Assembly: GCF_000403355.2 (NCBI RefSeq)
Contig: NZ_KE159646.1
Location: 1,516,258 to 1,580,257 of the forward strand
Length of the DNA stretch: 64,000 bases
Direction of reading: 5' to 3'
Source: Adlercreutzia caecimuris B7
GTDB taxonomy: Bacteria; Actinomycetota; Coriobacteriia; Coriobacteriales; Eggerthellaceae
Positions 1 to 64,000 of the stretch are shown here, in pieces. Every line of letters starts with the position of its first letter. Within the stretch, counting starts at the first letter, position 1. Below the pieces are notes generated by a model, which was not told where the DNA came from, ran no database searches, and saw only the letters and a program-made list of their open reading frames with translations. The position numbers were made by a program, and so were the translations under genes.

Positions 1-1
1 C

Positions 2-850
2 ATTTCCATGTGCGCCGTGCCCACCGGCGGCTTCGCCACCCACAGCGAGAGCATCGCCTACTGGCACAGCCCCCTCATCGACGGCATCACCATCGTGCTC
101 ATGATCGCCGGCGGCACGAACTTCCTGCTGCTGTTCCTGCTTCTGCGGGGGAAACTCAAGGCGCTTCTCACCCACATCGAGACGCCCCTTTACTTCGGCA
201 CCGTCGCAATCGCCACGCCGGTGGTAGCCGGCTTCTTCCTGGCCCAGGGCACCGCCGCCGACGTGCCCGATGCGCTGCGCCACAGCCTGTTCCAGGTGGT
301 GTCGGTGCTCACCTCCACGGGGTTTCAGACCATTCCCTCCTTCGGCGACTTGAGTCCGGCGCTGCTGTTCCTGTTCGGCCTGCTCATGCTCGCGGGAGCC
401 GAGGCCCGCTCCACCTCCGGCGGCATCAAGCTGTACCGCGTTGCCGTGGCCGTCCGGGGCCTGGCCCACGACCTGCACGGGCGCTACGGCAATAAGCGGC
501 ACGTGACCAGCATCAAAATCAATCGCTTCGGGAAACGCTCGGTGCTCACCGACGAGGACGTGTCCGAGGCCCAGACCTTCGTGGCCCTGTACCTGCTGGT
601 GGCGGCCGTGGGCACCTTCCTGCTCATCCTGTGCGGGGCCACCCTGCAGGAGGCGCTGTTCGACTTCGTCTCCTGCCTGGGCAGCACCGGTGTGGGCACG
701 GGGTTCCTCGGCGCCGAAAGCGGGCCGGTGCCCCTGTTCATCGGGTGTGCGGGTATGCTGCTCGGCCGCCTCGAGATCATCCCGCTGTTTCTGGGCGTGA
801 GGGCCCTCGCCTCGACGGCGTGGAAAGGAGTTCGTCGTGATCGTACCTAG
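2..850 (+). CDS. TrkH/KtrB-family potassium uptake channel subunit, 5' end missing
   Basis: C-terminal part of a Trk/Ktr potassium channel subunit of the cytoplasmic membrane. The frame is open to the window edge, so the Met at base 8 is probably internal: it lies just before the P-loop motif TGGFATH. Other filter-type motifs follow: STGFQTI (about residue 103), STSGGIK (about 135) and GSTGVGTG (about 228), then GRLEIIPL. Hydrophobic segments alternate with the loops as expected for the M1-P-M2 repeats. A full family member is about 450-500 residues, so roughly 40% is missing upstream. It overlaps the next gene by 14 bases, which implies translational coupling. Confidence 0.93.
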   Translation: MSMCAVPTGGFATHSESIAYWHSPLIDGITIVLMIAGGTNFLLLFLLLRGKLKALLTHIETPLYFGTVAIATPVVAGFFLAQGTAADVPDALRHSLFQVVSVLTSTGFQTIPSFGDLSPALLFLFGLLMLAGAEARSTSGGIKLYRVAVAVRGLAHDLHGRYGNKRHVTSIKINRFGKRSVLTDEDVSEAQTFVALYLLVAAVGTFLLILCGATLQEALFDFVSCLGSTGVGTGFLGAESGPVPLFIGCAGMLLGRLEIIPLFLGVRALASTAWKGVRRDRT

Positions 851-1709
851 GCAAAGCGACCCCACGCCGGCGGGGAACGAGCAGAAAGCCGCGAAAGCAC
901 CGGAAACGAAAGGGCCGGCGCCCGCGAAGCCGAGCAGGGGGACGCCGCCTTCCCCGGCGGTCCGGCGACGGGTGCGCAACCTCGTCGTGCTCGCCATCCT
1001 GTACGGGGCGGGGCTGGCCGCCGTGTGGGGTTTCTCGCTCATGGGGGTGAGCACGCTCGTGGTCTTCCCCGTGTTCGTGCTCGGCGTGCTCATCGCCAGC
1101 CTGGAGACCGATTCGGGCCTGTGGGGCGGGGCACTGGGGCTTGCCTTCCTGCTGTCCTACGACTTCCTGTTCGCCAGCCCCATGCTGGAGCTGAAGGTGC
1201 TCAACCGCACCGATCTGGTGGCGCTCGTCATCTTCGTGGCCGTGGCGCTCATCATGGGGGTCATCACCCACCGCATGAGCCGCCAGGTGCAGGCCGCCGA
1301 CCGCACCGCCACCGCGCTCAGCCGGCTGAATCGCCTGAGCGCCGGCCTTTTCGAGAGCACCACTCCCGCCGAGGCCTGTCGCTTTTCCCAGGAGTTCCTG
1401 GCGAAGATCCTGCGGCGGGACGTCACGATCGCCCTGGGCGAGCCGGGCCCGGACGCACCGAGCGCAGTCCGCGACTGCTACGAGCAGCGCATCCCCACCG
1501 GCTACGGCGAAGTGGGCTACCGCGGCGTACCGGAGAAGTTCTTGCCCCTGGGGATGAAGGGGCGCATCTTCGGCGTCGTGGCCGTCGACTGCACCGCCGG
1601 CGACCTCGATGGTGCCAGCCGTACCCTCATCGCCTCGGTGGCGGCCCAAACCCTCGTGGCCGTGGAGCGCAACACGTTGAAAGAGCAGCAGGATATCTCG
1701 GAGGAGTAA
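837..1709 (+). CDS. KdpD-like membrane sensor protein (DUF4118) without a kinase domain
   Basis: 290 residues. A charged, Ala/Pro-rich N-terminus (1-45) is followed by four hydrophobic segments (about 46-65, 68-92, 97-115, 122-143), which match the KdpD transmembrane module DUF4118. A soluble GAF-like tail follows (about 155-280, with KGRIFGVVAVD). The HATPase and phosphoacceptor-His domains of KdpD are absent and the protein ends at EEQ-type acidic residues. GTG start chosen at 837, with AAAGGAG at 823-829 ahead of it. It overlaps trkH by 14 bases, so it is probably a regulatory or sensory partner of that channel. Function is inferred from context. Confidence 0.8.
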   Translation: MIVPRQSDPTPAGNEQKAAKAPETKGPAPAKPSRGTPPSPAVRRRVRNLVVLAILYGAGLAAVWGFSLMGVSTLVVFPVFVLGVLIASLETDSGLWGGALGLAFLLSYDFLFASPMLELKVLNRTDLVALVIFVAVALIMGVITHRMSRQVQAADRTATALSRLNRLSAGLFESTTPAEACRFSQEFLAKILRRDVTIALGEPGPDAPSAVRDCYEQRIPTGYGEVGYRGVPEKFLPLGMKGRIFGVVAVDCTAGDLDGASRTLIASVAAQTLVAVERNTLKEQQDISEE

Positions 1710-1749
1710 ACTCCCTCGCAGAAGCCGCCGGCATCGCCCTTGCGGCCCG

Positions 1750-3435
1750 CTACTCGGTCGCCGCCGGCGCCCCCTCCCCTAGCAGGTCGCGGGCGTGGGC
1801 GATGGCGTCGTCGATGCTGGCGCGGAAGTGCTCCTCCCCCACCAAATCGACGAAGCTGGCGCGGCGCATGGTCTTCATGGGCTGCTCGTTCACGTGGGAG
1901 AAGATGAGGCTGACGCCGTGGGCGCTGCAGTACTCGTAGAGGTTCTCCAGGGCGTTCATGCCCGTGGCGTCCAGCGAGGGCACGCCGCGCATGCGGATGA
2001 TCAGGTAGCGGGTGAAGTCCTTCACCGAGATGTCGGCGATGCGCTCGGTCATGCCGAAGAACATCGGCCCGTTGATCTCGTACACGCGCACGCTTTTCGG
2101 CAGCTCGCGCAAGTGGGTGACCTCGGAGTTCTCGTCGCCGTAGTACTTCCAGCCCTTCACCTCGGTCTCCTCGCTCACCATCTTCATGAACAGCACCATG
2201 GTGATGAGCATGCCCGCGGCAATGGCGATCACCAGATCGAAGACGATGGTCAGCGCAAAGGTGAGCAGCAGCGTGGCCACGGCCCCCTTCGACGCCGTCT
2301 GGCACAGGTGCGCGAAGTTGCGCCAGCCGCACATGTTGTAGGCCACGTATAGCAAAATGGCCGCGATGGCGGGCATGGGAATGAGCGCCGCGTAGGGCAT
2401 GAGGAAGGCGAGCACGGCCACGAGCACGAGCGCGTGCACCATGCCGGCGATGGGCGTGCGGCCGCCGGCCTTCACGTTCGCGGCCGTGCGGGCGATGGCG
2501 CCGGTGGCCGGAATGCCGCCGAAGAGTACCGATGCGATGTTGCCGATGCCCTGGGCCACCAGCTCGTCGTTGGCGCGGTGATGGGAGCTGATCATGGAGT
2601 CGGCTACCACGCAGGACAGAAGCGACTCGATGGCGGCCAGAATGGCGATGGTGGCGCCGTTGGCCAGCTGGTCGCGGAACAGCGCGAAGCTGAGCTGGGG
2701 CAGGTGGAACTCGGGCAGGCCGCTGTTGATGGCGTAGAGGTCGCCGATGGTGAGCACATCCAAATCGAAGCCGCTCACGAGCGCGACGCCCGCGAACAGC
2801 GCCATGAGCGAGCTGGGAACCCGCGGCACCAGGCGCGGCCACAGGAACAGCACGGCCAGGCAGACAAGGCCCACGATGCAGGCCTGGGCGTTCACCGTGG
2901 CGATGTTGCCGGCCAGCGCCGCCACCTTGTCCACGGTCTCCACCGTCGCAGTGCCGGCGGGATAGGTCAGGCCGAGGAAGTCCTTCAGCTGACCGATGGC
3001 AAGCGTGACGGCAATGCCCGCCGTGAAGCCCGTGGTGATGGTGAAGGGCACGAAGCGGATGATGGCGCCCAGCTTGAACAGGCCCATGAGGATGAGCAGG
3101 ATGCCGGCGATGATGGTGGCCGCGATGAGGCCGTCCATACCGTCGGTGGCCACGATGCCCGCGACAATGGTGGCGAAGGCCGCTGTGGGGCCCGAGATCT
3201 GCACGCGGCTGCCGCCGAGAAACGCGATGAGGAAGCCTGCCACGATGGCGGTGTAGAGGCCCTGCTCGGGCGACACCCCCGAGGCGATGCCCAGGGCAAT
3301 GGATAGCGGCAGGGCAACGATGGCCACCACGATGCCGGCCACGATGTCGCGGGGAATTTGCCGCTTGAGCTCCTCGGGGCTGGAATGCTTGATGATGCTG
3401 AAGAGAATCGGCTTGATCTTGTCGCGCTGCTGCAT
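1750..3435 (-). CDS. SulP-family anion (sulfate/bicarbonate) permease with STAS domain
   Basis: 561 residues. The SulP membrane domain (about 30-420) has typical stretches such as PLSIALGIASG, the ISGPTAAFATIV signature (near 80) and many hydrophobic helices. A cytoplasmic STAS domain follows (about 440-555, with DATGMNALENLYEYC). SulP proteins move sulfate, bicarbonate or other anions; the substrate cannot be read from sequence. I chose the ATG at 3435 (MQQRDKIKPILF) over an upstream in-frame extension, because the extension is Arg/Pro-rich and AAGGAG precedes this ATG, about 15 bases away. It converges with the gene upstream in the window, with a 40-base gap. Confidence 0.93.
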   Translation of the reverse strand: MQQRDKIKPILFSIIKHSSPEELKRQIPRDIVAGIVVAIVALPLSIALGIASGVSPEQGLYTAIVAGFLIAFLGGSRVQISGPTAAFATIVAGIVATDGMDGLIAATIIAGILLILMGLFKLGAIIRFVPFTITTGFTAGIAVTLAIGQLKDFLGLTYPAGTATVETVDKVAALAGNIATVNAQACIVGLVCLAVLFLWPRLVPRVPSSLMALFAGVALVSGFDLDVLTIGDLYAINSGLPEFHLPQLSFALFRDQLANGATIAILAAIESLLSCVVADSMISSHHRANDELVAQGIGNIASVLFGGIPATGAIARTAANVKAGGRTPIAGMVHALVLVAVLAFLMPYAALIPMPAIAAILLYVAYNMCGWRNFAHLCQTASKGAVATLLLTFALTIVFDLVIAIAAGMLITMVLFMKMVSEETEVKGWKYYGDENSEVTHLRELPKSVRVYEINGPMFFGMTERIADISVKDFTRYLIIRMRGVPSLDATGMNALENLYEYCSAHGVSLIFSHVNEQPMKTMRRASFVDLVGEEHFRASIDDAIAHARDLLGEGAPAATE

Positions 3436-3789
3436 AGTTCGGGGGCTCGGCTCCTTGGGTCGGCATCGGTCTGGGTGGCGGGTGGGGCGCGCCGGCGGGT
3501 TGGCGCGCGGCGACCCGGCGGCCCAGCGGCCCGGGCAGATGGCCGCGGCCGCACGCCTCTTCCCGAGCCAACGGCACAGCACCGCCCCAAGACCCGGGGC
3601 GGCTTGCTCAACTATGAGTCATTGAATCAACAAGAAAGCGCAAGGCGGGATTGTACGCCCGACCAGCGGCGCGCACAAGGCGAGGCGGCAAGCCGGCGGG
3701 GGAACGGTCGGCAGCGCCCGTGGAAGCCCGGCCGCTCTTGCATGAACCGCAGGAGCGCCGACCGCCCCGTGCATATCGCTTTCGCTCCC
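3436..3789. other. Intergenic region upstream of the SulP gene
   Basis: 354 GC-rich bases between the membrane-protein gene at 3790 and the SulP start. Apart from the SulP ribosome binding site near its left edge, I see no convincing gene, hairpin terminator or consensus promoter. Confidence 0.5.
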
Positions 3790-4353
3790 CTACTCCTCCA
3801 GCTCGCGCTCCAACTCTTGGCGGCGCTTGATGGCGGAGTGGAACTGCAGGCCGACAAACCCCATGGCGAGCCCGAAGCCCATGACGAAGTAGACGACGCC
3901 CATGGCCACATCCCCGGCCCAGGTCACGTTTTCCACCCCGACGATCTGTACCTCGGCCGCAATGCGCAGCCCCGTCGTGAGCACGAGGAGCAGCGCGCCG
4001 GTCAGAACGGACAGCACCGCCACGTAGTCCCACGGCACCTTGTCCACCGTGGCCAGGCGCATGCGGTCGCCCGTGATGCCGCTTCTCGTCTCCAGATACA
4101 GCGACACGAAACACGCCACGACGATGGCCCCGAACTGCAGCTGGATGGGATCCAGCAGCCTCTCCCCCACCGCCGTGGCCAGCGCGGTGTCGGTGGTAAG
4201 GGCCACCTGATCGAGCATCATCCCGTAGTAGCAGCAGATGACCGAGCCGAAGAGCAGGATCATGAAGCCCACCTTGGCGTAGCGGTTGCTCACGGCCTCG
4301 AGGCGCTCGTCCTTCGGCCCCATGTACTCGTTCCAACGTTTCACGAGGTTCAT
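3790..4353 (-). CDS. Four-helix membrane protein encoded with an XRE regulator
   Basis: 187 residues with four hydrophobic segments (about 28-47, 72-90, 108-128, 145-168), a basic/aromatic N-terminus (MNLVKRWNEYM) and an acidic, coiled-coil-like tail ending ELERELEE. I do not recognise the family. Small four-helix membrane proteins encoded right after a short XRE-type repressor are a common bacterial pairing. Only 10 bases separate it from the regulator gene, so the two are almost certainly co-transcribed from the promoter at 4616-4643. Its job is unknown; the pairing suggests a repressor-controlled membrane protein. Confidence 0.75.
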   Translation of the reverse strand: MNLVKRWNEYMGPKDERLEAVSNRYAKVGFMILLFGSVICCYYGMMLDQVALTTDTALATAVGERLLDPIQLQFGAIVVACFVSLYLETRSGITGDRMRLATVDKVPWDYVAVLSVLTGALLLVLTTGLRIAAEVQIVGVENVTWAGDVAMGVVYFVMGFGLAMGFVGLQFHSAIKRRQELERELEE

Positions 4354-4363
4354 ACGACCCCTC

Positions 4364-4564
4364 CTATTCCCAAAACAGATCGTTCAGCGTTTTGCCGAGC
4401 GCGACGCAGATGGCCCGGCAGAGCTTCAGGCTGGGGTTGTAGCGCCCCGCCTCGATGAGCCCGATGGTCTGTCGCGTAGCCCCCACGCGACAGGCCAAAT
4501 CCGATTGCGACAGCCCCGCCTCCATGCGGGCCGTCTTCATGCGCAGGTTCTTCTCGCCTCCCAA
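4364..4564 (-). CDS. Short XRE-family (Cro/CI-like) transcriptional regulator
   Basis: A small HTH_3 DNA-binding protein of the family that is little more than one helix-turn-helix: GLSQSDLACRVGATRQTIGLIE, then AGRYNPSLKLCRAICVALGKTLNDLF. Two starts are plausible: the TTG at 4564 (AAGGAG 4 bases upstream) or the ATG at 4540 (GGAGG about 14 bases upstream). The longer form gives the N-terminal KNLRMK usual in this family. It probably represses its own operon: a 12-bp inverted repeat overlaps the promoter upstream. Confidence 0.88.
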   Translation of the reverse strand: MGGEKNLRMKTARMEAGLSQSDLACRVGATRQTIGLIEAGRYNPSLKLCRAICVALGKTLNDLFWE

Positions 4565-4589
4565 ACCGCTCCTTCCCTCGCACCGATTT

Positions 4590-4643
4590 ATGCAAGATAT
4601 ATCTTCCATTTGCAAAGTATATATTGCATCTAGGAGATGTCAA
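4590..4643 (-). promoter_or_regulatory. Promoter and candidate operator for the XRE/membrane-protein operon
   Basis: On the minus strand, TTGACA (4638-4643) and TATACT (4616-4621) are 16 bases apart, a good sigma-70-type promoter. Overlapping the -10 box is an inverted repeat with 12-base arms at 4590-4601 and 4618-4629 (11 of 12 positions match), with TTTGCAAA-like symmetry between them. The position suits autorepression by the XRE protein. Confidence 0.7.
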
Positions 4644-4709
4644 GGGGGAATGAAAGCGGCCTATGCCGCCAAGGTGAGAGCGAGAGAGTGCTTTAAAGGA
4701 GGCGGCGAT

Positions 4710-5597
4710 TTACGCCAATTTCGAGGTGTCGAGGGCCTCGGCGGAGTCAACGTTGCGCAGAAGCGCGGGGTTCTCGAACAGCGGCAAGCAGATGAGCTCC
4801 TCGCGGTCGAAGGAGGCGGCCCCGCGTCCGATCAGGTTCTCGTAGAACTTCACCAGGAACGACTCGTCGGGAAAGATGCCCGCGGGAGCGTTGCGGTACA
4901 TGGCGCGCACGAGAGCGTCGCGGAAATAGCGGGCATGGTGCTCGAAGGGTTCGTTGGACACATCGAAGCCAAGCTGGTTCAGATAGAGCGCCGAGAACAC
5001 GGCGACGGTGCGCGTGTTGCCCTCGTAGAACGGGTGAATCTGCCAGATAAAGGCGATGCTATGGCAGAAACCGGCCAGCTCGTCTTTCGCAAGGGCGCCG
5101 TAGGACTTCGCCTGCTCCGTCGCGAAGACGCCCTTGAGCGCCATCTCGTAGGCCAGCGGATCGGCATAGAGCACACTGTCGCCGTTGAGGATGTCCTCCT
5201 GCTTGACCATGCGCTCGACCTTGAACTCGCCGGGATGATACACCGATGCGTCGAGGTCTTGGAACAGGTAGCGGTGGATTTCCGGAAGCATCTCGGGCGC
5301 GAGGCAAAAGGGGGACGCCGCCAGCAGCTCGGCGATGCGCTGGCCGACCAAGTCGGCCTCAAGCGACGCCTCGTCATGGCCCGCGGCATGATGCGCCCGC
5401 ACCAGCTCGCCCGTTTCGGCCAGCGTGCGCGCGCCGGCGATGTAGTCATCGGCCACCCGGCGCACGTAGGGAGAAACCTCCAAGCCGTCCACGGCCTGCA
5501 ATCCGATGGCCACAGCCCAGTAGTGGCGCCGCGCCGCCTCCGACTCGTGCGCACAAGCCGGCTCGTATGCAAAGCCGTCCAAGCCCTCGGCCGTCAT
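4710..5597 (-). CDS. Fic-domain protein (putative AMP transferase), VbhA-like N-terminus
   Basis: 295 residues. The Fic core carries HPFYEGNTRT (about residue 187), the variant of HPFx(D/E)GNGR that keeps the catalytic His, the acidic metal ligand and the first Arg; the second Arg of the canonical motif is replaced. The N-terminal helices (AIGLQAVDGLEVSPYVRRVADDYIAG) resemble the VbhA-type antitoxin segment found fused to some Fic proteins. Fic enzymes usually AMPylate protein hydroxyls. ATG at 5597 chosen; an in-frame ATG at 5642 gives an Arg/Gly-rich extension with no ribosome site. It is divergent from a paralogue at 5837. Confidence 0.85.
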   Translation of the reverse strand: MTAEGLDGFAYEPACAHESEAARRHYWAVAIGLQAVDGLEVSPYVRRVADDYIAGARTLAETGELVRAHHAAGHDEASLEADLVGQRIAELLAASPFCLAPEMLPEIHRYLFQDLDASVYHPGEFKVERMVKQEDILNGDSVLYADPLAYEMALKGVFATEQAKSYGALAKDELAGFCHSIAFIWQIHPFYEGNTRTVAVFSALYLNQLGFDVSNEPFEHHARYFRDALVRAMYRNAPAGIFPDESFLVKFYENLIGRGAASFDREELICLPLFENPALLRNVDSAEALDTSKLA

Positions 5598-5789
5598 GCC
5601 GCGCCACCGCCTTTCCACACCGCCGTCAATTCCGCAGCCCATTGTATACCATGGGCATCAGCACGAGCCGGACAGCTGCAAGACTGCCTGCAAGTCGCGA
5701 TCACTTCCGCTTCGCCTTCGGGTTCTTACCTCCAACGGCGGCAAACGAGCGATCCCGCAAAAGCCCGTTGCGCCAGAGAGGCGCCACGC

Positions 5790-5806
5790 CGTAAGCTATA
5801 CTTACG
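5790..5806. promoter_or_regulatory. Small palindrome between the two Fic genes
   Basis: CGTAAG-CTATA-CTTACG is a perfect 6+5+6 inverted repeat. It contains TATACT, which could be a -10 box for the plus-strand Fic gene, 18 bases before its ribosome site. No clear -35 box was seen. It is a candidate operator only. Confidence 0.4.
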
Positions 5807-5836
5807 CTTGCGAAGTCCCGCGAGAGGAGGTGCGCT

Positions 5837-6715
5837 GTGGAAGATACCTACGGCTACGAACGCTACGAGGAGCCCTACGACTACGCGACGCGCGACAGGC
5901 GCGTGCGCATCGCGCGGGGCTTGCAGGCCGTGGACGGGCTCACCACCAGCGCCGCCTTCGACGAACCGGCGCAGCGCTATGTGGAAGGCGAAATCAGCGC
6001 CGAGAGCCTGCGCGACATCGTCGACGACTACTACGAGCAGAAGGTCGGCCGGGCCATCGACCGTACCTCCCAGGAAGCCGACCTGGTGAGCGCCCGCATC
6101 TGCGACCTTCTGGATTCCAACGGCTTCACCATGGCGCCGCCGACCCTGCGCACCATTCACGGACGCCTTTTCCGCGGGCTGATGGAAGATGCACGCTACG
6201 AGGAGCACTACCGCGACTACAATTTCTCGAAGCGCGAGTTCGTCCTCGCCCGCGAATCGGTAGAATACGGCGATTTCGAGACACTGGAGGAGGATCTCGC
6301 CGGAGCCTTCGCCGCCTTCGCGCCCGGGACCTATACCGCCGACGATCCATGGCCCTACATACGGTCGATCAGCGCCTTCATCACGCGCATCTGGCAGATT
6401 CACCCCTTCGCCGAGGGAAACACGCGCACGGTGGCCGTCTTTCTGCAGAAGCTGCTGCAGAACCACGGATTTTCCTGCGGGAACGAGGCGTTCGAGCACT
6501 ACTCGCTCCACTTTCGCAATGCGCTCGTGCGGGCAAGCTACCGCAACGTGCCCATAGGTGTGGCACCCGACGACAGCTTCATCAACGAGTTCATGGCCTG
6601 CCTGCTCCAAGACCGGTCCTTCCCCTACCGCAACCGCGATATGGCCGCCGCCGTGCTGTTCCGCGCCAAGGGGCTCATCCCGCCCCAAGAGGAGGGTCCA
6701 TCGCTCATTGGATAA
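5837..6715 (+). CDS. Second Fic-domain protein, paralogue of the divergent one
   Basis: 292 residues. HPFAEGNTRT lies near residue 188, in the same variant Fic motif as the neighbour. The N-terminal 75 residues (IARGLQAVDGLTTSAAF, then YVEGEISAESLRDIV) again resemble a fused VbhA-like antitoxin helix pair, though the Ser/Thr normally placed four residues before the inhibitory Glu is Gln here. GTG start at 5837 with GAGGAGG six bases upstream. It shares NTRTVAVF, FEHY/FEHH and ALVRA-YRN blocks with the Fic protein at 4710, so the pair arose by an old duplication or joint transfer. The target is unknown. Confidence 0.87.
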   Translation: MEDTYGYERYEEPYDYATRDRRVRIARGLQAVDGLTTSAAFDEPAQRYVEGEISAESLRDIVDDYYEQKVGRAIDRTSQEADLVSARICDLLDSNGFTMAPPTLRTIHGRLFRGLMEDARYEEHYRDYNFSKREFVLARESVEYGDFETLEEDLAGAFAAFAPGTYTADDPWPYIRSISAFITRIWQIHPFAEGNTRTVAVFLQKLLQNHGFSCGNEAFEHYSLHFRNALVRASYRNVPIGVAPDDSFINEFMACLLQDRSFPYRNRDMAAAVLFRAKGLIPPQEEGPSLIG

Positions 6716-6839
6716 GGAGGCAGAAGAGCAATCAGGCGGAACCGATTCCGGTTCACGGCCCCGCCTTCGTAACACGGCCAGAGAATCGCGACACTCCACG
6801 ACGCTGCGAGCCCGCACCATCCCGCGAAAAGCCGCGGGC

Positions 6840-6870
6840 TTGACCTTCCCGTTGCGTGAAGGTTCATACT
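6840..6870 (+). promoter_or_regulatory. MerR-type promoter with 19-base spacer
   Basis: TTGACC (6840-6845) and CATACT (6865-6870) are 19 bases apart. The spacer holds the inverted repeat ACCTT...AAGGT. Overlong spacers with a dyad between the boxes are the hallmark of MerR-family promoters. The site lies 33 bases before the MerR gene, so it is probably autoregulated. Confidence 0.8.
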
Positions 6871-6903
6871 GGCGCCGTCGGAGAAACCTGAAGGGAGCAC
6901 ACC

Positions 6904-7683
6904 GTGAAAGAGCGGCCCAAGACCATCGGCGAGGTATCCCGCGCCTCGGGCGTGAGCCCGCGCACGCTGCGCTACTACGAGGAGCGCGGCCTTCTGCGCC
7001 CGGCGCGCACCGAGGCGGGCTATCGCCTGTACACGGCCGCCGACGAGCGTCGACTCGCCCACATCATGGCGATGCGGTCCTGCGGCCTTCCGCTGACCGC
7101 CATCGAGCACATCATGGACGACGACGAGCCGAACATCCACGGCGCCCTCCTCAAGCACCTCCGCACCCTGCGCGCACAGGAGAAATCGCTGGACGCCGCC
7201 CTGCACCGGACGCAGGCGGCCCTACACGCTATCGAAGGGATTACGAACATGAGCACCGAAGACGCATTTGAGAAGTTGAAGCAGCAGGGCCTTGAGAGCT
7301 TCGAGGAAACCTATGGCCGCGAGGCCCGCGAGCGCTACGGCAGCGCCCTCATCGACGCCACCAACGAGCGCATGATGGCCCTTACCCGCGACGAGTGGGA
7401 CGCCAAGGAGCTGCTGGAGGAGTCCATCAAGGTGCAGCTGCGCCTGGCTCTGACCGGAAACGACCCCGCCTCGGAGGAGGCAGCCGAGCTCGCCCGCATG
7501 CACGAGCGCTGGATTGCCATCCACTGGGGCCCGGGTTACGGAAAGGACGAGTACCTCGGCCTCGTGCGCGGGTACCTGGCCGACCCGCGCTTCGCCGCCT
7601 ACTACGACGATGCCGCGGGCCCCGGCGCCACCGACTTCCTCGTGAAGGCCGTTGAGGCCTACCAGAGCGGTGCCGAAAACTAG
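6904..7683 (+). CDS. MerR-family regulator with TipAS ligand-binding domain
   Basis: 259 residues. The winged-helix MerR head is at 7-75 (TIGEVSRASGVSPRTLRYYEERGLL, GYRLYTAADERRL), followed by a linking coiled coil (about 80-115). A C-terminal TipAS domain (about 130-258) has HERWIAIHWGPGYGKDEYLGLVRGYLADPRFAAYYD, typical of TipA-like sensors that bind antibiotics or other small molecules. The start is GTG at 6904, preceded by GGGAG. The promoter at 6840-6870 has the family architecture. The SDR and MFS genes downstream on the same strand are plausible targets, which would make this a small-molecule response cluster. Confidence 0.92.
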   Translation: MKERPKTIGEVSRASGVSPRTLRYYEERGLLRPARTEAGYRLYTAADERRLAHIMAMRSCGLPLTAIEHIMDDDEPNIHGALLKHLRTLRAQEKSLDAALHRTQAALHAIEGITNMSTEDAFEKLKQQGLESFEETYGREARERYGSALIDATNERMMALTRDEWDAKELLEESIKVQLRLALTGNDPASEEAAELARMHERWIAIHWGPGYGKDEYLGLVRGYLADPRFAAYYDDAAGPGATDFLVKAVEAYQSGAEN

Positions 7684-7827
7684 CCTCTGGTGCAGAACCG
7701 AAGCAGGGCGGCGGTGGCCAGCCGGTTGGCGCCGCCCGTGAACCCGTGGCCGGCCCCTTGTCTCACGGGCCACATGACGGCAACAAACCGTTGGCGGAGG
7801 CCAGGCGAGCCTTTTTCTTAGATACAG

Positions 7828-7855
7828 TTCTTGGGGAACGCACATTCCGCAAGAA
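7828..7855. promoter_or_regulatory. 28-base inverted repeat upstream of the SDR gene
   Basis: Arms TTCTTGGGGAA (7828-7838) and TTCCGCAAGAA (7845-7855) match at 10 of 11 positions around a 6-base spacer. It sits just before the SDR ribosome site, so it could be an operator or an RNA hairpin. Its position also argues against an SDR start at the TTG at 7831. Confidence 0.5.
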
Positions 7856-7866
7856 AGGCGGCTCCC

Positions 7867-8811
7867 TTGAAAACGAACGACACCCAGTCCGAGAAGGGCA
7901 CTGCAAGCCCTTCCGCCCCCACCTCCGCTTTCGCTTCCGCTACCGCAGCTTTCGCAGCGGCTCCCACCGGCAGCGCTTCCCCCTCGGTCGCAGAAAACTC
8001 CCCCGCCACGCCAGCCCCTTCCGCCTCTCCGCAGGCTCTGCCCAAGCGCATCGCGCTGGTGACGGGGGCCTCGTCGGGGCTCGGGCGGGAATTCGCCGTG
8101 CAGATCGACGCCATGCAGGTGGTCGACGAGATTTGGCTCGTTGCGCGCAACGAGGAGGCCCTCGAAGCCGTCGCGGCCGCACTGAGCACGCCCGCCCGCA
8201 TTATCGTGGCCGACCTCACGGACAAGGACGACATCGCCGCTATCGCCGCGGCCCTGGGCGACGCGCAACCCCGCGTGAGCTACCTGGTGAACGCCGCCGG
8301 CTTCGGCAAGTTCGGCGACTGGCAGACCATCTCCGACGAGGCGGCGGATGCCATGATCGACCTGAACTGCCGTGGCCTCGTGGATATGACCCGCGCGGCA
8401 CTGCCCTACATGGATCGCGGCAGCCGCATCATCGAGGTCGCCTCGGCCGCGGCCTTCGTACCGCTGCCCCACATGAACGTGTACGCGGCTACCAAGGCCT
8501 TCGTGCTGCGCTACACCCGCGCCCTGCGCTGGGAGCTGCATGGCACCGGCATCACAGCCACGGCGCTGTGCCCCACGTGGGTGAAGACCGGTTTCGAAGC
8601 GACGGCGCGCGATTCCGCGGGCGGGCGCGACGTGGGCCACCTCTTCGGCGAGCAGAGCGCGAGCACCGTGGTGCGCCGCGCCCTCTGCGCCAACAAGGCC
8701 CACCTCGCCGTCGCCTGCGCAAGCCCCCAATCGGCAGCCCTGCGCCTCATCGGCAAAATCGTTCCCGATTGCATCGCCATGGCCGGCTGGAACATCCTGC
8801 GTCGCCTGTAA
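7867..8811 (+). CDS. Short-chain dehydrogenase/reductase (SDR)
   Basis: About 314 residues. A low-complexity Ala/Ser/Pro/Thr-rich N-terminus of about 55 residues precedes a classical SDR Rossmann fold. The NAD(P) loop is TGASSGLG, the structural motif is NAAG, the catalytic Ser lies in EVASAAAF, and the active-site Tyr-Lys are in YAATK (about residue 205). The substrate is unknown. I chose the TTG at 7867 because AGAAAGG lies ahead of it and the 28-base palindrome covers the alternative. The MFS gene starts 11 bases after the stop, so the two form an operon. Confidence 0.85.
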   Translation: MKTNDTQSEKGTASPSAPTSAFASATAAFAAAPTGSASPSVAENSPATPAPSASPQALPKRIALVTGASSGLGREFAVQIDAMQVVDEIWLVARNEEALEAVAAALSTPARIIVADLTDKDDIAAIAAALGDAQPRVSYLVNAAGFGKFGDWQTISDEAADAMIDLNCRGLVDMTRAALPYMDRGSRIIEVASAAAFVPLPHMNVYAATKAFVLRYTRALRWELHGTGITATALCPTWVKTGFEATARDSAGGRDVGHLFGEQSASTVVRRALCANKAHLAVACASPQSAALRLIGKIVPDCIAMAGWNILRRL

Positions 8812-8822
8812 GGGAGCACGCC

Positions 8823-10310
8823 GTGAACACCTCTTCCTCCGCAACTCGCACTTCCGCCGCCGTATCGCCCGCCATCCCCACGGGGCGCGCGATGTGGGCC
8901 ATGATGGCACTTATGCTGGGCAGCAACCTTCTGGCGTCGTTCAACCAGTCGCTCATGAACATCGCGCTGGATGCCACGGCCACCCAGTTCCACATCAGCC
9001 TGTCACAGGCCAACTGGCTCGTGCTCGGGTTCACCACCGTGGCGGCCACGGTCATCACCATGGCCGCGTCGCTTCTGAAACGGTTCGGCATCCGCAAGGT
9101 CATGATGTTCGGCTACGCAACCTCCCTTGTCGGCTCGCTCCTCGGCATGGTGGCGTGGAACTTCCCCGCCATGCTGGCCGCGCGCCTCATCCAGGCGCTC
9201 ACGGTAGGGCTGTTCTTCCCCGTGGTCACGAGCGTCATCCTCACCCTGGCGCCGCAGGGCAAAAGCGCCACCCTGCTCGCCATCAACAGCGGGGCCATCG
9301 GAGTGGGGCTCGCCTTCGCGCCGCTGCTCTCGGGCCTCGTGCTCACCTACCTGGGGCTGCGGGCGCTGTTCGCCATCCCCCTTGCGATGTCGGCCATCTT
9401 GCTTGGGCTCGGGTTCTTCTTCCTGCACGACATCTACGCCCGCGAGGACCGGCCCATCGACATCGTGAGCGTGGTGTTGAGCTTCGCGGGATTGGCTGCC
9501 TTCATCTTCGGGCTGAACGAGGTGACCCGCACCGTGCTGCCGTCGGTGCTCTGCATGGCAGCGGGCGCCGCAGGCCTTGGGCTGTTCGCGTGGCGGCAGT
9601 TCGCCATCGCCCACCCGCTGCTGAACCTGGCGCCGCTGCGCCACGGGCGGTTCGTGTTCGGCGAGGCGCTCATGATGCTCGGATACATGGGGTCCATCTA
9701 CATGAGCCTGCTCGTGCCGCTGTACCTGGAGGGGACGGCGGGCTGCACCGCCTTCGCCGCCGGCGGCCTTCTGTGCGCGCCCATTTTGTGCTACGCCGGC
9801 GCGTGCTTTCTCGGCGGTCGCATCGAGGATAGGCACGGCGTGTGGCCGCTCATTCCCCTCGGGTTCCTCGTGCTGCTCGGCGGCTACGTGGCCATGGAGT
9901 TCGCCTCGGCGCGGATGCTCGTCATCCCCATGATGGCGTGCGCCGGTGCCGCCTACATCGGGGTGGGGCTCGTCTTCCCCACGTTGAAGGCGGCCGATCT
10001 GGCCTCGCTGCCGCCGGCCATCTACGCCCACGGATCGTCCATCCACTCCACCCTGGTGCAGATCGCCGGCTCGGTGGGATCGGCCCTGTTCGTGGGCATC
10101 ATGTCCGCCGACACCGACCGCCTCATGGCCCAGGGCATCGCGAAGGCCCACGCCTACGCCTCCGGGTTCTCCCACACCCTCCTCATCGCCATCGGCATTC
10201 TGGCCGTGGCCTTTGCGGGCGCGGTGGTATTCGCCCGCCTTGGGCGCCGGCGGCTGCAAAAGGGTATCAAATCGCAATCAAAGCCCGCAACGACGATGCA
10301 TAAAGCCTAG
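8823..10310 (+). CDS. MFS exporter, DHA2 (14-helix) type
   Basis: 495 residues with about 14 hydrophobic helices. The start of the transport domain (SLMNIALDATATQFHISLSQANWLV) and the segment LLKRFGIRKVMMFG fit the EmrB/QacA-type drug:proton antiporters. GTG start at 8823, with GGGAG six bases upstream. It is directly downstream of the SDR and behind a TipAS regulator, so it may export a toxic compound sensed by that regulator; this is inference from context. Confidence 0.9.
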   Translation: MNTSSSATRTSAAVSPAIPTGRAMWAMMALMLGSNLLASFNQSLMNIALDATATQFHISLSQANWLVLGFTTVAATVITMAASLLKRFGIRKVMMFGYATSLVGSLLGMVAWNFPAMLAARLIQALTVGLFFPVVTSVILTLAPQGKSATLLAINSGAIGVGLAFAPLLSGLVLTYLGLRALFAIPLAMSAILLGLGFFFLHDIYAREDRPIDIVSVVLSFAGLAAFIFGLNEVTRTVLPSVLCMAAGAAGLGLFAWRQFAIAHPLLNLAPLRHGRFVFGEALMMLGYMGSIYMSLLVPLYLEGTAGCTAFAAGGLLCAPILCYAGACFLGGRIEDRHGVWPLIPLGFLVLLGGYVAMEFASARMLVIPMMACAGAAYIGVGLVFPTLKAADLASLPPAIYAHGSSIHSTLVQIAGSVGSALFVGIMSADTDRLMAQGIAKAHAYASGFSHTLLIAIGILAVAFAGAVVFARLGRRRLQKGIKSQSKPATTMHKA

Positions 10311-10356
10311 AGCTTCGGTACCCTCGTCGGAAGCATTCGACGAGAAGGAGTTTCCC

Positions 10357-11316
10357 ATGGATTCGACACAGCTCAGCACCGTGACCGTGGAGGCCGGCCA
10401 GGAACTGGTCGTCGTGGAGGCGGCGCCCGCGCCCGAGCGGCCCCTGAAAGAGAAGGCCATCATCGCGGCCGTGCTTGCAGCGGTGGCTCTCGTCTCGCTG
10501 ATCGTGTTCGCGAACATCGCCTCGAACCCCGAGACCTACACCGGCATCATCGGCACCTTAGACGAGAAGAAGGGCAACGTCATGGTGCTCGCCACCACCA
10601 CGACCGCCGCCTCGGCCGCCATCTCGGCGCTGCCCAACGACATGGGCACGCCCATCGCCGATAAACTTGTGGACTTCAGCTCGTATTTCATGGTCATCCT
10701 CGCGGTGATCTACCTGGAGAAGTTCCTGCTGACCACGCTGGGGTTCCTCGGCTTCGGCATTCTGATACCGGTGGCCTGCGCGCTGTTCGCCGTGGCCGTG
10801 TTCTTGCGGCGGGGAACGCTCACGCGGGTGAATCTGCAGCGGCTCGGCACGAAGCTCGCGGCCTTCGGGCTCGCCCTGGCGCTCGTAGTGCCGGTGAGTG
10901 TGTGGCTGACCGACAACGTGGACGCCACCTTCGACGAATCGCTCGCAGCCGCCAGCGCCGCGGCCCAAGAGGCCACCGAGCAGCTGGAGGAGAGCGCCCA
11001 GGCCACTCCCCAGGAGGACCAGGGACTGCTCGGCGGCATCGCGAGCGCCGTGCAGGAGGGGTGGAACGGCCTGACCCAGGGCGCCCAGCAGGCGCTCGAC
11101 AGCCTGGGGCAGCAGCTGAACACCATGATCGACACACTGGCGGCCATGATCGTGACGAGCTGTCTCATTCCCCTGCTCGTGCTTATCTTGTTCCTGCAGC
11201 TCGTGAAGATCATCACGGGGCTCGACTTCGGGGGCGCCACCGCCGTCATGGGCGCCGCCCGCACCAAGGGCCGCGCCGTCGCCTCTTCCCTGCGCCGCCC
11301 CGCGCAGAAGGGCTAG
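10357..11316 (+). CDS. Polytopic membrane protein of unknown function
   Basis: 319 residues. Hydrophobic segments lie near 29-50, 110-125, 130-150, 170-190 and 265-290. A soluble Ala/Gln/Glu-rich stretch (about 205-255, ATEQLEESAQATPQEDQ) looks helical and extracytoplasmic. No family is recognised. ATG at 10357 has AAGGAG seven bases ahead. Its stop codon lies inside the 6-bp target duplication of the IS481-type element at 11318; before insertion the radical SAM gene at 12395 would have begun about 12 bases after this stop, so the two were probably one operon. Confidence 0.75.
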   Translation: MDSTQLSTVTVEAGQELVVVEAAPAPERPLKEKAIIAAVLAAVALVSLIVFANIASNPETYTGIIGTLDEKKGNVMVLATTTTAASAAISALPNDMGTPIADKLVDFSSYFMVILAVIYLEKFLLTTLGFLGFGILIPVACALFAVAVFLRRGTLTRVNLQRLGTKLAAFGLALALVVPVSVWLTDNVDATFDESLAAASAAAQEATEQLEESAQATPQEDQGLLGGIASAVQEGWNGLTQGAQQALDSLGQQLNTMIDTLAAMIVTSCLIPLLVLILFLQLVKIITGLDFGGATAVMGAARTKGRAVASSLRRPAQKG

Positions 11317-11317
11317 G

Positions 11318-12383
11318 TGTTTAGTGCCAAGACGTTGTTTACATCCGGGTGGTGACAAATAGGGAGGCCTCCGCCAAGCTGTGAGTTGTCTAGATTCGCA
11401 GCGAAGGGGGCCTCCCATGCCATCGCATCCTAACGCAAAGCTGACCCCGAGGGGGCGGGAAACCCTCGTTTCCCGCATAGAATCCGGCGTCGGCGTGGCC
11501 GACGCCGCCCGCCAGATGGGCGTCAGCCGCCAGACCGCGTGCAAGTGGCTGCGCCGCAGCCGGCGCGGCGAGGGGCTGGCGGACCGCAGCAGCCGGCCGC
11601 GCAGGCTCGCCAGGCTCACGCCGCCCGACGCCGAGGAGCGCGTCGCCGAGGCCCGCGCGTCCATGCTGCTCGCGCCGCTCGCGCTGGCGGCGGCCACCGG
11701 CGTCCCCGCCCGCACCTGCGCCAGGATAGTGGCCCGCCGCGGGATGCCGCGCCTCGCCGACGTCGACCGTGTGACCGGCGAGGTCCGGCGCCGCGGCCCC
11801 GCGACGCCGGTGCGCTACGAGCGCGAGGCCCCCGGCGAGCTGCTGCACGTCGACGTCAAGAAGGTGGCCCGCGTCCCCGACGGCGGGGGCTGGCGGGCGC
11901 GCGGCCGCGCCGGCCGGCCGAGGCCGGGGGCGGGCACGGCGTGCCTGCACGTCGCCGTCGACGACTTCAGCCGCGTGGCCTACGCCGAGCTGCTGCCCGA
12001 CGAGCGCAAGGGCACCTGCGCGGCCTTCATGGGCCGCTGCCTGGGCTTCTTCGGGGAGATGGGCGTCTCGGTCGAGCGCGTGATGACCGACAACGGGCCG
12101 GGCTACCGCAGCGGCGAGTTCAACGCGCTGCTCGAGGGGCGCGGGGTCCGCCACGTCTACACGAGGCCCTTCAGCCCCTGGCAGAACGGCAAGGTCGAGC
12201 GCATGAACCGCACGCTCGCCCAGGAGTGGCAGTACGGCAGGGCGTGGGAGAGCGAGGCGGGGAGGGCCGCCGCCCTCCCCGCCTTCATCGAGCATTATAA
12301 TTGGGACAGGCCGCACAGCGCCTGCGGGGGCCTGCCGCCCATGTCGCGCATCGTCGGCGTAAACAACCTATTGGCACACAACA
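11318..12383 (+). mobile_element. IS481-family insertion sequence, complete
   Basis: 1066 bp with imperfect 25-base terminal inverted repeats (11318-11342 and 12359-12383; shared core GTGCCAA...GTTGTTTAC). It is flanked by the 6-base direct repeat GCTAGG (11312-11317 and 12384-12389), which fits the NCTAGN target preference known for IS481. It encodes one DDE transposase on the plus strand. The right terminal repeat lies inside the transposase coding region. Confidence 0.92.
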
Positions 12384-12388
12384 GCTAG
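11417..12388 (+). CDS. IS481-family transposase
   Basis: 323 residues. The N-terminal helix-turn-helix (VADAARQMGVSRQTACKWLRR) is followed by a second, degenerate HTH and an rve integrase core. The DDE residues are in HVDVKK (about 155), MTDNGPGY (about 223) and KVERMNRTL (about 259), with RPH near the end. ATG at 11417 behind GAAGGGGG. The reading frame crosses the right end of the element and ends at a TAG that belongs to the duplicated target site, so the last codons depend on where the element lands. Confidence 0.93.
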   Translation: MPSHPNAKLTPRGRETLVSRIESGVGVADAARQMGVSRQTACKWLRRSRRGEGLADRSSRPRRLARLTPPDAEERVAEARASMLLAPLALAAATGVPARTCARIVARRGMPRLADVDRVTGEVRRRGPATPVRYEREAPGELLHVDVKKVARVPDGGGWRARGRAGRPRPGAGTACLHVAVDDFSRVAYAELLPDERKGTCAAFMGRCLGFFGEMGVSVERVMTDNGPGYRSGEFNALLEGRGVRHVYTRPFSPWQNGKVERMNRTLAQEWQYGRAWESEAGRAAALPAFIEHYNWDRPHSACGGLPPMSRIVGVNNLLAHNS

Positions 12389-12394
12389 GACATT

Positions 12395-13246
12395 ATGGGC
12401 GGCTTGGGTGCGAGGCGCGCCACGTGCGCCATCTGCCCCCACGCATGCCAGCTGGCTGAGGGGCAGACAGGGCTCTGCCACGGACGCGTTGCCGCCAGCG
12501 GTGAGGTGGTGGACGCCAACTACGGGCGCGTCACGGCGCTTGCGCTGGACCCCATCGAGAAGAAGCCGCTCGCGCGCTTCCGGCCCGACTCGAAGGTGCT
12601 GTCGGCGGGCTCCTACGGCTGCAACCTGCGCTGCCCGTTCTGCCAGAACGCCTCCATCGCGTGTGCGGGTGAGAACGACGTGCCCTGGCGTGAGATGATG
12701 CCAGCGGAACTGGTCGAGCTGGCCGTGTCGCTTATGCCCGAAGGCAACATCGGCGTCGCCTTCACCTACAACGAGCCGCTCGTGGGTTTCGAATTCGTGC
12801 GCGACACCGCCCGCCTGGCACGCGAGCGCGGCCTGGCCAACGTGCTCGTGTCGAACGGGTACGTGAACGACGGTCCACTGCGAGAGATAGCCCCGCTCAT
12901 CGATGCCGCAAATATCGACCTGAAGGGGTTCACCCCGGGCTTCTACGACCTCGTCGGCGGCGACTTGGACACGGTGAAGCACACGATAGCGACGCTCGCC
13001 GACGAGCCCGGCTGCCACCTGGAGGTGACGACGCTCATCATCCCCGGCCTAAACGATAGCGAGGACGAGATCGACGCCGCAGCCGCCTGGCTCGCATCGC
13101 TGGACCCGGGCATTCCCTACCACGTAACACGCTTCTTCCCCTGCCACCGCCTGCAGGACCGCCCCGCCACGCCGCCCGCCACCGTGCGCCAGCTGGCCGC
13201 GATAGCCCGCCGCCATCTCAAGCACGTCTACGTGGGAAACTGCTAG
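12395..13246 (+). CDS. AmmeMemoRadiSam-type radical SAM enzyme
   Basis: 283 residues. A Cys-rich N-terminus (CAICPHACQLAEGQTGLC) precedes the radical SAM cluster motif CNLRCPFC (about 76-83), then GVAFTYNEPLVG, NIDLKGF and a C-terminal HVYVGNC. This order matches the AmmeMemoRadiSam radical SAM family, related to pyruvate formate-lyase activating enzyme; its reaction is not established. The Memo and AMMECR1 partners are not visible here. The insertion sequence next door has separated it from the upstream membrane-protein gene, and its present ribosome site is only the weak TAGGA within the duplicated target site. Confidence 0.88.
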   Translation: MGGLGARRATCAICPHACQLAEGQTGLCHGRVAASGEVVDANYGRVTALALDPIEKKPLARFRPDSKVLSAGSYGCNLRCPFCQNASIACAGENDVPWREMMPAELVELAVSLMPEGNIGVAFTYNEPLVGFEFVRDTARLARERGLANVLVSNGYVNDGPLREIAPLIDAANIDLKGFTPGFYDLVGGDLDTVKHTIATLADEPGCHLEVTTLIIPGLNDSEDEIDAAAAWLASLDPGIPYHVTRFFPCHRLQDRPATPPATVRQLAAIARRHLKHVYVGNC

Positions 13247-13259
13247 GAGAAGACGCTGG

Positions 13260-13316
13260 CGTCCTTGATTTGTTTTAGCGTCCTTGATTTGTTTTAGCGT
13301 CCTTGATTGTTTTGAC
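13260..13316. repeat. Tandem 19-base repeat, nearly three copies
   Basis: The unit CGTCCTTGATTTGTTTTAG occurs at 13260-13278 and 13279-13297, and a diverged third copy begins at 13298. It lies in a stretch (13247-13702) with no convincing gene. The minus-strand frame through it (the end of the ORF at 13275-13499) is repetitive and unrecognised. Confidence 0.75.
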
Positions 13317-13702
13317 GATCCTGAGAGCCTTGAGCAAAGCGACATCGGCAGTAGAAGGGAGATTAATGGCCAACATGCGCTCCCGCAGATCGCTGTACCG
13401 AATTTGATCGAGACCGTGCCATCGATCGCACCAGCACCACAATCGCAGCAGCAGAATAGGGCAACGAGGAAGTTGATGCCTATAACCGTGCTTCGGCATC
13501 GCGGGCGGCCTCGCGGGGAGGACGTCCGAAGCTTTCGATCTGCAGCGGAATGGGTGGAAGCCAGATCTTCCGGCAAGATGCCAACGCTAAAACCGCACGG
13601 CACTGCCGACAACGAACTACCCGACAACTCCAACGCGAAACCGCAACGTTCCAAAGTATCCTTTGCGGGGAAATGCCGCAGATCCGGAAAACAGGCGAGC
13701 CC
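13317..13702. other. Gene-poor stretch left of the IS256 element
   Basis: About 390 bases with overlapping short ORFs on both strands, none with recognisable motifs or a ribosome site. It is downstream of the split coiled-coil gene and could hold a decayed gene. I see nothing I can name. Confidence 0.4.
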
Positions 13703-13765
13703 TTACAGCTCGACCGAGAAGACCTCCGTCTGGTTGACCAGGTCCAGCTCAAGCTGCAGCGCAGC

Positions 13766-15220
13766 GATCGTGTGCCCAATGTTGGTGTAACGGTCGTTTC
13801 TCCTGATGCATGAGGAACGGCCATCGCCTAGAATCTTCAATTGACTAGATTGACGGATTCAGCAGAAAGGCGACAGCCGCATATGGACAGTTTAGAGCAC
13901 GGCACGGCCGCCATGGCCGAGATTCCCAGATTCGACGACGGCATGGTCAACATCCAGGAGCTGATTCGGATAATGGCCGAGTCGCTCGTCAACGAGATCA
14001 TGGACGCGCAGGCCGAGGACGCCTGCGCCGACGGCAACCAGAGAAACGGCTACCGCGAGCGCACGCTCGTCACCAGTGTGGGTGCCATAAACCTTCGCAT
14101 CCCCAAGCTGCGCCGCGGCAGCTACTTCCCGGAGGACCTGCTCGTGCGCTACTCGAGGGTCGACCGGGCGGTGATCGCGGCGGTGTCCGAGATGGTGACC
14201 AACGGCGTGTCCACGAGGAAGGTGGAGCGGGTGGCCGCGTCCCTGGGGATAGACCGCATGAGCGCATCCCAGGTATCCCGCATCTGCGAGTCGCTGGACG
14301 AAATCGTGGCCGACCTGCAGGGCCGCGACCTGTCCGACGTGGCCTTTCCCTATGTTTGGGTGGACGCCACCTACGTCAAGTGCCGGGACGGCGGACATGT
14401 GTCGTCGTGCGCGCTCGTCACGGCCATCGGCGCGGGATCCGACGGCTACCGCCGGCTGCTCGGCCTCGACGCCATCGACACCGAGTCGCACGCGGGCTGG
14501 CTCGCCTTCCTGCGCTCTTTGCGCGAGCGCGGGGTCGGGGGCGTCCTCTGCGTCACGTCCGACGCCCACGAGGGCCTGCGCCGCGCCATCGAGGAGGTGT
14601 TCCCGGGAGCCGCGTGGCAGCGCTGCGTCGTGCACCTCATGCGCAACGCCGCCTCCTGCGCGCCCACGCGGCAGAAGAGGGCCGCGGTGCTGGCCATCCT
14701 GCACGCCGTCTTCGACGAGCGGGACCCGGCGCTGGTGCGCGAGCTGTACCACCTGGCCTGCGGGGAGATGGCCGGTATCTGCCCCAGGGCGGCAGATCTA
14801 CTGGAGGACGCCGAGGCCGACGCCCTGGCCTACCTCGACTTCCCGTACGCCCATCATCGCAGGCTGCGCACCAACAACGTGCAGGAGCGCGCCAACCGCG
14901 AGATCAAGCGCCGCAGCCGAGTGGTGCAGGTCTTCCCGTCCAGGAGGTCGCTGATACGGATGCTGGGCGCCGTGTTCTCCGAGATGGACGAGGACTGGGC
15001 GTCCAGGAGATGGTTCACGGAGGAGTCGATAGCGCTGGCGACATCGTCATCGAATACGCCGCTGCCGGCGCCGTCCTACGACGGCACTGCCGAGGAGCAC
15101 GCCAAGCGCATCATAGAAGTAGTGGTTGCCGACAACCCGATCGGAAGGAGGGCGGCATAGGCGATGGGTTAGAATAGGGGCCAGGTTCTAGGCAATTACA
15201 CCAACGTTCGGCACACTACC
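13766..15220 (+). mobile_element. IS256-family element, copy 1 (complete)
   Basis: 1455 bp. Terminal inverted repeats of 25 bases (13766-13790 and 15196-15220; core GTGTGCC and GTTGGTGTAA) differ at four positions. They are flanked by the 8-base direct repeat AGCGCAGC (13758-13765 and 15221-15228). A second copy with the same length and an identical transposase lies at 27166-28620 in the opposite orientation. Confidence 0.95.
13883..15160 (+). CDS. IS256-family transposase (copy 1)
   Basis: 425 residues. It is a Mutator-type DDE transposase: GNQRNGYRERTLVTSVG and IPKLRRGSYFPEDLL in the N-terminal region, catalytic Asp in WVDATYVKCR, Asp in VTSDAHEGLRRAI, the CxxH-like WQRCVVHLMRN, and catalytic Glu in NNVQERANREIKRRSR. 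I chose the ATG at 13883 (MDSLEHGTAAM) with AGAAAGG ahead of it; the frame is open for 14 more codons upstream. Intact and presumably active. Confidence 0.95.
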   Translation: MDSLEHGTAAMAEIPRFDDGMVNIQELIRIMAESLVNEIMDAQAEDACADGNQRNGYRERTLVTSVGAINLRIPKLRRGSYFPEDLLVRYSRVDRAVIAAVSEMVTNGVSTRKVERVAASLGIDRMSASQVSRICESLDEIVADLQGRDLSDVAFPYVWVDATYVKCRDGGHVSSCALVTAIGAGSDGYRRLLGLDAIDTESHAGWLAFLRSLRERGVGGVLCVTSDAHEGLRRAIEEVFPGAAWQRCVVHLMRNAASCAPTRQKRAAVLAILHAVFDERDPALVRELYHLACGEMAGICPRAADLLEDAEADALAYLDFPYAHHRRLRTNNVQERANREIKRRSRVVQVFPSRRSLIRMLGAVFSEMDEDWASRRWFTEESIALATSSSNTPLPAPSYDGTAEEHAKRIIEVVVADNPIGRRAA

Positions 15221-15789
15221 AGCGCAGCGATCTCGTCGGCGACGGCACGGTAGTCCGCCTCAGCCCGGGCAACGTCGTAGTTCGCATAGCGATACTCGAT
15301 CTGCCCGGCGCCGCCGAGGTAGCGGTCGCCCAGGCGCTCCCGAGGCTGCCGCGAGGCGAGCTCGTTCAAGCGGTCCTTCCGCCCCGAAAGCTGCGCGAGC
15401 AGAATGAGCGTCTCGTCGATGCTAATGCCTCGCTCAGGCAGAACCGTCTGCATGTTGAACCGGTGCAGGGCATGGCGAATGGCCCGCGCCTCGGCATCGA
15501 TATGTGCCACCTTCTCGCGCACGGCCCCGTAGTCGTAAGCAGGAGGCTCGGCCGCCTCCCCCTCCGCGAGCACATAGGTACTCACCTCCTGCTCGGTCCG
15601 CAGGAGCCGATTCTTCTCATCCTGCAACCGCCGCAGGTACTTGTTAGCACTAGCCGATGTGAATTCCACGCGACCACCTCTTCCTCGCGCCGACTATTCG
15701 ATGGCAACCACCATACCAGGTGCCAATAGTCGCATTCAACAGTCCCGCTAGTCCGATTTGAGATTGATACTTTCTTAATTAACAGCCAT

Positions 15790-17340
15790 TTAAAGCGTGC
15801 TCAAAAAGCTATTGATATCGGCACTGCTTTCTTGCCTTCTGATTTCACCCTCTCTCTCCTGCACCAAAGCTTCGTGGGCCTCTCGCCTCTCTTTTTCGAG
15901 ACGCTTCCTCATAACCTCATTTGCCCAATCAATAAAACGAGGCATCTCCTTGCAAGCATCTGCTAAATGCCCCTTATCCCCATGCGTGTTTGGGACCAGA
16001 ATTTTGTCGCCATTCACCCCAAACCGCTGAGGGTCTAAGAAAAACCCATCTGTGGAAAAACTCGTAACGCCCATGTATGATCTAAAAGCTTGCTCCCAAT
16101 CTGCGCCGGGACTCGTGTTCAATTTGAAAACCAAGTTGGGCTCAATCCATTCCTTGCTTACAATTGAAATCTCAAATGGCTCCGGAACACAAGCCTCAAA
16201 TTCCAAAACTTCATCCTCTATCTTTTCAATATTCTTTCGCGCTTCAATATCCGCAAGCAGAATTGGAATACCCTCGTAACGACTGTCTTGTTTTTGAGAA
16301 ATCATTCTTGCAACGACGGGGTCAAGATACGAAAACCGCTCCGACGCACTTGCGATTTCGGCATAGCCAGTTCCTTGAGGAACTGCACCGGTAAACAATT
16401 CATTGATTATTAATCCGAACGCATATTGGTCTGCGCGGTGATCAATCACGCCATCGGCGATGCGTTGCTCGGGTGCAGCGTATTTGAAGTTGGCAAGCCT
16501 TTCTGCGCGAGTTGTTTGCAGCGTTAAACCGGGCAGATCTTGATTGATATGGGCAACACCAAAATCAGCTAACACTAATCGACTTGCATCCTTGTCTAAA
16601 AGAATGTTCTCCGGTTTTATGTCCCTGTGAACATGGCCGTCGTTATAAAAGTTCTCCAATGAACCGAGAAGCGCAAGAAGCATATGTAAAATGGAAGCAC
16701 GCTCAATTTTGGGGCTTTCCATCAGTTTTCTTAGGCTATTGTCATAAAGCGGCATCACATAAAACGGCCTCTTAAGTTCACCCTCCTGCTTGAATCCTTG
16801 ATCAACAACCTTCACCAATGGCGCATCAGTGACTCGTTCGCAGAACGCTATCTCCCTAAGAAAGCGCTTCATCTTCTTGCCATTAGCGCAAGACTGACTA
16901 TTCAGTATCTTGAGCGCAAAAGACTCGCCATCGTCGCGCTCAACAAGAAACACATTCCCCGCTCCGCCGTTTCCCAGAGAGTGTTTCCTCTCGTATGAAT
17001 GCCTAGTTGTTTCAAAGCGACGCAACGAGTTGGAAGCGCTTGTCTCTTGACCGGCCATACGCACATCGTCTTCCACCAAATACGCAATCGCATGAATTCG
17101 CTCTATCGCCGCGCTAACCGAGCTCCAGTCATCCCAATCGAAATCAACACCATTGATCGCTTCGTTTGTAGAAAGACTAAGTTTTGCTCCAAGCGCAAGA
17201 AGCCTCTCTCTTGTACCCAGAATCCACGAGCACCAATCTACATATTCTTGCGAGTTTTTCTGGCAATTTCCGAAGTGGCCTTTGCCTCGTATTTCTTGCA
17301 CTATTTCCCCAAGCCCCGTCAAAGCTGCCGATTGAACCAT
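15790..17340 (-). CDS. Serine/threonine protein kinase with an uncharacterised N-terminal domain
   Basis: 516 residues. The N-terminal 110 residues, rich in aromatic and acidic residues, are unrecognised. A Hanks-type kinase domain follows: glycine loop LGNGGAGNVFLVE (about 121), ATP-anchoring Lys in FALKIL (about 142), catalytic HRDIKPENILL (about 235), metal-binding DFGVA (about 256) and APEQ (about 285). The tail (about 390-516) has no transmembrane segment and ends in a charged helix. The whole frame is clearly lower in GC than the flanking core. It lies 253 bases downstream of the AlwI-like operon on the same strand, so it may be part of that defence cluster. Confidence 0.85.
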   Translation of the reverse strand: MVQSAALTGLGEIVQEIRGKGHFGNCQKNSQEYVDWCSWILGTRERLLALGAKLSLSTNEAINGVDFDWDDWSSVSAAIERIHAIAYLVEDDVRMAGQETSASNSLRRFETTRHSYERKHSLGNGGAGNVFLVERDDGESFALKILNSQSCANGKKMKRFLREIAFCERVTDAPLVKVVDQGFKQEGELKRPFYVMPLYDNSLRKLMESPKIERASILHMLLALLGSLENFYNDGHVHRDIKPENILLDKDASRLVLADFGVAHINQDLPGLTLQTTRAERLANFKYAAPEQRIADGVIDHRADQYAFGLIINELFTGAVPQGTGYAEIASASERFSYLDPVVARMISQKQDSRYEGIPILLADIEARKNIEKIEDEVLEFEACVPEPFEISIVSKEWIEPNLVFKLNTSPGADWEQAFRSYMGVTSFSTDGFFLDPQRFGVNGDKILVPNTHGDKGHLADACKEMPRFIDWANEVMRKRLEKERREAHEALVQEREGEIRRQESSADINSFLSTL

Positions 17341-17593
17341 CGCCTTTCACCCTTCCAGAAAGCCACTCGTCCTGAAATCGCCCTCTTCTTCTCTTTGCCA
17401 CCCATACAGGCGAACGAGCGGGTTGTGCCCTCGTTTCCCCTGCAGTATCTACCAAATGGCCGCCGAGCGTCTCTGCTCGTTGCTCTTGCCTTTACGATTT
17501 ATTTAGCTCGAAGGAGTTTTCTTTTTCTCATATCTCACTCCGCCCACCTACTGCGTCGCCACATCATTTTTCCATGATCGCAAAGATCTTTTC

Positions 17594-19612
17594 TCAATAA
17601 TATAAGCGGGCTGCTGACAGCAGATCTTCTCTCTTCATATACCACAGCTTGTCGCCGAACGCGACCTGATAGGCGACCACATCCATCAGCCCCTTGTCCG
17701 CATGCTCAAGACGTATCCCATCAGGCAATATCCTGATTTCATCAGGCAGTTGGCCAGCAAAAGGTATGGTTGCGAAAGAATTACCTTTATCTCTATAGAC
17801 CACTTCGGCGAGAAGAACTTGCCCCGTTCCGAGCAGAGGATGATCAACCGTCATGCCTGGCAAAACGATCAAATTATCAAAGTTGCCCTCCTTGAGCCTC
17901 CCCTCCCTAACAAGATGCGCCCTATTCTGGACCGTCCGTTCTATATATAATTTCCATTCAGGCCCATCCAAAGCATCACGCCTTATGGCACATTCGCGAA
18001 TAAGATCTCTCAGTTTTTCCGGACTGGCATTTTTCGACTCAAACATCGCTACAAAATGCTCTCTAAACTGAGCCAGCGTCAGCGGTACGATGTCCAATCT
18101 CCGCTTGTTGTCGCGTTTGTCATACCAAATGCCATGTCTAAAAGTTTCTGCTGTATTAGTGTCAATCTTTATTGCGACGAACAGACCATAGACAGGGCAA
18201 TTTGAGCTATCTATTGCATCTGATACATGCCTTCTTACAGGTTCGCCTTCCATTGCTTCCTGCCTCGACGAGGTAGACATCGAAACCTCTGTCACCAGCA
18301 TAAAGTCCTGGTACTCGCAGTAAAGATCGCCCCTGCCCCCTCCGGCTGTGCTCACAGGCAAAAAATCTGAGTCGATCTTGAATCCTCTGACTTCATTTGG
18401 CTCCGTAATCATATGGTCTATGGCAAGCTCCGCTCTCCAAAGTATCCACTCAAGATAAGCTGGAAGTTCATCTTTTGGAACTTCTATTCTTGAATCTTCA
18501 TCCTCTTCGCGACTCACACCGCCGCCTCTTTCGATAAGTCTCATATACTCAGCAATTTCTCGCCATTGATCGCGCTGCTTGTCGGCATATGCTATTTCGT
18601 TGGTTAGCTGGAGCGCTTCTTCCACGCGATACCGCGCAATGTTGACGGCCGCAGTATCGTCCACATCTAGGTCGCTTATGTCGTAATAAACGCTCTGATC
18701 TTTAGCCATCCTTTCTACGCTGGCAAGTAGTTCTTTTGCGGTCGCCAAGTCATCGCTCGGCAGCGGTGCACCATTTGCAAGGATTGTCTTTGCGTCAAAT
18801 AGCGATTTGCTGCCTATGGTGGCTTTGGCCATTTTCTCAGCAACGACATGCTTCGTAGGCGCAATAATCAGACCGCGTCCTTTTCTTTGCACGACTCCGG
18901 TTATCCGGAGATAACGCATGTTCATATCTGCGTAGTCGAAAAAGTTGCCTTTATTCTTCGAGTACCGCTTACTGCGCTCGTTCATCTCGTTACGATCGAA
19001 AACGCGTTTCGAGGACGCAGCCGCCCTTCTTCTCCGTAAATCTAAGATATTATCCACTACGTACTGCAGATCATAGGTTGGATCTGTCGTATGACCCCAC
19101 AACGCAAACTCGGTTCTTGTGATCTCGCTAGAACCAGTGCGCTTCTCCAATTCGAGCATCACAGCAAGGATCCAACGCAATGGCGAGAACAACTTACCGT
19201 TATCAGTCGTGGTCGGAATCTGCTCGACGCTCATTGCCCGCAGGAAGCATTCCTGTTCAGCAGGATATGTGTCGGCTTGGAGAAACCTGTATCCGAAAGG
19301 CGTTATTTGACCAATCGGACCCAATTCTTCTTGCGTACACCCGATCCGTCTGACATCAGGATAAACCAAGCCGTTTCTCTCAAACATCAAACGCCATTTC
19401 CTCGCATGGCTTCCGGTCGTATCTTTACCCTGCTTGTTGTTGATTATCCCATTTTCCGAAAGATATTTCGTAAACGCTACGTCGTTTTTTCCTCCAATCA
19501 ATTGGCCCACAAAAGGAGACTGAGCATATAGCTTGAAACCGTCCGAAATACGTGCGGGATTCCTAAAGCCGGTATTTCCAACCAGCCAGATGTCTATCTG
19601 TTTTTCTTTCAT
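17594..19612 (-). CDS. AlwI-like type II restriction endonuclease
   Basis: 672 residues, matching the AlwI family by overall length and by FSPLRWILAVMLELEKRTG and EFALWGHTTDPTYDL in the N-terminal half. A PD-(D/E)XK-like nuclease core lies near 420-440, with RGDLYCEY (Asp) followed by FMLVTEVSMSTSSRQ (Glu with following hydrophobic residue). AlwI cuts four bases beyond GGATC; the specificity of this homologue is not readable. ATG at 19612 starts 2 bases after the methyltransferase stop, with AGGAT inside that gene as ribosome site, so the pair is translationally coupled. Confidence 0.88.
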   Translation of the reverse strand: MKEKQIDIWLVGNTGFRNPARISDGFKLYAQSPFVGQLIGGKNDVAFTKYLSENGIINNKQGKDTTGSHARKWRLMFERNGLVYPDVRRIGCTQEELGPIGQITPFGYRFLQADTYPAEQECFLRAMSVEQIPTTTDNGKLFSPLRWILAVMLELEKRTGSSEITRTEFALWGHTTDPTYDLQYVVDNILDLRRRRAAASSKRVFDRNEMNERSKRYSKNKGNFFDYADMNMRYLRITGVVQRKGRGLIIAPTKHVVAEKMAKATIGSKSLFDAKTILANGAPLPSDDLATAKELLASVERMAKDQSVYYDISDLDVDDTAAVNIARYRVEEALQLTNEIAYADKQRDQWREIAEYMRLIERGGGVSREEDEDSRIEVPKDELPAYLEWILWRAELAIDHMITEPNEVRGFKIDSDFLPVSTAGGGRGDLYCEYQDFMLVTEVSMSTSSRQEAMEGEPVRRHVSDAIDSSNCPVYGLFVAIKIDTNTAETFRHGIWYDKRDNKRRLDIVPLTLAQFREHFVAMFESKNASPEKLRDLIRECAIRRDALDGPEWKLYIERTVQNRAHLVREGRLKEGNFDNLIVLPGMTVDHPLLGTGQVLLAEVVYRDKGNSFATIPFAGQLPDEIRILPDGIRLEHADKGLMDVVAYQVAFGDKLWYMKREDLLSAARLYY

Positions 19613-19614
19613 GC

Positions 19615-21480
19615 TTAGTATCCTATGAATAAATACTCTTTGACTCTATTCCGATGAGTTTTCGCGGATGCCTGGTTTCCGAATCCGTAGGTATAATCTA
19701 TGGGTATCACCTCTACATGCTTTTTATGACGGGCTAGCAGCTCAATCATCCTTTCACGATCAGGCAGGCAGTTAGAGGAATACGAGACAACGATTACCGA
19801 ATCGCTGTACTTGTCAAACATAGCCTCGAAAGCCCCCTCAGCACCCAACTCCGTGCTGAATGGAGTTGGGTAGGACTTGAACTTCTTTGTTTTGGTATGC
19901 TCCTGAATTTCAACACCGTCCCAATCTCTCGCAAGACCCTCCACGAAATGGTACCGACGCACATATTCGTTATCTGAATTTTTTGAATAATAAGGAGGAT
20001 CTATGTAGACCAAGTCTGGGGTTTGAGCGTCAAGCTCTAAGGCATCTCCGTTCACTGAAACATTCTGCCTGCCGTTATCAAAAACAGCGCGGTCGATTAG
20101 CTCGACGGCTTCCACAAACTGCTCTTCAACACTCTTCCGAAGATCCTTTCTCCCGTCGTCATATCGATGTCCCGTATAGGTGAATATGCCCCTTGGTCTC
20201 TTTTTCATGCACGCCCTGATGAGGGCCATCGTCGCAATGGCTCTCTTATGCTCATTCTCTATCTTCTTGATATTGGCCCGCAGGGTATCGATCGTTTCGT
20301 TCTCTTCATCCTCGTAGTAAAGTCCCTTGAATTTAGTGGCCACGAAATGATCGTTATCATCTGAGGGCTTTAAGAGATGCAACGACGCCTCCTTGCCAAG
20401 GATGGTATCGTTGTTTTCCACGAGGGCCTTGGTAAAGGTCGAAGACATCCACATATAATCGTTACTAAGCACCTGTATACCTAGCGCTTTTAACATGTAG
20501 CTCACAATTCCTGAACCCGCGAACAAGTCGATTGCCGTACTCGGTCCAAACCTCTTTACAACTTCACCGATGGGGCCGAGCATCTTCTGCTTTGAGCCCA
20601 TATATCTAGTTTGGGGGTACTTATCTACCTGCTGGCACACATCGGTCTTGACCTTTGGTTCGCCTATATCGACAATAACGTCCTCTCCGCTTCTGCTGTC
20701 TCCCCTGCATGAAACATGTCGTCGTGTTTGGACGATCGTCATGGGATAGCCACGATAGAGCTCCATCACGACAGGATGATTCGAGTTAGTAAGGACAACG
20801 CGACAACCTCTTTCTTCAAGATCCTTAATTGTCTCAGCCAATACCCTATGATCATCCTCGTGAAACTGCTCCTTCGTATATCGTTTGAAATCACCTGACG
20901 GCGTTACAGGAAGATACGGCGGATCGAGAAAAACGAAATCCCCCTCAGCGGCATACTCCCTCAACACGTCTTGGTAGTCTCCGCAAACTATGATCGCTTT
21001 TCGCAACGCCTCTGATGCCGCCCGCAACGCTGTCTCATTGCAAATGTTGGGCTTCTTATACCCACCGAAAGGCGTATTGAACTTTCCGCTCTTATTTACA
21101 CGATACAATCCGTTGTAGCAGGTATGATTGAGATAAAGAGTTCGCGCAGCGGCTTCAAACTTTGGCAGATCTTCCCAGCTTTGGTCGCGTACGGCATAAT
21201 AGGCATTTTTTTCATTTTTATACCCTTTAAGGCGTTCGATCACCTTCTCTACATTTGATGCCACCTGCTCATACATGTTGATAATTTCCGGATTGCTGTC
21301 AGCAATAACAGCACTCTCCGGCCGCAGCGCAAAGAACAATGCGCCTCCCCCGAAAAACGGTTCAATGTATTTGCCGTAGCCGTCAGGGATTCGCGGCATA
21401 AGCTCGTCGAGAAGTTGAGTTTTGCCTCCCGCCCATTTCAAGATCGGCTTTATTCCTTTCGAAGAAGCTTTAGCTGCCAT
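19615..21480 (-). CDS. Fused double-domain adenine DNA methyltransferase
   Basis: 621 residues with two Dam-like N6-adenine methyltransferase modules. Module 1 (about 10-285): KPILKWAGGKTQLLDEL, EPFFGGGALFF and catalytic DPPYLP. Module 2 (about 288-620): TRYMGSKQKML, AIDLFAGSGIVS and DPPYYSKNSDNEYVRRYHF. Such fusions, known from M.FokI, methylate the two strands of an asymmetric site separately, as needed for an AlwI-type site. The ATG at 21480 follows GGGAG at 8 bases and starts 2 bases after the upstream stop; the ATG at 21495 is internal to that ribosome site. Confidence 0.92.
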   Translation of the reverse strand: MAAKASSKGIKPILKWAGGKTQLLDELMPRIPDGYGKYIEPFFGGGALFFALRPESAVIADSNPEIINMYEQVASNVEKVIERLKGYKNEKNAYYAVRDQSWEDLPKFEAAARTLYLNHTCYNGLYRVNKSGKFNTPFGGYKKPNICNETALRAASEALRKAIIVCGDYQDVLREYAAEGDFVFLDPPYLPVTPSGDFKRYTKEQFHEDDHRVLAETIKDLEERGCRVVLTNSNHPVVMELYRGYPMTIVQTRRHVSCRGDSRSGEDVIVDIGEPKVKTDVCQQVDKYPQTRYMGSKQKMLGPIGEVVKRFGPSTAIDLFAGSGIVSYMLKALGIQVLSNDYMWMSSTFTKALVENNDTILGKEASLHLLKPSDDNDHFVATKFKGLYYEDEENETIDTLRANIKKIENEHKRAIATMALIRACMKKRPRGIFTYTGHRYDDGRKDLRKSVEEQFVEAVELIDRAVFDNGRQNVSVNGDALELDAQTPDLVYIDPPYYSKNSDNEYVRRYHFVEGLARDWDGVEIQEHTKTKKFKSYPTPFSTELGAEGAFEAMFDKYSDSVIVVSYSSNCLPDRERMIELLARHKKHVEVIPIDYTYGFGNQASAKTHRNRVKEYLFIGY

Positions 21481-21482
21481 AC

Positions 21483-21704
21483 CTAAAGCTCCCATCCGAT
21501 TTCTTCAACCTGATGCGCTTTTGCTAAAACTTCTGGATACTGGTTTTCTAGCATTGAGGTTATCAGCTCTGCATAGGTCATCTGTCGTTCTTTTGCCACT
21601 TTCTTTAAGGTGGCTCTAACGGCAGGTTCAAGCTGTAGCTGAATCGGAACCGTCGTAACTTTTGCTTGAGCCTCGTCTATTCCTTGGCCTGTTCTTTTCC
21701 CCAT
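21483..21704 (-). CDS. Small ribbon-helix-helix-like protein heading the R-M operon
   Basis: 73 residues. TTVPIQLQLEPAVRATLKKVAKERQMTYAELITSML has the strand-helix-helix pattern of RHH (CopG/MetJ-like) DNA-binding proteins, with a basic N-terminus. It is the first gene of the operon RHH-methylase-nuclease, a position often held by a control protein. ATG at 21704 has AAGGA seven bases upstream; the longer frame from 21743 lacks a ribosome site. Two palindromes upstream (21746-21763 and 21776-21786) are possible binding sites. The regulatory role is inferred. Confidence 0.7.
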   Translation of the reverse strand: MGKRTGQGIDEAQAKVTTVPIQLQLEPAVRATLKKVAKERQMTYAELITSMLENQYPEVLAKAHQVEEIGWEL

Positions 21705-21745
21705 GCACGTATCCTTAGGTCGAAACGTATTCGCACTTCTCAATT

Positions 21746-21786
21746 ATAGACGTTACAATCTATGTTTGTTAGTTGCATAGACTATG
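21746..21786. promoter_or_regulatory. Two palindromes upstream of the restriction-modification operon
   Basis: ATAGA-N8-TCTAT (21746-21763) and the perfect 11-base CATAGACTATG (21776-21786) lie 42 and 72 bases before the small RHH-like gene. The minus strand also carries TATAAT at about 21743-21748. They are candidate operator sites for timing methylase before nuclease expression. Confidence 0.45.
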
Positions 21787-22055
21787 ATCTCGTAAGTTTC
21801 TACTTTATACATTTCTCGGCGCTTTACCCCATCCCCACTAGACAGTTGTCGCCTCCGTTCACCTCACCCTCCTTATGCTCACATCCCCTATGGCTTCATT
21901 ACAGACAGCTCAGCATGCCGTACATAGCCCTTCGGACGAGCATGTAAGGTATACCACCTGCCAGGCCGAAAGACCCCCACTTCCAGCCGAGAACTGCGGG
22001 GCTTTTGGAGGAGACGATAGATCTTAGGTGTCTACACCGGCCTCCGAGACACTAC
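21787..22055. other. Intergenic region between the R-M operon and the ISLre2-type element
   Basis: About 270 bases of mixed composition without a convincing gene. The last 11 bases are the left flank repeat of the element. Before insertion this region joined 23676 onward and formed a divergent spacer between the R-M operon and the PHP-ATPase gene. Confidence 0.5.
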
Positions 22056-23675
22056 ACGGCGTAACCTTTTTGGGGATGCATAGCGACTCCGGCGACGAGG
22101 GCGGCCGTGAGGCCGGCCGATGAGCCGGAGCAAAGCGAGGAGGATTCCCCTAATCTCTTATCGACCAAGAATCGAGAAAGAGAGGAATCCCCGATGGGCA
22201 ATTCTACAGCATCCGCGGCCGCGGAGGCCGCCATGGCCGACATCTTCACCGGCATGCTCATGTCCGGCGGCCTGACGTTCGCCTCGTTCGAGCGCAGCGC
22301 CCTGACCGAGGGCCACGCGATCATGGCCCGGGCCATGGGCCGGGCTCTGGAGCGCCTGGACGCGGCGCTGTGCGCCGAGCTCCCCTCCGGCCTGAGCGTC
22401 CACGACGTGCGGGAGCGCTCGCTGGCCACCGTCGTCGGCGACGTCTCGTTCCGCTGGCGGAGGCTGCGCGCAAGGGGCGGCGGCGCCTGCGTCCCGCTGG
22501 CCGACGAGCTGGGCCTTCCCTGGGGCGCCAGGGTGTCGCCGGCCGCCGAGGAGTTCCTCGTGGAGGCGGGCGCCGAGGTGTCCTACGCCGCCGCGGCCGG
22601 GCTGCTCGCCCGGGCCGGGGGCTCGCGCGTGAGCGCCAAGACGGTGATGGCCGCCGTGCACGCGGCCGGCGAGCGCTGCGCCGAGGAGGACGCCCGCGCG
22701 GCCCGCGACCTGTTCGACCTGGGGATAAAGCCGGGCGGCAGGACCGCGGCTGCGCAGGTGTGCGTCGAAGCCGACGGCACATGGGTGGCGCTCCAGGGCA
22801 CGGCCCCCGGCGAGCCGTCCAAGGTGGAGATCAAGGCGATGGCGGCCTACTCGGGCAAGGTGGTGCGCGGGCGCAAGGCGGCCCGCGAGCGCTGCGTGCG
22901 CCACGGGTGCGCGTGCGCGCCGGGGGAGTTCTGGCCGGAGGCCGTGGCCGCCATCGGCTCCGAGTTCGACCTGTCCGCGCTGGAGCGCGTGCACCTGGGC
23001 ACCGACGGGGAGGGCTGGTGCAAGCGGGGCGGCGCCTACTTCCCGCTGCGCGTGGAGGTCGTCGGCCACCTCGACCCGTTCCACGTCAACCGCGCGCTGC
23101 TGTCCTGCTTCGACGACGCGGCCATGGGGCGGCGGCTCGTGGAGGTCGTCAACGACGGCGGGAAGGAGGCCGCCGCGGCGCTGTTGGAGGCGTGCATAGA
23201 CATGGGGCTCGCCCGCAAGGGCGCGCCGCGGGTGCTCGCCTACCTGCGCAGAAACGCCGACCTGATCGCGGTGGACGGCCCCTCGCTCGGCACCATGGAG
23301 TCGGAGAACCAGCACCTGTACAAGTCCAGGATGGCGTCGGTGCCGTGCGCGTGGTCGCGGCCGGGCGCCTCGCACATGGCCCGGCTGCGCAGCAGGCGGG
23401 CCTCCGGCAGGGCCGTGCCGCCCAGGACCCGCGCGGGGTCGGCCACGCCCCTCAGGCGCCGCAGGGACGAGGGCCGGGAGACGGCCGCGCTGGAGCGGCG
23501 CGGCCTGTCCGCGACCGGCTGCCCTCCCCGCGTCGGGTCGGGATACGAGCCGCCCAGGGCATCCGTGGCCTCCTCGTCGGGCGAGGTGCGCTATGCTGCC
23601 GCCGTCGACTCCGGAATGGCCGGAACTGGCTGGTAGGAGGTCGAGGGGACGTCACCCCCATCAAGGTCACGCCGT
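22056..23675 (+). mobile_element. ISLre2-family insertion sequence
   Basis: 1620 bp. Terminal inverted repeats start ACGGCGT at both ends (22056-22078 and 23653-23675, 19 of 23 positions match). The 11-base direct repeat CGAGACACTAC flanks it (22045-22055 and 23676-23686). It encodes one transposase of the UPF0236 type. Insertion was intergenic, so no gene appears broken. Confidence 0.85.
22194..23636 (+). CDS. ISLre2-family (UPF0236) transposase
   Basis: 480 residues. Family features are RRLRARGGGACVPLADELGL in the N-terminal part, the catalytic-region Asp in CVEADGTWVALQG, LGTDGEGWCKRGGAYFP and HLDPFHVNRALLSCF, and MESENQHLYKSRM near the end. The C-terminal 90 residues are Arg/Ser/Pro-rich and of low information, and could reflect an old frameshift near the 3' end. 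ATG at 22194, preceded by GAGAGGAAT. Confidence 0.88.
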   Translation: MGNSTASAAAEAAMADIFTGMLMSGGLTFASFERSALTEGHAIMARAMGRALERLDAALCAELPSGLSVHDVRERSLATVVGDVSFRWRRLRARGGGACVPLADELGLPWGARVSPAAEEFLVEAGAEVSYAAAAGLLARAGGSRVSAKTVMAAVHAAGERCAEEDARAARDLFDLGIKPGGRTAAAQVCVEADGTWVALQGTAPGEPSKVEIKAMAAYSGKVVRGRKAARERCVRHGCACAPGEFWPEAVAAIGSEFDLSALERVHLGTDGEGWCKRGGAYFPLRVEVVGHLDPFHVNRALLSCFDDAAMGRRLVEVVNDGGKEAAAALLEACIDMGLARKGAPRVLAYLRRNADLIAVDGPSLGTMESENQHLYKSRMASVPCAWSRPGASHMARLRSRRASGRAVPPRTRAGSATPLRRRRDEGRETAALERRGLSATGCPPRVGSGYEPPRASVASSSGEVRYAAAVDSGMAGTGW

Positions 23676-23866
23676 CGAGACACTACTCATCTCAAAAAGT
23701 CAGTATATTATTATTTGAATTTGTTTTACAATTTGAAAAGCCAAGGTGATTTGAACTCATCAAGCACGAGCGGCTCTTACAACCTGTCGCATATCAACGA
23801 GCCTTCAATGAGCAATCGCTGTGCTTCAACTTCAGAGCTTGTCTGTTTCGGACAGAATGGGTGGAC

Positions 23867-26260
23867 ATGGCACCAACTAAAAAAATCGTCCAGAAACCGG
23901 TAAAGGTAGACTTTCATATCCACTCTGCCGCTTCCGCCCATAAAGACGGGCAAAAAGTGAAAGATGGCACGGCCGAGAACATCAACGTTCTCTTCAACAA
24001 ACTTGAAGAGAACGAAGTCAATATGGCTGCGATAACAGACCACGACGCTTTCGACTACGATATCTACGACGCTTTACGTGCTAAGGTCAAAAACGCGTGC
24101 TCCCTTCAACAAGTTCTTCCTGGCGTCGAGTTTACAGTAAGCTTCAAGACATCCAACACCAGCAAGACCGTACACGTTGTTACCTTATTCGACGATAGCT
24201 GCGCTTATGATGCCGCGAAACGTATTAGCGATGCGATACCTCTCAAAAACGATAAACCCGATTATGACTCAGGCAATGCTTTCTCCGAAGATGCATATTG
24301 GAACATCATTCGCACCATTGGCCTGGATATTGTAACCATTGCCCACCAAAAAACATCGCCTGGTTCCACTCAAACAAGAAAGAACGATGCCAACAGTGCT
24401 GGCGAAGAACTATATAATGAATTTTTGTTTATCGATTATTTTGAAGCATATGAATACAAGAATCGACGAAACGAACTTTTCAACAAAAGCTACGCATACT
24501 CCCATGATCAACAGGAAAGGCTGCGCTTCATTACTGGCTCCGATTGCCATGTTTGGAGCGCCTATCCATGCTACGGCTCGCACCCCAGCCCCGCCGATCG
24601 TGACTTTGCTCATACGTATCTTAAGTGCCTACCTACCTTCAAGGGCCTTGCGATGGCGGTAACGGATGTGTCTCGCATTAAAACAATACCCAGCTTCTTC
24701 AGCGGTTCAACCACAGTTCTCGATACGATTGAGCTAACCCTAGGTGCGGAGGATATCGAAATTCCCTTATCACCTGGAATTAATGCAATCATTGGAGATA
24801 ACTCAATCGGAAAGTCCTCGCTTCTCAACGCGCTTAATAATTATGAAGGCGTTGGCCAGTACACCAGGAAGGGCCAGGAAAGATACCTTTCCGCCATGGG
24901 TCTATCAGTGAGGGCGACTATACCCGAAGGTTATCTCCTGCAATTCGATGGGCAAGAAGCCATCAGAAAGAGTTTCGAGGGGTTAAACGTCGGCAAGGCA
25001 AAAAAACAACTTGATCGGCATTTTCCGACCCCTATCGAGCCTGCTCCGTTCAAGCATTATGCAATGGGGCAGTTCAATAGGTTTCTCCAAGCACTACAGA
25101 GGTCATGCGAATATCAAGATGCACTATCTTCTCTTCACGATTACGGTATCCCGCGAAAACGACCGTTGGAAGCGCCAGAGAGCTTAACTTTCGACAAAGG
25201 CATCCACGTAGCAGACGCGACACCGCATAGTTGTCTCATCGACGAGGTGGCAGCGTCTCGAGTCAAGCTCTTCGATGCCGCAAACTTCTACAAAGAAGCC
25301 TTGATCGAAGGCGACGAAAAAGATTTCGCTCTGATATTTGCCGCCCTCGACCGCATCAGAATGCGACACCAAAAAGCAGTCGACGGAATTCACCTCGAAA
25401 AGCAAGTTGCCAATAAGGTCAAAGAGGCTGTAGCTTATCGCGAAAAAGACCAGAGCCAGGTCATCACCGACGCCCAAAAAGCTTTAGCTCAGCATCAGCA
25501 TAGCATAGGCCGTATCGGAGCCGCCATCGCTGAGGCAGTACTGAAAGAGCAGCAGCTGCAAAATCATACTTTTGATTTCAAGCCTATGCGCATAGTACCA
25601 GAATCAAATCCTGTCGGTAACCTAAAGTTCGTCTGCAAGCTTGGCATCGAGGCGATCACGCCCGATCTTCTCTCTTCGCTTATCGGCGGACTGATCGGCA
25701 AGCGAAAAACCCTCGATACCCTTACGGCCAGCTACGATAGCATCAAGGACGCCATCAACAGCTATCCTAGCGATGAGGAGAATCCACTCGCCGTCCTTTC
25801 ATCCAGATTTAAGACCGCTCTTGACGCCAAACTCATGCCTAAGAAATCAATCATTCGCGAAGGCGATGATGTTTATGATGAACTCTCCCAGGGTTACAAT
25901 GCGCAGATGTATTTCACCCTCATGGCTGACAGAGGCATTGGTGAAGGTATCTATATGGTTGACCAGCCAGAGGACCAAATATCCCAAAAGGCAATTAGAG
26001 AGTCGGTGCTGAACGAGTTTCGCAACATAGCTGGATCGAGGCAAGTGATCCTCATCACGCACAATCCCCAGTTTATCGTGAATCTTGACGTTGACAATGT
26101 GATTTTCATTAGCAGAGAAGGCGATACTCTGCTAATTAGAAGCGGCGCGCTCGAATACTCGTGCGATGAATACAATGTGCTCGACATCGTTGCAGAGAAC
26201 ATCGAAGGCGGTCTGGACACCATTCAGAGGAGGATGAAACGATATGACAAAGCAAATTAA
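23867..26260 (+). CDS. PHP-domain plus AAA/SMC-like ATPase (TrlF-like)
   Basis: 797 residues. The N-terminal PHP phosphoesterase domain (about 10-260) has VDFHIHS, ITDHDAFDYD, GVEFTVSF, TIAHQKTS and ITGSDCHVWSAYP, which together supply the metal-binding His and Asp set. It is followed by an SMC/RecF-like ATPase: Walker A GDNSIGKSSLL (about 310), a helical, probably coiled-coil insert (about 480-570), Walker B IYMVDQPEDQIS (about 695) and the H-loop LITHNPQF (about 729). This order matches TrlF-like ATPases. GTG 23861 is an alternative start. It overlaps the next gene by 17 bases. It is low-GC and probably a nucleic-acid-targeting defence protein; that is inference. Confidence 0.82.
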   Translation: MAPTKKIVQKPVKVDFHIHSAASAHKDGQKVKDGTAENINVLFNKLEENEVNMAAITDHDAFDYDIYDALRAKVKNACSLQQVLPGVEFTVSFKTSNTSKTVHVVTLFDDSCAYDAAKRISDAIPLKNDKPDYDSGNAFSEDAYWNIIRTIGLDIVTIAHQKTSPGSTQTRKNDANSAGEELYNEFLFIDYFEAYEYKNRRNELFNKSYAYSHDQQERLRFITGSDCHVWSAYPCYGSHPSPADRDFAHTYLKCLPTFKGLAMAVTDVSRIKTIPSFFSGSTTVLDTIELTLGAEDIEIPLSPGINAIIGDNSIGKSSLLNALNNYEGVGQYTRKGQERYLSAMGLSVRATIPEGYLLQFDGQEAIRKSFEGLNVGKAKKQLDRHFPTPIEPAPFKHYAMGQFNRFLQALQRSCEYQDALSSLHDYGIPRKRPLEAPESLTFDKGIHVADATPHSCLIDEVAASRVKLFDAANFYKEALIEGDEKDFALIFAALDRIRMRHQKAVDGIHLEKQVANKVKEAVAYREKDQSQVITDAQKALAQHQHSIGRIGAAIAEAVLKEQQLQNHTFDFKPMRIVPESNPVGNLKFVCKLGIEAITPDLLSSLIGGLIGKRKTLDTLTASYDSIKDAINSYPSDEENPLAVLSSRFKTALDAKLMPKKSIIREGDDVYDELSQGYNAQMYFTLMADRGIGEGIYMVDQPEDQISQKAIRESVLNEFRNIAGSRQVILITHNPQFIVNLDVDNVIFISREGDTLLIRSGALEYSCDEYNVLDIVAENIEGGLDTIQRRMKRYDKAN

Positions 26261-26588
26261 CTTCCTAGACGAGACAAACGCCTATCGTTTCGAGCTTAAG
26301 GGCAACGACGATGCGGTTTTCGAAATAAGCAAGGATACGTTGATCTTTAACTCAAACGATTTCTATAGACTTTTCTTCAAAGGATTAGAGGAAAAGCCCG
26401 AGTACGAATTGGTGACACCTGATATCGAGCTGAAAGGCCAAGCTAAACACGTTTTTGACACAGTTGCAGCGATACTCAAGAAAGCCTGCGACTCCATCGA
26501 TGCAGATTGGTTCAAAAACGTCGGCATACCACCCACAGAGAGCTGCGAAGATGAGAAAAAACTCGATCCCAAAATCGAAGAAAAGTGA
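26244..26588 (+). CDS. Small acidic partner protein of the PHP-ATPase
   Basis: 114 residues, acidic, beginning MTKQINFLDETNAYRFELKG. The sequence alternates strand-like and helical stretches and ends KKLDPKIEEK. No family is recognised. The start codon lies inside the end of the ATPase gene (17-base overlap, shifted frame) with GAGGATG just ahead, so the two are translated together. This suggests a subunit, adaptor or inhibitor of the ATPase. Confidence 0.7.
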   Translation: MTKQINFLDETNAYRFELKGNDDAVFEISKDTLIFNSNDFYRLFFKGLEEKPEYELVTPDIELKGQAKHVFDTVAAILKKACDSIDADWFKNVGIPPTESCEDEKKLDPKIEEK

Positions 26589-27165
26589 CCCAGAATCAAT
26601 CACGAGCGGAACATCGCGCAACAACCAAATTGCCTTCATCTGTTGACATGATTGCACTCAACATAACTTGAACCCGTATTAGCCGATCAACTCATCCGTC
26701 ATAGATGCAAATCACAGAACAAGCGATGGCAGAATTATCTCGTTCGCGACCCCGCCCGTCTGGGGCGGAATGGCTCACTCCTCCTCCGCCTCGATCGGCA
26801 CCATGTCGAGGCGGAGGGTTTGCTCCACCACCTTCATGAGGACGTTGTCTTCTATTTGGGGGTTCACCTTCATCAGGCCCACCAAGCCGAAGATCACGAC
26901 GCAGAACATTTCGTGCACGAGCTCGATTTCGACCTGATGATAGGCCGCGTACTCCTTCGCGATATGATTCGCCAGGCAGTCTGCCGCCTCGCGCGTGGCG
27001 CGCACGTCGAAGGCATCCCTCACGCCCAGCTCCTCGAGCACGGATATCATCGGACGCGGCCTTCCCGCCCCGTCGTAGAGCGAGTACCGAAACGTCCGGA
27101 TGCACTTCTTCAGCGATCCGGGCGTGTCGCCGAAGATTCTCGCCTCGTTCCACACGATCACGCTT

Positions 27166-28620
27166 GGTAGTGTGCCGAACGTTGGTGTAATTGCCTAGAA
27201 CCTGGCCCCTATTCTAACCCATCGCCTATGCCGCCCTCCTTCCGATCGGGTTGTCGGCAACCACTACTTCTATGATGCGCTTGGCGTGCTCCTCGGCAGT
27301 GCCGTCGTAGGACGGCGCCGGCAGCGGCGTATTCGATGACGATGTCGCCAGCGCTATCGACTCCTCCGTGAACCATCTCCTGGACGCCCAGTCCTCGTCC
27401 ATCTCGGAGAACACGGCGCCCAGCATCCGTATCAGCGACCTCCTGGACGGGAAGACCTGCACCACTCGGCTGCGGCGCTTGATCTCGCGGTTGGCGCGCT
27501 CCTGCACGTTGTTGGTGCGCAGCCTGCGATGATGGGCGTACGGGAAGTCGAGGTAGGCCAGGGCGTCGGCCTCGGCGTCCTCCAGTAGATCTGCCGCCCT
27601 GGGGCAGATACCGGCCATCTCCCCGCAGGCCAGGTGGTACAGCTCGCGCACCAGCGCCGGGTCCCGCTCGTCGAAGACGGCGTGCAGGATGGCCAGCACC
27701 GCGGCCCTCTTCTGCCGCGTGGGCGCGCAGGAGGCGGCGTTGCGCATGAGGTGCACGACGCAGCGCTGCCACGCGGCTCCCGGGAACACCTCCTCGATGG
27801 CGCGGCGCAGGCCCTCGTGGGCGTCGGACGTGACGCAGAGGACGCCCCCGACCCCGCGCTCGCGCAAAGAGCGCAGGAAGGCGAGCCAGCCCGCGTGCGA
27901 CTCGGTGTCGATGGCGTCGAGGCCGAGCAGCCGGCGGTAGCCGTCGGATCCCGCGCCGATGGCCGTGACGAGCGCGCACGACGACACATGTCCGCCGTCC
28001 CGGCACTTGACGTAGGTGGCGTCCACCCAAACATAGGGAAAGGCCACGTCGGACAGGTCGCGGCCCTGCAGGTCGGCCACGATTTCGTCCAGCGACTCGC
28101 AGATGCGGGATACCTGGGATGCGCTCATGCGGTCTATCCCCAGGGACGCGGCCACCCGCTCCACCTTCCTCGTGGACACGCCGTTGGTCACCATCTCGGA
28201 CACCGCCGCGATCACCGCCCGGTCGACCCTCGAGTAGCGCACGAGCAGGTCCTCCGGGAAGTAGCTGCCGCGGCGCAGCTTGGGGATGCGAAGGTTTATG
28301 GCACCCACACTGGTGACGAGCGTGCGCTCGCGGTAGCCGTTTCTCTGGTTGCCGTCGGCGCAGGCGTCCTCGGCCTGCGCGTCCATGATCTCGTTGACGA
28401 GCGACTCGGCCATTATCCGAATCAGCTCCTGGATGTTGACCATGCCGTCGTCGAATCTGGGAATCTCGGCCATGGCGGCCGTGCCGTGCTCTAAACTGTC
28501 CATATGCGGCTGTCGCCTTTCTGCTGAATCCGTCAATCTAGTCAATTGAAGATTCTAGGCGATGGCCGTTCCTCATGCATCAGGAGAAACGACCGTTACA
28601 CCAACATTGGGCACACGATC
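27166..28620 (-). mobile_element. IS256-family element, copy 2 (complete)
   Basis: 1455 bp, same ends and length as copy 1 at 13766-15220 but in the opposite orientation. It is flanked by the 8-base direct repeat TCACGCTT (27158-27165 and 28621-28628). The terminal repeats are 27166-27190 and 28596-28620. Confidence 0.95.
27226..28503 (-). CDS. IS256-family transposase (copy 2)
   Basis: 425 residues, identical in translation to the transposase of copy 1, with the same catalytic Asp (WVDATYVK), Asp (VTSDAHEG) and Glu (NNVQERANRE). Start at 28503 by the same reasoning. The absence of any amino-acid difference indicates a recent transposition. Confidence 0.95.
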   Translation of the reverse strand: MDSLEHGTAAMAEIPRFDDGMVNIQELIRIMAESLVNEIMDAQAEDACADGNQRNGYRERTLVTSVGAINLRIPKLRRGSYFPEDLLVRYSRVDRAVIAAVSEMVTNGVSTRKVERVAASLGIDRMSASQVSRICESLDEIVADLQGRDLSDVAFPYVWVDATYVKCRDGGHVSSCALVTAIGAGSDGYRRLLGLDAIDTESHAGWLAFLRSLRERGVGGVLCVTSDAHEGLRRAIEEVFPGAAWQRCVVHLMRNAASCAPTRQKRAAVLAILHAVFDERDPALVRELYHLACGEMAGICPRAADLLEDAEADALAYLDFPYAHHRRLRTNNVQERANREIKRRSRVVQVFPSRRSLIRMLGAVFSEMDEDWASRRWFTEESIALATSSSNTPLPAPSYDGTAEEHAKRIIEVVVADNPIGRRAA

Positions 28621-28949
28621 TCACGCTTTCGACCAAATCTTCCACGTAGTCGTCGATGACCGCCTCGATCACGCCGTTGCGGTTCGCGAAGTGGTAGTAG
28701 ACGAGCTCGCGCGTCACATTCGCCTCCCGCGCGATGGACGCAACGGACGTCGCCCGCACCCCCTGCCGCTCGAAGAGCTTGCGCGCCGCGGCCACAATCG
28801 CACCCGGCGTGTCGACCAGACGCCGCGACTCCGTCAGGTCGCGACGCCTTTCCCGCAAACAGCCAGCCGCCTGCAGCGGCGTCATCTTTCCATAATCGCG
28901 CTTGGTGGCCATCCTTTGGCTCGCCCCGCCTCTCCCCCTCAAAATGTCC

Positions 28950-28974
28950 TTCACAAATCATAGCATTTTGTGAA
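28950..28974. promoter_or_regulatory. Candidate TetR operator
   Basis: 25-base inverted repeat with arms TTCACAAA and TTTGTGAA between the divergent tetR and DUF5692 genes. This is the usual place for a TetR-family operator. The repeat overlaps the GTG at 28954, which argues for the ATG at 28912 as the tetR start. Confidence 0.7.
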
Positions 28975-29087
28975 ATACCACAGTTTGGGCATTTGCTAGA
29001 CTCCAAGCAAATCGGTTCGCGCAAGAGCGCACCGCAAGCCGCATCCCCGCTCGCAAGGCACGCGGAGGCACGACGAAAGGAGACCTC

Positions 29088-30050
29088 ATGGGCATCCTCT
29101 ACCAGGCAGCCGATCCGATCTATTGGGTCATTTGGCTCTTCGTTCTCTTCGCTTTGATGGCCTTCAACGAGCTGGGCCGCGTCAAGCTGTGGTGCGGGCT
29201 CGTTCTGTTCGCCCTCGTGCCGATTGCGCTCACGCTCTTCGTGTGGCCCGAAACCGCCGCACCCGGCAACGAATACGGCACGGGCACCTGGTTCAACTGG
29301 GTGAAGACCTACTCCGCGCTGGCCGGATGCCTCGGGTTCATCGCCCTGCGCTTCGTGAAATGGCGCGGCGCGGACGGCAAGACCCACTACCTTTACGAGA
29401 AGCGCTGGGCGCTCTGCTTCCCGCCGCTCATCCTGGCAATCAACATCGCCGAGGCGGTCATCCGCGACTTCCAGGTGTTCGGCTTCGCGCTGTGGGAGGG
29501 CGGCGGCGTCGAGAACCTCTGGACCATTTCGGGCCCGTGGAACATCATGAACGGCATCGCGGGCATCTTGAACATCATCACGATCTGCGGCTGGTTCGGC
29601 ATTTTCATCTCGAAGGACTCCTCGAAGGACATGATCTGGCCGGACATGATCTGGGCTTGGGTCATCGCCTACGATCTTTGGAACTTCGCCTACACCTACA
29701 ACTGCATCTCGGACCACTCCGCCTACTGCGGCCTGGCGCTGCTTCTGGCGTGCACCATCCCGACGTTCTTCATCAAGCGCGGCGCGTGGCTGCAGCACCG
29801 GGCGCAGACGCTGGCCCTCTGGATCATGTTCGTGATGACGGTGCCCCAGTTCGCCGACGTGCTCGCCCCCATTCCGACCACGCACAACCCCACGGCGTTC
29901 TTCGTGGTAAGCCTGCTCGCGCTCGCGTCGAACGTGGCGCTTGCGGCCTACCAGTTCCATCGCATCCGCAAGCTGAAGCTCAACCCGCTGAAGGACCAGA
30001 TCTACACCGACACGAAGGCCTACCAGCGCATCGTGGAGGAGAATAAGTAG
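29088..30050 (+). CDS. DUF5692-like polytopic membrane protein
   Basis: 320 residues with about eight hydrophobic helices, rich in Trp (for example ADPIYWVIWLFVLFALMAF, WPDMIWAWVIAYDLWNFAYTYN). It fits the DUF5692 family, common in gut Coriobacteriia and Firmicutes and of unknown function. ATG at 29088 behind AAAGGAG. Its probable repressor is the divergent TetR gene, which is broken by an insertion sequence, so expression may be constitutive in this strain. Confidence 0.75.
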   Translation: MGILYQAADPIYWVIWLFVLFALMAFNELGRVKLWCGLVLFALVPIALTLFVWPETAAPGNEYGTGTWFNWVKTYSALAGCLGFIALRFVKWRGADGKTHYLYEKRWALCFPPLILAINIAEAVIRDFQVFGFALWEGGGVENLWTISGPWNIMNGIAGILNIITICGWFGIFISKDSSKDMIWPDMIWAWVIAYDLWNFAYTYNCISDHSAYCGLALLLACTIPTFFIKRGAWLQHRAQTLALWIMFVMTVPQFADVLAPIPTTHNPTAFFVVSLLALASNVALAAYQFHRIRKLKLNPLKDQIYTDTKAYQRIVEENK

Positions 30051-30084
30051 AAAGGGTGCGTCGCCGGCTGCCCGGCCGCAACGT

Positions 30085-30957
30085 TTACGCGAGGCACCGC
30101 TCAATAACCTCTTTCCCGCGGAGTCGGTCCAGCCATTGCCGGGGAATGGAATCGTAGCCGTAGAGGGCGGCCGCCAGCGCGCCGGCGACGCAGGCAGTGG
30201 TGTCGGAGTCGCCGCCCAGGTTCACTGCCTCCGTCACGCATTCCTCGTAGTTGCCGGTGTTGCACACGCACCAGAGCGCGGCGCCCAAGGTGTCCAGGAC
30301 GTAGCCTGTCGAGCGGATCTCGTCGCGGGGCAGTCCCCGGATGCCCTCAAGGAAAGCGAAGCGTTCGTCGCCGGGGATGTTGTGCCGGATGGCGCCTTCC
30401 AGCCCCTTCCCTTGCAGCACGTCCCTTAAGACGCGCACGAAGAAAACGCAGGACTCCGTGGATATCGGATGGGCATGCGTGATGGCCGATACCGCCCTGA
30501 CCTCGTTGTCGGTCGCGTCCGTAAGGGCCAGCGGCGCGATACGCATGAGCGACCCGTTGCCGTTGGAGCGCTCACCATCGCAGCCGAACCCCTGGCGAAG
30601 CGCGGCGGCAGTGGCGTTGCCGACCCCGAAAGCACGCCCGTCGGCGGTATACGCACCCTCGTAGAGCCACGCCCTGAAGCGGTTGCGCATGTCGTCGACG
30701 TCGATGCCGCCGCAAGCCCCGATGCTGTCGCAGGTAGCGAGCAGAAGCGACGTGTCGTCCGAGAACGTGCCCTCAGGCATTCCGTGAGCACCGCCGCCGA
30801 CCATACCCTCGCATTCGAAAGTACCGCGCTCCATGCACTCGTAGGGCACCCCGAGCGCATCGCCCACAGCAGCGCCGTACACGACGGCCCTGAGGGCTTT
30901 CGGAACGCCGCTTTCATGCGTTGGTGGCGCCGGATGGTTGCATTCCCGAAGGATCAT
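30085..30957 (-). CDS. ADP-ribosylglycohydrolase (DraG/ARH-type)
   Basis: 290 residues. GAAVGDALGVPYE and GTFSDDTSLLLA near the N-terminus, GNGSLMRIAPLA in the middle and NLGGDSDTTACVAGALAAA near the C-terminus are the ADP-ribosylglycohydrolase signature, with the paired Asp residues that bind two magnesium ions. The enzyme removes ADP-ribose from proteins or small molecules; the target here is unknown. I chose the ATG at 30957 (MILRECNHP) because AAGGAG lies six bases ahead; the frame continues upstream to 31083. It lies downstream of the ATPase gene at 31118 on the same strand. Confidence 0.9.
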   Translation of the reverse strand: MILRECNHPAPPTHESGVPKALRAVVYGAAVGDALGVPYECMERGTFECEGMVGGGAHGMPEGTFSDDTSLLLATCDSIGACGGIDVDDMRNRFRAWLYEGAYTADGRAFGVGNATAAALRQGFGCDGERSNGNGSLMRIAPLALTDATDNEVRAVSAITHAHPISTESCVFFVRVLRDVLQGKGLEGAIRHNIPGDERFAFLEGIRGLPRDEIRSTGYVLDTLGAALWCVCNTGNYEECVTEAVNLGGDSDTTACVAGALAAALYGYDSIPRQWLDRLRGKEVIERCLA

Positions 30958-31117
30958 CTCACGCTCCTTGGTAGAATGACTTTCCAGAACGTCCAAGACA
31001 TCATCTCTTGTCCAAGATGCCAAATCAAGTAGCGTATCGATGCACAGCCGCGGGACAGCCTCTCCGGAAGAACAGCCCCGCAATGGCGCTTACGAGACGC
31101 AGCAGCCGACGGCGACC

Positions 31118-32362
31118 TCAGCCCAAGCGGAGCAATGATTCGTCACGCAGAAAGTCGATGAGCCTCGCATGAGTGATGCCATTCCTGCCCGCGACAACAG
31201 GATCCATCGAGATCACGTATTTGGGGTAATTATCGCCAATGGCCTCCAGCGCGCCGAACTCGCGATCGATCGTTGCCTCGCTGGCCATCACGTAGGCGAC
31301 CTGGACGTAGCAACGACGCCCGTCTCTTTCGGCAACGAAGTCTACCTTGCTCTTGTGCAGCTTTCCCACATATACTTGCATACCGCGCGAGATCAACTCG
31401 TTGTAGACCACCGTCTCGACGACGCAGTTCCACTCGTCTTTGACTCGGTTTTTCCGAAGATGGAACAATCCGAGATCGCACACATACTCTTTAGCCTCGA
31501 ATCGTAGTTTCTTCTTTCCGCGGATATCGTAGCGCTCCGCTCTTCCTACAACGTAGGCCTCTTCGATATAGCGAATGAGGTCGTAAACCGTTGGCGCGGA
31601 CACCTTCCGAACCGAGTCGGTTAGCTCGGCGGCGATGTTGTTGCCCGACACCGTCGATGACGAATTGGCAATCAGATAATCCAGCACGTTTTCAAGGGTC
31701 GTTGCGGAGGATATCTTGTTGCGCTGAATGATGTCTCGGAGCACAATGGAGTTGTACAGATTGTCGAGAACCACACGCCGCGACTCGGCCAGCTCCTGTC
31801 CGCACACCAGGGGAAAACCTCCCCATGTCAAGTACTCATCCAAGAGCATCGATTCATCCAAATGTCCTTCGGGGACCTCCGAATGAAGTTGGGCCTCTTT
31901 GAAGCAGCAGAACTCTCGGAAGTTGAACGGCATCACATGAAACGACACCGTACGACCACCCAAGCGCGTTGCAAGCTCACCCGATAGCAGCTTCGAGTTT
32001 GAACCCGTCAAAAAGATGCTAACGTTGTCGGTTGTATTGAACGAATTAACCACGAGCTCGAAATCGCGCACATTCTGAATCTCGTCAAAAAGCAGATAGG
32101 TTTTACGCTCGTCGGAGAGCTTCGGCTTGATGTGGCGGTAGAGTTTGTCGGGATCGGTGAGTTCGCGATTGGCGTAGTCGTCGAAATCGACGAACACCAG
32201 CGCATCCGATTCCGCAGAAACGAAATGCTTCGCATGGATTTCATCCGCTATTTGCTTCAGCAAGACGGATTTGCCGCAACGCCGCACCCCGGTAATAACT
32301 TTAATCAACTCAGAGTCGTAGAACGGACGAATCCTCTCGAGATATTGCGTTCGTAGAATCAC
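31118..32362 (-). CDS. AAA ATPase with DUF4143 domain
   Basis: 414 residues. An AAA_14 ATPase (Walker A GVRRCGKSVLLKQI near 25, Walker B TYLLFDEIQN near 92, sensor LTGSNSKLL near 119) is followed by DUF4143 (about 200-400), which has weak restriction-endonuclease-like features (HKSKVDFVAERDGRRCYVQVAYV). The cellular role of this abundant family is not established. GTG start at 32362, with AAAGGA seven bases upstream. A near-perfect palindrome immediately upstream suggests tight regulation. Confidence 0.9.
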   Translation of the reverse strand: MILRTQYLERIRPFYDSELIKVITGVRRCGKSVLLKQIADEIHAKHFVSAESDALVFVDFDDYANRELTDPDKLYRHIKPKLSDERKTYLLFDEIQNVRDFELVVNSFNTTDNVSIFLTGSNSKLLSGELATRLGGRTVSFHVMPFNFREFCCFKEAQLHSEVPEGHLDESMLLDEYLTWGGFPLVCGQELAESRRVVLDNLYNSIVLRDIIQRNKISSATTLENVLDYLIANSSSTVSGNNIAAELTDSVRKVSAPTVYDLIRYIEEAYVVGRAERYDIRGKKKLRFEAKEYVCDLGLFHLRKNRVKDEWNCVVETVVYNELISRGMQVYVGKLHKSKVDFVAERDGRRCYVQVAYVMASEATIDREFGALEAIGDNYPKYVISMDPVVAGRNGITHARLIDFLRDESLLRLG

Positions 32363-32376
32363 TCCGGGTTCCTTTC

Positions 32377-32404
32377 GATAGAATTAAGTCCACTTAATTC
32401 TATC
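32377..32404. promoter_or_regulatory. Perfect 28-base palindrome upstream of the AAA/DUF4143 gene
   Basis: Arms GATAGAATTAAGT (32377-32389) and ACTTAATTCTATC (32392-32404) are perfect complements around CC. It ends 14 bases from the start codon, just before the ribosome site. It is most likely an operator; a further AATTAA-type half site lies near 32433-32442. Confidence 0.65.
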
Positions 32405-32640
32405 ATGCCTGGCCTATGTAGTGTTAATTGCATTTAATTCTCTTTTCCTTAAGCGCAGACGACAGCAAGGAGTTTTCAGAGATGAAGGTGAGTATTCGAT
32501 CATTATTTCGATTCGGCCACAAATGAGCCAATTGGCATATGCCGGTATATTCACTAATGAACTATTGGGCACCTAATTTGACAGCGTATTATTCACTTAC
32601 GAACCCATAACGAACTCAAGGCCATGCTGAGATAATGCAT
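32405..32640. other. AT-rich intergenic region
   Basis: 236 bases between the ATPase operator and the end of the split membrane-protein gene. No ORF, strong hairpin terminator or RNA gene is evident. Confidence 0.5.
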
Positions 32641-33919
32641 TCATTCTTCATCTTTTCGATTTCGCCTATCTGTATCTACAAATCGCTTTAATAGAACATA
32701 AACTCCGTCAAAAACAAGGCATACAATTAATTGTCCCACCCAGATCCACGCCAAACGCCCTGGATTATCAAGAATTCCCGAACCGAAGGTATTTAGCAGA
32801 ATAGCCGGAATAACAACCGCAACAACTAAGGCGAACAAAACCATACTTCGCGAATCAAGCCTCACTCGATTAGGCCTAAATATGAGGATGGCTACAAAGA
32901 GGAGAAGGATTGCTAAGATGAACAGTGTTCCACCCAAAGTGTCGTAATATCCGATTGCTATGGCTGCCACGACGATGTATGTGGAAATGATCAAAGCATC
33001 CGAGTTACCGAACTTCCATCCCCTATCCCACAACCGCGTTTGTTTGTAATAGCTCAAAAGAAACTCGTAGATCACATAAGCCGCAATTAGAGCAAAGTAC
33101 GCACATAGGAGTTTCTCGCTTGAAAGAGGATTGTTCTCCTTACCCATAGTTACATCGCAAACATGAACGGCGAGAGGAGCGGCGAGCGCAGTAACAAATA
33201 TCAGAATGACATCGTATGATTTGGATACACTATTTTTTTGACCCTTTTCAGACATATCCCTCCTGAGGCGAGCTTGCTGTGGACAGTTTCGAGTGGGATT
33301 GCTTTTCCGCACCTTGTCCTGCTGTTCTTGGTCTGTCACTTTTGAGCCTTTACGAATTATTTGAATATTATTTCCAATAACAAAAAACAGTACAACGCCA
33401 TTCCAAATTATTAAAGCAACTTTTGCGTCAAGAAAATACCCCGCAGCCAACGATCCTAGAAGACTCAAAATGATTGGAGGCATACTTTCGTTTAATACCG
33501 AGTCCTTTGCCTGGTAAACAGCGACATAAGTCTGCTGATATAAGCCATCTTTTCGCAAGCTGATAAACTTAGCGTAAAGATTTGCCTGATAACGGCTATA
33601 AGCAATTATTGCTGAAGCAAAGATCATACAGGCCGCCCCAGCTAGATAGACATAATAGGTTTCATATCCTTCCGGACCCCTGAGGACTCCAATCAGCCCC
33701 ATCCCAAGCCATCCAAACGTAAAAACAAGAAATGAGGCATAGTTAAATTCCGATCGCTTATGATCATTTAGCCGCGCAAAGCTCTTCCATAGATAGAATC
33801 GGTAAGCTAATCCAACTTGACAATTTAAGACCTTATCGAAATCGCTAATACTCGCATCCCCATCTCTTACGCAGAGCTCCGAATACTTTTTCGCGAGATC
33901 AACAGACCGATGCAATGAG

Positions 33920-35429
33920 GGTAGTGTCACGAAAGTTGGTGTAGCGCCCCGATCGGCGAGGGCGGTCGCAGACTGTCCGAGCCGATCGGGAACATCGCCA
34001 GAGAACCCCATTCTACACTATCGTCAGGCCGCCCTCCTCTCGCATCCCTCGTCGGCAAGGACCACCGTTATTATGCGGGCGGCGTGCTCGGCTGCGGTGC
34101 CGTCGTAGGACGGGGCGGGCGCCGGGGCCCATTTTGAGCGGTCCTCGTAGGCCTCCGCGATGGAGTCGCCGTCGAACCACCGGCGGCACGCCCACTCCTC
34201 GTCCATCTCGGAGAGGACGGCGCCGATGAGCCTGATCAGGGACTTCCTGGACGGGAACACCTGCACCACGCGGGCGCGGCGCTTGATCTCGCGGTTGGCG
34301 CGCTCCTGCACGTTGTTGGTGCGCAGGCGGCGCCGGTGCGCCGGAGGGAAGTCCAGGTGGGCCAGCGCGTCCGGCTCGGCCTCCTCCAGGAGATCCCCCA
34401 CCGCCGCGTTGGCGGCGCCCAGCTCCCCGGCGGCCAGGTGGTAGAGCTCCCGCACCAGGTCGGGGTCGCTCTCCGCGAACACGGCCGAGAGCACCGAGCC
34501 GATCAGGCGCCTCTCCCGCCTGTTTCGCCCGAGCGCGCAGGCGTTGCGCTCCAGGTGGACGATGCAGCGCTGCCACGCGGCGCCCGGGAACACCTCCTCT
34601 ATCGCGCGGCGCAGGCCCGCGTGGGCGTCGGAGGTGACGCAGAGCACCCCGGCGACGCCGCGCTCCCGCAGCGAGAGCAGGAAGGACCGCCACGAGGCGT
34701 AGTCCTCGGCGTCCACGGCCTCCAGGCCCAGGAGGGCCCGGTGGCCCGTGTCGGCCGCTCCGATGGCGGTGGCCACCGCGCAGCTGGACACGTGGCCGCC
34801 GTCGCGGCACTTGACGTAGGTCGCGTCTATCCAGAGATACGGGAACCGCACGCCCCCGAAGGAGCGCTCCCGCAGGTCGGAGACGGTCGCGTCCAGCGCC
34901 TCGCAGATGCGGGACACCTGGCTGGCGCTCATGCGGTCGGCTCCGAGCGTGCGGGCGACCCGCTCGACCTTGCGCGTGGAGACGCCGCTCGCCACCATCT
35001 CGGCCACCGCCGCCACGACCGCCCGGTCGACCCTGCTGTAGCGGTCGATGAGGTCGTTCGGGAAGAACGTCCCGCGCCTGAGCTTGGGTATCCTGAGCGT
35101 GATCGGCCCCACGCTCGTGAGCAGGCGGCGCTCGCGGTAGCCGTTGCGCTGGTTGCCCTCGGCGCAGGCGTCGTCGGCCTGGGCGTCCATCACCTCGTTG
35201 ACGAGCGCCTCCGCGAGCGTGCGCACGAGCTCGTTCAGGTTGACCATGCCGTCGTCGAATCTGGGAATCTCGGGCATCGGCCCCTGCAAAGCTGGTAAAG
35301 TGTCCATTGCGGTCATCGCCTTTCTCGAATCGTTTACTTCGCAATAAAGGATTCTAGCGATGGCCGTTTCTCATTGGCCGGCTATTCGGCCGGAGAAACG
35401 ATCGTTACACCAACATTCGGCACACGATC
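33920..35429 (-). mobile_element. Diverged IS256-family element (complete)
   Basis: 1510 bp with terminal repeats related to those of the 1455-bp copies (GGTAGTGT...GTTGGTGTAG at the left end, complement of GATCGTGTGCC...GTTGGTGTAA at the right). It is flanked by the 8-base repeat GCAATGAG (33912-33919 and 35430-35437). It is a different IS species from the pair at 13.8 and 27.2 kb. Confidence 0.93.
34024..35307 (-). CDS. IS256-family transposase (diverged type)
   Basis: 427 residues, clearly homologous to the transposase of the other two IS256-type copies but with many substitutions. Catalytic Asp lies in WIDATYVKCR, Asp in VTSDAHAGLRRAI and Glu in NNVQERANREIKRRAR. The ATG at 35307 (MDTLPALQG) aligns with the start of the other copies; an ATG three codons upstream sits too close to the ribosome site. 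Confidence 0.94.
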   Translation of the reverse strand: MDTLPALQGPMPEIPRFDDGMVNLNELVRTLAEALVNEVMDAQADDACAEGNQRNGYRERRLLTSVGPITLRIPKLRRGTFFPNDLIDRYSRVDRAVVAAVAEMVASGVSTRKVERVARTLGADRMSASQVSRICEALDATVSDLRERSFGGVRFPYLWIDATYVKCRDGGHVSSCAVATAIGAADTGHRALLGLEAVDAEDYASWRSFLLSLRERGVAGVLCVTSDAHAGLRRAIEEVFPGAAWQRCIVHLERNACALGRNRRERRLIGSVLSAVFAESDPDLVRELYHLAAGELGAANAAVGDLLEEAEPDALAHLDFPPAHRRRLRTNNVQERANREIKRRARVVQVFPSRKSLIRLIGAVLSEMDEEWACRRWFDGDSIAEAYEDRSKWAPAPAPSYDGTAAEHAARIITVVLADEGCERRAA

Positions 35430-35750
35430 GCAATGAGTTGATGTATATGCTTACCAGAGAAATTATGATTGCAATAGCAGGCAGACCAACACTTGAAATG
35501 ATGGAGAGATCCATCCACAATCCCCACTTTCCCGTATATGAACTCCGAAGCTTCTCTTCCCTTGAATACATTTTCGCCCTCAAATCCACTCGATTTGGGA
35601 CAGATTTTCGTCAGCATGCCCCTTGGATAAGAAAAGCGACGATAACGATCTTGAGCACCAGCGTGACAGGCATAGAGAATTTAAAGGTGTTGCTATTGAT
35701 TGTCAGCCTGCATATTCTGGTTGCTTTGATTGGCCAGCGATCGAAAATCG

Positions 35751-38117
35751 CTATTCTTCTTCCAAGAAATCATCACTATCGCCGATCAGATCAGTAGTGA
35801 GCCATTCACTGTTTGGGCGGCAAATCAATCGGGCGTTCATGTACGCCATCGGCAATGTGAGAATAGTTTCACCCTGATAGCCGCTCTCCCCTGTTGGGGA
35901 AATCACTAAGGCTATATCCGCTGCTTCCGATCTGCCTGAAAGCCAGAGCGGAAGCAGGAGGCTGATACGATTCTTCATGGGGTAGTAGGTAGGGACTGCC
36001 GTTTTGTAGTTCCACCTTACATGCTTCTTTGTTACCTCTACTGCAGTCTCAAGAGCTTCAACGAGCTTACACATATTGTCGGGGTCGCCGACAACCGCCT
36101 CTTCCAGTTGATCGGAGAGAGTCACATCATCGTTTGACCTGATATCGTTTATCAGCTTCCGGATAGGAGTTCTGTAGGAAAGCTCTCTCTCGATGAAGGA
36201 GAGCGGAAGACGGTCAAACCTTTCCTTGATGATGTGGTCCCAGTCGCAGTCGATCTCTTTACGCGTGTCCATGAACAGGTCTTCAAGATGGTCCCTGTCA
36301 ATGTACTCGGGAGCCTGCGGATGCTCCGTGAACTCTTTCTTCAGGCGCTTCCCATTACGCCCAATTCCCCAACAGGCGACGAATTCCATTTTCCACTTGC
36401 GAAAACGGTTTTCATTCGCGTCCGTAATCTTGACGAGATGACAATAGATATCCTTGTAGCGATCATCGACGAGACCGGTGTTGAAGAGAGCATTACCTTC
36501 CTCGTTTTCGATGATTAGACCGTCGAGCCAAGCCTTGTAGTACGTAAAGATTAGATATTGCTTCAATATGTACTTCTTGCCGACCTCATCGTTTCCTTCG
36601 TAGTCCCAATTCTCACCGGACAATGCCAGAGAGGACAGCTCCGGGAGTATCCGATCCCAATCTTCGCCTTGCATATCGATATCCCTGTAAAGGACTCTTT
36701 TGACGCTTGTGAACCCGTAAAGGTTCATGATCCACTGGCCATTTTCTCCCTTTCGGAATGCCACGCTCATCGGTACTCCGGTTGAGGATCGGATGCCCAA
36801 TTCGAAGTCGAAGGTGAAGTGGTTGTTTCGGTACGTCGTTATAACCTTGTAGCCCTCTTTGGCCTCTAGGTATTTTCGGCCGATGTAGCTTTGAAGCGCC
36901 TTATGTCCGATGGTGGGGAAAGAGAGGCCCTCGGCGTTTAGCTGCTCAACACTTTGCTCGCTAAGCTTTGTTCCTCTGACCGCGTCCATAACCCCCTTGG
37001 GAATGTAGAATTGGTTTAGCGCCTCAGGAAGACGATCCTTAAAGGGCGAGCGGGGGACGTAGCCCTCGACGGCCTCCAGCTCTACCTGCTCGCCTTCATC
37101 AAGCTTCCTGATGGTGAAGAGACCAGGTTTTCCAACGGCCGCCACACCAAGTTTTGCCAGCTCGGGTGTAGCGGCAACTGCGACGGGAGTGTTTGGGCCC
37201 AGCTCAACCGTGATGGCGCCATCAGGGTCGACGGCTACGATCGGAGCGAGAATTACATCTCCGACGGAGTAGTGCTCTCGGAGAACCCGGTTCTCCCTTT
37301 CGATGTATTCCTGGTTGCCCTCAGCCTTCTCTCGAAAGGCCATGAAGAACTGAGTTCCCCATTCCCCTGAGGCGATCGCCTCACGTAGACGAACCCAGTG
37401 GAATGTTCCCGTCAGATCCTGTTCACCTAGGAATTCGTGAGCTATGCTTTTTTTGATTTTGGATACAGAAACACCGTCGATTGCGCGGAGAAAGTACTTA
37501 TCCTCGTATTTGGCGGGGTCATCCGTTGGGATAAGACGCTCAATCTTCACATAAGCAAACTCCCCGGGCTTGTAATAGAAATCGACTCCTTCCGGCTCGA
37601 CTTGTTCAACGGAATAGTATTTGAACTCCTCGGAACCCTTGCTCTGTTCGTCGCTCGCACAGGGTGACACCTCGGAGGTTGGCATGTTTTCCGCTCTCCA
37701 ATCATTTGACCAACGGTTTGGCTTAGTTGGCCACTTGTACGCCTCGGGCACGTAGTTGACATACCAGGACTTTTCCTGGTCGGGGCCGCTTCGCCTGATA
37801 GACATGGTCAGGGTGTCTCCCGAGATGCCAATCAGAGGAAGTGGGAAGCTCACGGTATCCTCCTTGAAAAGCATCAATGCTCTCTCCTTGTAGGCAGCAG
37901 CCCAGGCCATGGCCGCGATGGCAACCGGGTCATCGGCTTTGGGGAACAGGCTCGTGAGGTTGTTTCTCGCCATGTAGGGTACGTTTACGAACTCGAGGAA
38001 ATTATCTGTGAGCTCATCCATGATAGTCTCCGGTATGGGATTTGCGATGAACTTATTATTGCGGGACATATCGGTGATGATTTTTTCCTCGACTGCCGTG
38101 ATCTCCGTGATCTTCAT
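35751..38117 (-). CDS. DUF3825 protein with an internal OB/S1-like segment
   Basis: 788 residues. The C-terminal third (about 490-780) matches DUF3825: LIFTYYKAWLDGLI, NTGLVDDRYKDIYCHL, WNYKTAVPTYYP, ISLLLPLWL and ETILTLPMAYMNARLICRP. A central stretch (about 270-345, HYSVGDVILAPIVAVDPDGAITVEL) looks like an S1/OB-fold, an RNA-binding type of domain. The N-terminal 250 residues are unassigned. DUF3825 has been proposed as an RNA-related domain in conflict systems; no activity is established to my knowledge. The second of two adjacent ATGs (38117) has AGGA seven bases ahead. It is low-GC and in an operon with two small genes upstream and a membrane protein downstream. Confidence 0.8.
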   Translation of the reverse strand: MKITEITAVEEKIITDMSRNNKFIANPIPETIMDELTDNFLEFVNVPYMARNNLTSLFPKADDPVAIAAMAWAAAYKERALMLFKEDTVSFPLPLIGISGDTLTMSIRRSGPDQEKSWYVNYVPEAYKWPTKPNRWSNDWRAENMPTSEVSPCASDEQSKGSEEFKYYSVEQVEPEGVDFYYKPGEFAYVKIERLIPTDDPAKYEDKYFLRAIDGVSVSKIKKSIAHEFLGEQDLTGTFHWVRLREAIASGEWGTQFFMAFREKAEGNQEYIERENRVLREHYSVGDVILAPIVAVDPDGAITVELGPNTPVAVAATPELAKLGVAAVGKPGLFTIRKLDEGEQVELEAVEGYVPRSPFKDRLPEALNQFYIPKGVMDAVRGTKLSEQSVEQLNAEGLSFPTIGHKALQSYIGRKYLEAKEGYKVITTYRNNHFTFDFELGIRSSTGVPMSVAFRKGENGQWIMNLYGFTSVKRVLYRDIDMQGEDWDRILPELSSLALSGENWDYEGNDEVGKKYILKQYLIFTYYKAWLDGLIIENEEGNALFNTGLVDDRYKDIYCHLVKITDANENRFRKWKMEFVACWGIGRNGKRLKKEFTEHPQAPEYIDRDHLEDLFMDTRKEIDCDWDHIIKERFDRLPLSFIERELSYRTPIRKLINDIRSNDDVTLSDQLEEAVVGDPDNMCKLVEALETAVEVTKKHVRWNYKTAVPTYYPMKNRISLLLPLWLSGRSEAADIALVISPTGESGYQGETILTLPMAYMNARLICRPNSEWLTTDLIGDSDDFLEEE

Positions 38118-38273
38118 CATATAATCCTAACTTTGGGTGGGTGACTGCTCCTATTATCATTCTTTGTGTCTAGTTTACATTTTATACCCGTCCAGCAAAG
38201 CAGCGGTTTCCCGGCCAAGAAGGGAAGTGGGTATCTATGTACCCATCCGTGCCATACGCTTCCTTATCGAGTA

Positions 38274-38657
38274 TCAAAAGCAATTCATGGGATCGCTTTT
38301 GCAACAGCTCGCTGTCGAGCCAAACAGTGAAGAGGTGGGGCAGTCGCAGTTGGCAACATCGCCGTCCTCGATGACGAGATGAAACCTATCTCTGTCGCGT
38401 CCGTTGGCAAGTGCGGCCCTTTTGATGGTAAGCTCATGCGTGAGTTTACGAAGATCGTCGAGCGTCTCGGGCCTCTCAATGCCATACTTCTCAGCAGCTT
38501 CGCGCAGCTGCCAGTAAAATTCGCGCATCTTGACCTTGTTCATATAGTTGGGAGCGAGCACGTTTGAGAGAGGCTCGTGTTCGAGTTCGTTGAACTTGCG
38601 AATTGCCTCACTGAGCGAGAGCGTATCTCCCAGCTTTGGCATGTCAATGTGGTTCAT
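38274..38657 (-). CDS. Small protein of the DUF3825 operon
   Basis: About 127 residues, starting MNHIDMPKLGDTLSLSEAIRKF (second of two adjacent ATGs, AAGGGA five bases ahead). It is helical and charged (YWQLREAAEKYGIERPETLDDLRKL). The tail carries several cysteines (CDCP, SCCKSDPMNC) that might bind metal. No family is recognised. The gap of 156 bases to the DUF3825 gene, same strand and no terminator, supports one transcript. Confidence 0.65.
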   Translation of the reverse strand: MNHIDMPKLGDTLSLSEAIRKFNELEHEPLSNVLAPNYMNKVKMREFYWQLREAAEKYGIERPETLDDLRKLTHELTIKRAALANGRDRDRFHLVIEDGDVANCDCPTSSLFGSTASCCKSDPMNCF

Positions 38658-38831
38658 CATAGTCCCTTCTTACATGCTGATCAAGAGTCAGACAGCTACG
38701 TTTCGTCGAAGCAGATTGTCGCTATCGCGCAGGACGCCCCTCGCCACCAATCGATTTGCTTGGTCGGCTCTTTTGTAGATGCCCATCTCTTTCCTCCTCT
38801 TTTCTCGTTCGCTGGAAGTGTGTCTTGAACG

Positions 38832-39251
38832 CTACGAAATCGCGTCTTTAACAATCAGGCGAGGAAGGGTTCTTGCCGCTGCTTTGAGGCACTTCTGCGC
38901 AGCTTCAGGGTTATAAGCGGAAAAGCCGAGAGCGGCCACGATTGTGCTGACGACCACGATTCCAGACAGAAGTTCGCGTGCGGCTGCGAAGTGCTCGGCG
39001 CCAATCCTCTCCATGCGTTCGTCTTCATCCACTATCCAAGCGTGGATCTGCGCTTTCTCCTCAAAGGAGTAACTATCGCTTTGAAGCATGTTTCGATAGG
39101 CCTGCTGGTTAAGCTCGCAGGAATCTAAGCGCTTACTTGCGCATTCGCAACTGCTAGCCTGCTTGCTCTCGAAAGCATCCTTGAGCGCCGAGCTGGTCGC
39201 ACCGATTCCGCTGATGAGCTCCATGGGATTGATTTGTGCATCCTTGCTCAT
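38832..39251 (-). CDS. Small single-pass membrane protein heading the DUF3825 operon
   Basis: 139 residues. A soluble N-terminal region with a CEC motif and acidic helix (FEEKAQIHAWIVDEDERMERI) is followed by one hydrophobic segment (about 92-112, LLSGIVVVSTIVAALGF) and a short amphipathic tail. ATG at 39251 with AAGGA six bases upstream. It is the first gene of the minus-strand operon and is divergent from the WYL regulator. No family is recognised. Confidence 0.65.
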   Translation of the reverse strand: MSKDAQINPMELISGIGATSSALKDAFESKQASSCECASKRLDSCELNQQAYRNMLQSDSYSFEEKAQIHAWIVDEDERMERIGAEHFAAARELLSGIVVVSTIVAALGFSAYNPEAAQKCLKAAARTLPRLIVKDAIS

Positions 39252-39323
39252 AATCTGTCCTTCCGTCTAGATTCGCCTGCATGGAAATTTTATTTTCGGA
39301 CAGAAGAGTCGAGAATTCTGTAC

Positions 39324-39369
39324 TTTTGCAGTCCTATAAAGTTCATGTTTAAATTTCTTGACTGCAAAA
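39324..39369. promoter_or_regulatory. Candidate operator between the WYL gene and the DUF3825 operon
   Basis: Perfect 10-base inverted arms TTTTGCAGTC (39324-39333) and GACTGCAAAA (39360-39369), 26 bases apart, lie in the 168-base AT-rich divergent spacer. WYL regulators of the BrxR/CapW type bind inverted repeats in front of defence operons, so this is a natural candidate site. Confidence 0.6.
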
Positions 39370-39975
39370 AATAGTATAAAATTGGTTCATATACCATGTA
39401 CCACTTTGGAAGTATTTTCATGACATCAAGAAGCGAGCAGAGGCAACATCTGAACTTAAGCCTTCATGCGAGGCAGGTAATCGAGTCGGACATGTCAGCG
39501 TTCTTTCTTGAACAGGAGCTTTCCGGCTTCATCTGTCGGGTGATTCAATGCTTCGCAAGCGAATCTGACGCTTCTATCACCAGAGCAAGCAGAAAGCGCA
39601 GGAACCAGCTGGAGCGTTCGGTTCTGACTGCTAGGTATCGAGCATCCCATCCCCTAGATGAGAACTTGGATAACTTTGATCCAACTGTGACTCTGACGGA
39701 CGAGGAGAGTAGGACGATAGACTCGCTGGTGGATGATTACGTTCGTCAAACCCTAGCCAGAATGAGCTCCTACCCAAGGGATGTCCCGATGAAAATTCGA
39801 CTGCGAAACAACATCTACGATATGGTCCACCCTGCCAACGGGTCTGATTGGCCCGAGGGTCGCTATTATGCGACTGCAGGAGATTATCTAAAGGCTGTCG
39901 TCGAGGACGGGTTAATTCTCAAAAGGTGTGTCTAAGAATCATACATTCTCCCAGATCATATAGCTCTTTTTAGGT

Positions 39976-40003
39976 CAAAAAGTTGGTACGGCCCAACTTT
40001 TGG
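39976..40003. repeat. Hairpin inside the left end of the IS1249-like element
   Basis: Arms CAAAAAGTTGG and CCAACTTTTGG surround a 6-base loop. It lies between the outer and inner terminal-repeat copies, and ahead of the transposase gene. It could limit read-through transcription into the transposase, a known device in insertion sequences. Confidence 0.6.
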
Positions 40004-40094
40004 GAGTCTCAAAAAGTGTGTCCGGCTTGCTCTTGACGTCCCTGTTCAGACATTCTTTTCCCAAAGAAAAGTTGAATCTGGACGGGAGCTTGGT

Positions 40095-41219
40095 GTGGAC
40101 AATCCAAAGTGCGGCGCATGCGGGGCATCGATGAAGAGAAACGGCAAGACCGAAGCGGGTGCTCAGAGGTGGCGCTGCAAGTCCTGCGGGGCATCCAAAA
40201 CCCATCGGATAGACAATTCCGCCAAGCAGCTTAAGGCATTCCTCGGGTGGCTCATGGGTAAGGGCTCGCTCAAGGAACAGAGGTGTTCGAAGGCGACCTT
40301 CGAGCGTCGGGCGCAGAGATTTTGGTCCCTTTGGCCGCTGCCGGACTTTGCCGGTGAGGTCCATGATGTCCTGTTCGTTGACGGGATCTATATCTCCAAA
40401 CGGCTCGTGGTGCTTATCGCCTGCACCAAAAGGCATGTTGTGGCATGGCATCTGGCCGAGAGCGAGTGCTCGGCATCCTGGGCGGCCCTCATGGCCAAGG
40501 TGGCGCCTCCGACCATGGTGGTCACCGATGGCGGATCGGGCTTCAAGAAAGCGGCGAAGGCGATATGGCCCGACACCTCGGTACAGCGCTGTCTCGTCCA
40601 TGTGAGGAGGCAGGTAATACGCAGGACGACCATGCGCCCGAAGCTCGACTGCGGCCGGGAACTGCTCGATCTTGCCCGCGCCCTTCCGAAGATCAAAGGA
40701 GCGGATGGCGCAGCGAAGTGGCTGGCGGATTATGCGGAATGGTGCTCCAAATGGGAGAGGTTCCTGCGTGAATTCACCTTGAAGGACGGCCGCAAACAAT
40801 ACGTCCACGAGCGTCTCAGGAGCGCGCGGCATTCCCTCAACGGTCTCGTCCGGGACAGGACGCTGTTCACGTTCGCCGAGATGCAGGAGAGTCTGGGAGG
40901 AGTATGGGACTCGACCAACAACGTGATCGAAGGTGGCGTCAACGCCCAGATTCGACTCATGCTTCAACATCATCGGGGACTTACAACCATACGCCGTGCC
41001 AAGGCTGCGTTTTGGTGGTGCTATCTGCACTCCGAGTACAAAGTCGGTGAAGCGGAAATGCTCAAGACGATGAAGACGGACGAAGAGGTCGCAGGGCTGT
41101 TCATGCTCGCCACCAATAGATCAGAGCACGAAGATGGGGCGCCTGATGAACATGGAACATCTCTGCCGGAATGGAGTGAGATGAGAATGAGTGGATCAAA
41201 GGAGACGGGTTGGTTCTAG
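40095..41219 (+). CDS. IS1249-like transposase
   Basis: 374 residues. An N-terminal zinc ribbon (CGACGASMKRNGKTEAGAQRW, then CKSCGASK) is followed by a DDE core: VLFVDGIYISKRLVVLIACTKRHVVAWHL (first Asp), VVTDGGSGFKKAAK (second Asp), WPDTSVQRCLVHVRRQVIRR, and STNNVIEGGVNAQIR (Glu). This is the Mutator-like IS1249 subgroup found in actinobacteria. GTG/ATG choices are close; the start at 40095 gives the complete zinc ribbon. It is higher in GC than the gene it interrupts. Confidence 0.9.
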   Translation: MDNPKCGACGASMKRNGKTEAGAQRWRCKSCGASKTHRIDNSAKQLKAFLGWLMGKGSLKEQRCSKATFERRAQRFWSLWPLPDFAGEVHDVLFVDGIYISKRLVVLIACTKRHVVAWHLAESECSASWAALMAKVAPPTMVVTDGGSGFKKAAKAIWPDTSVQRCLVHVRRQVIRRTTMRPKLDCGRELLDLARALPKIKGADGAAKWLADYAEWCSKWERFLREFTLKDGRKQYVHERLRSARHSLNGLVRDRTLFTFAEMQESLGGVWDSTNNVIEGGVNAQIRLMLQHHRGLTTIRRAKAAFWWCYLHSEYKVGEAEMLKTMKTDEEVAGLFMLATNRSEHEDGAPDEHGTSLPEWSEMRMSGSKETGWF

Positions 41220-41918
41220 ACAGTAGTGAATAATACGCCTAGACACACTTTTTGAGACCTAACCCTCGAGGACTACGCATCTCGGACCTTCTATGAAAGG
41301 GAAGGCATCATTTGCGGGGAGGTGCTGGACACTCTCAATCTTGAACTTGAGCCACGTTTACCGGACAGGAGACTTCTCGTTATCGAAACGGCTGGGCGAG
41401 GAGTGCCTACCAATAGCTTTGCTGTTAAACCATATGCCGTCCTACCGGATACAGGCGGCAACTACCATTATCTAGTGGGAATGTCCAAGCGGTTCGACAC
41501 ACGCGAACCTTACAAACCGGTCAGCTTTAGGATCTCGCGTATTCTCCGGGTGAGGCCACGACCAAAATCATACGCTTCAGGAAAGATTACGCAGAACGAG
41601 CTGAAGAGCCTGAAGGCTGCCCTAAAGAAGAACGGTGTCCAGTACCTTGTTGGCGAGGCATCGATCTCACGGGTGAACCTCTCCGCAGACGGCGTCAAGA
41701 TGTTTAATAGCGTTTTGCACATGCGGCCGCAGCCTGTCTCAACAGTCCATTTGGATGACGGCTCATCGATTCTGGAATTCGATTGCACCGAAAAGCAGCT
41801 ATCAGACTACTTTTTTAAGTTTGGAAGCAATGCACATATCCTTGCCCCTGATACGCTTGCGGCAGCATTTGAAGAAAAATACGAAAGCGCTCTCAAGGCG
41901 TATCGCAGCAACCGATAA

Positions 41919-42095
41919 GGTCATATCTCCAAATCTGCGAAGACGTTGCTATCGCCTATCCCGGCCTTGCCCATTGCAGCACCTGGTGTTCGCCGACAGG
42001 CACGTAACCTTAATGTCGACCCCGATGTCGAACCTGCGGCAGCCCTCCTCTATGGCCCGCTGGCTGTATTCGCCAATCTTTTAATCGACAGTTGG
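41919..42095. other. Short region after the WYL gene
   Basis: No supported gene; overlapping short frames only. Ends where a decayed IS3-type element appears to begin (GTCAACAAAAACCTGTCC near 42100). Confidence 0.4.
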
Positions 42096-42690
42096 GGATG
42101 TCAACAAAAACCTGTCCAAATCGTGATGATTTGAAGGCAGGAAATATATTCAAGAGAAGAGAAGCTAAAGACCGTCAAGCTATTTATCAAATATGATGAA
42201 AGCTATGCGGCAGCGATAAAAGAGCTCGGCTATCCGCGTCGTGCGACCCTCTACACTTGGCATGAAGAATACCTCGTGAACGGAGGTGACATTCCACTCG
42301 CCAACAACCACCTCAGATATGCCGATGACGAGAAACGCTTAGCTGTCGATCATTTCTTCGAGCACGGCCAGTGTCTTGCTCGTACGACAAGGGCACTTGG
42401 ATACCCAGCACACAAGTTCCTCGCGTCTCGGATAGACGCACTTGAGCCCGAACGCAGAAGGAGACGCACCGTTGCTCACGTCTCCGAAGAAACAACGCGG
42501 AAAGCCCTCGCCATCTTGTCACCAGGAAGGGAGCCCAAAGGACGTCGCGGGCGAGCTCGGCGCCGAAAAGGCTACTCTCTACAATTGAAAGCATGGGTAT
42601 GACCTTGTCGTTGATGATGCGCTCGCGGACGGGAGGCCCCACATCCTCGGCGTAGGCATCGACGAAGGCGCTCAATCGAACGCTTTTGCG
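42096..42690 (+). pseudogene. Decayed IS3-family OrfA remnant
   Basis: Translation from about 42139 reads YSREEKLKTVKLF, then AAAIKELGYPRRATLYTWHE and GHGQCL-type HTH segments typical of IS150-like OrfA. Around 42500 the coding frame shifts by one base, continuing EGSPKDVAGELGAEKATLYN, where a TGA stands in place of the expected Trp, and then KHGYDLVVDDALADG to about 42690. There is no intact start and no OrfB. It is a relic with a frameshift and a nonsense mutation. Confidence 0.7.
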
Positions 42691-43139
42691 CTTTGCACCA
42701 CTGAATGCAAAATATACCATCTAGTTCACAGTATCGGTCGATAAATTTATTCCCTCATGAATTTGGCACTGTTCTTACATGGCATTCGAGGCCATCTGAA
42801 CACCCCCCATGCTGTAATCCGATGGAAAAACGAGATGCATAATGCGCCGAAAGCGCCGAATCGTAGTATCCGACGTTTTTTACGCCCCTATCTTTCCTGG
42901 AGAACCAGCTTTTTCGCTACTCGATTTCGGGGGGGTGAGTATAAAACGATACCGCTCTCCACAATTGCCCGCTTTTGCCATTGCCAGCCAATAGTATCGG
43001 GTGGCTGTATTAAGACATTTTTCTCGACTCCTTTCGAAGACTTTGTAAACCTATCGAACTCCCACCGCGACGAAGAGTCGGACGGCGCTCAAAAACAGTA
43101 TCAAAGCTGAGGAAAGAACGACCCGCCAAGGCATTGAAC
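42691..43139. other. Gene-poor stretch between the IS3 relic and the intact IS3 element
   Basis: About 450 AT-rich bases. One plus-strand frame (42757-43110) has no recognisable motif and no ribosome site. I see nothing I can name. Confidence 0.4.
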
Positions 43140-43171
43140 TGCGTCCCAAAACTTGGACGAATTAGTAAGGA

Positions 43172-44080
43172 CTAAGCTGCTAAGGACTGATTTCGGAATT
43201 CCTCCGGAGTCAGTCCTTTCAGTTTAACCTGTCGTCTCCTCGTATTCCAATGAACGATGTAAGCGTCCAGATCTTTCTTGAACTCTTCGAAGGTGGCCCA
43301 TTTCCGACCCTTGAAGAACTCGTCTTTGATATGACCGAAGATCTGCTCGGTAGCCCCGTTGTCGATGCAGTTGCCCTTTCCCGACATGCTCTGCACGATG
43401 CCGTGCTCTCTCAGCCGCTCGGCCCAGGCCCTCTGCTGGTACTGCCAGCCCATGTCCGAGTGCAGGATCGGCGTCGCGCCCTTCGGCATCCTGGAGAAAA
43501 GCTGATCGAGGATATCGTGCTGCTGGGCCATGCTCGCGCTCTTCGACACCGACCACGCTATTGTCTCCTTGCTCCCGAAGTCGTATATCGGCGCGAGATA
43601 GGCCTTGCCCCACGCCTGCTTGAACTCCGTGACGTCGGTGCCCATCTTCTGCCAAGGGCCCTCCGCTCCGAAGTCGCGCCCCAGCACGTTCTCGAAGGTC
43701 TCGCCGACGAGGCCTTTGTACGAATTGTACTTGCGATAGTCGGTTTCGCGGCGGATGCCGCAGCTGATCCCCATCTCGTGCATGACCTTCAACACCGTCT
43801 TGTCCGCGATGCGCGCGCCGCGCTCGGCGCGCAGGCACATGGCGATCTGCCGATGTCCGCAGCCGTTGGGAGTCCGTGAGAATATCTCGCTTATGGCGTC
43901 CCATAGCTCCGGTCGGGTCGGCGCCTTCGGATGCGACAGCGCGTAGTAGTAGCTCGATCGCGCCATCTCCGCCGCTTCCAGCAGATCAGCGAGCGGGTAA
44001 TGCCCTGAGAGCGCGGCTACGGCCGCTGCCTTCTCCCGGTTCGAAGGCTCTTCTCCGCCCTCAGGGCCGCCAATTTTTTT
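43172..44080 (-). CDS. IS3-family OrfB transposase, expressed by -1 frameshift
   Basis: DDE integrase of the IS150 group: TDVTEFK (first Asp), ILHSDMGWQYQQ (second Asp), CIDNGATEQIFGHIKDEFF (Glu), preceded by the HTH_21 segment GCGHRQIAMCL. A stand-alone frame begins at 43966 (MARSSYYYALSHPK), but the frame is open back to the A7 slippery tract at 44074-44080, where the upstream residues EKAAAVAALSGHYPLADLLEAAE match the usual IS3 linker. The active enzyme is therefore most likely an OrfA-OrfB fusion. Confidence 0.9.
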   Translation of the reverse strand, partial: KKIGGPEGGEEPSNREKAAAVAALSGHYPLADLLEAAEMARSSYYYALSHPKAPTRPELWDAISEIFSRTPNGCGHRQIAMCLRAERGARIADKTVLKVMHEMGISCGIRRETDYRKYNSYKGLVGETFENVLGRDFGAEGPWQKMGTDVTEFKQAWGKAYLAPIYDFGSKETIAWSVSKSASMAQQHDILDQLFSRMPKGATPILHSDMGWQYQQRAWAERLREHGIVQSMSGKGNCIDNGATEQIFGHIKDEFFKGRKWATFEEFKKDLDAYIVHWNTRRRQVKLKGLTPEEFRNQSLAA

Positions 44081-44538
44081 AGGTAGGCGTTCTCCGCCTC
44101 GAGCTTTCGGACGCGGGCCTCGAGCTCTTGCTCGCGAGTCGGCTCCTCCTTCGCCGTGCTGCTTCTTCTGGGCCGGCCCTTCGGCTTCGGTCTCAGCGCC
44201 TCAGCGCCGCCCTCCCGATACGCTTTGCACCACTTGAGGAGCGCCGACCTCGAGGCTATGCCGAAAGACGCCATGGCATCGGGGACCTTCTCGCCGTCCT
44301 CGACCACCGCTTTCGCGGCGGCCAGCTTCTGCTCGTAGGTGTATCTGACCTGTCGTCCGCCCATCTGCAGCAATCCGTCCAATCCAACAGCGCCGAACTT
44401 GTAGCACCATTGTTTCGCAACGGAAGGAGGAAGCGCTAGGACGGTCGCGGCCGCGTGATACCCATAGCCCTCCTCGAAGAGCTCCGCTGCGGCCCTGCGG
44501 ACATCGACGTCGTATCTGATCCTAAGGTCTGATGGCAT
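44017..44538 (-). CDS. IS3-family OrfA (helix-turn-helix subunit)
   Basis: 173 residues with two helix-turn-helix units (AAAELFEEGYGYHAAATVLALP and PDAMASFGIASRSALLKWCKAY), then a basic region and a leucine-zipper-like coiled coil (REQELEARVRKLEAENAYLKKL). At LKK the DNA reads A AAA AAA (44074-44080), a classic -1 slippery heptamer that leads into OrfB. ATG at 44538 has GGGAGG seven bases upstream. Confidence 0.9.
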   Translation of the reverse strand: MPSDLRIRYDVDVRRAAAELFEEGYGYHAAATVLALPPSVAKQWCYKFGAVGLDGLLQMGGRQVRYTYEQKLAAAKAVVEDGEKVPDAMASFGIASRSALLKWCKAYREGGAEALRPKPKGRPRRSSTAKEEPTREQELEARVRKLEAENAYLKKLAALRAEKSLRTGRRQRP

Positions 44539-44636
44539 AAAGAAGCCTCCCATTTCTCGTGTCCAAGAAATGGGAGGCAGTACACATTGACGGGCCGTTT
44601 TGGATCAAACCGAAAGTGAAAGAATAATCGGGTTGC

Positions 44637-44663
44637 TTGCAATTTTCTCATAGAGAATTGCAA
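44637..44663. repeat. AT-rich inverted repeat downstream of guaA
   Basis: Arms TTGCAATT and AATTGCAA are perfect around 11 bases, and a second nested pair (GTTGCTT at 44633-44638 region and AAAGCAAC near 44681-44688) surrounds them. It lies 62 bases beyond the guaA stop, without a clear U-tract. A weak terminator or recombination site is possible. Confidence 0.4.
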
Positions 44664-44724
44664 AGATTTACAAAGAATTAGAAAGCAACAATAGAGCCAA
44701 ATAGTGCCTATGAACTGGTATTTC

Positions 44725-46329
44725 TCACTCCCACTCGATGGTCGCGGGGGGCTTGCTGGTTATATCATACACTACGCGGTTCACGCCGGGGACTTCGGCT
44801 ACGATGCGACCCGAAATGCGGGCCAACACGTCGTAGGGCAGGCGGGCCCAGTCGGCGGTCATGGCGTCGCTGCTTTCCACGGCGCGCAGGATCACGGGGC
44901 GGGCGTAGGTGCGCTCGTCGCCCATGACGCCTACGCTCTTGATATCAGGCAGCACGGCGAAGTACTGCCACACGGCGTGCTCGCTGTTGCGCTCGCCGGT
45001 CTCGGCGAACAGACGCTCGTTGTAGGCGTCCAGCTCCTCGCGCACGATGGCGTCGGCGTTCTTCAAAATTGTCAGCTTCTCCCCGTCCACATCGCCGATG
45101 ATGCGGATGGCCAAACCCGGGCCCGGGAAGGGCTGGCGGTGCACGATGTAGTCGGGCAGACCCAACGCCGTGCCGAGCGCGCGCACCTCGTCCTTGAAGA
45201 AGTGGTCCAAGGGCTCGATCAGGTCGAAATGCACGCCCTCGGGGAACGGGATGAGGTTGTGGTGGCTCTTGATGGTGCTCGCCTTCCCGCCAGTCTTGCG
45301 CGCGCCGCTCTCGATGATGTCGGGGTAAATGGTGCCCTGGGCCAGGTACTTCACCGGGCGCCCGTCCTGGGCCAGGTCCTCCGCCACGGCGAAGAACTCC
45401 TTCCAGAACTGCGTGCCGACGATGCGGCGCTTCTCCTCCGGGTCAGTCACGCCGGACAGCAGCTCCAGGTAGCGCTCCTCGGCGTGCACGTGGATGAAGT
45501 CCACGTCGAACTGCTTCGTGAACACCTCTTCCACTTCCTCGGGCTCGCCCTTACGCAGCAGGCCGTGGTTCACGAACACGCAGGTCAGCTGCTTGCCGAT
45601 GGCACGGGCGCACAGCGCCGCCACCACCGACGAGTCCACGCCGCCCGAAAGACCCAAAATCACGCGGTCATCCCCCACCTCGGCACGGATGGCCGCCACC
45701 GAGTCCTCGATGATGGAGTCCATGGTCCAATCCGGCTCAAGCTCGCACACGCCGAACAGGAAGTTGCGCAGCATCGTCTGGCCGAACTCGGTGTGGCGCA
45801 CCTCGGGGTGAAACTGCGTGGCGAACAGCTTGCGCTCGGGATACTCCATGGACGCCACCGGGCACACTTCGGTGCGCGACGTGATGGCGAAGCCCTCGGG
45901 CACGCGGCTCACGGCATCGCGGTGGCTCATCCACACGGTCTGCTCGCCGGGGGTGCCGTCGAACAGCGCCGACTCACCGGCGCGCGTGATGACCGCCGGG
46001 CCGTACTCGCCCTTCTCGGTATGCGCCACTTCCCCGCCGAGCGCCACGGCCATGGCCTGCTGACCGTAGCAGAAGCCGAGCACGGGAATGCCCAGGCCGA
46101 GGATCTCCGGGTCGATGGAAGGGGCGTCTTCCGCGTACACGCTGGCCGGACCGCCCGACAGGATGATAGCCGCCGGCGCCATGGCGCGCACCTCGTCGGC
46201 CGTGATGTCGCACGGCACGATCTCGGAATACACGTGCAGATCGCGCACGCGACGGGCGATGAGCTGCCCGTACTGGGCGCCAAAATCGACGACGATGACA
46301 ATCTGCTCCGGGGTTGCGGACTCGGCCAC
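44725..46329 (-). CDS. guaA: GMP synthase (glutamine-hydrolysing)
   Basis: 534 residues; converts XMP to GMP with ATP and glutamine in the cytoplasm. The class I glutamine amidotransferase domain (about 8-200) has the nucleophile in GFCYGQQ and the His/Glu pair in QFHPEV. The ATP pyrophosphatase domain has the P-loop SGGVDSS (about 235), and the C-terminal dimerisation domain ends with VYDITSKPPATIEWE. All catalytic residues are present and the length is normal. It marks the return to core chromosome right of the island. Confidence 0.98.
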   Translation of the reverse strand: MAESATPEQIVIVVDFGAQYGQLIARRVRDLHVYSEIVPCDITADEVRAMAPAAIILSGGPASVYAEDAPSIDPEILGLGIPVLGFCYGQQAMAVALGGEVAHTEKGEYGPAVITRAGESALFDGTPGEQTVWMSHRDAVSRVPEGFAITSRTEVCPVASMEYPERKLFATQFHPEVRHTEFGQTMLRNFLFGVCELEPDWTMDSIIEDSVAAIRAEVGDDRVILGLSGGVDSSVVAALCARAIGKQLTCVFVNHGLLRKGEPEEVEEVFTKQFDVDFIHVHAEERYLELLSGVTDPEEKRRIVGTQFWKEFFAVAEDLAQDGRPVKYLAQGTIYPDIIESGARKTGGKASTIKSHHNLIPFPEGVHFDLIEPLDHFFKDEVRALGTALGLPDYIVHRQPFPGPGLAIRIIGDVDGEKLTILKNADAIVREELDAYNERLFAETGERNSEHAVWQYFAVLPDIKSVGVMGDERTYARPVILRAVESSDAMTADWARLPYDVLARISGRIVAEVPGVNRVVYDITSKPPATIEWE

Positions 46330-46418
46330 GGTGCCTCCTTGGGGTTGCGGAATGTTCGAAGGCGATTTTACACCTCGCCAGCCGCCCCCGCGTTTCCAGC
46401 GTGGGAAATCTCGCTGAA

Positions 46419-47276
46419 TTACGCCAAATACTTCTCCCGCAGGGCGGCCCGCTTCTCGGGGCCGAAGTCGAGAGCCTCGGTCAAATAGGCGTCGAAGGTG
46501 CCGAATGTGTCGGTCACAGCAGCCATGGCGGCATCGTAGTAGTCGGCGTAGGCGTAGAAGAACGAGTCCACATCGGCGTCGATCCCGCGCAGAGCCGGCA
46601 GCTTCGCGGCCAGAGCGTCTAAAACGCCCTCGGCCCGGCTGCGGGCGAACAGGTTCGTGGCCAGATAGTCGGCCCGCACGTCGGCCTCGGACACGCCGAG
46701 CGCCCGCTCCACCACCACCGCGCCCAGGCCCGCCCGGTCCTTGCCCTCAGTGCAGTGCCACAGCACCGCCCCGCCATCGGATTCCAGCAGCACGTCCAAA
46801 AGCCCGCGGTAGGCCGCACGGCCCGCCTCGCCCAGAAGAATCTGCGGGTACATCTTCCGCACCGCCTCGTGGGGCTGGGCGCTCACGGCCTCGAGCGTCT
46901 TCACATCCTGCGCGAGGCTCGCCCCGTGGGTGATGCCGACGGTCTCCCCCGAAAGCGCCGGGAAGTCGTAGAACACCACGCCTTCCATGAACTCGGACGG
47001 ATCGGGTTCCTTGTCGCGCTCCAGCTCCGTGCGGAAGTCCACCACGCCCTCCAGGTGGTAATCGGCCAGAAGGCGCGCCAGATCGCTCTCGGTCGCCTTG
47101 TGCAGGGCACCCGACCGCAAAAGCAGCGCCGGCTTCACCCGGCGCCCGTCGGCTGCGGGCAAGCCGCCCAGGTCGCGGGTGTTGCGCAGCCCCTCGAAGG
47201 GGATGTGGCCGAACTCGGAAAACCGGGGAATTGCCCCGGGAAGCTCTATCTTTGCCGGCATCTGCGTCTGGGCCAT
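46419..47276 (-). CDS. Tyrosine/serine protein phosphatase (IphP/PtpB-like)
   Basis: 285 residues. The P-loop HCTEGKDRAGLG (about 177) is the CX5R signature in the lipid/protein phosphatase subfamily with KDRAG. Upstream NTRDLGGLPAADGRRVKPALLLRSGAL is the N-terminal hallmark of these bacterial phosphatases, and VDFRTELERDKEPDP follows. Cytosolic, with no signal peptide. The substrate could be a phosphoprotein or phosphoinositide. It lies 89 bases upstream of guaA on the same strand. Confidence 0.92.
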   Translation of the reverse strand: MAQTQMPAKIELPGAIPRFSEFGHIPFEGLRNTRDLGGLPAADGRRVKPALLLRSGALHKATESDLARLLADYHLEGVVDFRTELERDKEPDPSEFMEGVVFYDFPALSGETVGITHGASLAQDVKTLEAVSAQPHEAVRKMYPQILLGEAGRAAYRGLLDVLLESDGGAVLWHCTEGKDRAGLGAVVVERALGVSEADVRADYLATNLFARSRAEGVLDALAAKLPALRGIDADVDSFFYAYADYYDAAMAAVTDTFGTFDAYLTEALDFGPEKRAALREKYLA

Positions 47277-47374
47277 GGGTGCTCCCTCTCTCGCGAAATC
47301 GTTTCCCCCTATGGTAGCGGGAACGGGGCTCGAGCGCGCTCGAGAGCCGAACCTGTCAAGGGCCTGTTGGGAAA

Positions 47375-48679
47375 TCAGGAGCGGCTCGTCGCCCCCTCGC
47401 CGGCCGGCTTGCCGCGACCGGCACCGGCGGCTTCGGCCACTTCCCCGTCGAAAAACGCCTCATCGGCAGGGGCCATGGCGTCGGCCACCTCATGGCGGTT
47501 CGCATAGCCCGTGAGAATCAGCGTGAGGGCCCCGTCGCCGGTCACGTTGCAGGCGGTGCCGAAGCTGTCCTGCAGCGCAAACACTGTGAGAACCAGCGCC
47601 GTACCGGCCCCATCGAAGCCCAAAAGGCCCGTGACCAAGCCGAGCGAGGCCATGACCGTGCCGCCCGGCACCCCCGGCGCCCCGATGGCGAACACGCCCA
47701 AAAGCACGCAGAACAAAAGCATCGTCGGCAGACTCGGCAGCGCTCCGTACAGAATTTGGGACACCACCATGCAGAAGAACACCTCGGTGAGCACCGATCC
47801 GCACAGATGGATGTTGGCGAACAGCGGAATGCCGAAGCTCACCATGTCGCGCCGCAGGGTCTTCGCCTGGCCGGCGCATTCCAACGCCACGCCCAGGGTG
47901 GCCGCCGACGACATGGTGCCCACGGCCGTCAGGTAGGCCGATCCGTAATGGCGCAGCACCTCCCAGGGATTCGTGCGCGAGTAGGCCCCGGCTGCGCCGT
48001 AGAGCACCCCGAGCCACACGAAATGCCCCACGAGCACAATGGCAATAACCACCAGGAACACCGGCAGCTGGCTCGTGAGTGCCCCTTCCCAGGCCAGACC
48101 GGCGAAGGTGCACACGATGAAGAACGGCAGAATGGGAATGACGATCTTCACCACAATGGTCAGCACCATGCGCTGGAACTCCACCAATAGCGCCGTGAAG
48201 CGCGACGCCTTCGCCCACACCGCCGCCAGACCCAGCATGAGCGCCAGGGCCAGGGCGCTCGTCACGGGCATGATGGCGGGAATGTCAAGGGGAAACTCCA
48301 AGCTGGGCACCTCGCGCAGGGCCTCCGCGCCCTCGGCCAGGGTAAGGTGCGGAATGATCCCGAAGCCCGCGGCCATGGAAAGCAGCGCGGCTCCCAGGGT
48401 AGACAGGTAGGCCGCAAGAAGCGCCACGCCCAGAATGCGCGACACATTCTCGCCCAGCTTGGCAATGGAGGGGGCGATGAAGCCGACGATGATGAGCGGC
48501 ACGCAGAACACGATGACCTGCCTCAGCACGTCGCCAATGGTAGCCACCACGGCGATGACCTCGGCAGACGCCACCGAACCGATCCCGAGGCCCGCCGCCA
48601 CCGCCACCAGCAATATGAAGGGCAGGCTCGTGACCACCTGCTTGAGAATGGCCGCGCCGCCGCGCTTCGTCGTCTCCAT
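47375..48679 (-). CDS. Dicarboxylate/amino acid:cation symporter (DAACS family)
   Basis: 434 residues with about eight transmembrane helices and re-entrant loops typical of the GltP/DctA/SstT fold. TMSSAATLGVALECA corresponds to the first hairpin loop, GAPGVPGGTVMASLGL to the second part of the transport core, and DSFGTACNVTGDGALTLI to the last helix with the substrate-binding Asp/Asn. The cargo (glutamate, aspartate, serine or a dicarboxylate) cannot be chosen. ATG at 48679 with GGGGAG ahead; the upstream extension is not supported. Confidence 0.9.
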   Translation of the reverse strand: METTKRGGAAILKQVVTSLPFILLVAVAAGLGIGSVASAEVIAVVATIGDVLRQVIVFCVPLIIVGFIAPSIAKLGENVSRILGVALLAAYLSTLGAALLSMAAGFGIIPHLTLAEGAEALREVPSLEFPLDIPAIMPVTSALALALMLGLAAVWAKASRFTALLVEFQRMVLTIVVKIVIPILPFFIVCTFAGLAWEGALTSQLPVFLVVIAIVLVGHFVWLGVLYGAAGAYSRTNPWEVLRHYGSAYLTAVGTMSSAATLGVALECAGQAKTLRRDMVSFGIPLFANIHLCGSVLTEVFFCMVVSQILYGALPSLPTMLLFCVLLGVFAIGAPGVPGGTVMASLGLVTGLLGFDGAGTALVLTVFALQDSFGTACNVTGDGALTLILTGYANRHEVADAMAPADEAFFDGEVAEAAGAGRGKPAGEGATSRS

Positions 48680-48696
48680 CGCTCTCTCCCCTTTCC

Positions 48697-49074
48697 CTAT
48701 GAGGCCCGCGCGAGCACCGCTTCGGAGACCTCCACGGGCCGGGCCGGATCGCCCACCCAATCGTTCATGCTGCCGGCGTACAGCCGCAGCTCGGTATAGC
48801 CCACGCTCGCCAGATAGTCGCAGGCAATCTTCGCGTGGATGCCCGACTGGCAGTACACGATGACGGCGTCTTCGGGGAAGATGCCCTCGCTGCGGAACAG
48901 CTCGGCCAAGGTTTCGGCCGGGTCGTCGCTGGCCGCCGCCACATCGAGGCGCACGTTCAGCGCTGTGGGAATGTGGCCCGCATCGTAGAGCAACGGCGGC
49001 CGCACGTCCACCAAGGGCATGGACCCTCTCTCGCGCTCCACGTAATCGGCATCGACAACCTGATAAGCTCGCAT
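48697..49074 (-). CDS. Single-domain rhodanese
   Basis: 125 residues. MPLVDVRPPLLYDAGHIPTALNV, the active-site loop VIVYCQSGIHAK (catalytic Cys about residue 83) and LRLYAGSMNDWVGDPARPVE are characteristic of a rhodanese sulfurtransferase domain. Start at 49074 with GGAAGGTGAT as ribosome site; longer frames are Arg-rich and unsupported. It ends 17 bases before the symporter start on the same strand, so the two may be co-transcribed. Confidence 0.92.
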   Translation of the reverse strand: MRAYQVVDADYVERERGSMPLVDVRPPLLYDAGHIPTALNVRLDVAAASDDPAETLAELFRSEGIFPEDAVIVYCQSGIHAKIACDYLASVGYTELRLYAGSMNDWVGDPARPVEVSEAVLARAS

Positions 49075-49289
49075 GACATCACCTTCCGAGAATCGTTGCT
49101 CAGGGCGCATCGGGAAAAAGAACGGGAACGGGGCAGGACAACGACGCGACAACGGTGCCGCCATCCCGAGCCGCCGTGCCGAACAGCGCCTCGCCCCCAT
49201 GGTAGCGCTGGGGGCTGCGGAAACGGACAACGGTGTCGTTACGCTTTGCTTGCCGCTGAGCGGAAAAGTAGAATCTCCCCCACTCCCCC

Positions 49290-49335
49290 TTGACAGCGCT
49301 GTGACATTGCCTATACTTATGAATAGTTGTTCATA
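49290..49335 (+). promoter_or_regulatory. Promoter and ArsR/SmtB-type operator
   Basis: TTGACA (49290-49295) and TATACT (49312-49317) are 16 bases apart. Directly after the -10 box is the perfect dyad TATGAA-TAGTTG-TTCATA (49318-49335), close to the consensus operator of SmtB/CadC-type repressors. It controls the ArsR gene 26 bases on. Confidence 0.85.
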
Positions 49336-49361
49336 TGTTGTTACGTTTAGAAGGAGCCGCC

Positions 49362-49766
49362 ATGGCTAAGCCCGCATCACTGGAACAAGAGGCACAGCAA
49401 GTCGTGGAAACCGCCTGCGCCCAGATGATCGACTGCCCCTGCGGTTGCAACCGCGAATCCACGGCCACCTTGTTTACGGAAATGCCCGACGAGGAGCTGC
49501 TCTTCGACGTGGCCGACCTGTTCAAGGCGTTCTCGGACACCACACGCATCAAGATCCTGTTCGCGCTCATGGGCGGCCCCCTAAGCGTCACCGACATCAC
49601 CGAGGCCGTCGGCTGCACCCAAAGCGCGGTGAGCCACCAACTGCGCACCTTGAAGCAGGCCCGCCTCGTGAAGGCCGCCCGCGACGGCAAGAACGTCATC
49701 TACTCACTGTCCGACGATCACGTGTTCACCATGCTCGCCCAGGGCATGACCCACGTCTGCGAGTAA
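49362..49766 (+). CDS. ArsR/SmtB-family metal-responsive repressor
   Basis: 134 residues. The winged helix is at about 45-120 (LFKAFSDTTRIKILFALMG, then TDITEAVGCTQSAVSHQLRTLKQARLV). The N-terminal arm has a CPCGC motif, a plausible metal-binding cluster as in CadC-type sensors. ATG at 49362 with AAGGAG six bases ahead. It precedes an HMA protein and a metal P-type ATPase on the same strand, so it most likely derepresses metal export. The metal is not certain; Cd, Zn or Pb is likely from the ATPase type. Confidence 0.93.
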   Translation: MAKPASLEQEAQQVVETACAQMIDCPCGCNRESTATLFTEMPDEELLFDVADLFKAFSDTTRIKILFALMGGPLSVTDITEAVGCTQSAVSHQLRTLKQARLVKAARDGKNVIYSLSDDHVFTMLAQGMTHVCE

Positions 49767-49873
49767 CCCGCACCGCGCACCCCAAGCACGCCCCCTAGCG
49801 AGGCCGGCCATCCGACCACCCGCAAGCCACCACCACGCCCCCCCGAAGGGACCCCGCCGAGAAAGGAACTACC

Positions 49874-50101
49874 ATGCGGAAATCATTCAAGCTCGAGAAC
49901 CTCGACTGCGCCAACTGCGCCGCGAAGATGGAAACGGGCATCAACCAACTGCCCGGCGTGAACAAGGCGTCCATCTCCTTCATGACGAGCAAGCTCGTCA
50001 TCGACGCCGACACCGACGATGCCGAGGCCTTCGCCGCCATCGTCGACGCCGCCCAGCAGGTATGCACCAGCTACGAGAAAGACTGCCTCATCAAACGCTA
50101 G
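49874..50101 (+). CDS. Heavy-metal-associated (HMA) domain protein
   Basis: 75 residues forming a single HMA ferredoxin-like fold: KLENLDCANCAAKMETGINQLPGV with the metal-binding CANC, then ASISFMTSKLVID. These are metallochaperones, or detached N-terminal domains of P-type ATPases; the ATPase downstream lacks such a domain, so this protein probably serves it in trans. ATG at 49874 with AAAGGAA ahead. Confidence 0.92.
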   Translation: MRKSFKLENLDCANCAAKMETGINQLPGVNKASISFMTSKLVIDADTDDAEAFAAIVDAAQQVCTSYEKDCLIKR

Positions 50102-50109
50102 CAGCCCCC

Positions 50110-50200
50110 TCAAGCCCGTATGAGCAGCCCCAAGCAGGAGGCGATCCTCGACACGCAGCTAGCGAGCCGAGCATCAGTCCTCTCAAGTACGTAAGAGCAG
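50110..50200 (+). repeat. Pair of 19-base direct repeats after the HMA gene
   Basis: CTCAAGCCCGTATGAGCAG (50110-50128) and CTCAAGTACGTAAGAGCAG (50182-50200) match at 16 of 19 positions. Both lie in the spacer just before the large structured repeat at 50206. Confidence 0.55.
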
Positions 50201-50205
50201 TCGAC

Positions 50206-50311
50206 GGGCGCGGGGCGTGCCTCCGCGCGCAGTTCCGCAGCGACTGGAACAGCCCAGTGGGCTGTTCCACCAAGCGAGGACTGTCTGAGCACGGAGGTAT
50301 GCCCCGCGCCC
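50206..50311. repeat. Structured repeat, copy A (upstream of metal ATPase)
   Basis: 106 bases with two nested hairpins. The outer stem pairs GGGCGCGGGGC, then TGCCTCC, with GGAGGTATGCCCC and GCGCCC; the inner hairpin is GGAACAGCCC and GGGCTGTTCC. The central 80 bases are almost identical to copy B at 52372-52489. It is not an IS and has no ORF. Confidence 0.8.
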
Positions 50312-50348
50312 GCCGACGGACAGCCAATTAACGGACAAGGACCCCACC

Positions 50349-52346
50349 ATGAGCCCCAAGCAAAAACGCCTCCTCACCCGCATCATCGTCGCCCTCGTCA
50401 TCTTCTTCGCCATCATCATCGTGGAAGAGGCCGGCCTTTTGCATGCCGCCTTCGGCAGCCCCGGCGACGTGTACGCCGAGTTCGCGCTCTTCCTCATCCC
50501 CTACCTCATCGCCGGCTACGACGTCATCGCCAGCGCATTCCGCAACCTCTTCCGCGGTCACGCCCTCGACGAGGACTTCCTCATGACCGTGGCCACCTTC
50601 GGCGCCTTCGCGCTGGTGCTGTTCCCCCACACCGAGCCACACATGGCCGAGGGCGCCGCCGTCATGCTGTTCTTCCAGGTAGGCGAGCTGTTCCAAAGCT
50701 ATGCCGTGGACAAATCGCGGAAATCCATCGCCGATATGATGGACATCGCGCCGGAGTTCGCCAACGTCATGGAAGAGGGGAAACTGAAGCAGGTGGATCC
50801 CTTCGAGCTGGCCCCCGACGACGAGTTCATCGTCATGCCCGGCGAGCGCATCCCGCTGGACGGCATCATCCTCACCGGTGACAGCCAGATCGACACCGCA
50901 GCGCTCACCGGCGAATCGGTGCCCCGCACGGCGCGCCCGGGCGACGAGGTTATCTCCGGCTGCGTGAACCTCACGGGCAAGCTCACGGTACGTGCCACGA
51001 AGCCCTTCGAGGACTCCACCGTGAGCCGCATCCTGGAGCTGGTGGAGAACGCCGCCGAGAAGAAGGCCCGCACCGAGAACTTCATCACGCGCTTCGCCCG
51101 CGTGTACACCCCCATCGTCGTGGGCGTGGCGGCCGCGCTCGCCATCGTGCCCCCGCTGTTGCTCGGCGGCGATTGGGCCGACTGGGTGCTGCGCGGCCTC
51201 ACCTTCCTCGTAGTGTCGTGCCCCTGCGCGCTGGTGATCTCGGTGCCCCTGTCGTTCTTCGGCGGCATCGGGGGCGCCTCGCGCCTCGGCATTCTGGTGA
51301 AGGGGTCGAACTACCTGGAGGCCCTGGGCTCCACGGAAACCGTCGTGTTCGACAAGACCGGTACGCTCACCGACGGCACCTTCGCCGTGACCGAGCTGGC
51401 GTGCGCCCCCGGCGTGACCGAGGCCGAGCTCGTGGCCACCGCCGCCGCGGCCGAGGCCTTCTCTACCCACCCCATCGCCCAATCGGTGCGAGTCTACGGC
51501 GATGCCATGGCGAACGGGGAACGGTCGGGCGGCGACGCCATGGCGAACGGCCAGCGGCCCGCCACCAACGTCGCTCCGCTGGCCGAGCGCGTCCGCGACG
51601 TGCGCGAGGTGAGCGGCCAGGGTGTAGAGGCCGTCGTGGACGGTCGCGGCGTGCTCGTGGGCAACGGCAAGCTCATGGCCGCCCATGGCGTGCCCTTCCA
51701 GGCGACCGATGCCGCCGGCACGGTGCTGTACGTGGCCGCTGACGGGGCCTTCCTCGGCACCATCGTCATCGCCGACACCATCAAGCCCACGGCCGCCCGG
51801 GCCATTGCCGACTTGCACGCGGCCGGCGTGAAGAAGACCGTCATGCTCACCGGCGACCGCACCGATGTGGCCGCCTCGGTCGCCGCCCGGCTCGGTATCG
51901 ACGAGGTGCACGCCGAGCTGCTGCCCCAGGACAAGGTGGCGGAAGTGGAGAAGCTGCTGGCCGCCACCGAGCGCGATACCCGCGGCAAGGGCAAGCTCGC
52001 CTTCGTCGGCGACGGCATCAACGACGCGCCGGTGCTCACCCGTGCCGACATCGGCATCGCCATGGGCGCCATGGGGTCGGATGCCGCCATCGAGGCCGCC
52101 GACATCGTGCTCATGAACGACAACCCCGACGACATCGCGAAGGCCATCGACGTGGCCCGGCGCACCATGCGCATCGTGTGGCAGAACATCATCTTCGCCC
52201 TCGGCATCAAGTTCGCCGTGCTCGTGCTGGCCGCCTTCGGCATCGCGAACATGTGGATGGCTGTGTTCGCCGACGTAGGCGTGGCCGTCATCGCCATCTT
52301 GAACGCCATGCGCGCCATGAACGTGAAGCGCTACGAGAAGCGGTAA
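50349..52346 (+). CDS. Heavy-metal-translocating P1B-type ATPase (CadA/ZntA-like)
   Basis: 665 residues. The metal-site helix has CPCALVIS (about 291), the phosphorylation site DKTGTLTDG (about 336), the hinge GDGINDAPVL (about 556), and TGES in the actuator domain (about 190). There are about eight transmembrane segments and no N-terminal HMA domain, which is supplied by the gene at 49874. ATG at 50349 with AAGGA ahead. The nucleotide-binding domain contains a short tandem duplication, GDAMANGERSG then GDAMANGQRP (about 385-402), absent from typical members. It probably exports Zn, Cd or Pb under the ArsR repressor. Confidence 0.94.
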   Translation: MSPKQKRLLTRIIVALVIFFAIIIVEEAGLLHAAFGSPGDVYAEFALFLIPYLIAGYDVIASAFRNLFRGHALDEDFLMTVATFGAFALVLFPHTEPHMAEGAAVMLFFQVGELFQSYAVDKSRKSIADMMDIAPEFANVMEEGKLKQVDPFELAPDDEFIVMPGERIPLDGIILTGDSQIDTAALTGESVPRTARPGDEVISGCVNLTGKLTVRATKPFEDSTVSRILELVENAAEKKARTENFITRFARVYTPIVVGVAAALAIVPPLLLGGDWADWVLRGLTFLVVSCPCALVISVPLSFFGGIGGASRLGILVKGSNYLEALGSTETVVFDKTGTLTDGTFAVTELACAPGVTEAELVATAAAAEAFSTHPIAQSVRVYGDAMANGERSGGDAMANGQRPATNVAPLAERVRDVREVSGQGVEAVVDGRGVLVGNGKLMAAHGVPFQATDAAGTVLYVAADGAFLGTIVIADTIKPTAARAIADLHAAGVKKTVMLTGDRTDVAASVAARLGIDEVHAELLPQDKVAEVEKLLAATERDTRGKGKLAFVGDGINDAPVLTRADIGIAMGAMGSDAAIEAADIVLMNDNPDDIAKAIDVARRTMRIVWQNIIFALGIKFAVLVLAAFGIANMWMAVFADVGVAVIAILNAMRAMNVKRYEKR

Positions 52347-52371
52347 ACCGTGCCGGCCTCAGGCGCGTGGA

Positions 52372-52489
52372 GGCGTCCCCCGCGGGGCGTGCCTCCACGC
52401 GCAGTTCCGCAGCGACTGGAACAGCCCAGTGGGCTGTTCCACCAAGCGAGGACTGTGTGAGCATGGAGGTATGCCCCGCGGGGGACGCC
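52372..52489. repeat. Structured repeat, copy B (downstream of metal ATPase)
   Basis: 118 bases. The same inner hairpin (GGAACAGCCC / GGGCTGTTCC) and middle stem as copy A, but the outermost stem is GGCGTCCCC paired with GGGGACGCC instead of GGGCGCG with CGCGCCC. Base pairing is therefore kept while sequence differs. Confidence 0.8.
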
Positions 52490-52722
52490 GGGCAACCGGC
52501 ACCTTCTCCGCCCCATTCCCCAAGCGCCCAAATCAGCATTTCGGCAACCGCAAGTTCACAGACTTACCCATAGCCCCCCGAACGCATCTCGGGGGGCTAT
52601 GCTTTTCAGTGCGCAATGGCCCCATCCCTCATGCCGCCCGCGCCGCGCCCGCCGCGCGGATGTCGGCTCCGTCGCGAAGTCGTTGCGCGACACCGTGTTC
52701 CCGACCACTTTGGAGGTTCGTC

Positions 52723-53973
52723 ATGAAAGACGAGAAGGAGACCTTGCGCAAGACCGACGAGAGCATTCACGTAATGGAGGGCTTCGACCCCGCCATCCTC
52801 TCCGATGTGCCCGCACCGGTCGTATCGCTGTATATTCCCGTTCACCACAGCGAGCGCGAGGAGCGCCGCGACATCTGGGATCGCGACATGTTCAAGGATC
52901 TCATGAAAGACGCCGAGCGCACCCTAGCCGAAAGCTACGGCAAGGACGCCTACAAGGGCATCCTGGAGAAGGCCGACTACCTGCTCGCCCATCCCGACAT
53001 GCCACTGTGGCTGCACGCCGGCGAGGGTCTGGGATTCCTCATGGGCAACGACGACGTGTACGTGTACAACCTGTTCTTCGCCCCCGAGCCCATGGTGGCC
53101 GCCGGTGACACCTACTTCGTGAAGCCGCTGCTGCGCAACTTCCAATACGGCACCGAGTACTACATCCTGGAGCTGGGCAACGACCGCTTCAGCTGGGTGA
53201 AGGGCGACCGCACCCATGTGGAGCGCCAGCAGCTGCCGCGCGAGGTGCACGACTTCTTCAGCGAGCTGTTCGCCAACAGCGACGACACCGCCGCCGACAT
53301 GAAGAAGGACGAGCTGGGCGCCCTGGACTATATCACCTTGGAAGGCCACATGGGCCAGTACCACGACCACCAGTCGCGCAACGACGTGAAGAAGGAAGAC
53401 GCCGCCCAGTGGTTCCGCTACGTGAACAAGGCTGTGAACGACTACCTCGTGCGCGACGATACCACGCCCATCATCCTGTGCTGCGACGAGGAGTACGAGC
53501 ACGCCTTCCGCAAGGTCTGCACCCTGCGCCACCTGCTGCCCGAGGGCATCAAGAAGGATCCGGCCGGCCTTGACGGCAAGGCGCTCTTGGAAGAGTCGCT
53601 GGCCGTGATGGACGGCATCCGCGATGCGAACATCAAGGAGACCGCCGAGAAGTTCGGCGCCGATGCGGCCCACGGGAAGGCCTCCGACGACTTCGACGCC
53701 ATCGGCATGGCGCTCGCCGAGCGCCGCGTGGCAGCCCTGTTCATGGTGAAGGGCAAGATTCTGCCCGGCGGCTTCGACGTCAACACCGGCACCGTGACCT
53801 TCGACGGCAACCCAAACCCGGTCGACGACGGCTACATCGACCCGGCCGCGCCCGACATCACCGACGCCTTCGCCCAGGCCGCCCTGGCCCAGGACGCCCA
53901 CATCTACATCGTGGACCAGGATCAGATGCCCACCGCCTCGCCGGTGGCCGCCCTGTTCCGCTACGCGGAGTAG
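52723..53973 (+). CDS. baeRF-family protein (bacterial/archaeal eRF1-like)
   Basis: 416 residues, cytoplasmic. VVSLYIPVHHSEREERRDIWDRDMFKDLMKDA, the middle domain FSWVKGDRTHVERQQLP and the C-terminal AERRVAALFMVKGKILPGGFD and DQMPTASPVAALFRYAE are as in baeRF6/7-type homologues of release factor eRF1. They are thought to act on ribosomes, for example in rescue or hibernation; no activity is assigned here. ATG at 52723 with GGAGG seven bases ahead. It ends before a strong terminator at 54042. Confidence 0.8.
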   Translation: MKDEKETLRKTDESIHVMEGFDPAILSDVPAPVVSLYIPVHHSEREERRDIWDRDMFKDLMKDAERTLAESYGKDAYKGILEKADYLLAHPDMPLWLHAGEGLGFLMGNDDVYVYNLFFAPEPMVAAGDTYFVKPLLRNFQYGTEYYILELGNDRFSWVKGDRTHVERQQLPREVHDFFSELFANSDDTAADMKKDELGALDYITLEGHMGQYHDHQSRNDVKKEDAAQWFRYVNKAVNDYLVRDDTTPIILCCDEEYEHAFRKVCTLRHLLPEGIKKDPAGLDGKALLEESLAVMDGIRDANIKETAEKFGADAAHGKASDDFDAIGMALAERRVAALFMVKGKILPGGFDVNTGTVTFDGNPNPVDDGYIDPAAPDITDAFAQAALAQDAHIYIVDQDQMPTASPVAALFRYAE

Positions 53974-54041
53974 GCGCTGGCACCGTAACTCTGCCGCACG
54001 GCAAAGCCCGCGACGCGCCACGACCTCGCATCGGCCTTTCC

Positions 54042-54068
54042 AGGAGCCACCTTCGGGTGGCTCCTTTT
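54042..54068 (+). terminator. Rho-independent terminator after the baeRF gene
   Basis: GGAGCCACC-TTCG-GGTGGCTCC with a UUUU tract follows at 54063-54068. It lies 70 bases after the stop codon at 53973. Confidence 0.92.
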
Positions 54069-54111
54069 ATGCCCGAAAACCGCCAAGAGCTCGGCACCCC
54101 GCCCCGATGGG

Positions 54112-54232
54112 ACTCGACAGACTCGACAACCTTTTGTCGAGGCCTCGATGAAATTTTATCGAGTCCTCGACAAATCACTTGTCGAGCCTGTCGAGCCTGT
54201 CGAGTCAGTCGAGTCCATGTCGATCATCGAGG
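54112..54232. repeat. Cluster of GTCGAG palindromes
   Basis: Three consecutive inverted repeats: CTCGACAA-N4-TTGTCGAG (54122-54141), CTCGAT-N8-ATCGAG (54144-54163) and CTCGACAA-N5-TTGTCGAG (54166-54186). These are followed by direct repeats of (C)TGTCGAG to about 54232. The cluster lies between convergent genes (baeRF and MFS). Confidence 0.85.
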
Positions 54233-54268
54233 TTTCGGCGCCGGTTCGCCGGCCTTTGTCCCTCGCGC

Positions 54269-55597
54269 TCACGCTGCGACGGCAGGTCGTCTCGTAGCGA
54301 GGACCACGAGGGCGAGCGGGGCGACAACGAGGAAAAGCCCGGCGAGAGCGAACAGGGCAGGCGCGCCCGTGGCCACGATGAGGGCGCCGAAGAGCAGGCC
54401 CGAGACGCCGATGCCCACGTCCACGGCGTTTTGCTGCTGGGAGATAAGCGAGGCCCGGCGGCCCTCGGGCGCCCGCTTGGCCAGAAGCGCCACCGCACTC
54501 GTGACCGTGCCGAAATACCCGATGCCCACGAGCAGCCCCGCTCCGGCGAGCAGAGCCGGAATCATCGGAAGCACCGCCACGAGGGCGATGCCCGCGCCCA
54601 TGACGGCAGCGAAGGCGGCCACCACCCCCGAAGCCGCCCTGCGATCCACCAGCCACCCCGCGAGCGGGTTGGCGATAAGACCGCCCGCCCCGACGAGCGC
54701 CATGAGCATTCCCGCGTTGGCCTCGGGTGCCGCCGCCTCGGCGAAGGAGGTGGCGAAGTTGGTGACGAGGCCGTAGCCGAGCGCAGACAAAAGCGTGACG
54801 GCAAGCGCGACGACCACCGCCGCGCGCCCGTCTCCCGGCATCCGGGCGGTCGCCGACGTCGCGAGGTCTTCCCGACGCGCTCCCCGCAATGCCTCGGCAG
54901 CGTCCCGTTGCGTTCCCGACGAAGCTGCCGCCGTCGCCGTCCGCGCCTCGTCCGCCGGCGTCGCGGCATCCTCCCCCGATGCGCTCCGCCATCCCGCTCG
55001 CGTCCCCTTCGCCTCCCCCTCGCTTCCCGCCGGCCGGCAGCAACGGGCGGGCACGAGCGCGGCGCAGAGAAGACCGACGGCGGCCAAAACCCCGCATCCG
55101 GTAAATGCGACGCCGTAGCCGACGGCACCCGCCAGCGAGAACATGAGGGGCGCGGCCACCATGAGCGCCACCGACGACACGAACCGGTACAGCCCCAGCG
55201 CCAGCCCCGACCGCGCTTGGGCGCTCGCCGCGCTCACGGCCGCCATGGCGCAGGGGAAGAACGCCGCCATCCCCACGGCCTGCAGGCAGCGCACTACCAG
55301 AACCGCCGCGAAGTCGTGGCAGAGTCCCAACAGGGGCGCGCCGGCCACGTAGGCCGCCAGACCGAGCAGCATGGGCCTCTTCGCTCCCCTCCGGTCGGCC
55401 CATGGCCCGACGACGAAGCGCAAAGCCACGGCCAGGGCCAGAAACACCGTGGCCTGCAGCCCCGCCTGAAGCAAGTCGCCGCCCAGGGCAACCACGTACA
55501 GGGGCACGTAGATCATGCACGCGTGATTGCACCCATAGGCGCAGAACCCCGCCGCGAACAGCAACACCAGCGTCCCCCGGCCACTTCCCTTCTCCAT
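54269..55597 (-). CDS. Major facilitator superfamily transporter (12 helices)
   Basis: 442 residues with two six-helix halves: LVLLFAAGFCAYGCNHACMIYVPLYVVALGG at the start, GPWADRRGAKRPMLLGL in loop 2-3 (MFS signature DR-x-G-x(K/R)), and an Arg/Ala/Glu-rich central loop of about 70 residues (190-260). ATG at 55597 with GAGGAGG ahead; a start at 55636 is also open. The substrate is unknown. Confidence 0.9.
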   Translation of the reverse strand: MEKGSGRGTLVLLFAAGFCAYGCNHACMIYVPLYVVALGGDLLQAGLQATVFLALAVALRFVVGPWADRRGAKRPMLLGLAAYVAGAPLLGLCHDFAAVLVVRCLQAVGMAAFFPCAMAAVSAASAQARSGLALGLYRFVSSVALMVAAPLMFSLAGAVGYGVAFTGCGVLAAVGLLCAALVPARCCRPAGSEGEAKGTRAGWRSASGEDAATPADEARTATAAASSGTQRDAAEALRGARREDLATSATARMPGDGRAAVVVALAVTLLSALGYGLVTNFATSFAEAAAPEANAGMLMALVGAGGLIANPLAGWLVDRRAASGVVAAFAAVMGAGIALVAVLPMIPALLAGAGLLVGIGYFGTVTSAVALLAKRAPEGRRASLISQQQNAVDVGIGVSGLLFGALIVATGAPALFALAGLFLVVAPLALVVLATRRPAVAA

Positions 55598-55683
55598 GGC
55601 TCCCCTCCTCGCCGGATGCCATCGTATCTCAGGCATCCTACCAAACCGCCTCCGGCCATTCCGCCCAGCCTTGGGTGCACCCC

Positions 55684-55701
55684 TATCCTATTTCCAGGAT
55701 A
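55684..55701. promoter_or_regulatory. Small dyad between MFS and patatin genes
   Basis: TATCCT-N6-AGGATA, a perfect 6-base inverted repeat in the 340-base divergent spacer (55598-55937). No consensus promoter boxes were recognised around it. The rest of the spacer holds nothing else I can support. Confidence 0.35.
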
Positions 55702-55937
55702 AACCAGCACGCCCCTCCTCGGCGAAGACGCGCAGCCCCTCGGCATCGCGCACCCGCACCGGCCGTGCGCTGCGACGGCAGTATCAGACGCGCCAATCCA
55801 CCGCACCCCAGCGCGGGGGCGGCGCTTCGCTCCATCGCCTGCGGGCCTTTTATCGAGCTCTCGGGGAATTTCCGCCGCGCAGGTGGGAAACTAGGAGCTG
55901 ACACACTCGAGCAAAACCCGCGAAACGGAGCAGCGAC

Positions 55938-56852
55938 ATGCCGATTGCCGACCAAGCCAGCCTTGCCATCAACCAGCCTGACGTGGCGCTCATCTTTGAG
56001 GGCGGCGGCATGCGCAACAGCTACACGGCGCCGATGGTGGTGGAGCTGCTCGCGCGCAACATCAATTTCGGGCACGTCTACGGTATCTCGGCCGGATCGA
56101 GCCACACGGTGAACTACCTCGTGCGCGACGCCGTGCGCGCGCGGGCCAGCTTCGTGGAGCTGGTGCAGTACCCGCGCTTCGGCGGCTGGAAGAGCTTCCT
56201 TGCCGGCCACGGCTACTTCAACGGCCCCTACCTGTACGAGGAGCTTATCGAGACCGCGCCCGCCGACGACCCCATGCGCTTCGACTGGGACACCTTCCAC
56301 GCCAACCCCGCCGACGTGCACATCGAGGCTTTGGACTGGGACACCGGCGAGACCGTGGCCTTCACGAAGGCCGACATGAGAGAGGCCCGCGACGTGGGGC
56401 TCATGGTGCGCGCGTCGTCCACCATGCCCATCTTCATGCCGCCCACGACCATCGGGAGTCGCACCTACGTGGACGGGGGCATGGGAGCGAGCTGGGGCAT
56501 CCTGTTGAACGCCGCCCGCGCCGACGGCTTCGAGCGCTTCTGCATCATCCGCACCCAGCCCCGCGGCTACCGCAAGAAGCCCATGGGCTCCCTTGAGCAG
56601 CGCCTCTTCCGTGCCGCCTTCCGCAAGCACCCCGTGGTGGCCGAGCGCACCATCGCCCGGTGGCAGCCCTACAACGAGCTCTGCGACGAGATAGAGCACC
56701 TGGAGAAGACGGGTGCGGCCTGGGTGTTCTACCCTGACGCCATGGAGGTCACCAACAAGACCACCGACTACGACGCCCTCGTGCGCTCCTACGAAGCCGG
56801 TCAGGCCCAGGCCCGCCGCGACATAGAGTCCCTGGAAGCGTGGCTCGGCTAG
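55938..56852 (+). CDS. Patatin-like phospholipase/acylhydrolase
   Basis: 304 residues. The oxyanion hole EGGGMRNSYT (about 20-29), the nucleophile elbow GISAGSS (about 54) and the catalytic Asp in VDGGMG (about 179) form the patatin Ser-Asp dyad. It resembles the YjjU-type bacterial branch (GRYK-like RGYRKKPMG, then FRKHPVVAERT). Lipid acyl hydrolysis is the likely reaction. ATG at 55938 with GGAG seven bases ahead. No signal peptide. Confidence 0.92.
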   Translation: MPIADQASLAINQPDVALIFEGGGMRNSYTAPMVVELLARNINFGHVYGISAGSSHTVNYLVRDAVRARASFVELVQYPRFGGWKSFLAGHGYFNGPYLYEELIETAPADDPMRFDWDTFHANPADVHIEALDWDTGETVAFTKADMREARDVGLMVRASSTMPIFMPPTTIGSRTYVDGGMGASWGILLNAARADGFERFCIIRTQPRGYRKKPMGSLEQRLFRAAFRKHPVVAERTIARWQPYNELCDEIEHLEKTGAAWVFYPDAMEVTNKTTDYDALVRSYEAGQAQARRDIESLEAWLG

Positions 56853-56996
56853 CTCCAACTCCCCAAGGCCCCGGTCCCCCACGCTTCCGTTTCCCTCCAG
56901 ATTCCCAAATCCTCCAAGGCCCAGACTTTCCCAAGGCCCTCCCGTGCTATTTCTCGCGCACCGCCTCTCGCGCTGCTTCACCTACCCCCCCAAATG
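56853..56996. other. Pyrimidine-rich spacer after the patatin gene
   Basis: 144 bases, C-rich on the plus strand, with short repeated CCAAGGCCC segments (near 56870, 56919, 56933). No gene seen. Confidence 0.5.
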
Positions 56997-57126
56997 GAGA
57001 AGAAAATCACGGTTTTCGTAGTCCGACAGCGTAATTTCGCATTCTACATCCACGTTTTCCCAGGTGGGCTAACGTCGTTTCTAACGGTAAGGCATTTTCG
57101 ATTACGAAAACCGCAATTTTCTTCTC
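56997..57126. repeat. 130-bp inverted-repeat element (MITE-like)
   Basis: Arms at 56997-57026 and 57098-57126 begin GAGAAGAAAAT and share CGGTTTTCGTA; about 26 of 29 positions pair. The enclosed 70 bases have no ORF of note. No flanking direct repeat was found. It is less GC-rich than its surroundings. Confidence 0.7.
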
Positions 57127-57177
57127 AGAACAGCGAAAATCGCAGCAACGCAGTGCATCCGAAACAGCTTCTCTCGC

Positions 57178-57209
57178 AAAAAAAAGAACCCCGCTCGTAA
57201 GCGGGGTTC
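57178..57209 (-). terminator. Rho-independent terminator of the rplJ-rplL operon
   Basis: On the minus strand GAACCCCGC-N6-GCGGGGTTC is followed by eight T residues. It lies 43 bases beyond the rplL stop. Confidence 0.95.
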
Positions 57210-57251
57210 CGTATAGCCGTAAAGGCGGTTGAAGTGTTCGCGAAAGCGAAT

Positions 57252-57629
57252 TTACTTCAGGGTCACAGCGGCGCCAGCCTCTTCCAGCTTGCCCTTGATC
57301 TCCTCGGCCTTGTCCTTGGCAACGCCCTCGGCCACCGGCTTCGGAGCGCCCTCGACGACCTCCTTGGCCTCCTTCAGGCCCAGGCCGGTGATCTCGCGGA
57401 CAACCTTGATGACGGCGATCTTGTTGTCGCCGAAGCCCTCGAGGATGACGTCGAAGTCGGACTTCTCCTCGGCGGCAGCGCCACCCTCAGCCGGAGCGGC
57501 GGCGGCCACGGCCACCGGAGCGGCGGCGGACACGCCGAAGGTCTCCTCGATGTCCTTCACGAGCTCGGAAGCCTCGAGCAGGGACATCTCCTTCAGAGCC
57601 TCAATGATCTCTTCACGAGTAACAGCCAT
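57252..57629 (-). CDS. rplL: 50S ribosomal protein L7/L12
   Basis: 125 residues, full length. The N-terminal dimerisation domain ([29 protein letters not shown]), the Ala/Gly hinge (about 35-52) and the conserved C-terminal domain ([39 protein letters not shown]) bind translation factors on the ribosomal stalk. ATG at 57629 with GGAAACTAA near it. It follows rplJ by 90 bases, the standard order. Confidence 0.98.
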
Positions 57630-57719
57630 GTTAGTTTCCTTTCAAAGGGGGCCGGCGCCTCTTCGTGCCGGCCAAGTTTTCTTCGTTGCTACGCGGCCCG
57701 TCTCAGGCCGCCCGAGCTG

Positions 57720-58241
57720 TTAGGCAGCTTCCTTCTGGTCGGCCACGGCCTTGATGACCTGGGCCATACCGCGCGGCACACCGTTGATGGTGGTGGCCAG
57801 ACCACGAGCGACGCCGGAGATGGCACCGGCGATCTGAGCCATGAGCTGCTCGCGAGAGGGCAGAGAAGCGATAGCCTCCACCTCCGCGGCCGACACGGCA
57901 GCGCCTTCCATCAGGCCGCCCTTGATCTCAAGGTTCTCGTTGGCCTTGGCGAAGGTCTTCAGGGCCTTCGCAGACGCGGCCACGTCGTTGCCGGAGAACA
58001 CGAACGCGCTGGGGCCGGCGAGCATGTCGTCGAGCGTCGGCAGCTCGGCCTCGGACAGCGCCAGGTGAACCAGCGTGTTCTTGTAGACCTTCAGCACCGA
58101 ACCGGTCTCGCGAATGTCGCGACGCAGCTGCTGCATCTCCTTCACGGTCAGGCCGCGGTAGTCCACGACCCACATGGCGGAAACGCCGTCGAGATCCTCC
58201 TTGATGCTGGTAAGCATCTCCTTGTTCTGAGCGTTGGGCAT
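57720..58241 (-). CDS. rplJ: 50S ribosomal protein L10
   Basis: 173 residues, normal length. SAMWVVDYRGLTVKEMQQLRRDIRETGSVLKVYKNTLVHLAL is the rRNA-binding part, and the C-terminal helix (GVPRGMAQVIKAVADQKEAA) anchors L7/L12 dimers. ATG at 58241 has AAGGAGG 11 bases ahead. An autoregulatory L10 leader and attenuator lie upstream. Confidence 0.97.
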   Translation of the reverse strand: MPNAQNKEMLTSIKEDLDGVSAMWVVDYRGLTVKEMQQLRRDIRETGSVLKVYKNTLVHLALSEAELPTLDDMLAGPSAFVFSGNDVAASAKALKTFAKANENLEIKGGLMEGAAVSAAEVEAIASLPSREQLMAQIAGAISGVARGLATTINGVPRGMAQVIKAVADQKEAA

Positions 58242-58312
58242 GTTGTACGTACACCTCCTTCTCAAGCTTTCCGGGTTCCGCACCTGGTGGGTGGGCCGCA
58301 AGCCTGAGAAGC

Positions 58313-58345
58313 AAAAGCGGCCCCCGCCCATAAGACGGAGGCCGC
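58313..58345 (-). terminator. Attenuator hairpin in the rplJ leader
   Basis: Minus strand GCGGCCTCCGTC pairs (with G-U pairs) with GGGCGGGGGCCGC around a short loop and is followed by TTTT. It lies between the L10 leader and rplJ, so it probably ends most transcripts or responds to the leader fold. Confidence 0.75.
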
Positions 58346-58367
58346 ACGAATTCACGGATGCGAATGT

Positions 58368-58485
58368 CGACCACCTCGGCTGGCCGCTTGCGCGATTAAA
58401 CCGAGCTCCCGCGCCTGCCAGTGCCGTTTCTTCCGAAACGTTCTCGCCAGGGCGGACAGCCTCAGTGCCTGCTGTCTTAAGTAGC
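58368..58485 (-). ncRNA. Ribosomal protein L10 leader RNA
   Basis: The minus strand carries the two conserved blocks of the L10-binding leader: AAGACAGCAGGCA (near 58466-58478) and CAGCCGAGGTGG (58371-58382), with hairpins between. This leader binds the L10(L7/L12) complex and represses its own mRNA. Confidence 0.75.
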
Positions 58486-58529
58486 GGAACATATCTGTTC
58501 TCTTGCCGCCCGCTTTGGGCAGCCTGTTC

Positions 58530-58557
58530 AGTTTAATGCGCCGAGCGCTCCTGTCAA
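58530..58557 (-). promoter_or_regulatory. Promoter of rplJ-rplL
   Basis: Minus-strand TTGACA (58552-58557) and TAAACT (58530-58535) are 16 bases apart and point at the L10 leader. The -35 box overlaps the stop codon of the LuxR gene upstream. Confidence 0.6.
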
Positions 58558-59981
58558 TGGGAAATTCCCAAAAGGCCGAAAAGTTCCTTGCGAGAGTTGA
58601 TGCCCATCTTCTCGTAAATGTGGCGGGTGTGGGCCTTGAAGGTACCCTCGGCGATGAACAGCTCCTGCTGGATGACGCGGCCGGTCTTCCCCTCGGCCAG
58701 AAGCGCGAGCACCTCCTCCTCGCGGGGGCTCAGCCGGTAGGTGCGCGCAAGCTCCTCCACGCGCTCGCCCACCCGCTCCTCTTCCTCGGTGCGCTGCACG
58801 AGACCGCCCTCTTCCAGGATGGACACGCCCCACTTGCTCGCCAGCTCCTTCTCGGAGAACAGCAGCACCGTGGCCGCCAGAATGAGCGCGCTCACCGCCA
58901 CTGTTGCGACCAGGTCCTGCGTGGATGCGGGAAGGCCCGTCAGCGCCAGAAGCCCCGGCACCTCGCCGCCGGCCACCTGGAACAGCTGCTCGGCGTTCTT
59001 AATGGCCAGAAACGCCACAATGGCCACACCGAGGCGCTTGGCAATGTCGTAGAGCAGAAACATCACGAGAAACGACATGAGCGAGTAGCTGATGGCGATA
59101 AGGTAGCTGGATACCGCCGAGCCGAACAGGCTCTCGGCGGGAATGAGCAGGAAGCCGCACACCATGAGCACGAGCGGCGAGCGGTACAGAAGCCCGATGT
59201 TGAAGCGGCGCGAGGCGAAGTAGGCCGTCGCGAACAGCACCGCCATGATAATGGCCGTGGAAAGGGACGAGTGCCGCCCGGCGCCCGCCACCAGCTGGTC
59301 GGCGCGCATGCCATAGGCGAAGGCGTACAGGCCGTAGAGCACGAACAGCTTCCACGGGTAGGAGAACTTCGGCACGCCGCGTTTGGGGCGCTCGGCCTCG
59401 GGCACGTGAGCGTAGGCATCGCGCAGGTACAGCACCGCGAGCACCGGCAGCAGCACAAGCGCGCACTGGGCCTGCCACAGGCCCATACCCTGGCAGAAGA
59501 AAGTGACGACGGTGCCGAGCAGCATGGCGCCCGCCAGGAAAAGGAAGATGCGCAGCAGGCTGAAGGTGGCCAGCACCTCAGCCGCCAGCAGCAGGAAGAG
59601 CCCGTAACCCACACCGGCCGCCAGCGAGCCGGCCACCACGAGTCCAAAGGACGCATCGGGCACCCAGACTGCCAGCGTGCACAGCAACGACGCGACGATC
59701 ATGCCCGCAGCGGCCACGACTTTCACCAGGCGGTTCTCGTTGAGGGGAATGAAGCGGCGAAACAGCAGCACCATGAGGATGCTCACGGCGATGTAGGCCG
59801 CATCGAAGGTGAGGTGCGGGTCGAACGACCACGGTACCGCGTCCGGCATTCCGGCACCGGCGCCCGCCCCCGTGAAGGTGAGCGTGGCCCAGGCCCGGGC
59901 GCACCCGTAGGCCACGACATAGCGACGGCCACCCCGCAGAAGCGCGCGGCGGTCTTCCTTCGATTCCGCTTTCTCGGTCAT
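58554..59981 (-). CDS. LuxR-family regulator with 12-helix membrane domain
   Basis: 475 residues. The N-terminal 390 residues form about twelve hydrophobic helices of MFS-like arrangement. A cytoplasmic LuxR/GerE helix-turn-helix is at the C-terminus (YRLSPREEEVLALLAEGKTGRVIQQELFIAEGTFKAHTRHIYEKMGINSRKELF). This membrane-LuxR architecture is greatly expanded in Eggerthellaceae, where such genes often sit next to exported flavoproteins. The flavoprotein gene upstream on the same strand (60104-61732) is the natural target. ATG at 59981 with AAGGAGG ahead. Confidence 0.93.
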   Translation of the reverse strand: MTEKAESKEDRRALLRGGRRYVVAYGCARAWATLTFTGAGAGAGMPDAVPWSFDPHLTFDAAYIAVSILMVLLFRRFIPLNENRLVKVVAAAGMIVASLLCTLAVWVPDASFGLVVAGSLAAGVGYGLFLLLAAEVLATFSLLRIFLFLAGAMLLGTVVTFFCQGMGLWQAQCALVLLPVLAVLYLRDAYAHVPEAERPKRGVPKFSYPWKLFVLYGLYAFAYGMRADQLVAGAGRHSSLSTAIIMAVLFATAYFASRRFNIGLLYRSPLVLMVCGFLLIPAESLFGSAVSSYLIAISYSLMSFLVMFLLYDIAKRLGVAIVAFLAIKNAEQLFQVAGGEVPGLLALTGLPASTQDLVATVAVSALILAATVLLFSEKELASKWGVSILEEGGLVQRTEEEERVGERVEELARTYRLSPREEEVLALLAEGKTGRVIQQELFIAEGTFKAHTRHIYEKMGINSRKELFGLLGISH

Positions 59982-60016
59982 GGGACCCCTCCTTTTCCAA
60001 GGTGATTATACATGGC

Positions 60017-60046
60017 AAAGCCGGCGACCCGAAGATCGCCGGCTTT
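60017..60046 (-). terminator. Terminator-like hairpin between flavoprotein and LuxR genes
   Basis: AAAGCCGGCGA-N8-TCGCCGGCTTT, a perfect symmetrical stem with only TTT after it. It lies 58 bases beyond the flavoprotein stop and just before the LuxR ribosome site, and could act in either direction. Confidence 0.75.
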
Positions 60047-60103
60047 GAGGGAGAATTCCGCCGCACCGTGGGGAGGGGACAGGGGCGGCGAAACGGGGAT
60101 GAC

Positions 60104-61732
60104 TTACAGACCCGCCACGTAGCGGCCCGTGGCGAAGCCGGTGGTGATGGCGCGGCCCACCGACAGGCCCTCGATGTCCATCGGGTAGTTGCTGTTGCCG
60201 AAGAAGGGGCCCGAAGCGTTGCCCACGGCGAACAGGCCCTCGATCGGCTGCATGTCGGCGTCGAGGCACTGGAAGTTGTCGTCGCACCACAGGCCGTCCA
60301 CCAAGGCGTCGATGTTGTTGGCGCCGCGCGGCACGGCGTAGCAGGGAGCCTCGATGGGCACCATGTACTCGTCGCGCTTGCCGAAGTCGGCATCGCCCTC
60401 GCCGGCAGCCACCAGCTCGTTGTAGTGGCTGATGGACTCCACGATGGCCTCCACGGTGTAGTCGTGGGCCCAGCCCTCCTCGTCGGCGAACGCGATCATA
60501 TTGGCCGCGAGCTCCTCCAAGGTGTCGCCCTTGATCCAGGCCTCGGGATCGACGTTGCGGTAGGCGTTGTGGATGGAGATGTCGGAGAACGGCTTCCAAG
60601 CGTCGTAGTGCTCCTGCCAGTTGGTCGGCACGATGGAGAAGAACTTCACAGCGGTGGACTCGGCGAAGTCGACCTCGGCCAGGTACTTGTTGGTGAACTC
60701 GTTCAGGTAGCCCATGCGGCAGCAGCCCTCGTCCATGAAGCGCTTGCCGTGGCGGTCGAGGAACAAGTACGGCATCTCGAAGCGCACCTTCGGGCCCTCG
60801 CCGTGCACCATCTTGGTGTGGGAGGCGGGGCACATCTGGGCGCCTACCCACATGGCGGCCTTGAGGCCCGTGCCGTTGCGGAAGTCCACGGCCTGGTGCA
60901 GGCCCTTGGCGTCGGGAGTGTAGAACTCGAGCATCTCGGAGTCGCCCACGTAGTCGCCCGCGGCCATGATGACGCCCTTGGAGGCGCGCAGCAGCACGTG
61001 GCCGCCGTCCTTGGTCTCGCCGATGGCGCCGGCCACCCGGCCGTCCTCCATGTAGAGCTGCACGCAGGGAGTCTCGAAGAAGATCTCGGCGCCTTCCTCC
61101 TGCACCTGCTCGCCGATCACAAGCGCGCCCTTCTGATGGCCCTCGTCGTGGAAGTAGGTGTTGGCATGGAAGTACACGTCGTGGCCGTTGCAGTTCACCA
61201 CGTAGTCGTAGGGCTTGGACTCGCTGCCGCCCTTGGCCGCCGCCTCGGCCCACCAGGCCAGCGCCTCCTGGGAGTTGCGGGCCCAGGTTTCCACCTGGCC
61301 CATATTGGCGCGGTAGTCGCTCTTGTAGTTGATGAAGGAAAGCGCCGCCTTGATGCCGGCCTCGCTCGTCTTGGTCAGATCGATGGAGGCGCCCATGTTG
61401 CCGGCGGTCTGCACGATGGACAGGCTCTGGAGCACGCCCACGGTGGCGCCGGCCTCAAGGGCGGCGTGGATGGCGGCCAGGCCCGACTCGCCCGCGCCGA
61501 CCACGACGACGTCGTAGGTGTGTTCCTCGGCGAAATCGGTGATCTCGGCCGGCTTGTTCAGGAAGCTCGGCCCCATGTAGGTGGAACCGTCCCCGGCCGC
61601 ACCGGCGGCGTCGCCCGTGCCGGCGAGCTTGGGCTGCCCGCAACCGGCGAGCGCTCCGGCAGCGGCCACACCCATGGCGGCTACGCCACCGAACTTGAAC
61701 AGGTCGCGACGAGACATAGTGGACTTGGTCAT
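60104..61732 (-). CDS. Tat-exported FAD-dependent flavoprotein (fumarate/urocanate reductase-like)
   Basis: 542 residues. The twin-arginine signal SRRDLFKFGGVAAMGVAAAG ends in a lipobox LAGC, so the protein is probably exported folded and lipid-anchored outside the membrane. The mature part has the FAD-binding VVVVGAGESGLAAIHAALEAGA (about 78), a long FAD_binding_2 domain and the C-terminal EGLFAVGNASGPFFGNSNYPMDIEGLSVGRAITTGFATGRY. Related enzymes reduce fumarate, urocanate or plant/steroid compounds as respiratory acceptors. The substrate is not predictable. ATG at 61732 with AAAGGGAG ahead. Confidence 0.95.
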   Translation of the reverse strand: MTKSTMSRRDLFKFGGVAAMGVAAAGALAGCGQPKLAGTGDAAGAAGDGSTYMGPSFLNKPAEITDFAEEHTYDVVVVGAGESGLAAIHAALEAGATVGVLQSLSIVQTAGNMGASIDLTKTSEAGIKAALSFINYKSDYRANMGQVETWARNSQEALAWWAEAAAKGGSESKPYDYVVNCNGHDVYFHANTYFHDEGHQKGALVIGEQVQEEGAEIFFETPCVQLYMEDGRVAGAIGETKDGGHVLLRASKGVIMAAGDYVGDSEMLEFYTPDAKGLHQAVDFRNGTGLKAAMWVGAQMCPASHTKMVHGEGPKVRFEMPYLFLDRHGKRFMDEGCCRMGYLNEFTNKYLAEVDFAESTAVKFFSIVPTNWQEHYDAWKPFSDISIHNAYRNVDPEAWIKGDTLEELAANMIAFADEEGWAHDYTVEAIVESISHYNELVAAGEGDADFGKRDEYMVPIEAPCYAVPRGANNIDALVDGLWCDDNFQCLDADMQPIEGLFAVGNASGPFFGNSNYPMDIEGLSVGRAITTGFATGRYVAGL

Positions 61733-61960
61733 GATGAACTCCCTTTCCCTCTCTCTGGGTTCCGCCCCCGGCCTTCCCGGATCGCGGCGCAGCGGCTGCT
61801 GCCTCAGGTTCGGAGGGGCTCCCTCGCCCCATCCGCCGCAGCTCCCTCGCTGCACCACGCACTATGAACGCCGCGTCGAAATCGCACATCGACCAAGCGG
61901 GAAAAAGAAGTTTAAAGCTGTAACCCCTTCTATAAACCTTGGCATTGAACTGGGGAAACA

Positions 61961-61990
61961 AAAACGGACGGGATTGGTCCCGTCCGTTTT
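61961..61990 (-). terminator. Bidirectional terminator after the large membrane-protein gene
   Basis: AAAACGGACGGG-N6-CCCGTCCGTTTT, a perfect stem with T-rich ends on both strands. It lies 27 bases beyond the stop of the gene at 62017. Confidence 0.92.
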
Positions 61991-62016
61991 GAACCTTAGC
62001 GTGAAAGCTGCTGGAG

Positions 62017-64000
62017 CTATGCCGCCTGCTTCGTGTCGTCGCCGGCAGCTACCTCCGCGGGGGTTTGGGCCGCACCGTTCTGTTCCACAACGTCGTCCTC
62101 GGGCTCGCCAGAGGCGTTCTCGTCGCCGGCAGGAGTCGGCGCAGCTGCCGAGCCATCCGTATTTGCGTCAGCCGGGGCGCCCTCGGCGCCCGCGTCGCCA
62201 GCCGCGCTGCCATCCGAACCTGCGGCATCCTCCGTCGCCGGGGCCTTGCCGTCGGCGCCCAAGATCTCGTAGGCAGGGCTCACGTTACTGCCCGCCGATT
62301 CCACGTAGGTGAAGTTGATGACGTCGCCCACCTTATAGCCCACAATGTCCAGCAGGCCCGGCAGCGCGAAGTCGAAGATGTTGCCGTCCTCGTCCTCCAG
62401 GGTCACATAGAAGTGGGTGTTACCCTCGATGACCGCTTGGTTGAGCGAGCGAATGGTGCCCTTCACGGTCTTCACGTCGGTGGCCGTGCCGCCGTCGCTC
62501 TCGGTCACTACGCCGTTGGTGGCCAGCAGGGCCTCGTAGGCCTTCTGAGTGTCGGCAACCGTATCGCCCACGGCCACGTTCTGGTAGCGCTGGATGTCGA
62601 TCATGGCGAACTTCTTCACCAGGCCCGCGCCGTCCTTCAGGGCCATGAAGTACGTGGGCTGGTTGCCCACATTGATGAGCAGCGGGAACGTGGAGGTGTA
62701 GCGCAAGTTCTGCACCTGGCCCTCGGCCGATTCCATAGCCGAGTCCTCGGTGGCGCCAGCCACGCTGTAGAAGTGCGACTCCTGGGTGCGTTGGTTCACC
62801 AACACGAAACCGATGATGGAGTTGTCGGCCGTGGCCGAGGTGACGCCGGTGTACACCCACACGTCGTCGTCCTTGGCGATGTAGTTGTAGCCGAGCGTGC
62901 CGTCGGTGCCCGGCGTGGTGCGCACCACGCCCTCCTGGCCGAGGAACGAGTTCAGCCACCCGTTGTTATAGGCGCCCCACCAGTTGTACTGCTGGATGAG
63001 CAGCTCGGCCGGGAACACGCGGTCGACCCATTCGGGACACTCCTCCACCGACAGGTCCTGGGTCTCGCCCGTGGTGGCATCGCACAGCACCACGCGGCTG
63101 ATGGTCTCGCCGCCGAAGAGTCCGATGGTGAAGTCCTTCACAGGGCAGATCCACCAGGGATGCCCGTCTTCGTCAATCTCGAAGGACTTCTCGCCGAACA
63201 TGTAGAAGGGGTACTTCAGCTGCACATGGCGGTCGATGTTGCGGGCCAGAGGCTCGCTCTGGGAGTAGTAGATGGGGTTGTCGCCTAAACGCACGATCTC
63301 CGCGTCCTGGGTGGTCATGTTCACCAGAGCGTAGGCCGGAATACCGCCGTCGCGGTTGGTGAACCACTTGAACAGGTCGGCGTAACCCAAGGGGCTCACG
63401 CGCACCGGCGTGCCCTGGTAGTTGATCTGGGAGTACAGGTTCGACACCTCGAACTGGCTCACGTACTCGGGAATGGAGCCCATCTCGCGGTTGCCCAGCA
63501 GAATGGCCGAGTCGCGGTCGATGACGGGAATCTCGCTGTAGTTCACTTCCTTGATGTCCTGGGCGAACTCCAGCGTGTCGGTCTTCAGCACGTTGGAATA
63601 CTTCTCGGCATTGCCGGGGAAGATGGCCATGGACATGACAGCGCCGATGGCCACAAGCGCCACCACCGCCACTGGCACGAAGGACAGAATGCGGAAGGTC
63701 TTGGCCTTGCCCTCGTTCTTCGTCACTTCCTTGGTGCCGGTCTTGTACTGCTTGCTGCGCACCCAGAAGATGAGGAACAGCGGCAGCAGGATGACAATGA
63801 AGACAAAGCCCCAGAAGTCGGTAGAGTGAATGTTGATGGACGGGTGGAACCACCAGTAGGCGCCCGCGATAACGAGCAGGGCCACCAGAATCAACACCGC
63901 GAGCCACTTCTTGGATGGCAGGTGAAAGTCGTTGGCCAGAAACTCGAAATCAACCGTGGGGCCGCCGTTGCCGCCGTTGCCGCCCGCACCCGAGCCGCCC
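62017..64000 (-). CDS. Large membrane-anchored protein of unknown function, 5' end outside window
   Basis: At least 661 residues, and the frame is open past base 64000. In the translated order: a Gly/Asn-rich segment (GAGGNGGNGG), three hydrophobic segments (VLILVALLVIAGAYWWF, FWGFVFIVILLPLFLIFW, ILSFVPVAVVALVAIGAVMSM), then a soluble domain of about 450 residues with many Trp/Tyr (HPWWICPVKDF, QQYNWWGAYNNGWLN), a small OB-like unit (KTVKGTIRSLNQAVI, then FYVTLEDEDGNIFDF) and an acidic Ala/Gly/Pro-rich tail. No family is recognised. A possible internal start is at 63897, but the upstream residues read naturally. Confidence 0.75.
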   Translation of the reverse strand, partial: GGSGAGGNGGNGGPTVDFEFLANDFHLPSKKWLAVLILVALLVIAGAYWWFHPSINIHSTDFWGFVFIVILLPLFLIFWVRSKQYKTGTKEVTKNEGKAKTFRILSFVPVAVVALVAIGAVMSMAIFPGNAEKYSNVLKTDTLEFAQDIKEVNYSEIPVIDRDSAILLGNREMGSIPEYVSQFEVSNLYSQINYQGTPVRVSPLGYADLFKWFTNRDGGIPAYALVNMTTQDAEIVRLGDNPIYYSQSEPLARNIDRHVQLKYPFYMFGEKSFEIDEDGHPWWICPVKDFTIGLFGGETISRVVLCDATTGETQDLSVEECPEWVDRVFPAELLIQQYNWWGAYNNGWLNSFLGQEGVVRTTPGTDGTLGYNYIAKDDDVWVYTGVTSATADNSIIGFVLVNQRTQESHFYSVAGATEDSAMESAEGQVQNLRYTSTFPLLINVGNQPTYFMALKDGAGLVKKFAMIDIQRYQNVAVGDTVADTQKAYEALLATNGVVTESDGGTATDVKTVKGTIRSLNQAVIEGNTHFYVTLEDEDGNIFDFALPGLLDIVGYKVGDVINFTYVESAGSNVSPAYEILGADGKAPATEDAAGSDGSAAGDAGAEGAPADANTDGSAAAPTPAGDENASGEPEDDVVEQNGAAQTPAEVAAGDDTKQAA

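Follow-up and report, generated by a model that had tools for sequence, protein, structure and literature searches.

Repeats flanking a heavy-metal ATPase gene

The stretch analysed here, referred to as the window, comprises 64,000 nt of contig NZ_KE159646.1 of Adlercreutzia caecimuris B7 and carries, at positions 50349-52346, a gene for a 665-aa heavy-metal P-type ATPase that is flanked by two copies of a structured repeat in the same orientation. An earlier note on this DNA, made from the sequence alone, had given the positions of the two copies correctly and had put the length of the element at ∼110 nt, against ∼118 nt for each copy by the covariance model. The features of the two copies are as follows.

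50200-50317, + strand: copy 1, with type A arms, located between the gene for a small metal-binding protein and the ATPase start (model R1, 118.8 bits, E 8.6e-26; fold z -9.2)
50200-50224, + strand: 5' outer arm of copy 1, whose partner is 50292-50317; contains the conserved wobble base G50217, paired with T50300
50231-50283, + strand: core of copy 1, AGTTCCGCAGCG - tip hairpin - AGCGAGGACTG, near-invariant columns of the A1 alignment
50245-50269, + strand: tip hairpin of copy 1 (11 bp, loop AGT), covarying among copies
50292-50317, + strand: 3' outer arm of copy 1; the end motif CGGACAG comes next, at 50317-50323
52372-52489, + strand: copy 2, with type A arms, located past the ATPase stop (model R1, 120.3 bits, E 3.7e-26)
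52350-52502, + strand: widest extent of copy 2, with an extra inverted repeat, GTGCCGG / CCGGCAC, beyond the modelled helix
52403-52455, + strand: core of copy 2, near-invariant alignment columns
52417-52441, + strand: tip hairpin of copy 2, covarying among copies

The inner 100 nt of the two copies are 97% identical and include the 11-bp tip hairpin TGGAACAGCCC AGT GGGCTGTTCCA, and the outermost arms are unlike between the copies but paired within each of them, just as the earlier note had described. The calculated fold energies are -93.6 kcal/mol for copy 1 and -104.4 kcal/mol for copy 2 (z -9.2 and -10.2 versus shuffled sequence). The note's statement that the element has no ORF is borne out, the listed ORFs that cross it being merely mechanical. 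Neither copy qualifies as an intrinsic terminator (a GC-rich hairpin with a T run), and the sole terminator-like site nearby, at 52569-52601, lies outside the elements; no promoter-like match was detected near either copy. The gene that follows copy 2 (52723-53973) resembles the ribosome hibernation factor family, although its 83 bits fall short of the curated cut-off for that family (330).

Distribution of the family

The genome of A. caecimuris B7 (2.96 Mb) contains ∼48 copies of the element, which puts aside a local duplication of just two copies, and the outer pairing is conserved in the further copies. All nine genomes of the genus are carriers, with 15 to more than 40 copies each. The covariance model built in this analysis, a step that the earlier note had proposed along with a search by the core, revealed members in 84 of the 149 genomes of Coriobacteriia (42 of the 78 genera). 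Nearly all named matches come from Eggerthellaceae, namely Adlercreutzia, Enterorhabdus, Slackia, Senegalimassilia, and Candidatus Aphodovivens, and a minimal form that lacks the tip hairpin is found in other Eggerthellaceae genera. Beyond Coriobacteriia, the covariance model matched a single genome of the phylum sample (G241), and the exact-core search outside the class found two, G241 and G457. No copy was detected in the viral contigs, plasmids, and phages searched. The family is Coriobacteriia-wide and consists of miniature palindromes on the chromosome, roughly 90-150 nt in length, that carry no genes. No previous description of it was found in the literature search, which was limited to open-licence papers.

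Copies in the A. caecimuris B7 genome also occur in close pairs, five of them within ∼220 bp (four head-to-head and one tandem) versus 0.17 expected. They occur along most of its contig C1, but just two were found in the 1.87-2.7 Mb interval. Copy numbers can vary widely within a genus: in one of them, the 4.0-Mb genome G041 has no model match versus 12 to at least 24 in G079 and G101.

Constant core and covarying helices

In the alignment of 49 diverse copies from which helices and covariation were counted, the elements share a constant plan that consists of a near-invariant core helix, a covarying tip hairpin, and an outer helix of at least 20 bp. The core helix, AGUUCCGC / GCG-A-GGACU, includes a U·G pair and a bulged A, and six of its seven counted pairs never vary. 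Two-sided changes are seen at 7 of the 8 counted pairs of the tip hairpin and at every one of the 21 modelled pairs of the outer helix, 28 pairs in total. The covariation score of 0.667, compared to 0.182 ± 0.010 for shuffles and at most 0.163 with slid partners, strongly supports the earlier claim that structure has been kept across sequence change, and with it the note's reading of selection on structure. Among all copies, each of the four inner-arm subtypes has a G·U wobble at the same register, and farther out there is a recurrent A·G mismatch. The two bases on either side of the tip are linked in every one of 166 copies, as C with A in 108 and as A with G in 58; their physical linkage with the tip could play a part in this pattern.

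At outer positions other than the conserved wobble and mismatch, G·U combinations outnumber A·C ones on one strand by 111 to 20 (11 + 9). Judging by base-pairing rules, this excess suggests that the folded strand acts single-stranded, as RNA or ssDNA, because G·T and A·C should be about equally frequent in a cruciform or in a palindrome of purely mutational origin.

Genomic context

Gene contexts were assigned by means of a home-made gene caller, which recovers the genes of the window, counting only copies with both neighbours nearby. The copies are intergenic and occupy 107 tandem, 21 convergent, and 5 divergent gaps, versus 222, 38, and 42 such ordinary gaps in the same sequences, so that divergent gaps are depleted (p 0.001). 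In tandem gaps, 45 copies are in the sense and 62 in the antisense orientation (p 0.12), i.e., both orientations occur. Because the copies are related to each other, any p-value based on independence is too small. No bias was seen relative to the sign of GC skew, a rough comparison in which ori and ter were only guessed from that skew. The genes next to the copies are varied housekeeping genes that share no common function and include no transposase cluster. This comparison does not support a link to the metal ATPase: an element tied to metal resistance was rejected because the neighbours are unrelated housekeeping genes, and the metal operon is probably affected only incidentally, if at all. 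Some sites recur across genera (the rbfA-infB gap, polA), by a rough count not more often than expected by chance. The rbfA-infB gap carries the element in three genera (L274, L298, L036, L041, L042, and L170), with the reverse orientation in L170, and may represent either a hot spot or an old copy.

Turnover and replaced arms at orthologous sites

The site of copy 2 is empty in three of the sequences compared, G003 (in which the ATPase is ∼98% identical), G008, and L165; the entire 52350-52502 stretch is gone, and in the close relatives G003 and G008 the empty site is short and free of palindromes. The site of copy 1 is occupied in G003, G008, L151, and L165, with different arms, and in the first two of these both arms and tip differ from those of copy 1 but are still paired. 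Further cases of presence and absence include L016/L100, L010/L052, L055/L084, and L031/L012; the other empty sites are also short and not palindromic. Some bare sites represent deletions that retained the left arm (L065 of A. caecimuris B7 versus L037, and L114 versus L012). The empty-site comparisons revealed no target-site duplication, the single case of a direct repeat looking like a deletion. The comparison of L037 with L065 had prompted the idea that the arms are snap-back copies of the target, which was rejected because the bare site at L065 seems to have arisen by deletion between GAGCAG repeats, because an occupied ortholog, L040, exists in genome G006, and because the arms lie inside end motifs.

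At occupied orthologous sites, where the orientation is the same, the arms range from almost unchanged to mostly replaced, and changes that affect both sides of a pair and keep the pairing number 391 versus 158 one-sided changes (the site pairs are not independent). The modules can be replaced separately: the tip has been replaced and the arms kept in L004 versus L033 and L047, and the arms have been replaced and the tip kept in L143 versus L155. In a recent duplicate within one genome (L109/L128), the arms were carried along. The variable arms lie within recurrent end motifs, such as GAGCAG ... CGGACAR.

Comparison with known repeats

Similarly to REP, REPIN, and BIME sequences, the elements are chromosomal intergenic palindromes that are present in tens of copies, fall into subtypes, form inverted pairs, and show compensated stem changes. 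Palindromic units in alternating orientation, as in a BIME-like mosaic, are found here as well, the head-to-head pairs among them. In the REP/RAYT system, the transposase recognises a folded strand, and a stem bulge is important for this step (PMC8266576); the RAYT genes are flanked by REPs (PMC2817692). The present elements differ from REPs in their size (∼118 nt versus 20-40 nt) and in having a long outer helix of free sequence around a fixed core. The conserved alignment columns contain no 5' tag of the GTAG/GTGG type beside the hairpin. No match to RAYT (Y1 transposase, Pfam PF01797) was found in the A. caecimuris B7 genome at E 0.1, nor in most carriers, and no RAYT gene flanked by inverted copies was detected, the neighbours of the copies being housekeeping genes. 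Matches of the IS200 type are limited to four Eggerthellaceae carriers and Propionigenium maris, and only G060 and G061 have Y1 proteins of ∼300 aa. The earlier remark that this is not a typical REP was therefore correct, given the missing RAYT, the absent GTAG tag, and the different size, and mobilisation by a RAYT is ruled out for the A. caecimuris B7 genome, which has none.

In size, absence of genes, dispersal between genes, and presence or absence among relatives, the elements resemble MITEs and ERIC/NEMIS-type repeats, but neither fixed terminal inverted repeats nor target-site duplications were found, and their arms vary from copy to copy. The attC sites of integrons are recombination-site hairpins in which the structure is kept while the sequence varies. 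The element shares this property; however, attC conserves its outer ends, whereas the element conserves its middle and has variable outer arms, and no attC boxes (RYYYAAC/GTTRRRY) were seen in it. Searches of Rfam 15 at the gathering score returned no match for the window, the Propionigenium loci, or nine further loci.

Possible mode of propagation

The reading that we favour, with a probability of about one-half (0.52), is that of a REP/BIME-like miniature element that a trans-acting factor propagates or maintains in the form of a folded single strand. The constant core would be the recognition part, bound by this factor on the folded single strand (ssDNA or a transcript) in the course of copying or exchange of the element, while the outer helix and the tip would merely need to be paired; copies that do not fold would not be propagated, so that pairing would be selected and sequence would not. 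We infer copying or exchange from the presence/absence cases, the close pairs, and the replaced arms. On this analysis, the best explanation would be a mechanism that resembles the REP/BIME system but uses an enzyme other than RAYT. It draws support from the high copy number, the covariation around a near-invariant core, the one-strand excess of G·U with its conserved wobble, the presence/absence differences between close relatives, including copy 2 itself, the close pairs, the replaced arms and tips, the occurrence in both gene orientations with few divergent gaps, and the distribution across the class. Several observations argue against this reading: no mobilising enzyme was found for the family, with RAYT missing from the A. 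caecimuris B7 genome and most carriers; pairing is kept in resident orthologous copies, which would also fit a function in place; the rough GC-skew comparison lacks the sign bias that strand-biased single-strand transposons would show; and no target-site duplications were seen at the empty sites compared, nor any copies in the viral contigs, plasmids, and phages searched.

Some of the same evidence fits a functional structured RNA, in which the folded strand is transcribed, as part of an mRNA or as antisense, and every resident copy is selected in place, for instance, as a protector of mRNA ends, an RNase III substrate, or a protein-binding hairpin. The one-strand tolerance of G·U, the conserved wobble and A·G mismatch, the exception-free C..A / A..G linkage, the pairing kept at orthologous sites, and the avoidance of divergent gaps, which need no crossing transcript, all speak for it. 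This explanation nevertheless appears rather unlikely in view of the mixed orientation relative to genes (45 sense to 62 antisense in tandem gaps, p 0.12), the lack of a promoter-like match near the window copies, neighbours with no common function, individual copies that are missing in close relatives, and the lack of an Rfam match. As DNA binding sites or topological devices, the elements would be double-stranded palindromes to which, after cruciform extrusion, gyrase or a nucleoid protein binds, as with some BIMEs. Such devices would account for the chromosomal, intergenic, orientation-independent, and paired arrangement; they are an improbable solution, as the one-strand asymmetry of G·T and A·C is unexpected if both strands fold alike and the arms offer no common sequence to a double-strand binder.

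Two further explanations were considered. If template switching between the arms during replication kept them complementary, with conversion of segments via the shared core, no selection on the fold would be needed, and the large excess of two-sided over one-sided changes at orthologous sites with flanks more than 90% identical would follow, as would the exchange of tips and arms as units. Such a process would, however, restore Watson-Crick pairs rather than favour G·U over A·C, could not hold the wobble and the A·G mismatch each in one register, and leaves new copies at bare sites unexplained, which makes it quite improbable. The alternative offered in the earlier note was a palindromic element whose insertion sites already contained palindromes. 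The outer arms of such an element would derive from the target, as might be expected from window copies whose inner parts are 97% alike and whose differences are confined to the outermost arms. This suggestion is highly improbable, since the empty sites are palindrome-free, the variable arms sit inside the recurrent end motifs, and the L109/L128 duplicate retains its arms.

A related repeat in Fusobacteriota and implications

The tipless form of the element shares an exact 25-nt minimal core, AGTTCCGCAGCGAAGCGAGGACTGT, with repeats of Propionigenium maris, a member of Fusobacteriota, which has its own ∼180-nt repeat in about 20 copies (e.g., L091:1641-1689(-), L147:2735-2782(-), and L215-L238). 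The likeness extends to a changing yet paired arm of its own (GACC/GGTC, GGCC/GGCC); the P. maris family differs in being AT-rich, in its outer architecture, and in that no covarying tip hairpin was seen. For any one 25-mer, we estimate ∼5e-4 chance matches in the collection of 257 Gb, and the common core suggests a recognising factor that may be ancient or may occur in more than one phylum. It is possible, if on balance doubtful, that these repeats represent a new kind of miniature element, with a near-invariant core helix that is read on the folded single strand by a non-RAYT enzyme, outer and tip helices of free sequence that are swapped as paired modules, a class-wide distribution, and a counterpart in a different phylum.

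For Coriobacteriia, which are common gut bacteria, the analysis provides a widespread structured repeat and a covariance model for its annotation. Selection of the fold and selection of the sequence are separated here unusually cleanly, inside single genomes, and the spread of such elements without a RAYT, or any RNA made by them, becomes directly testable.
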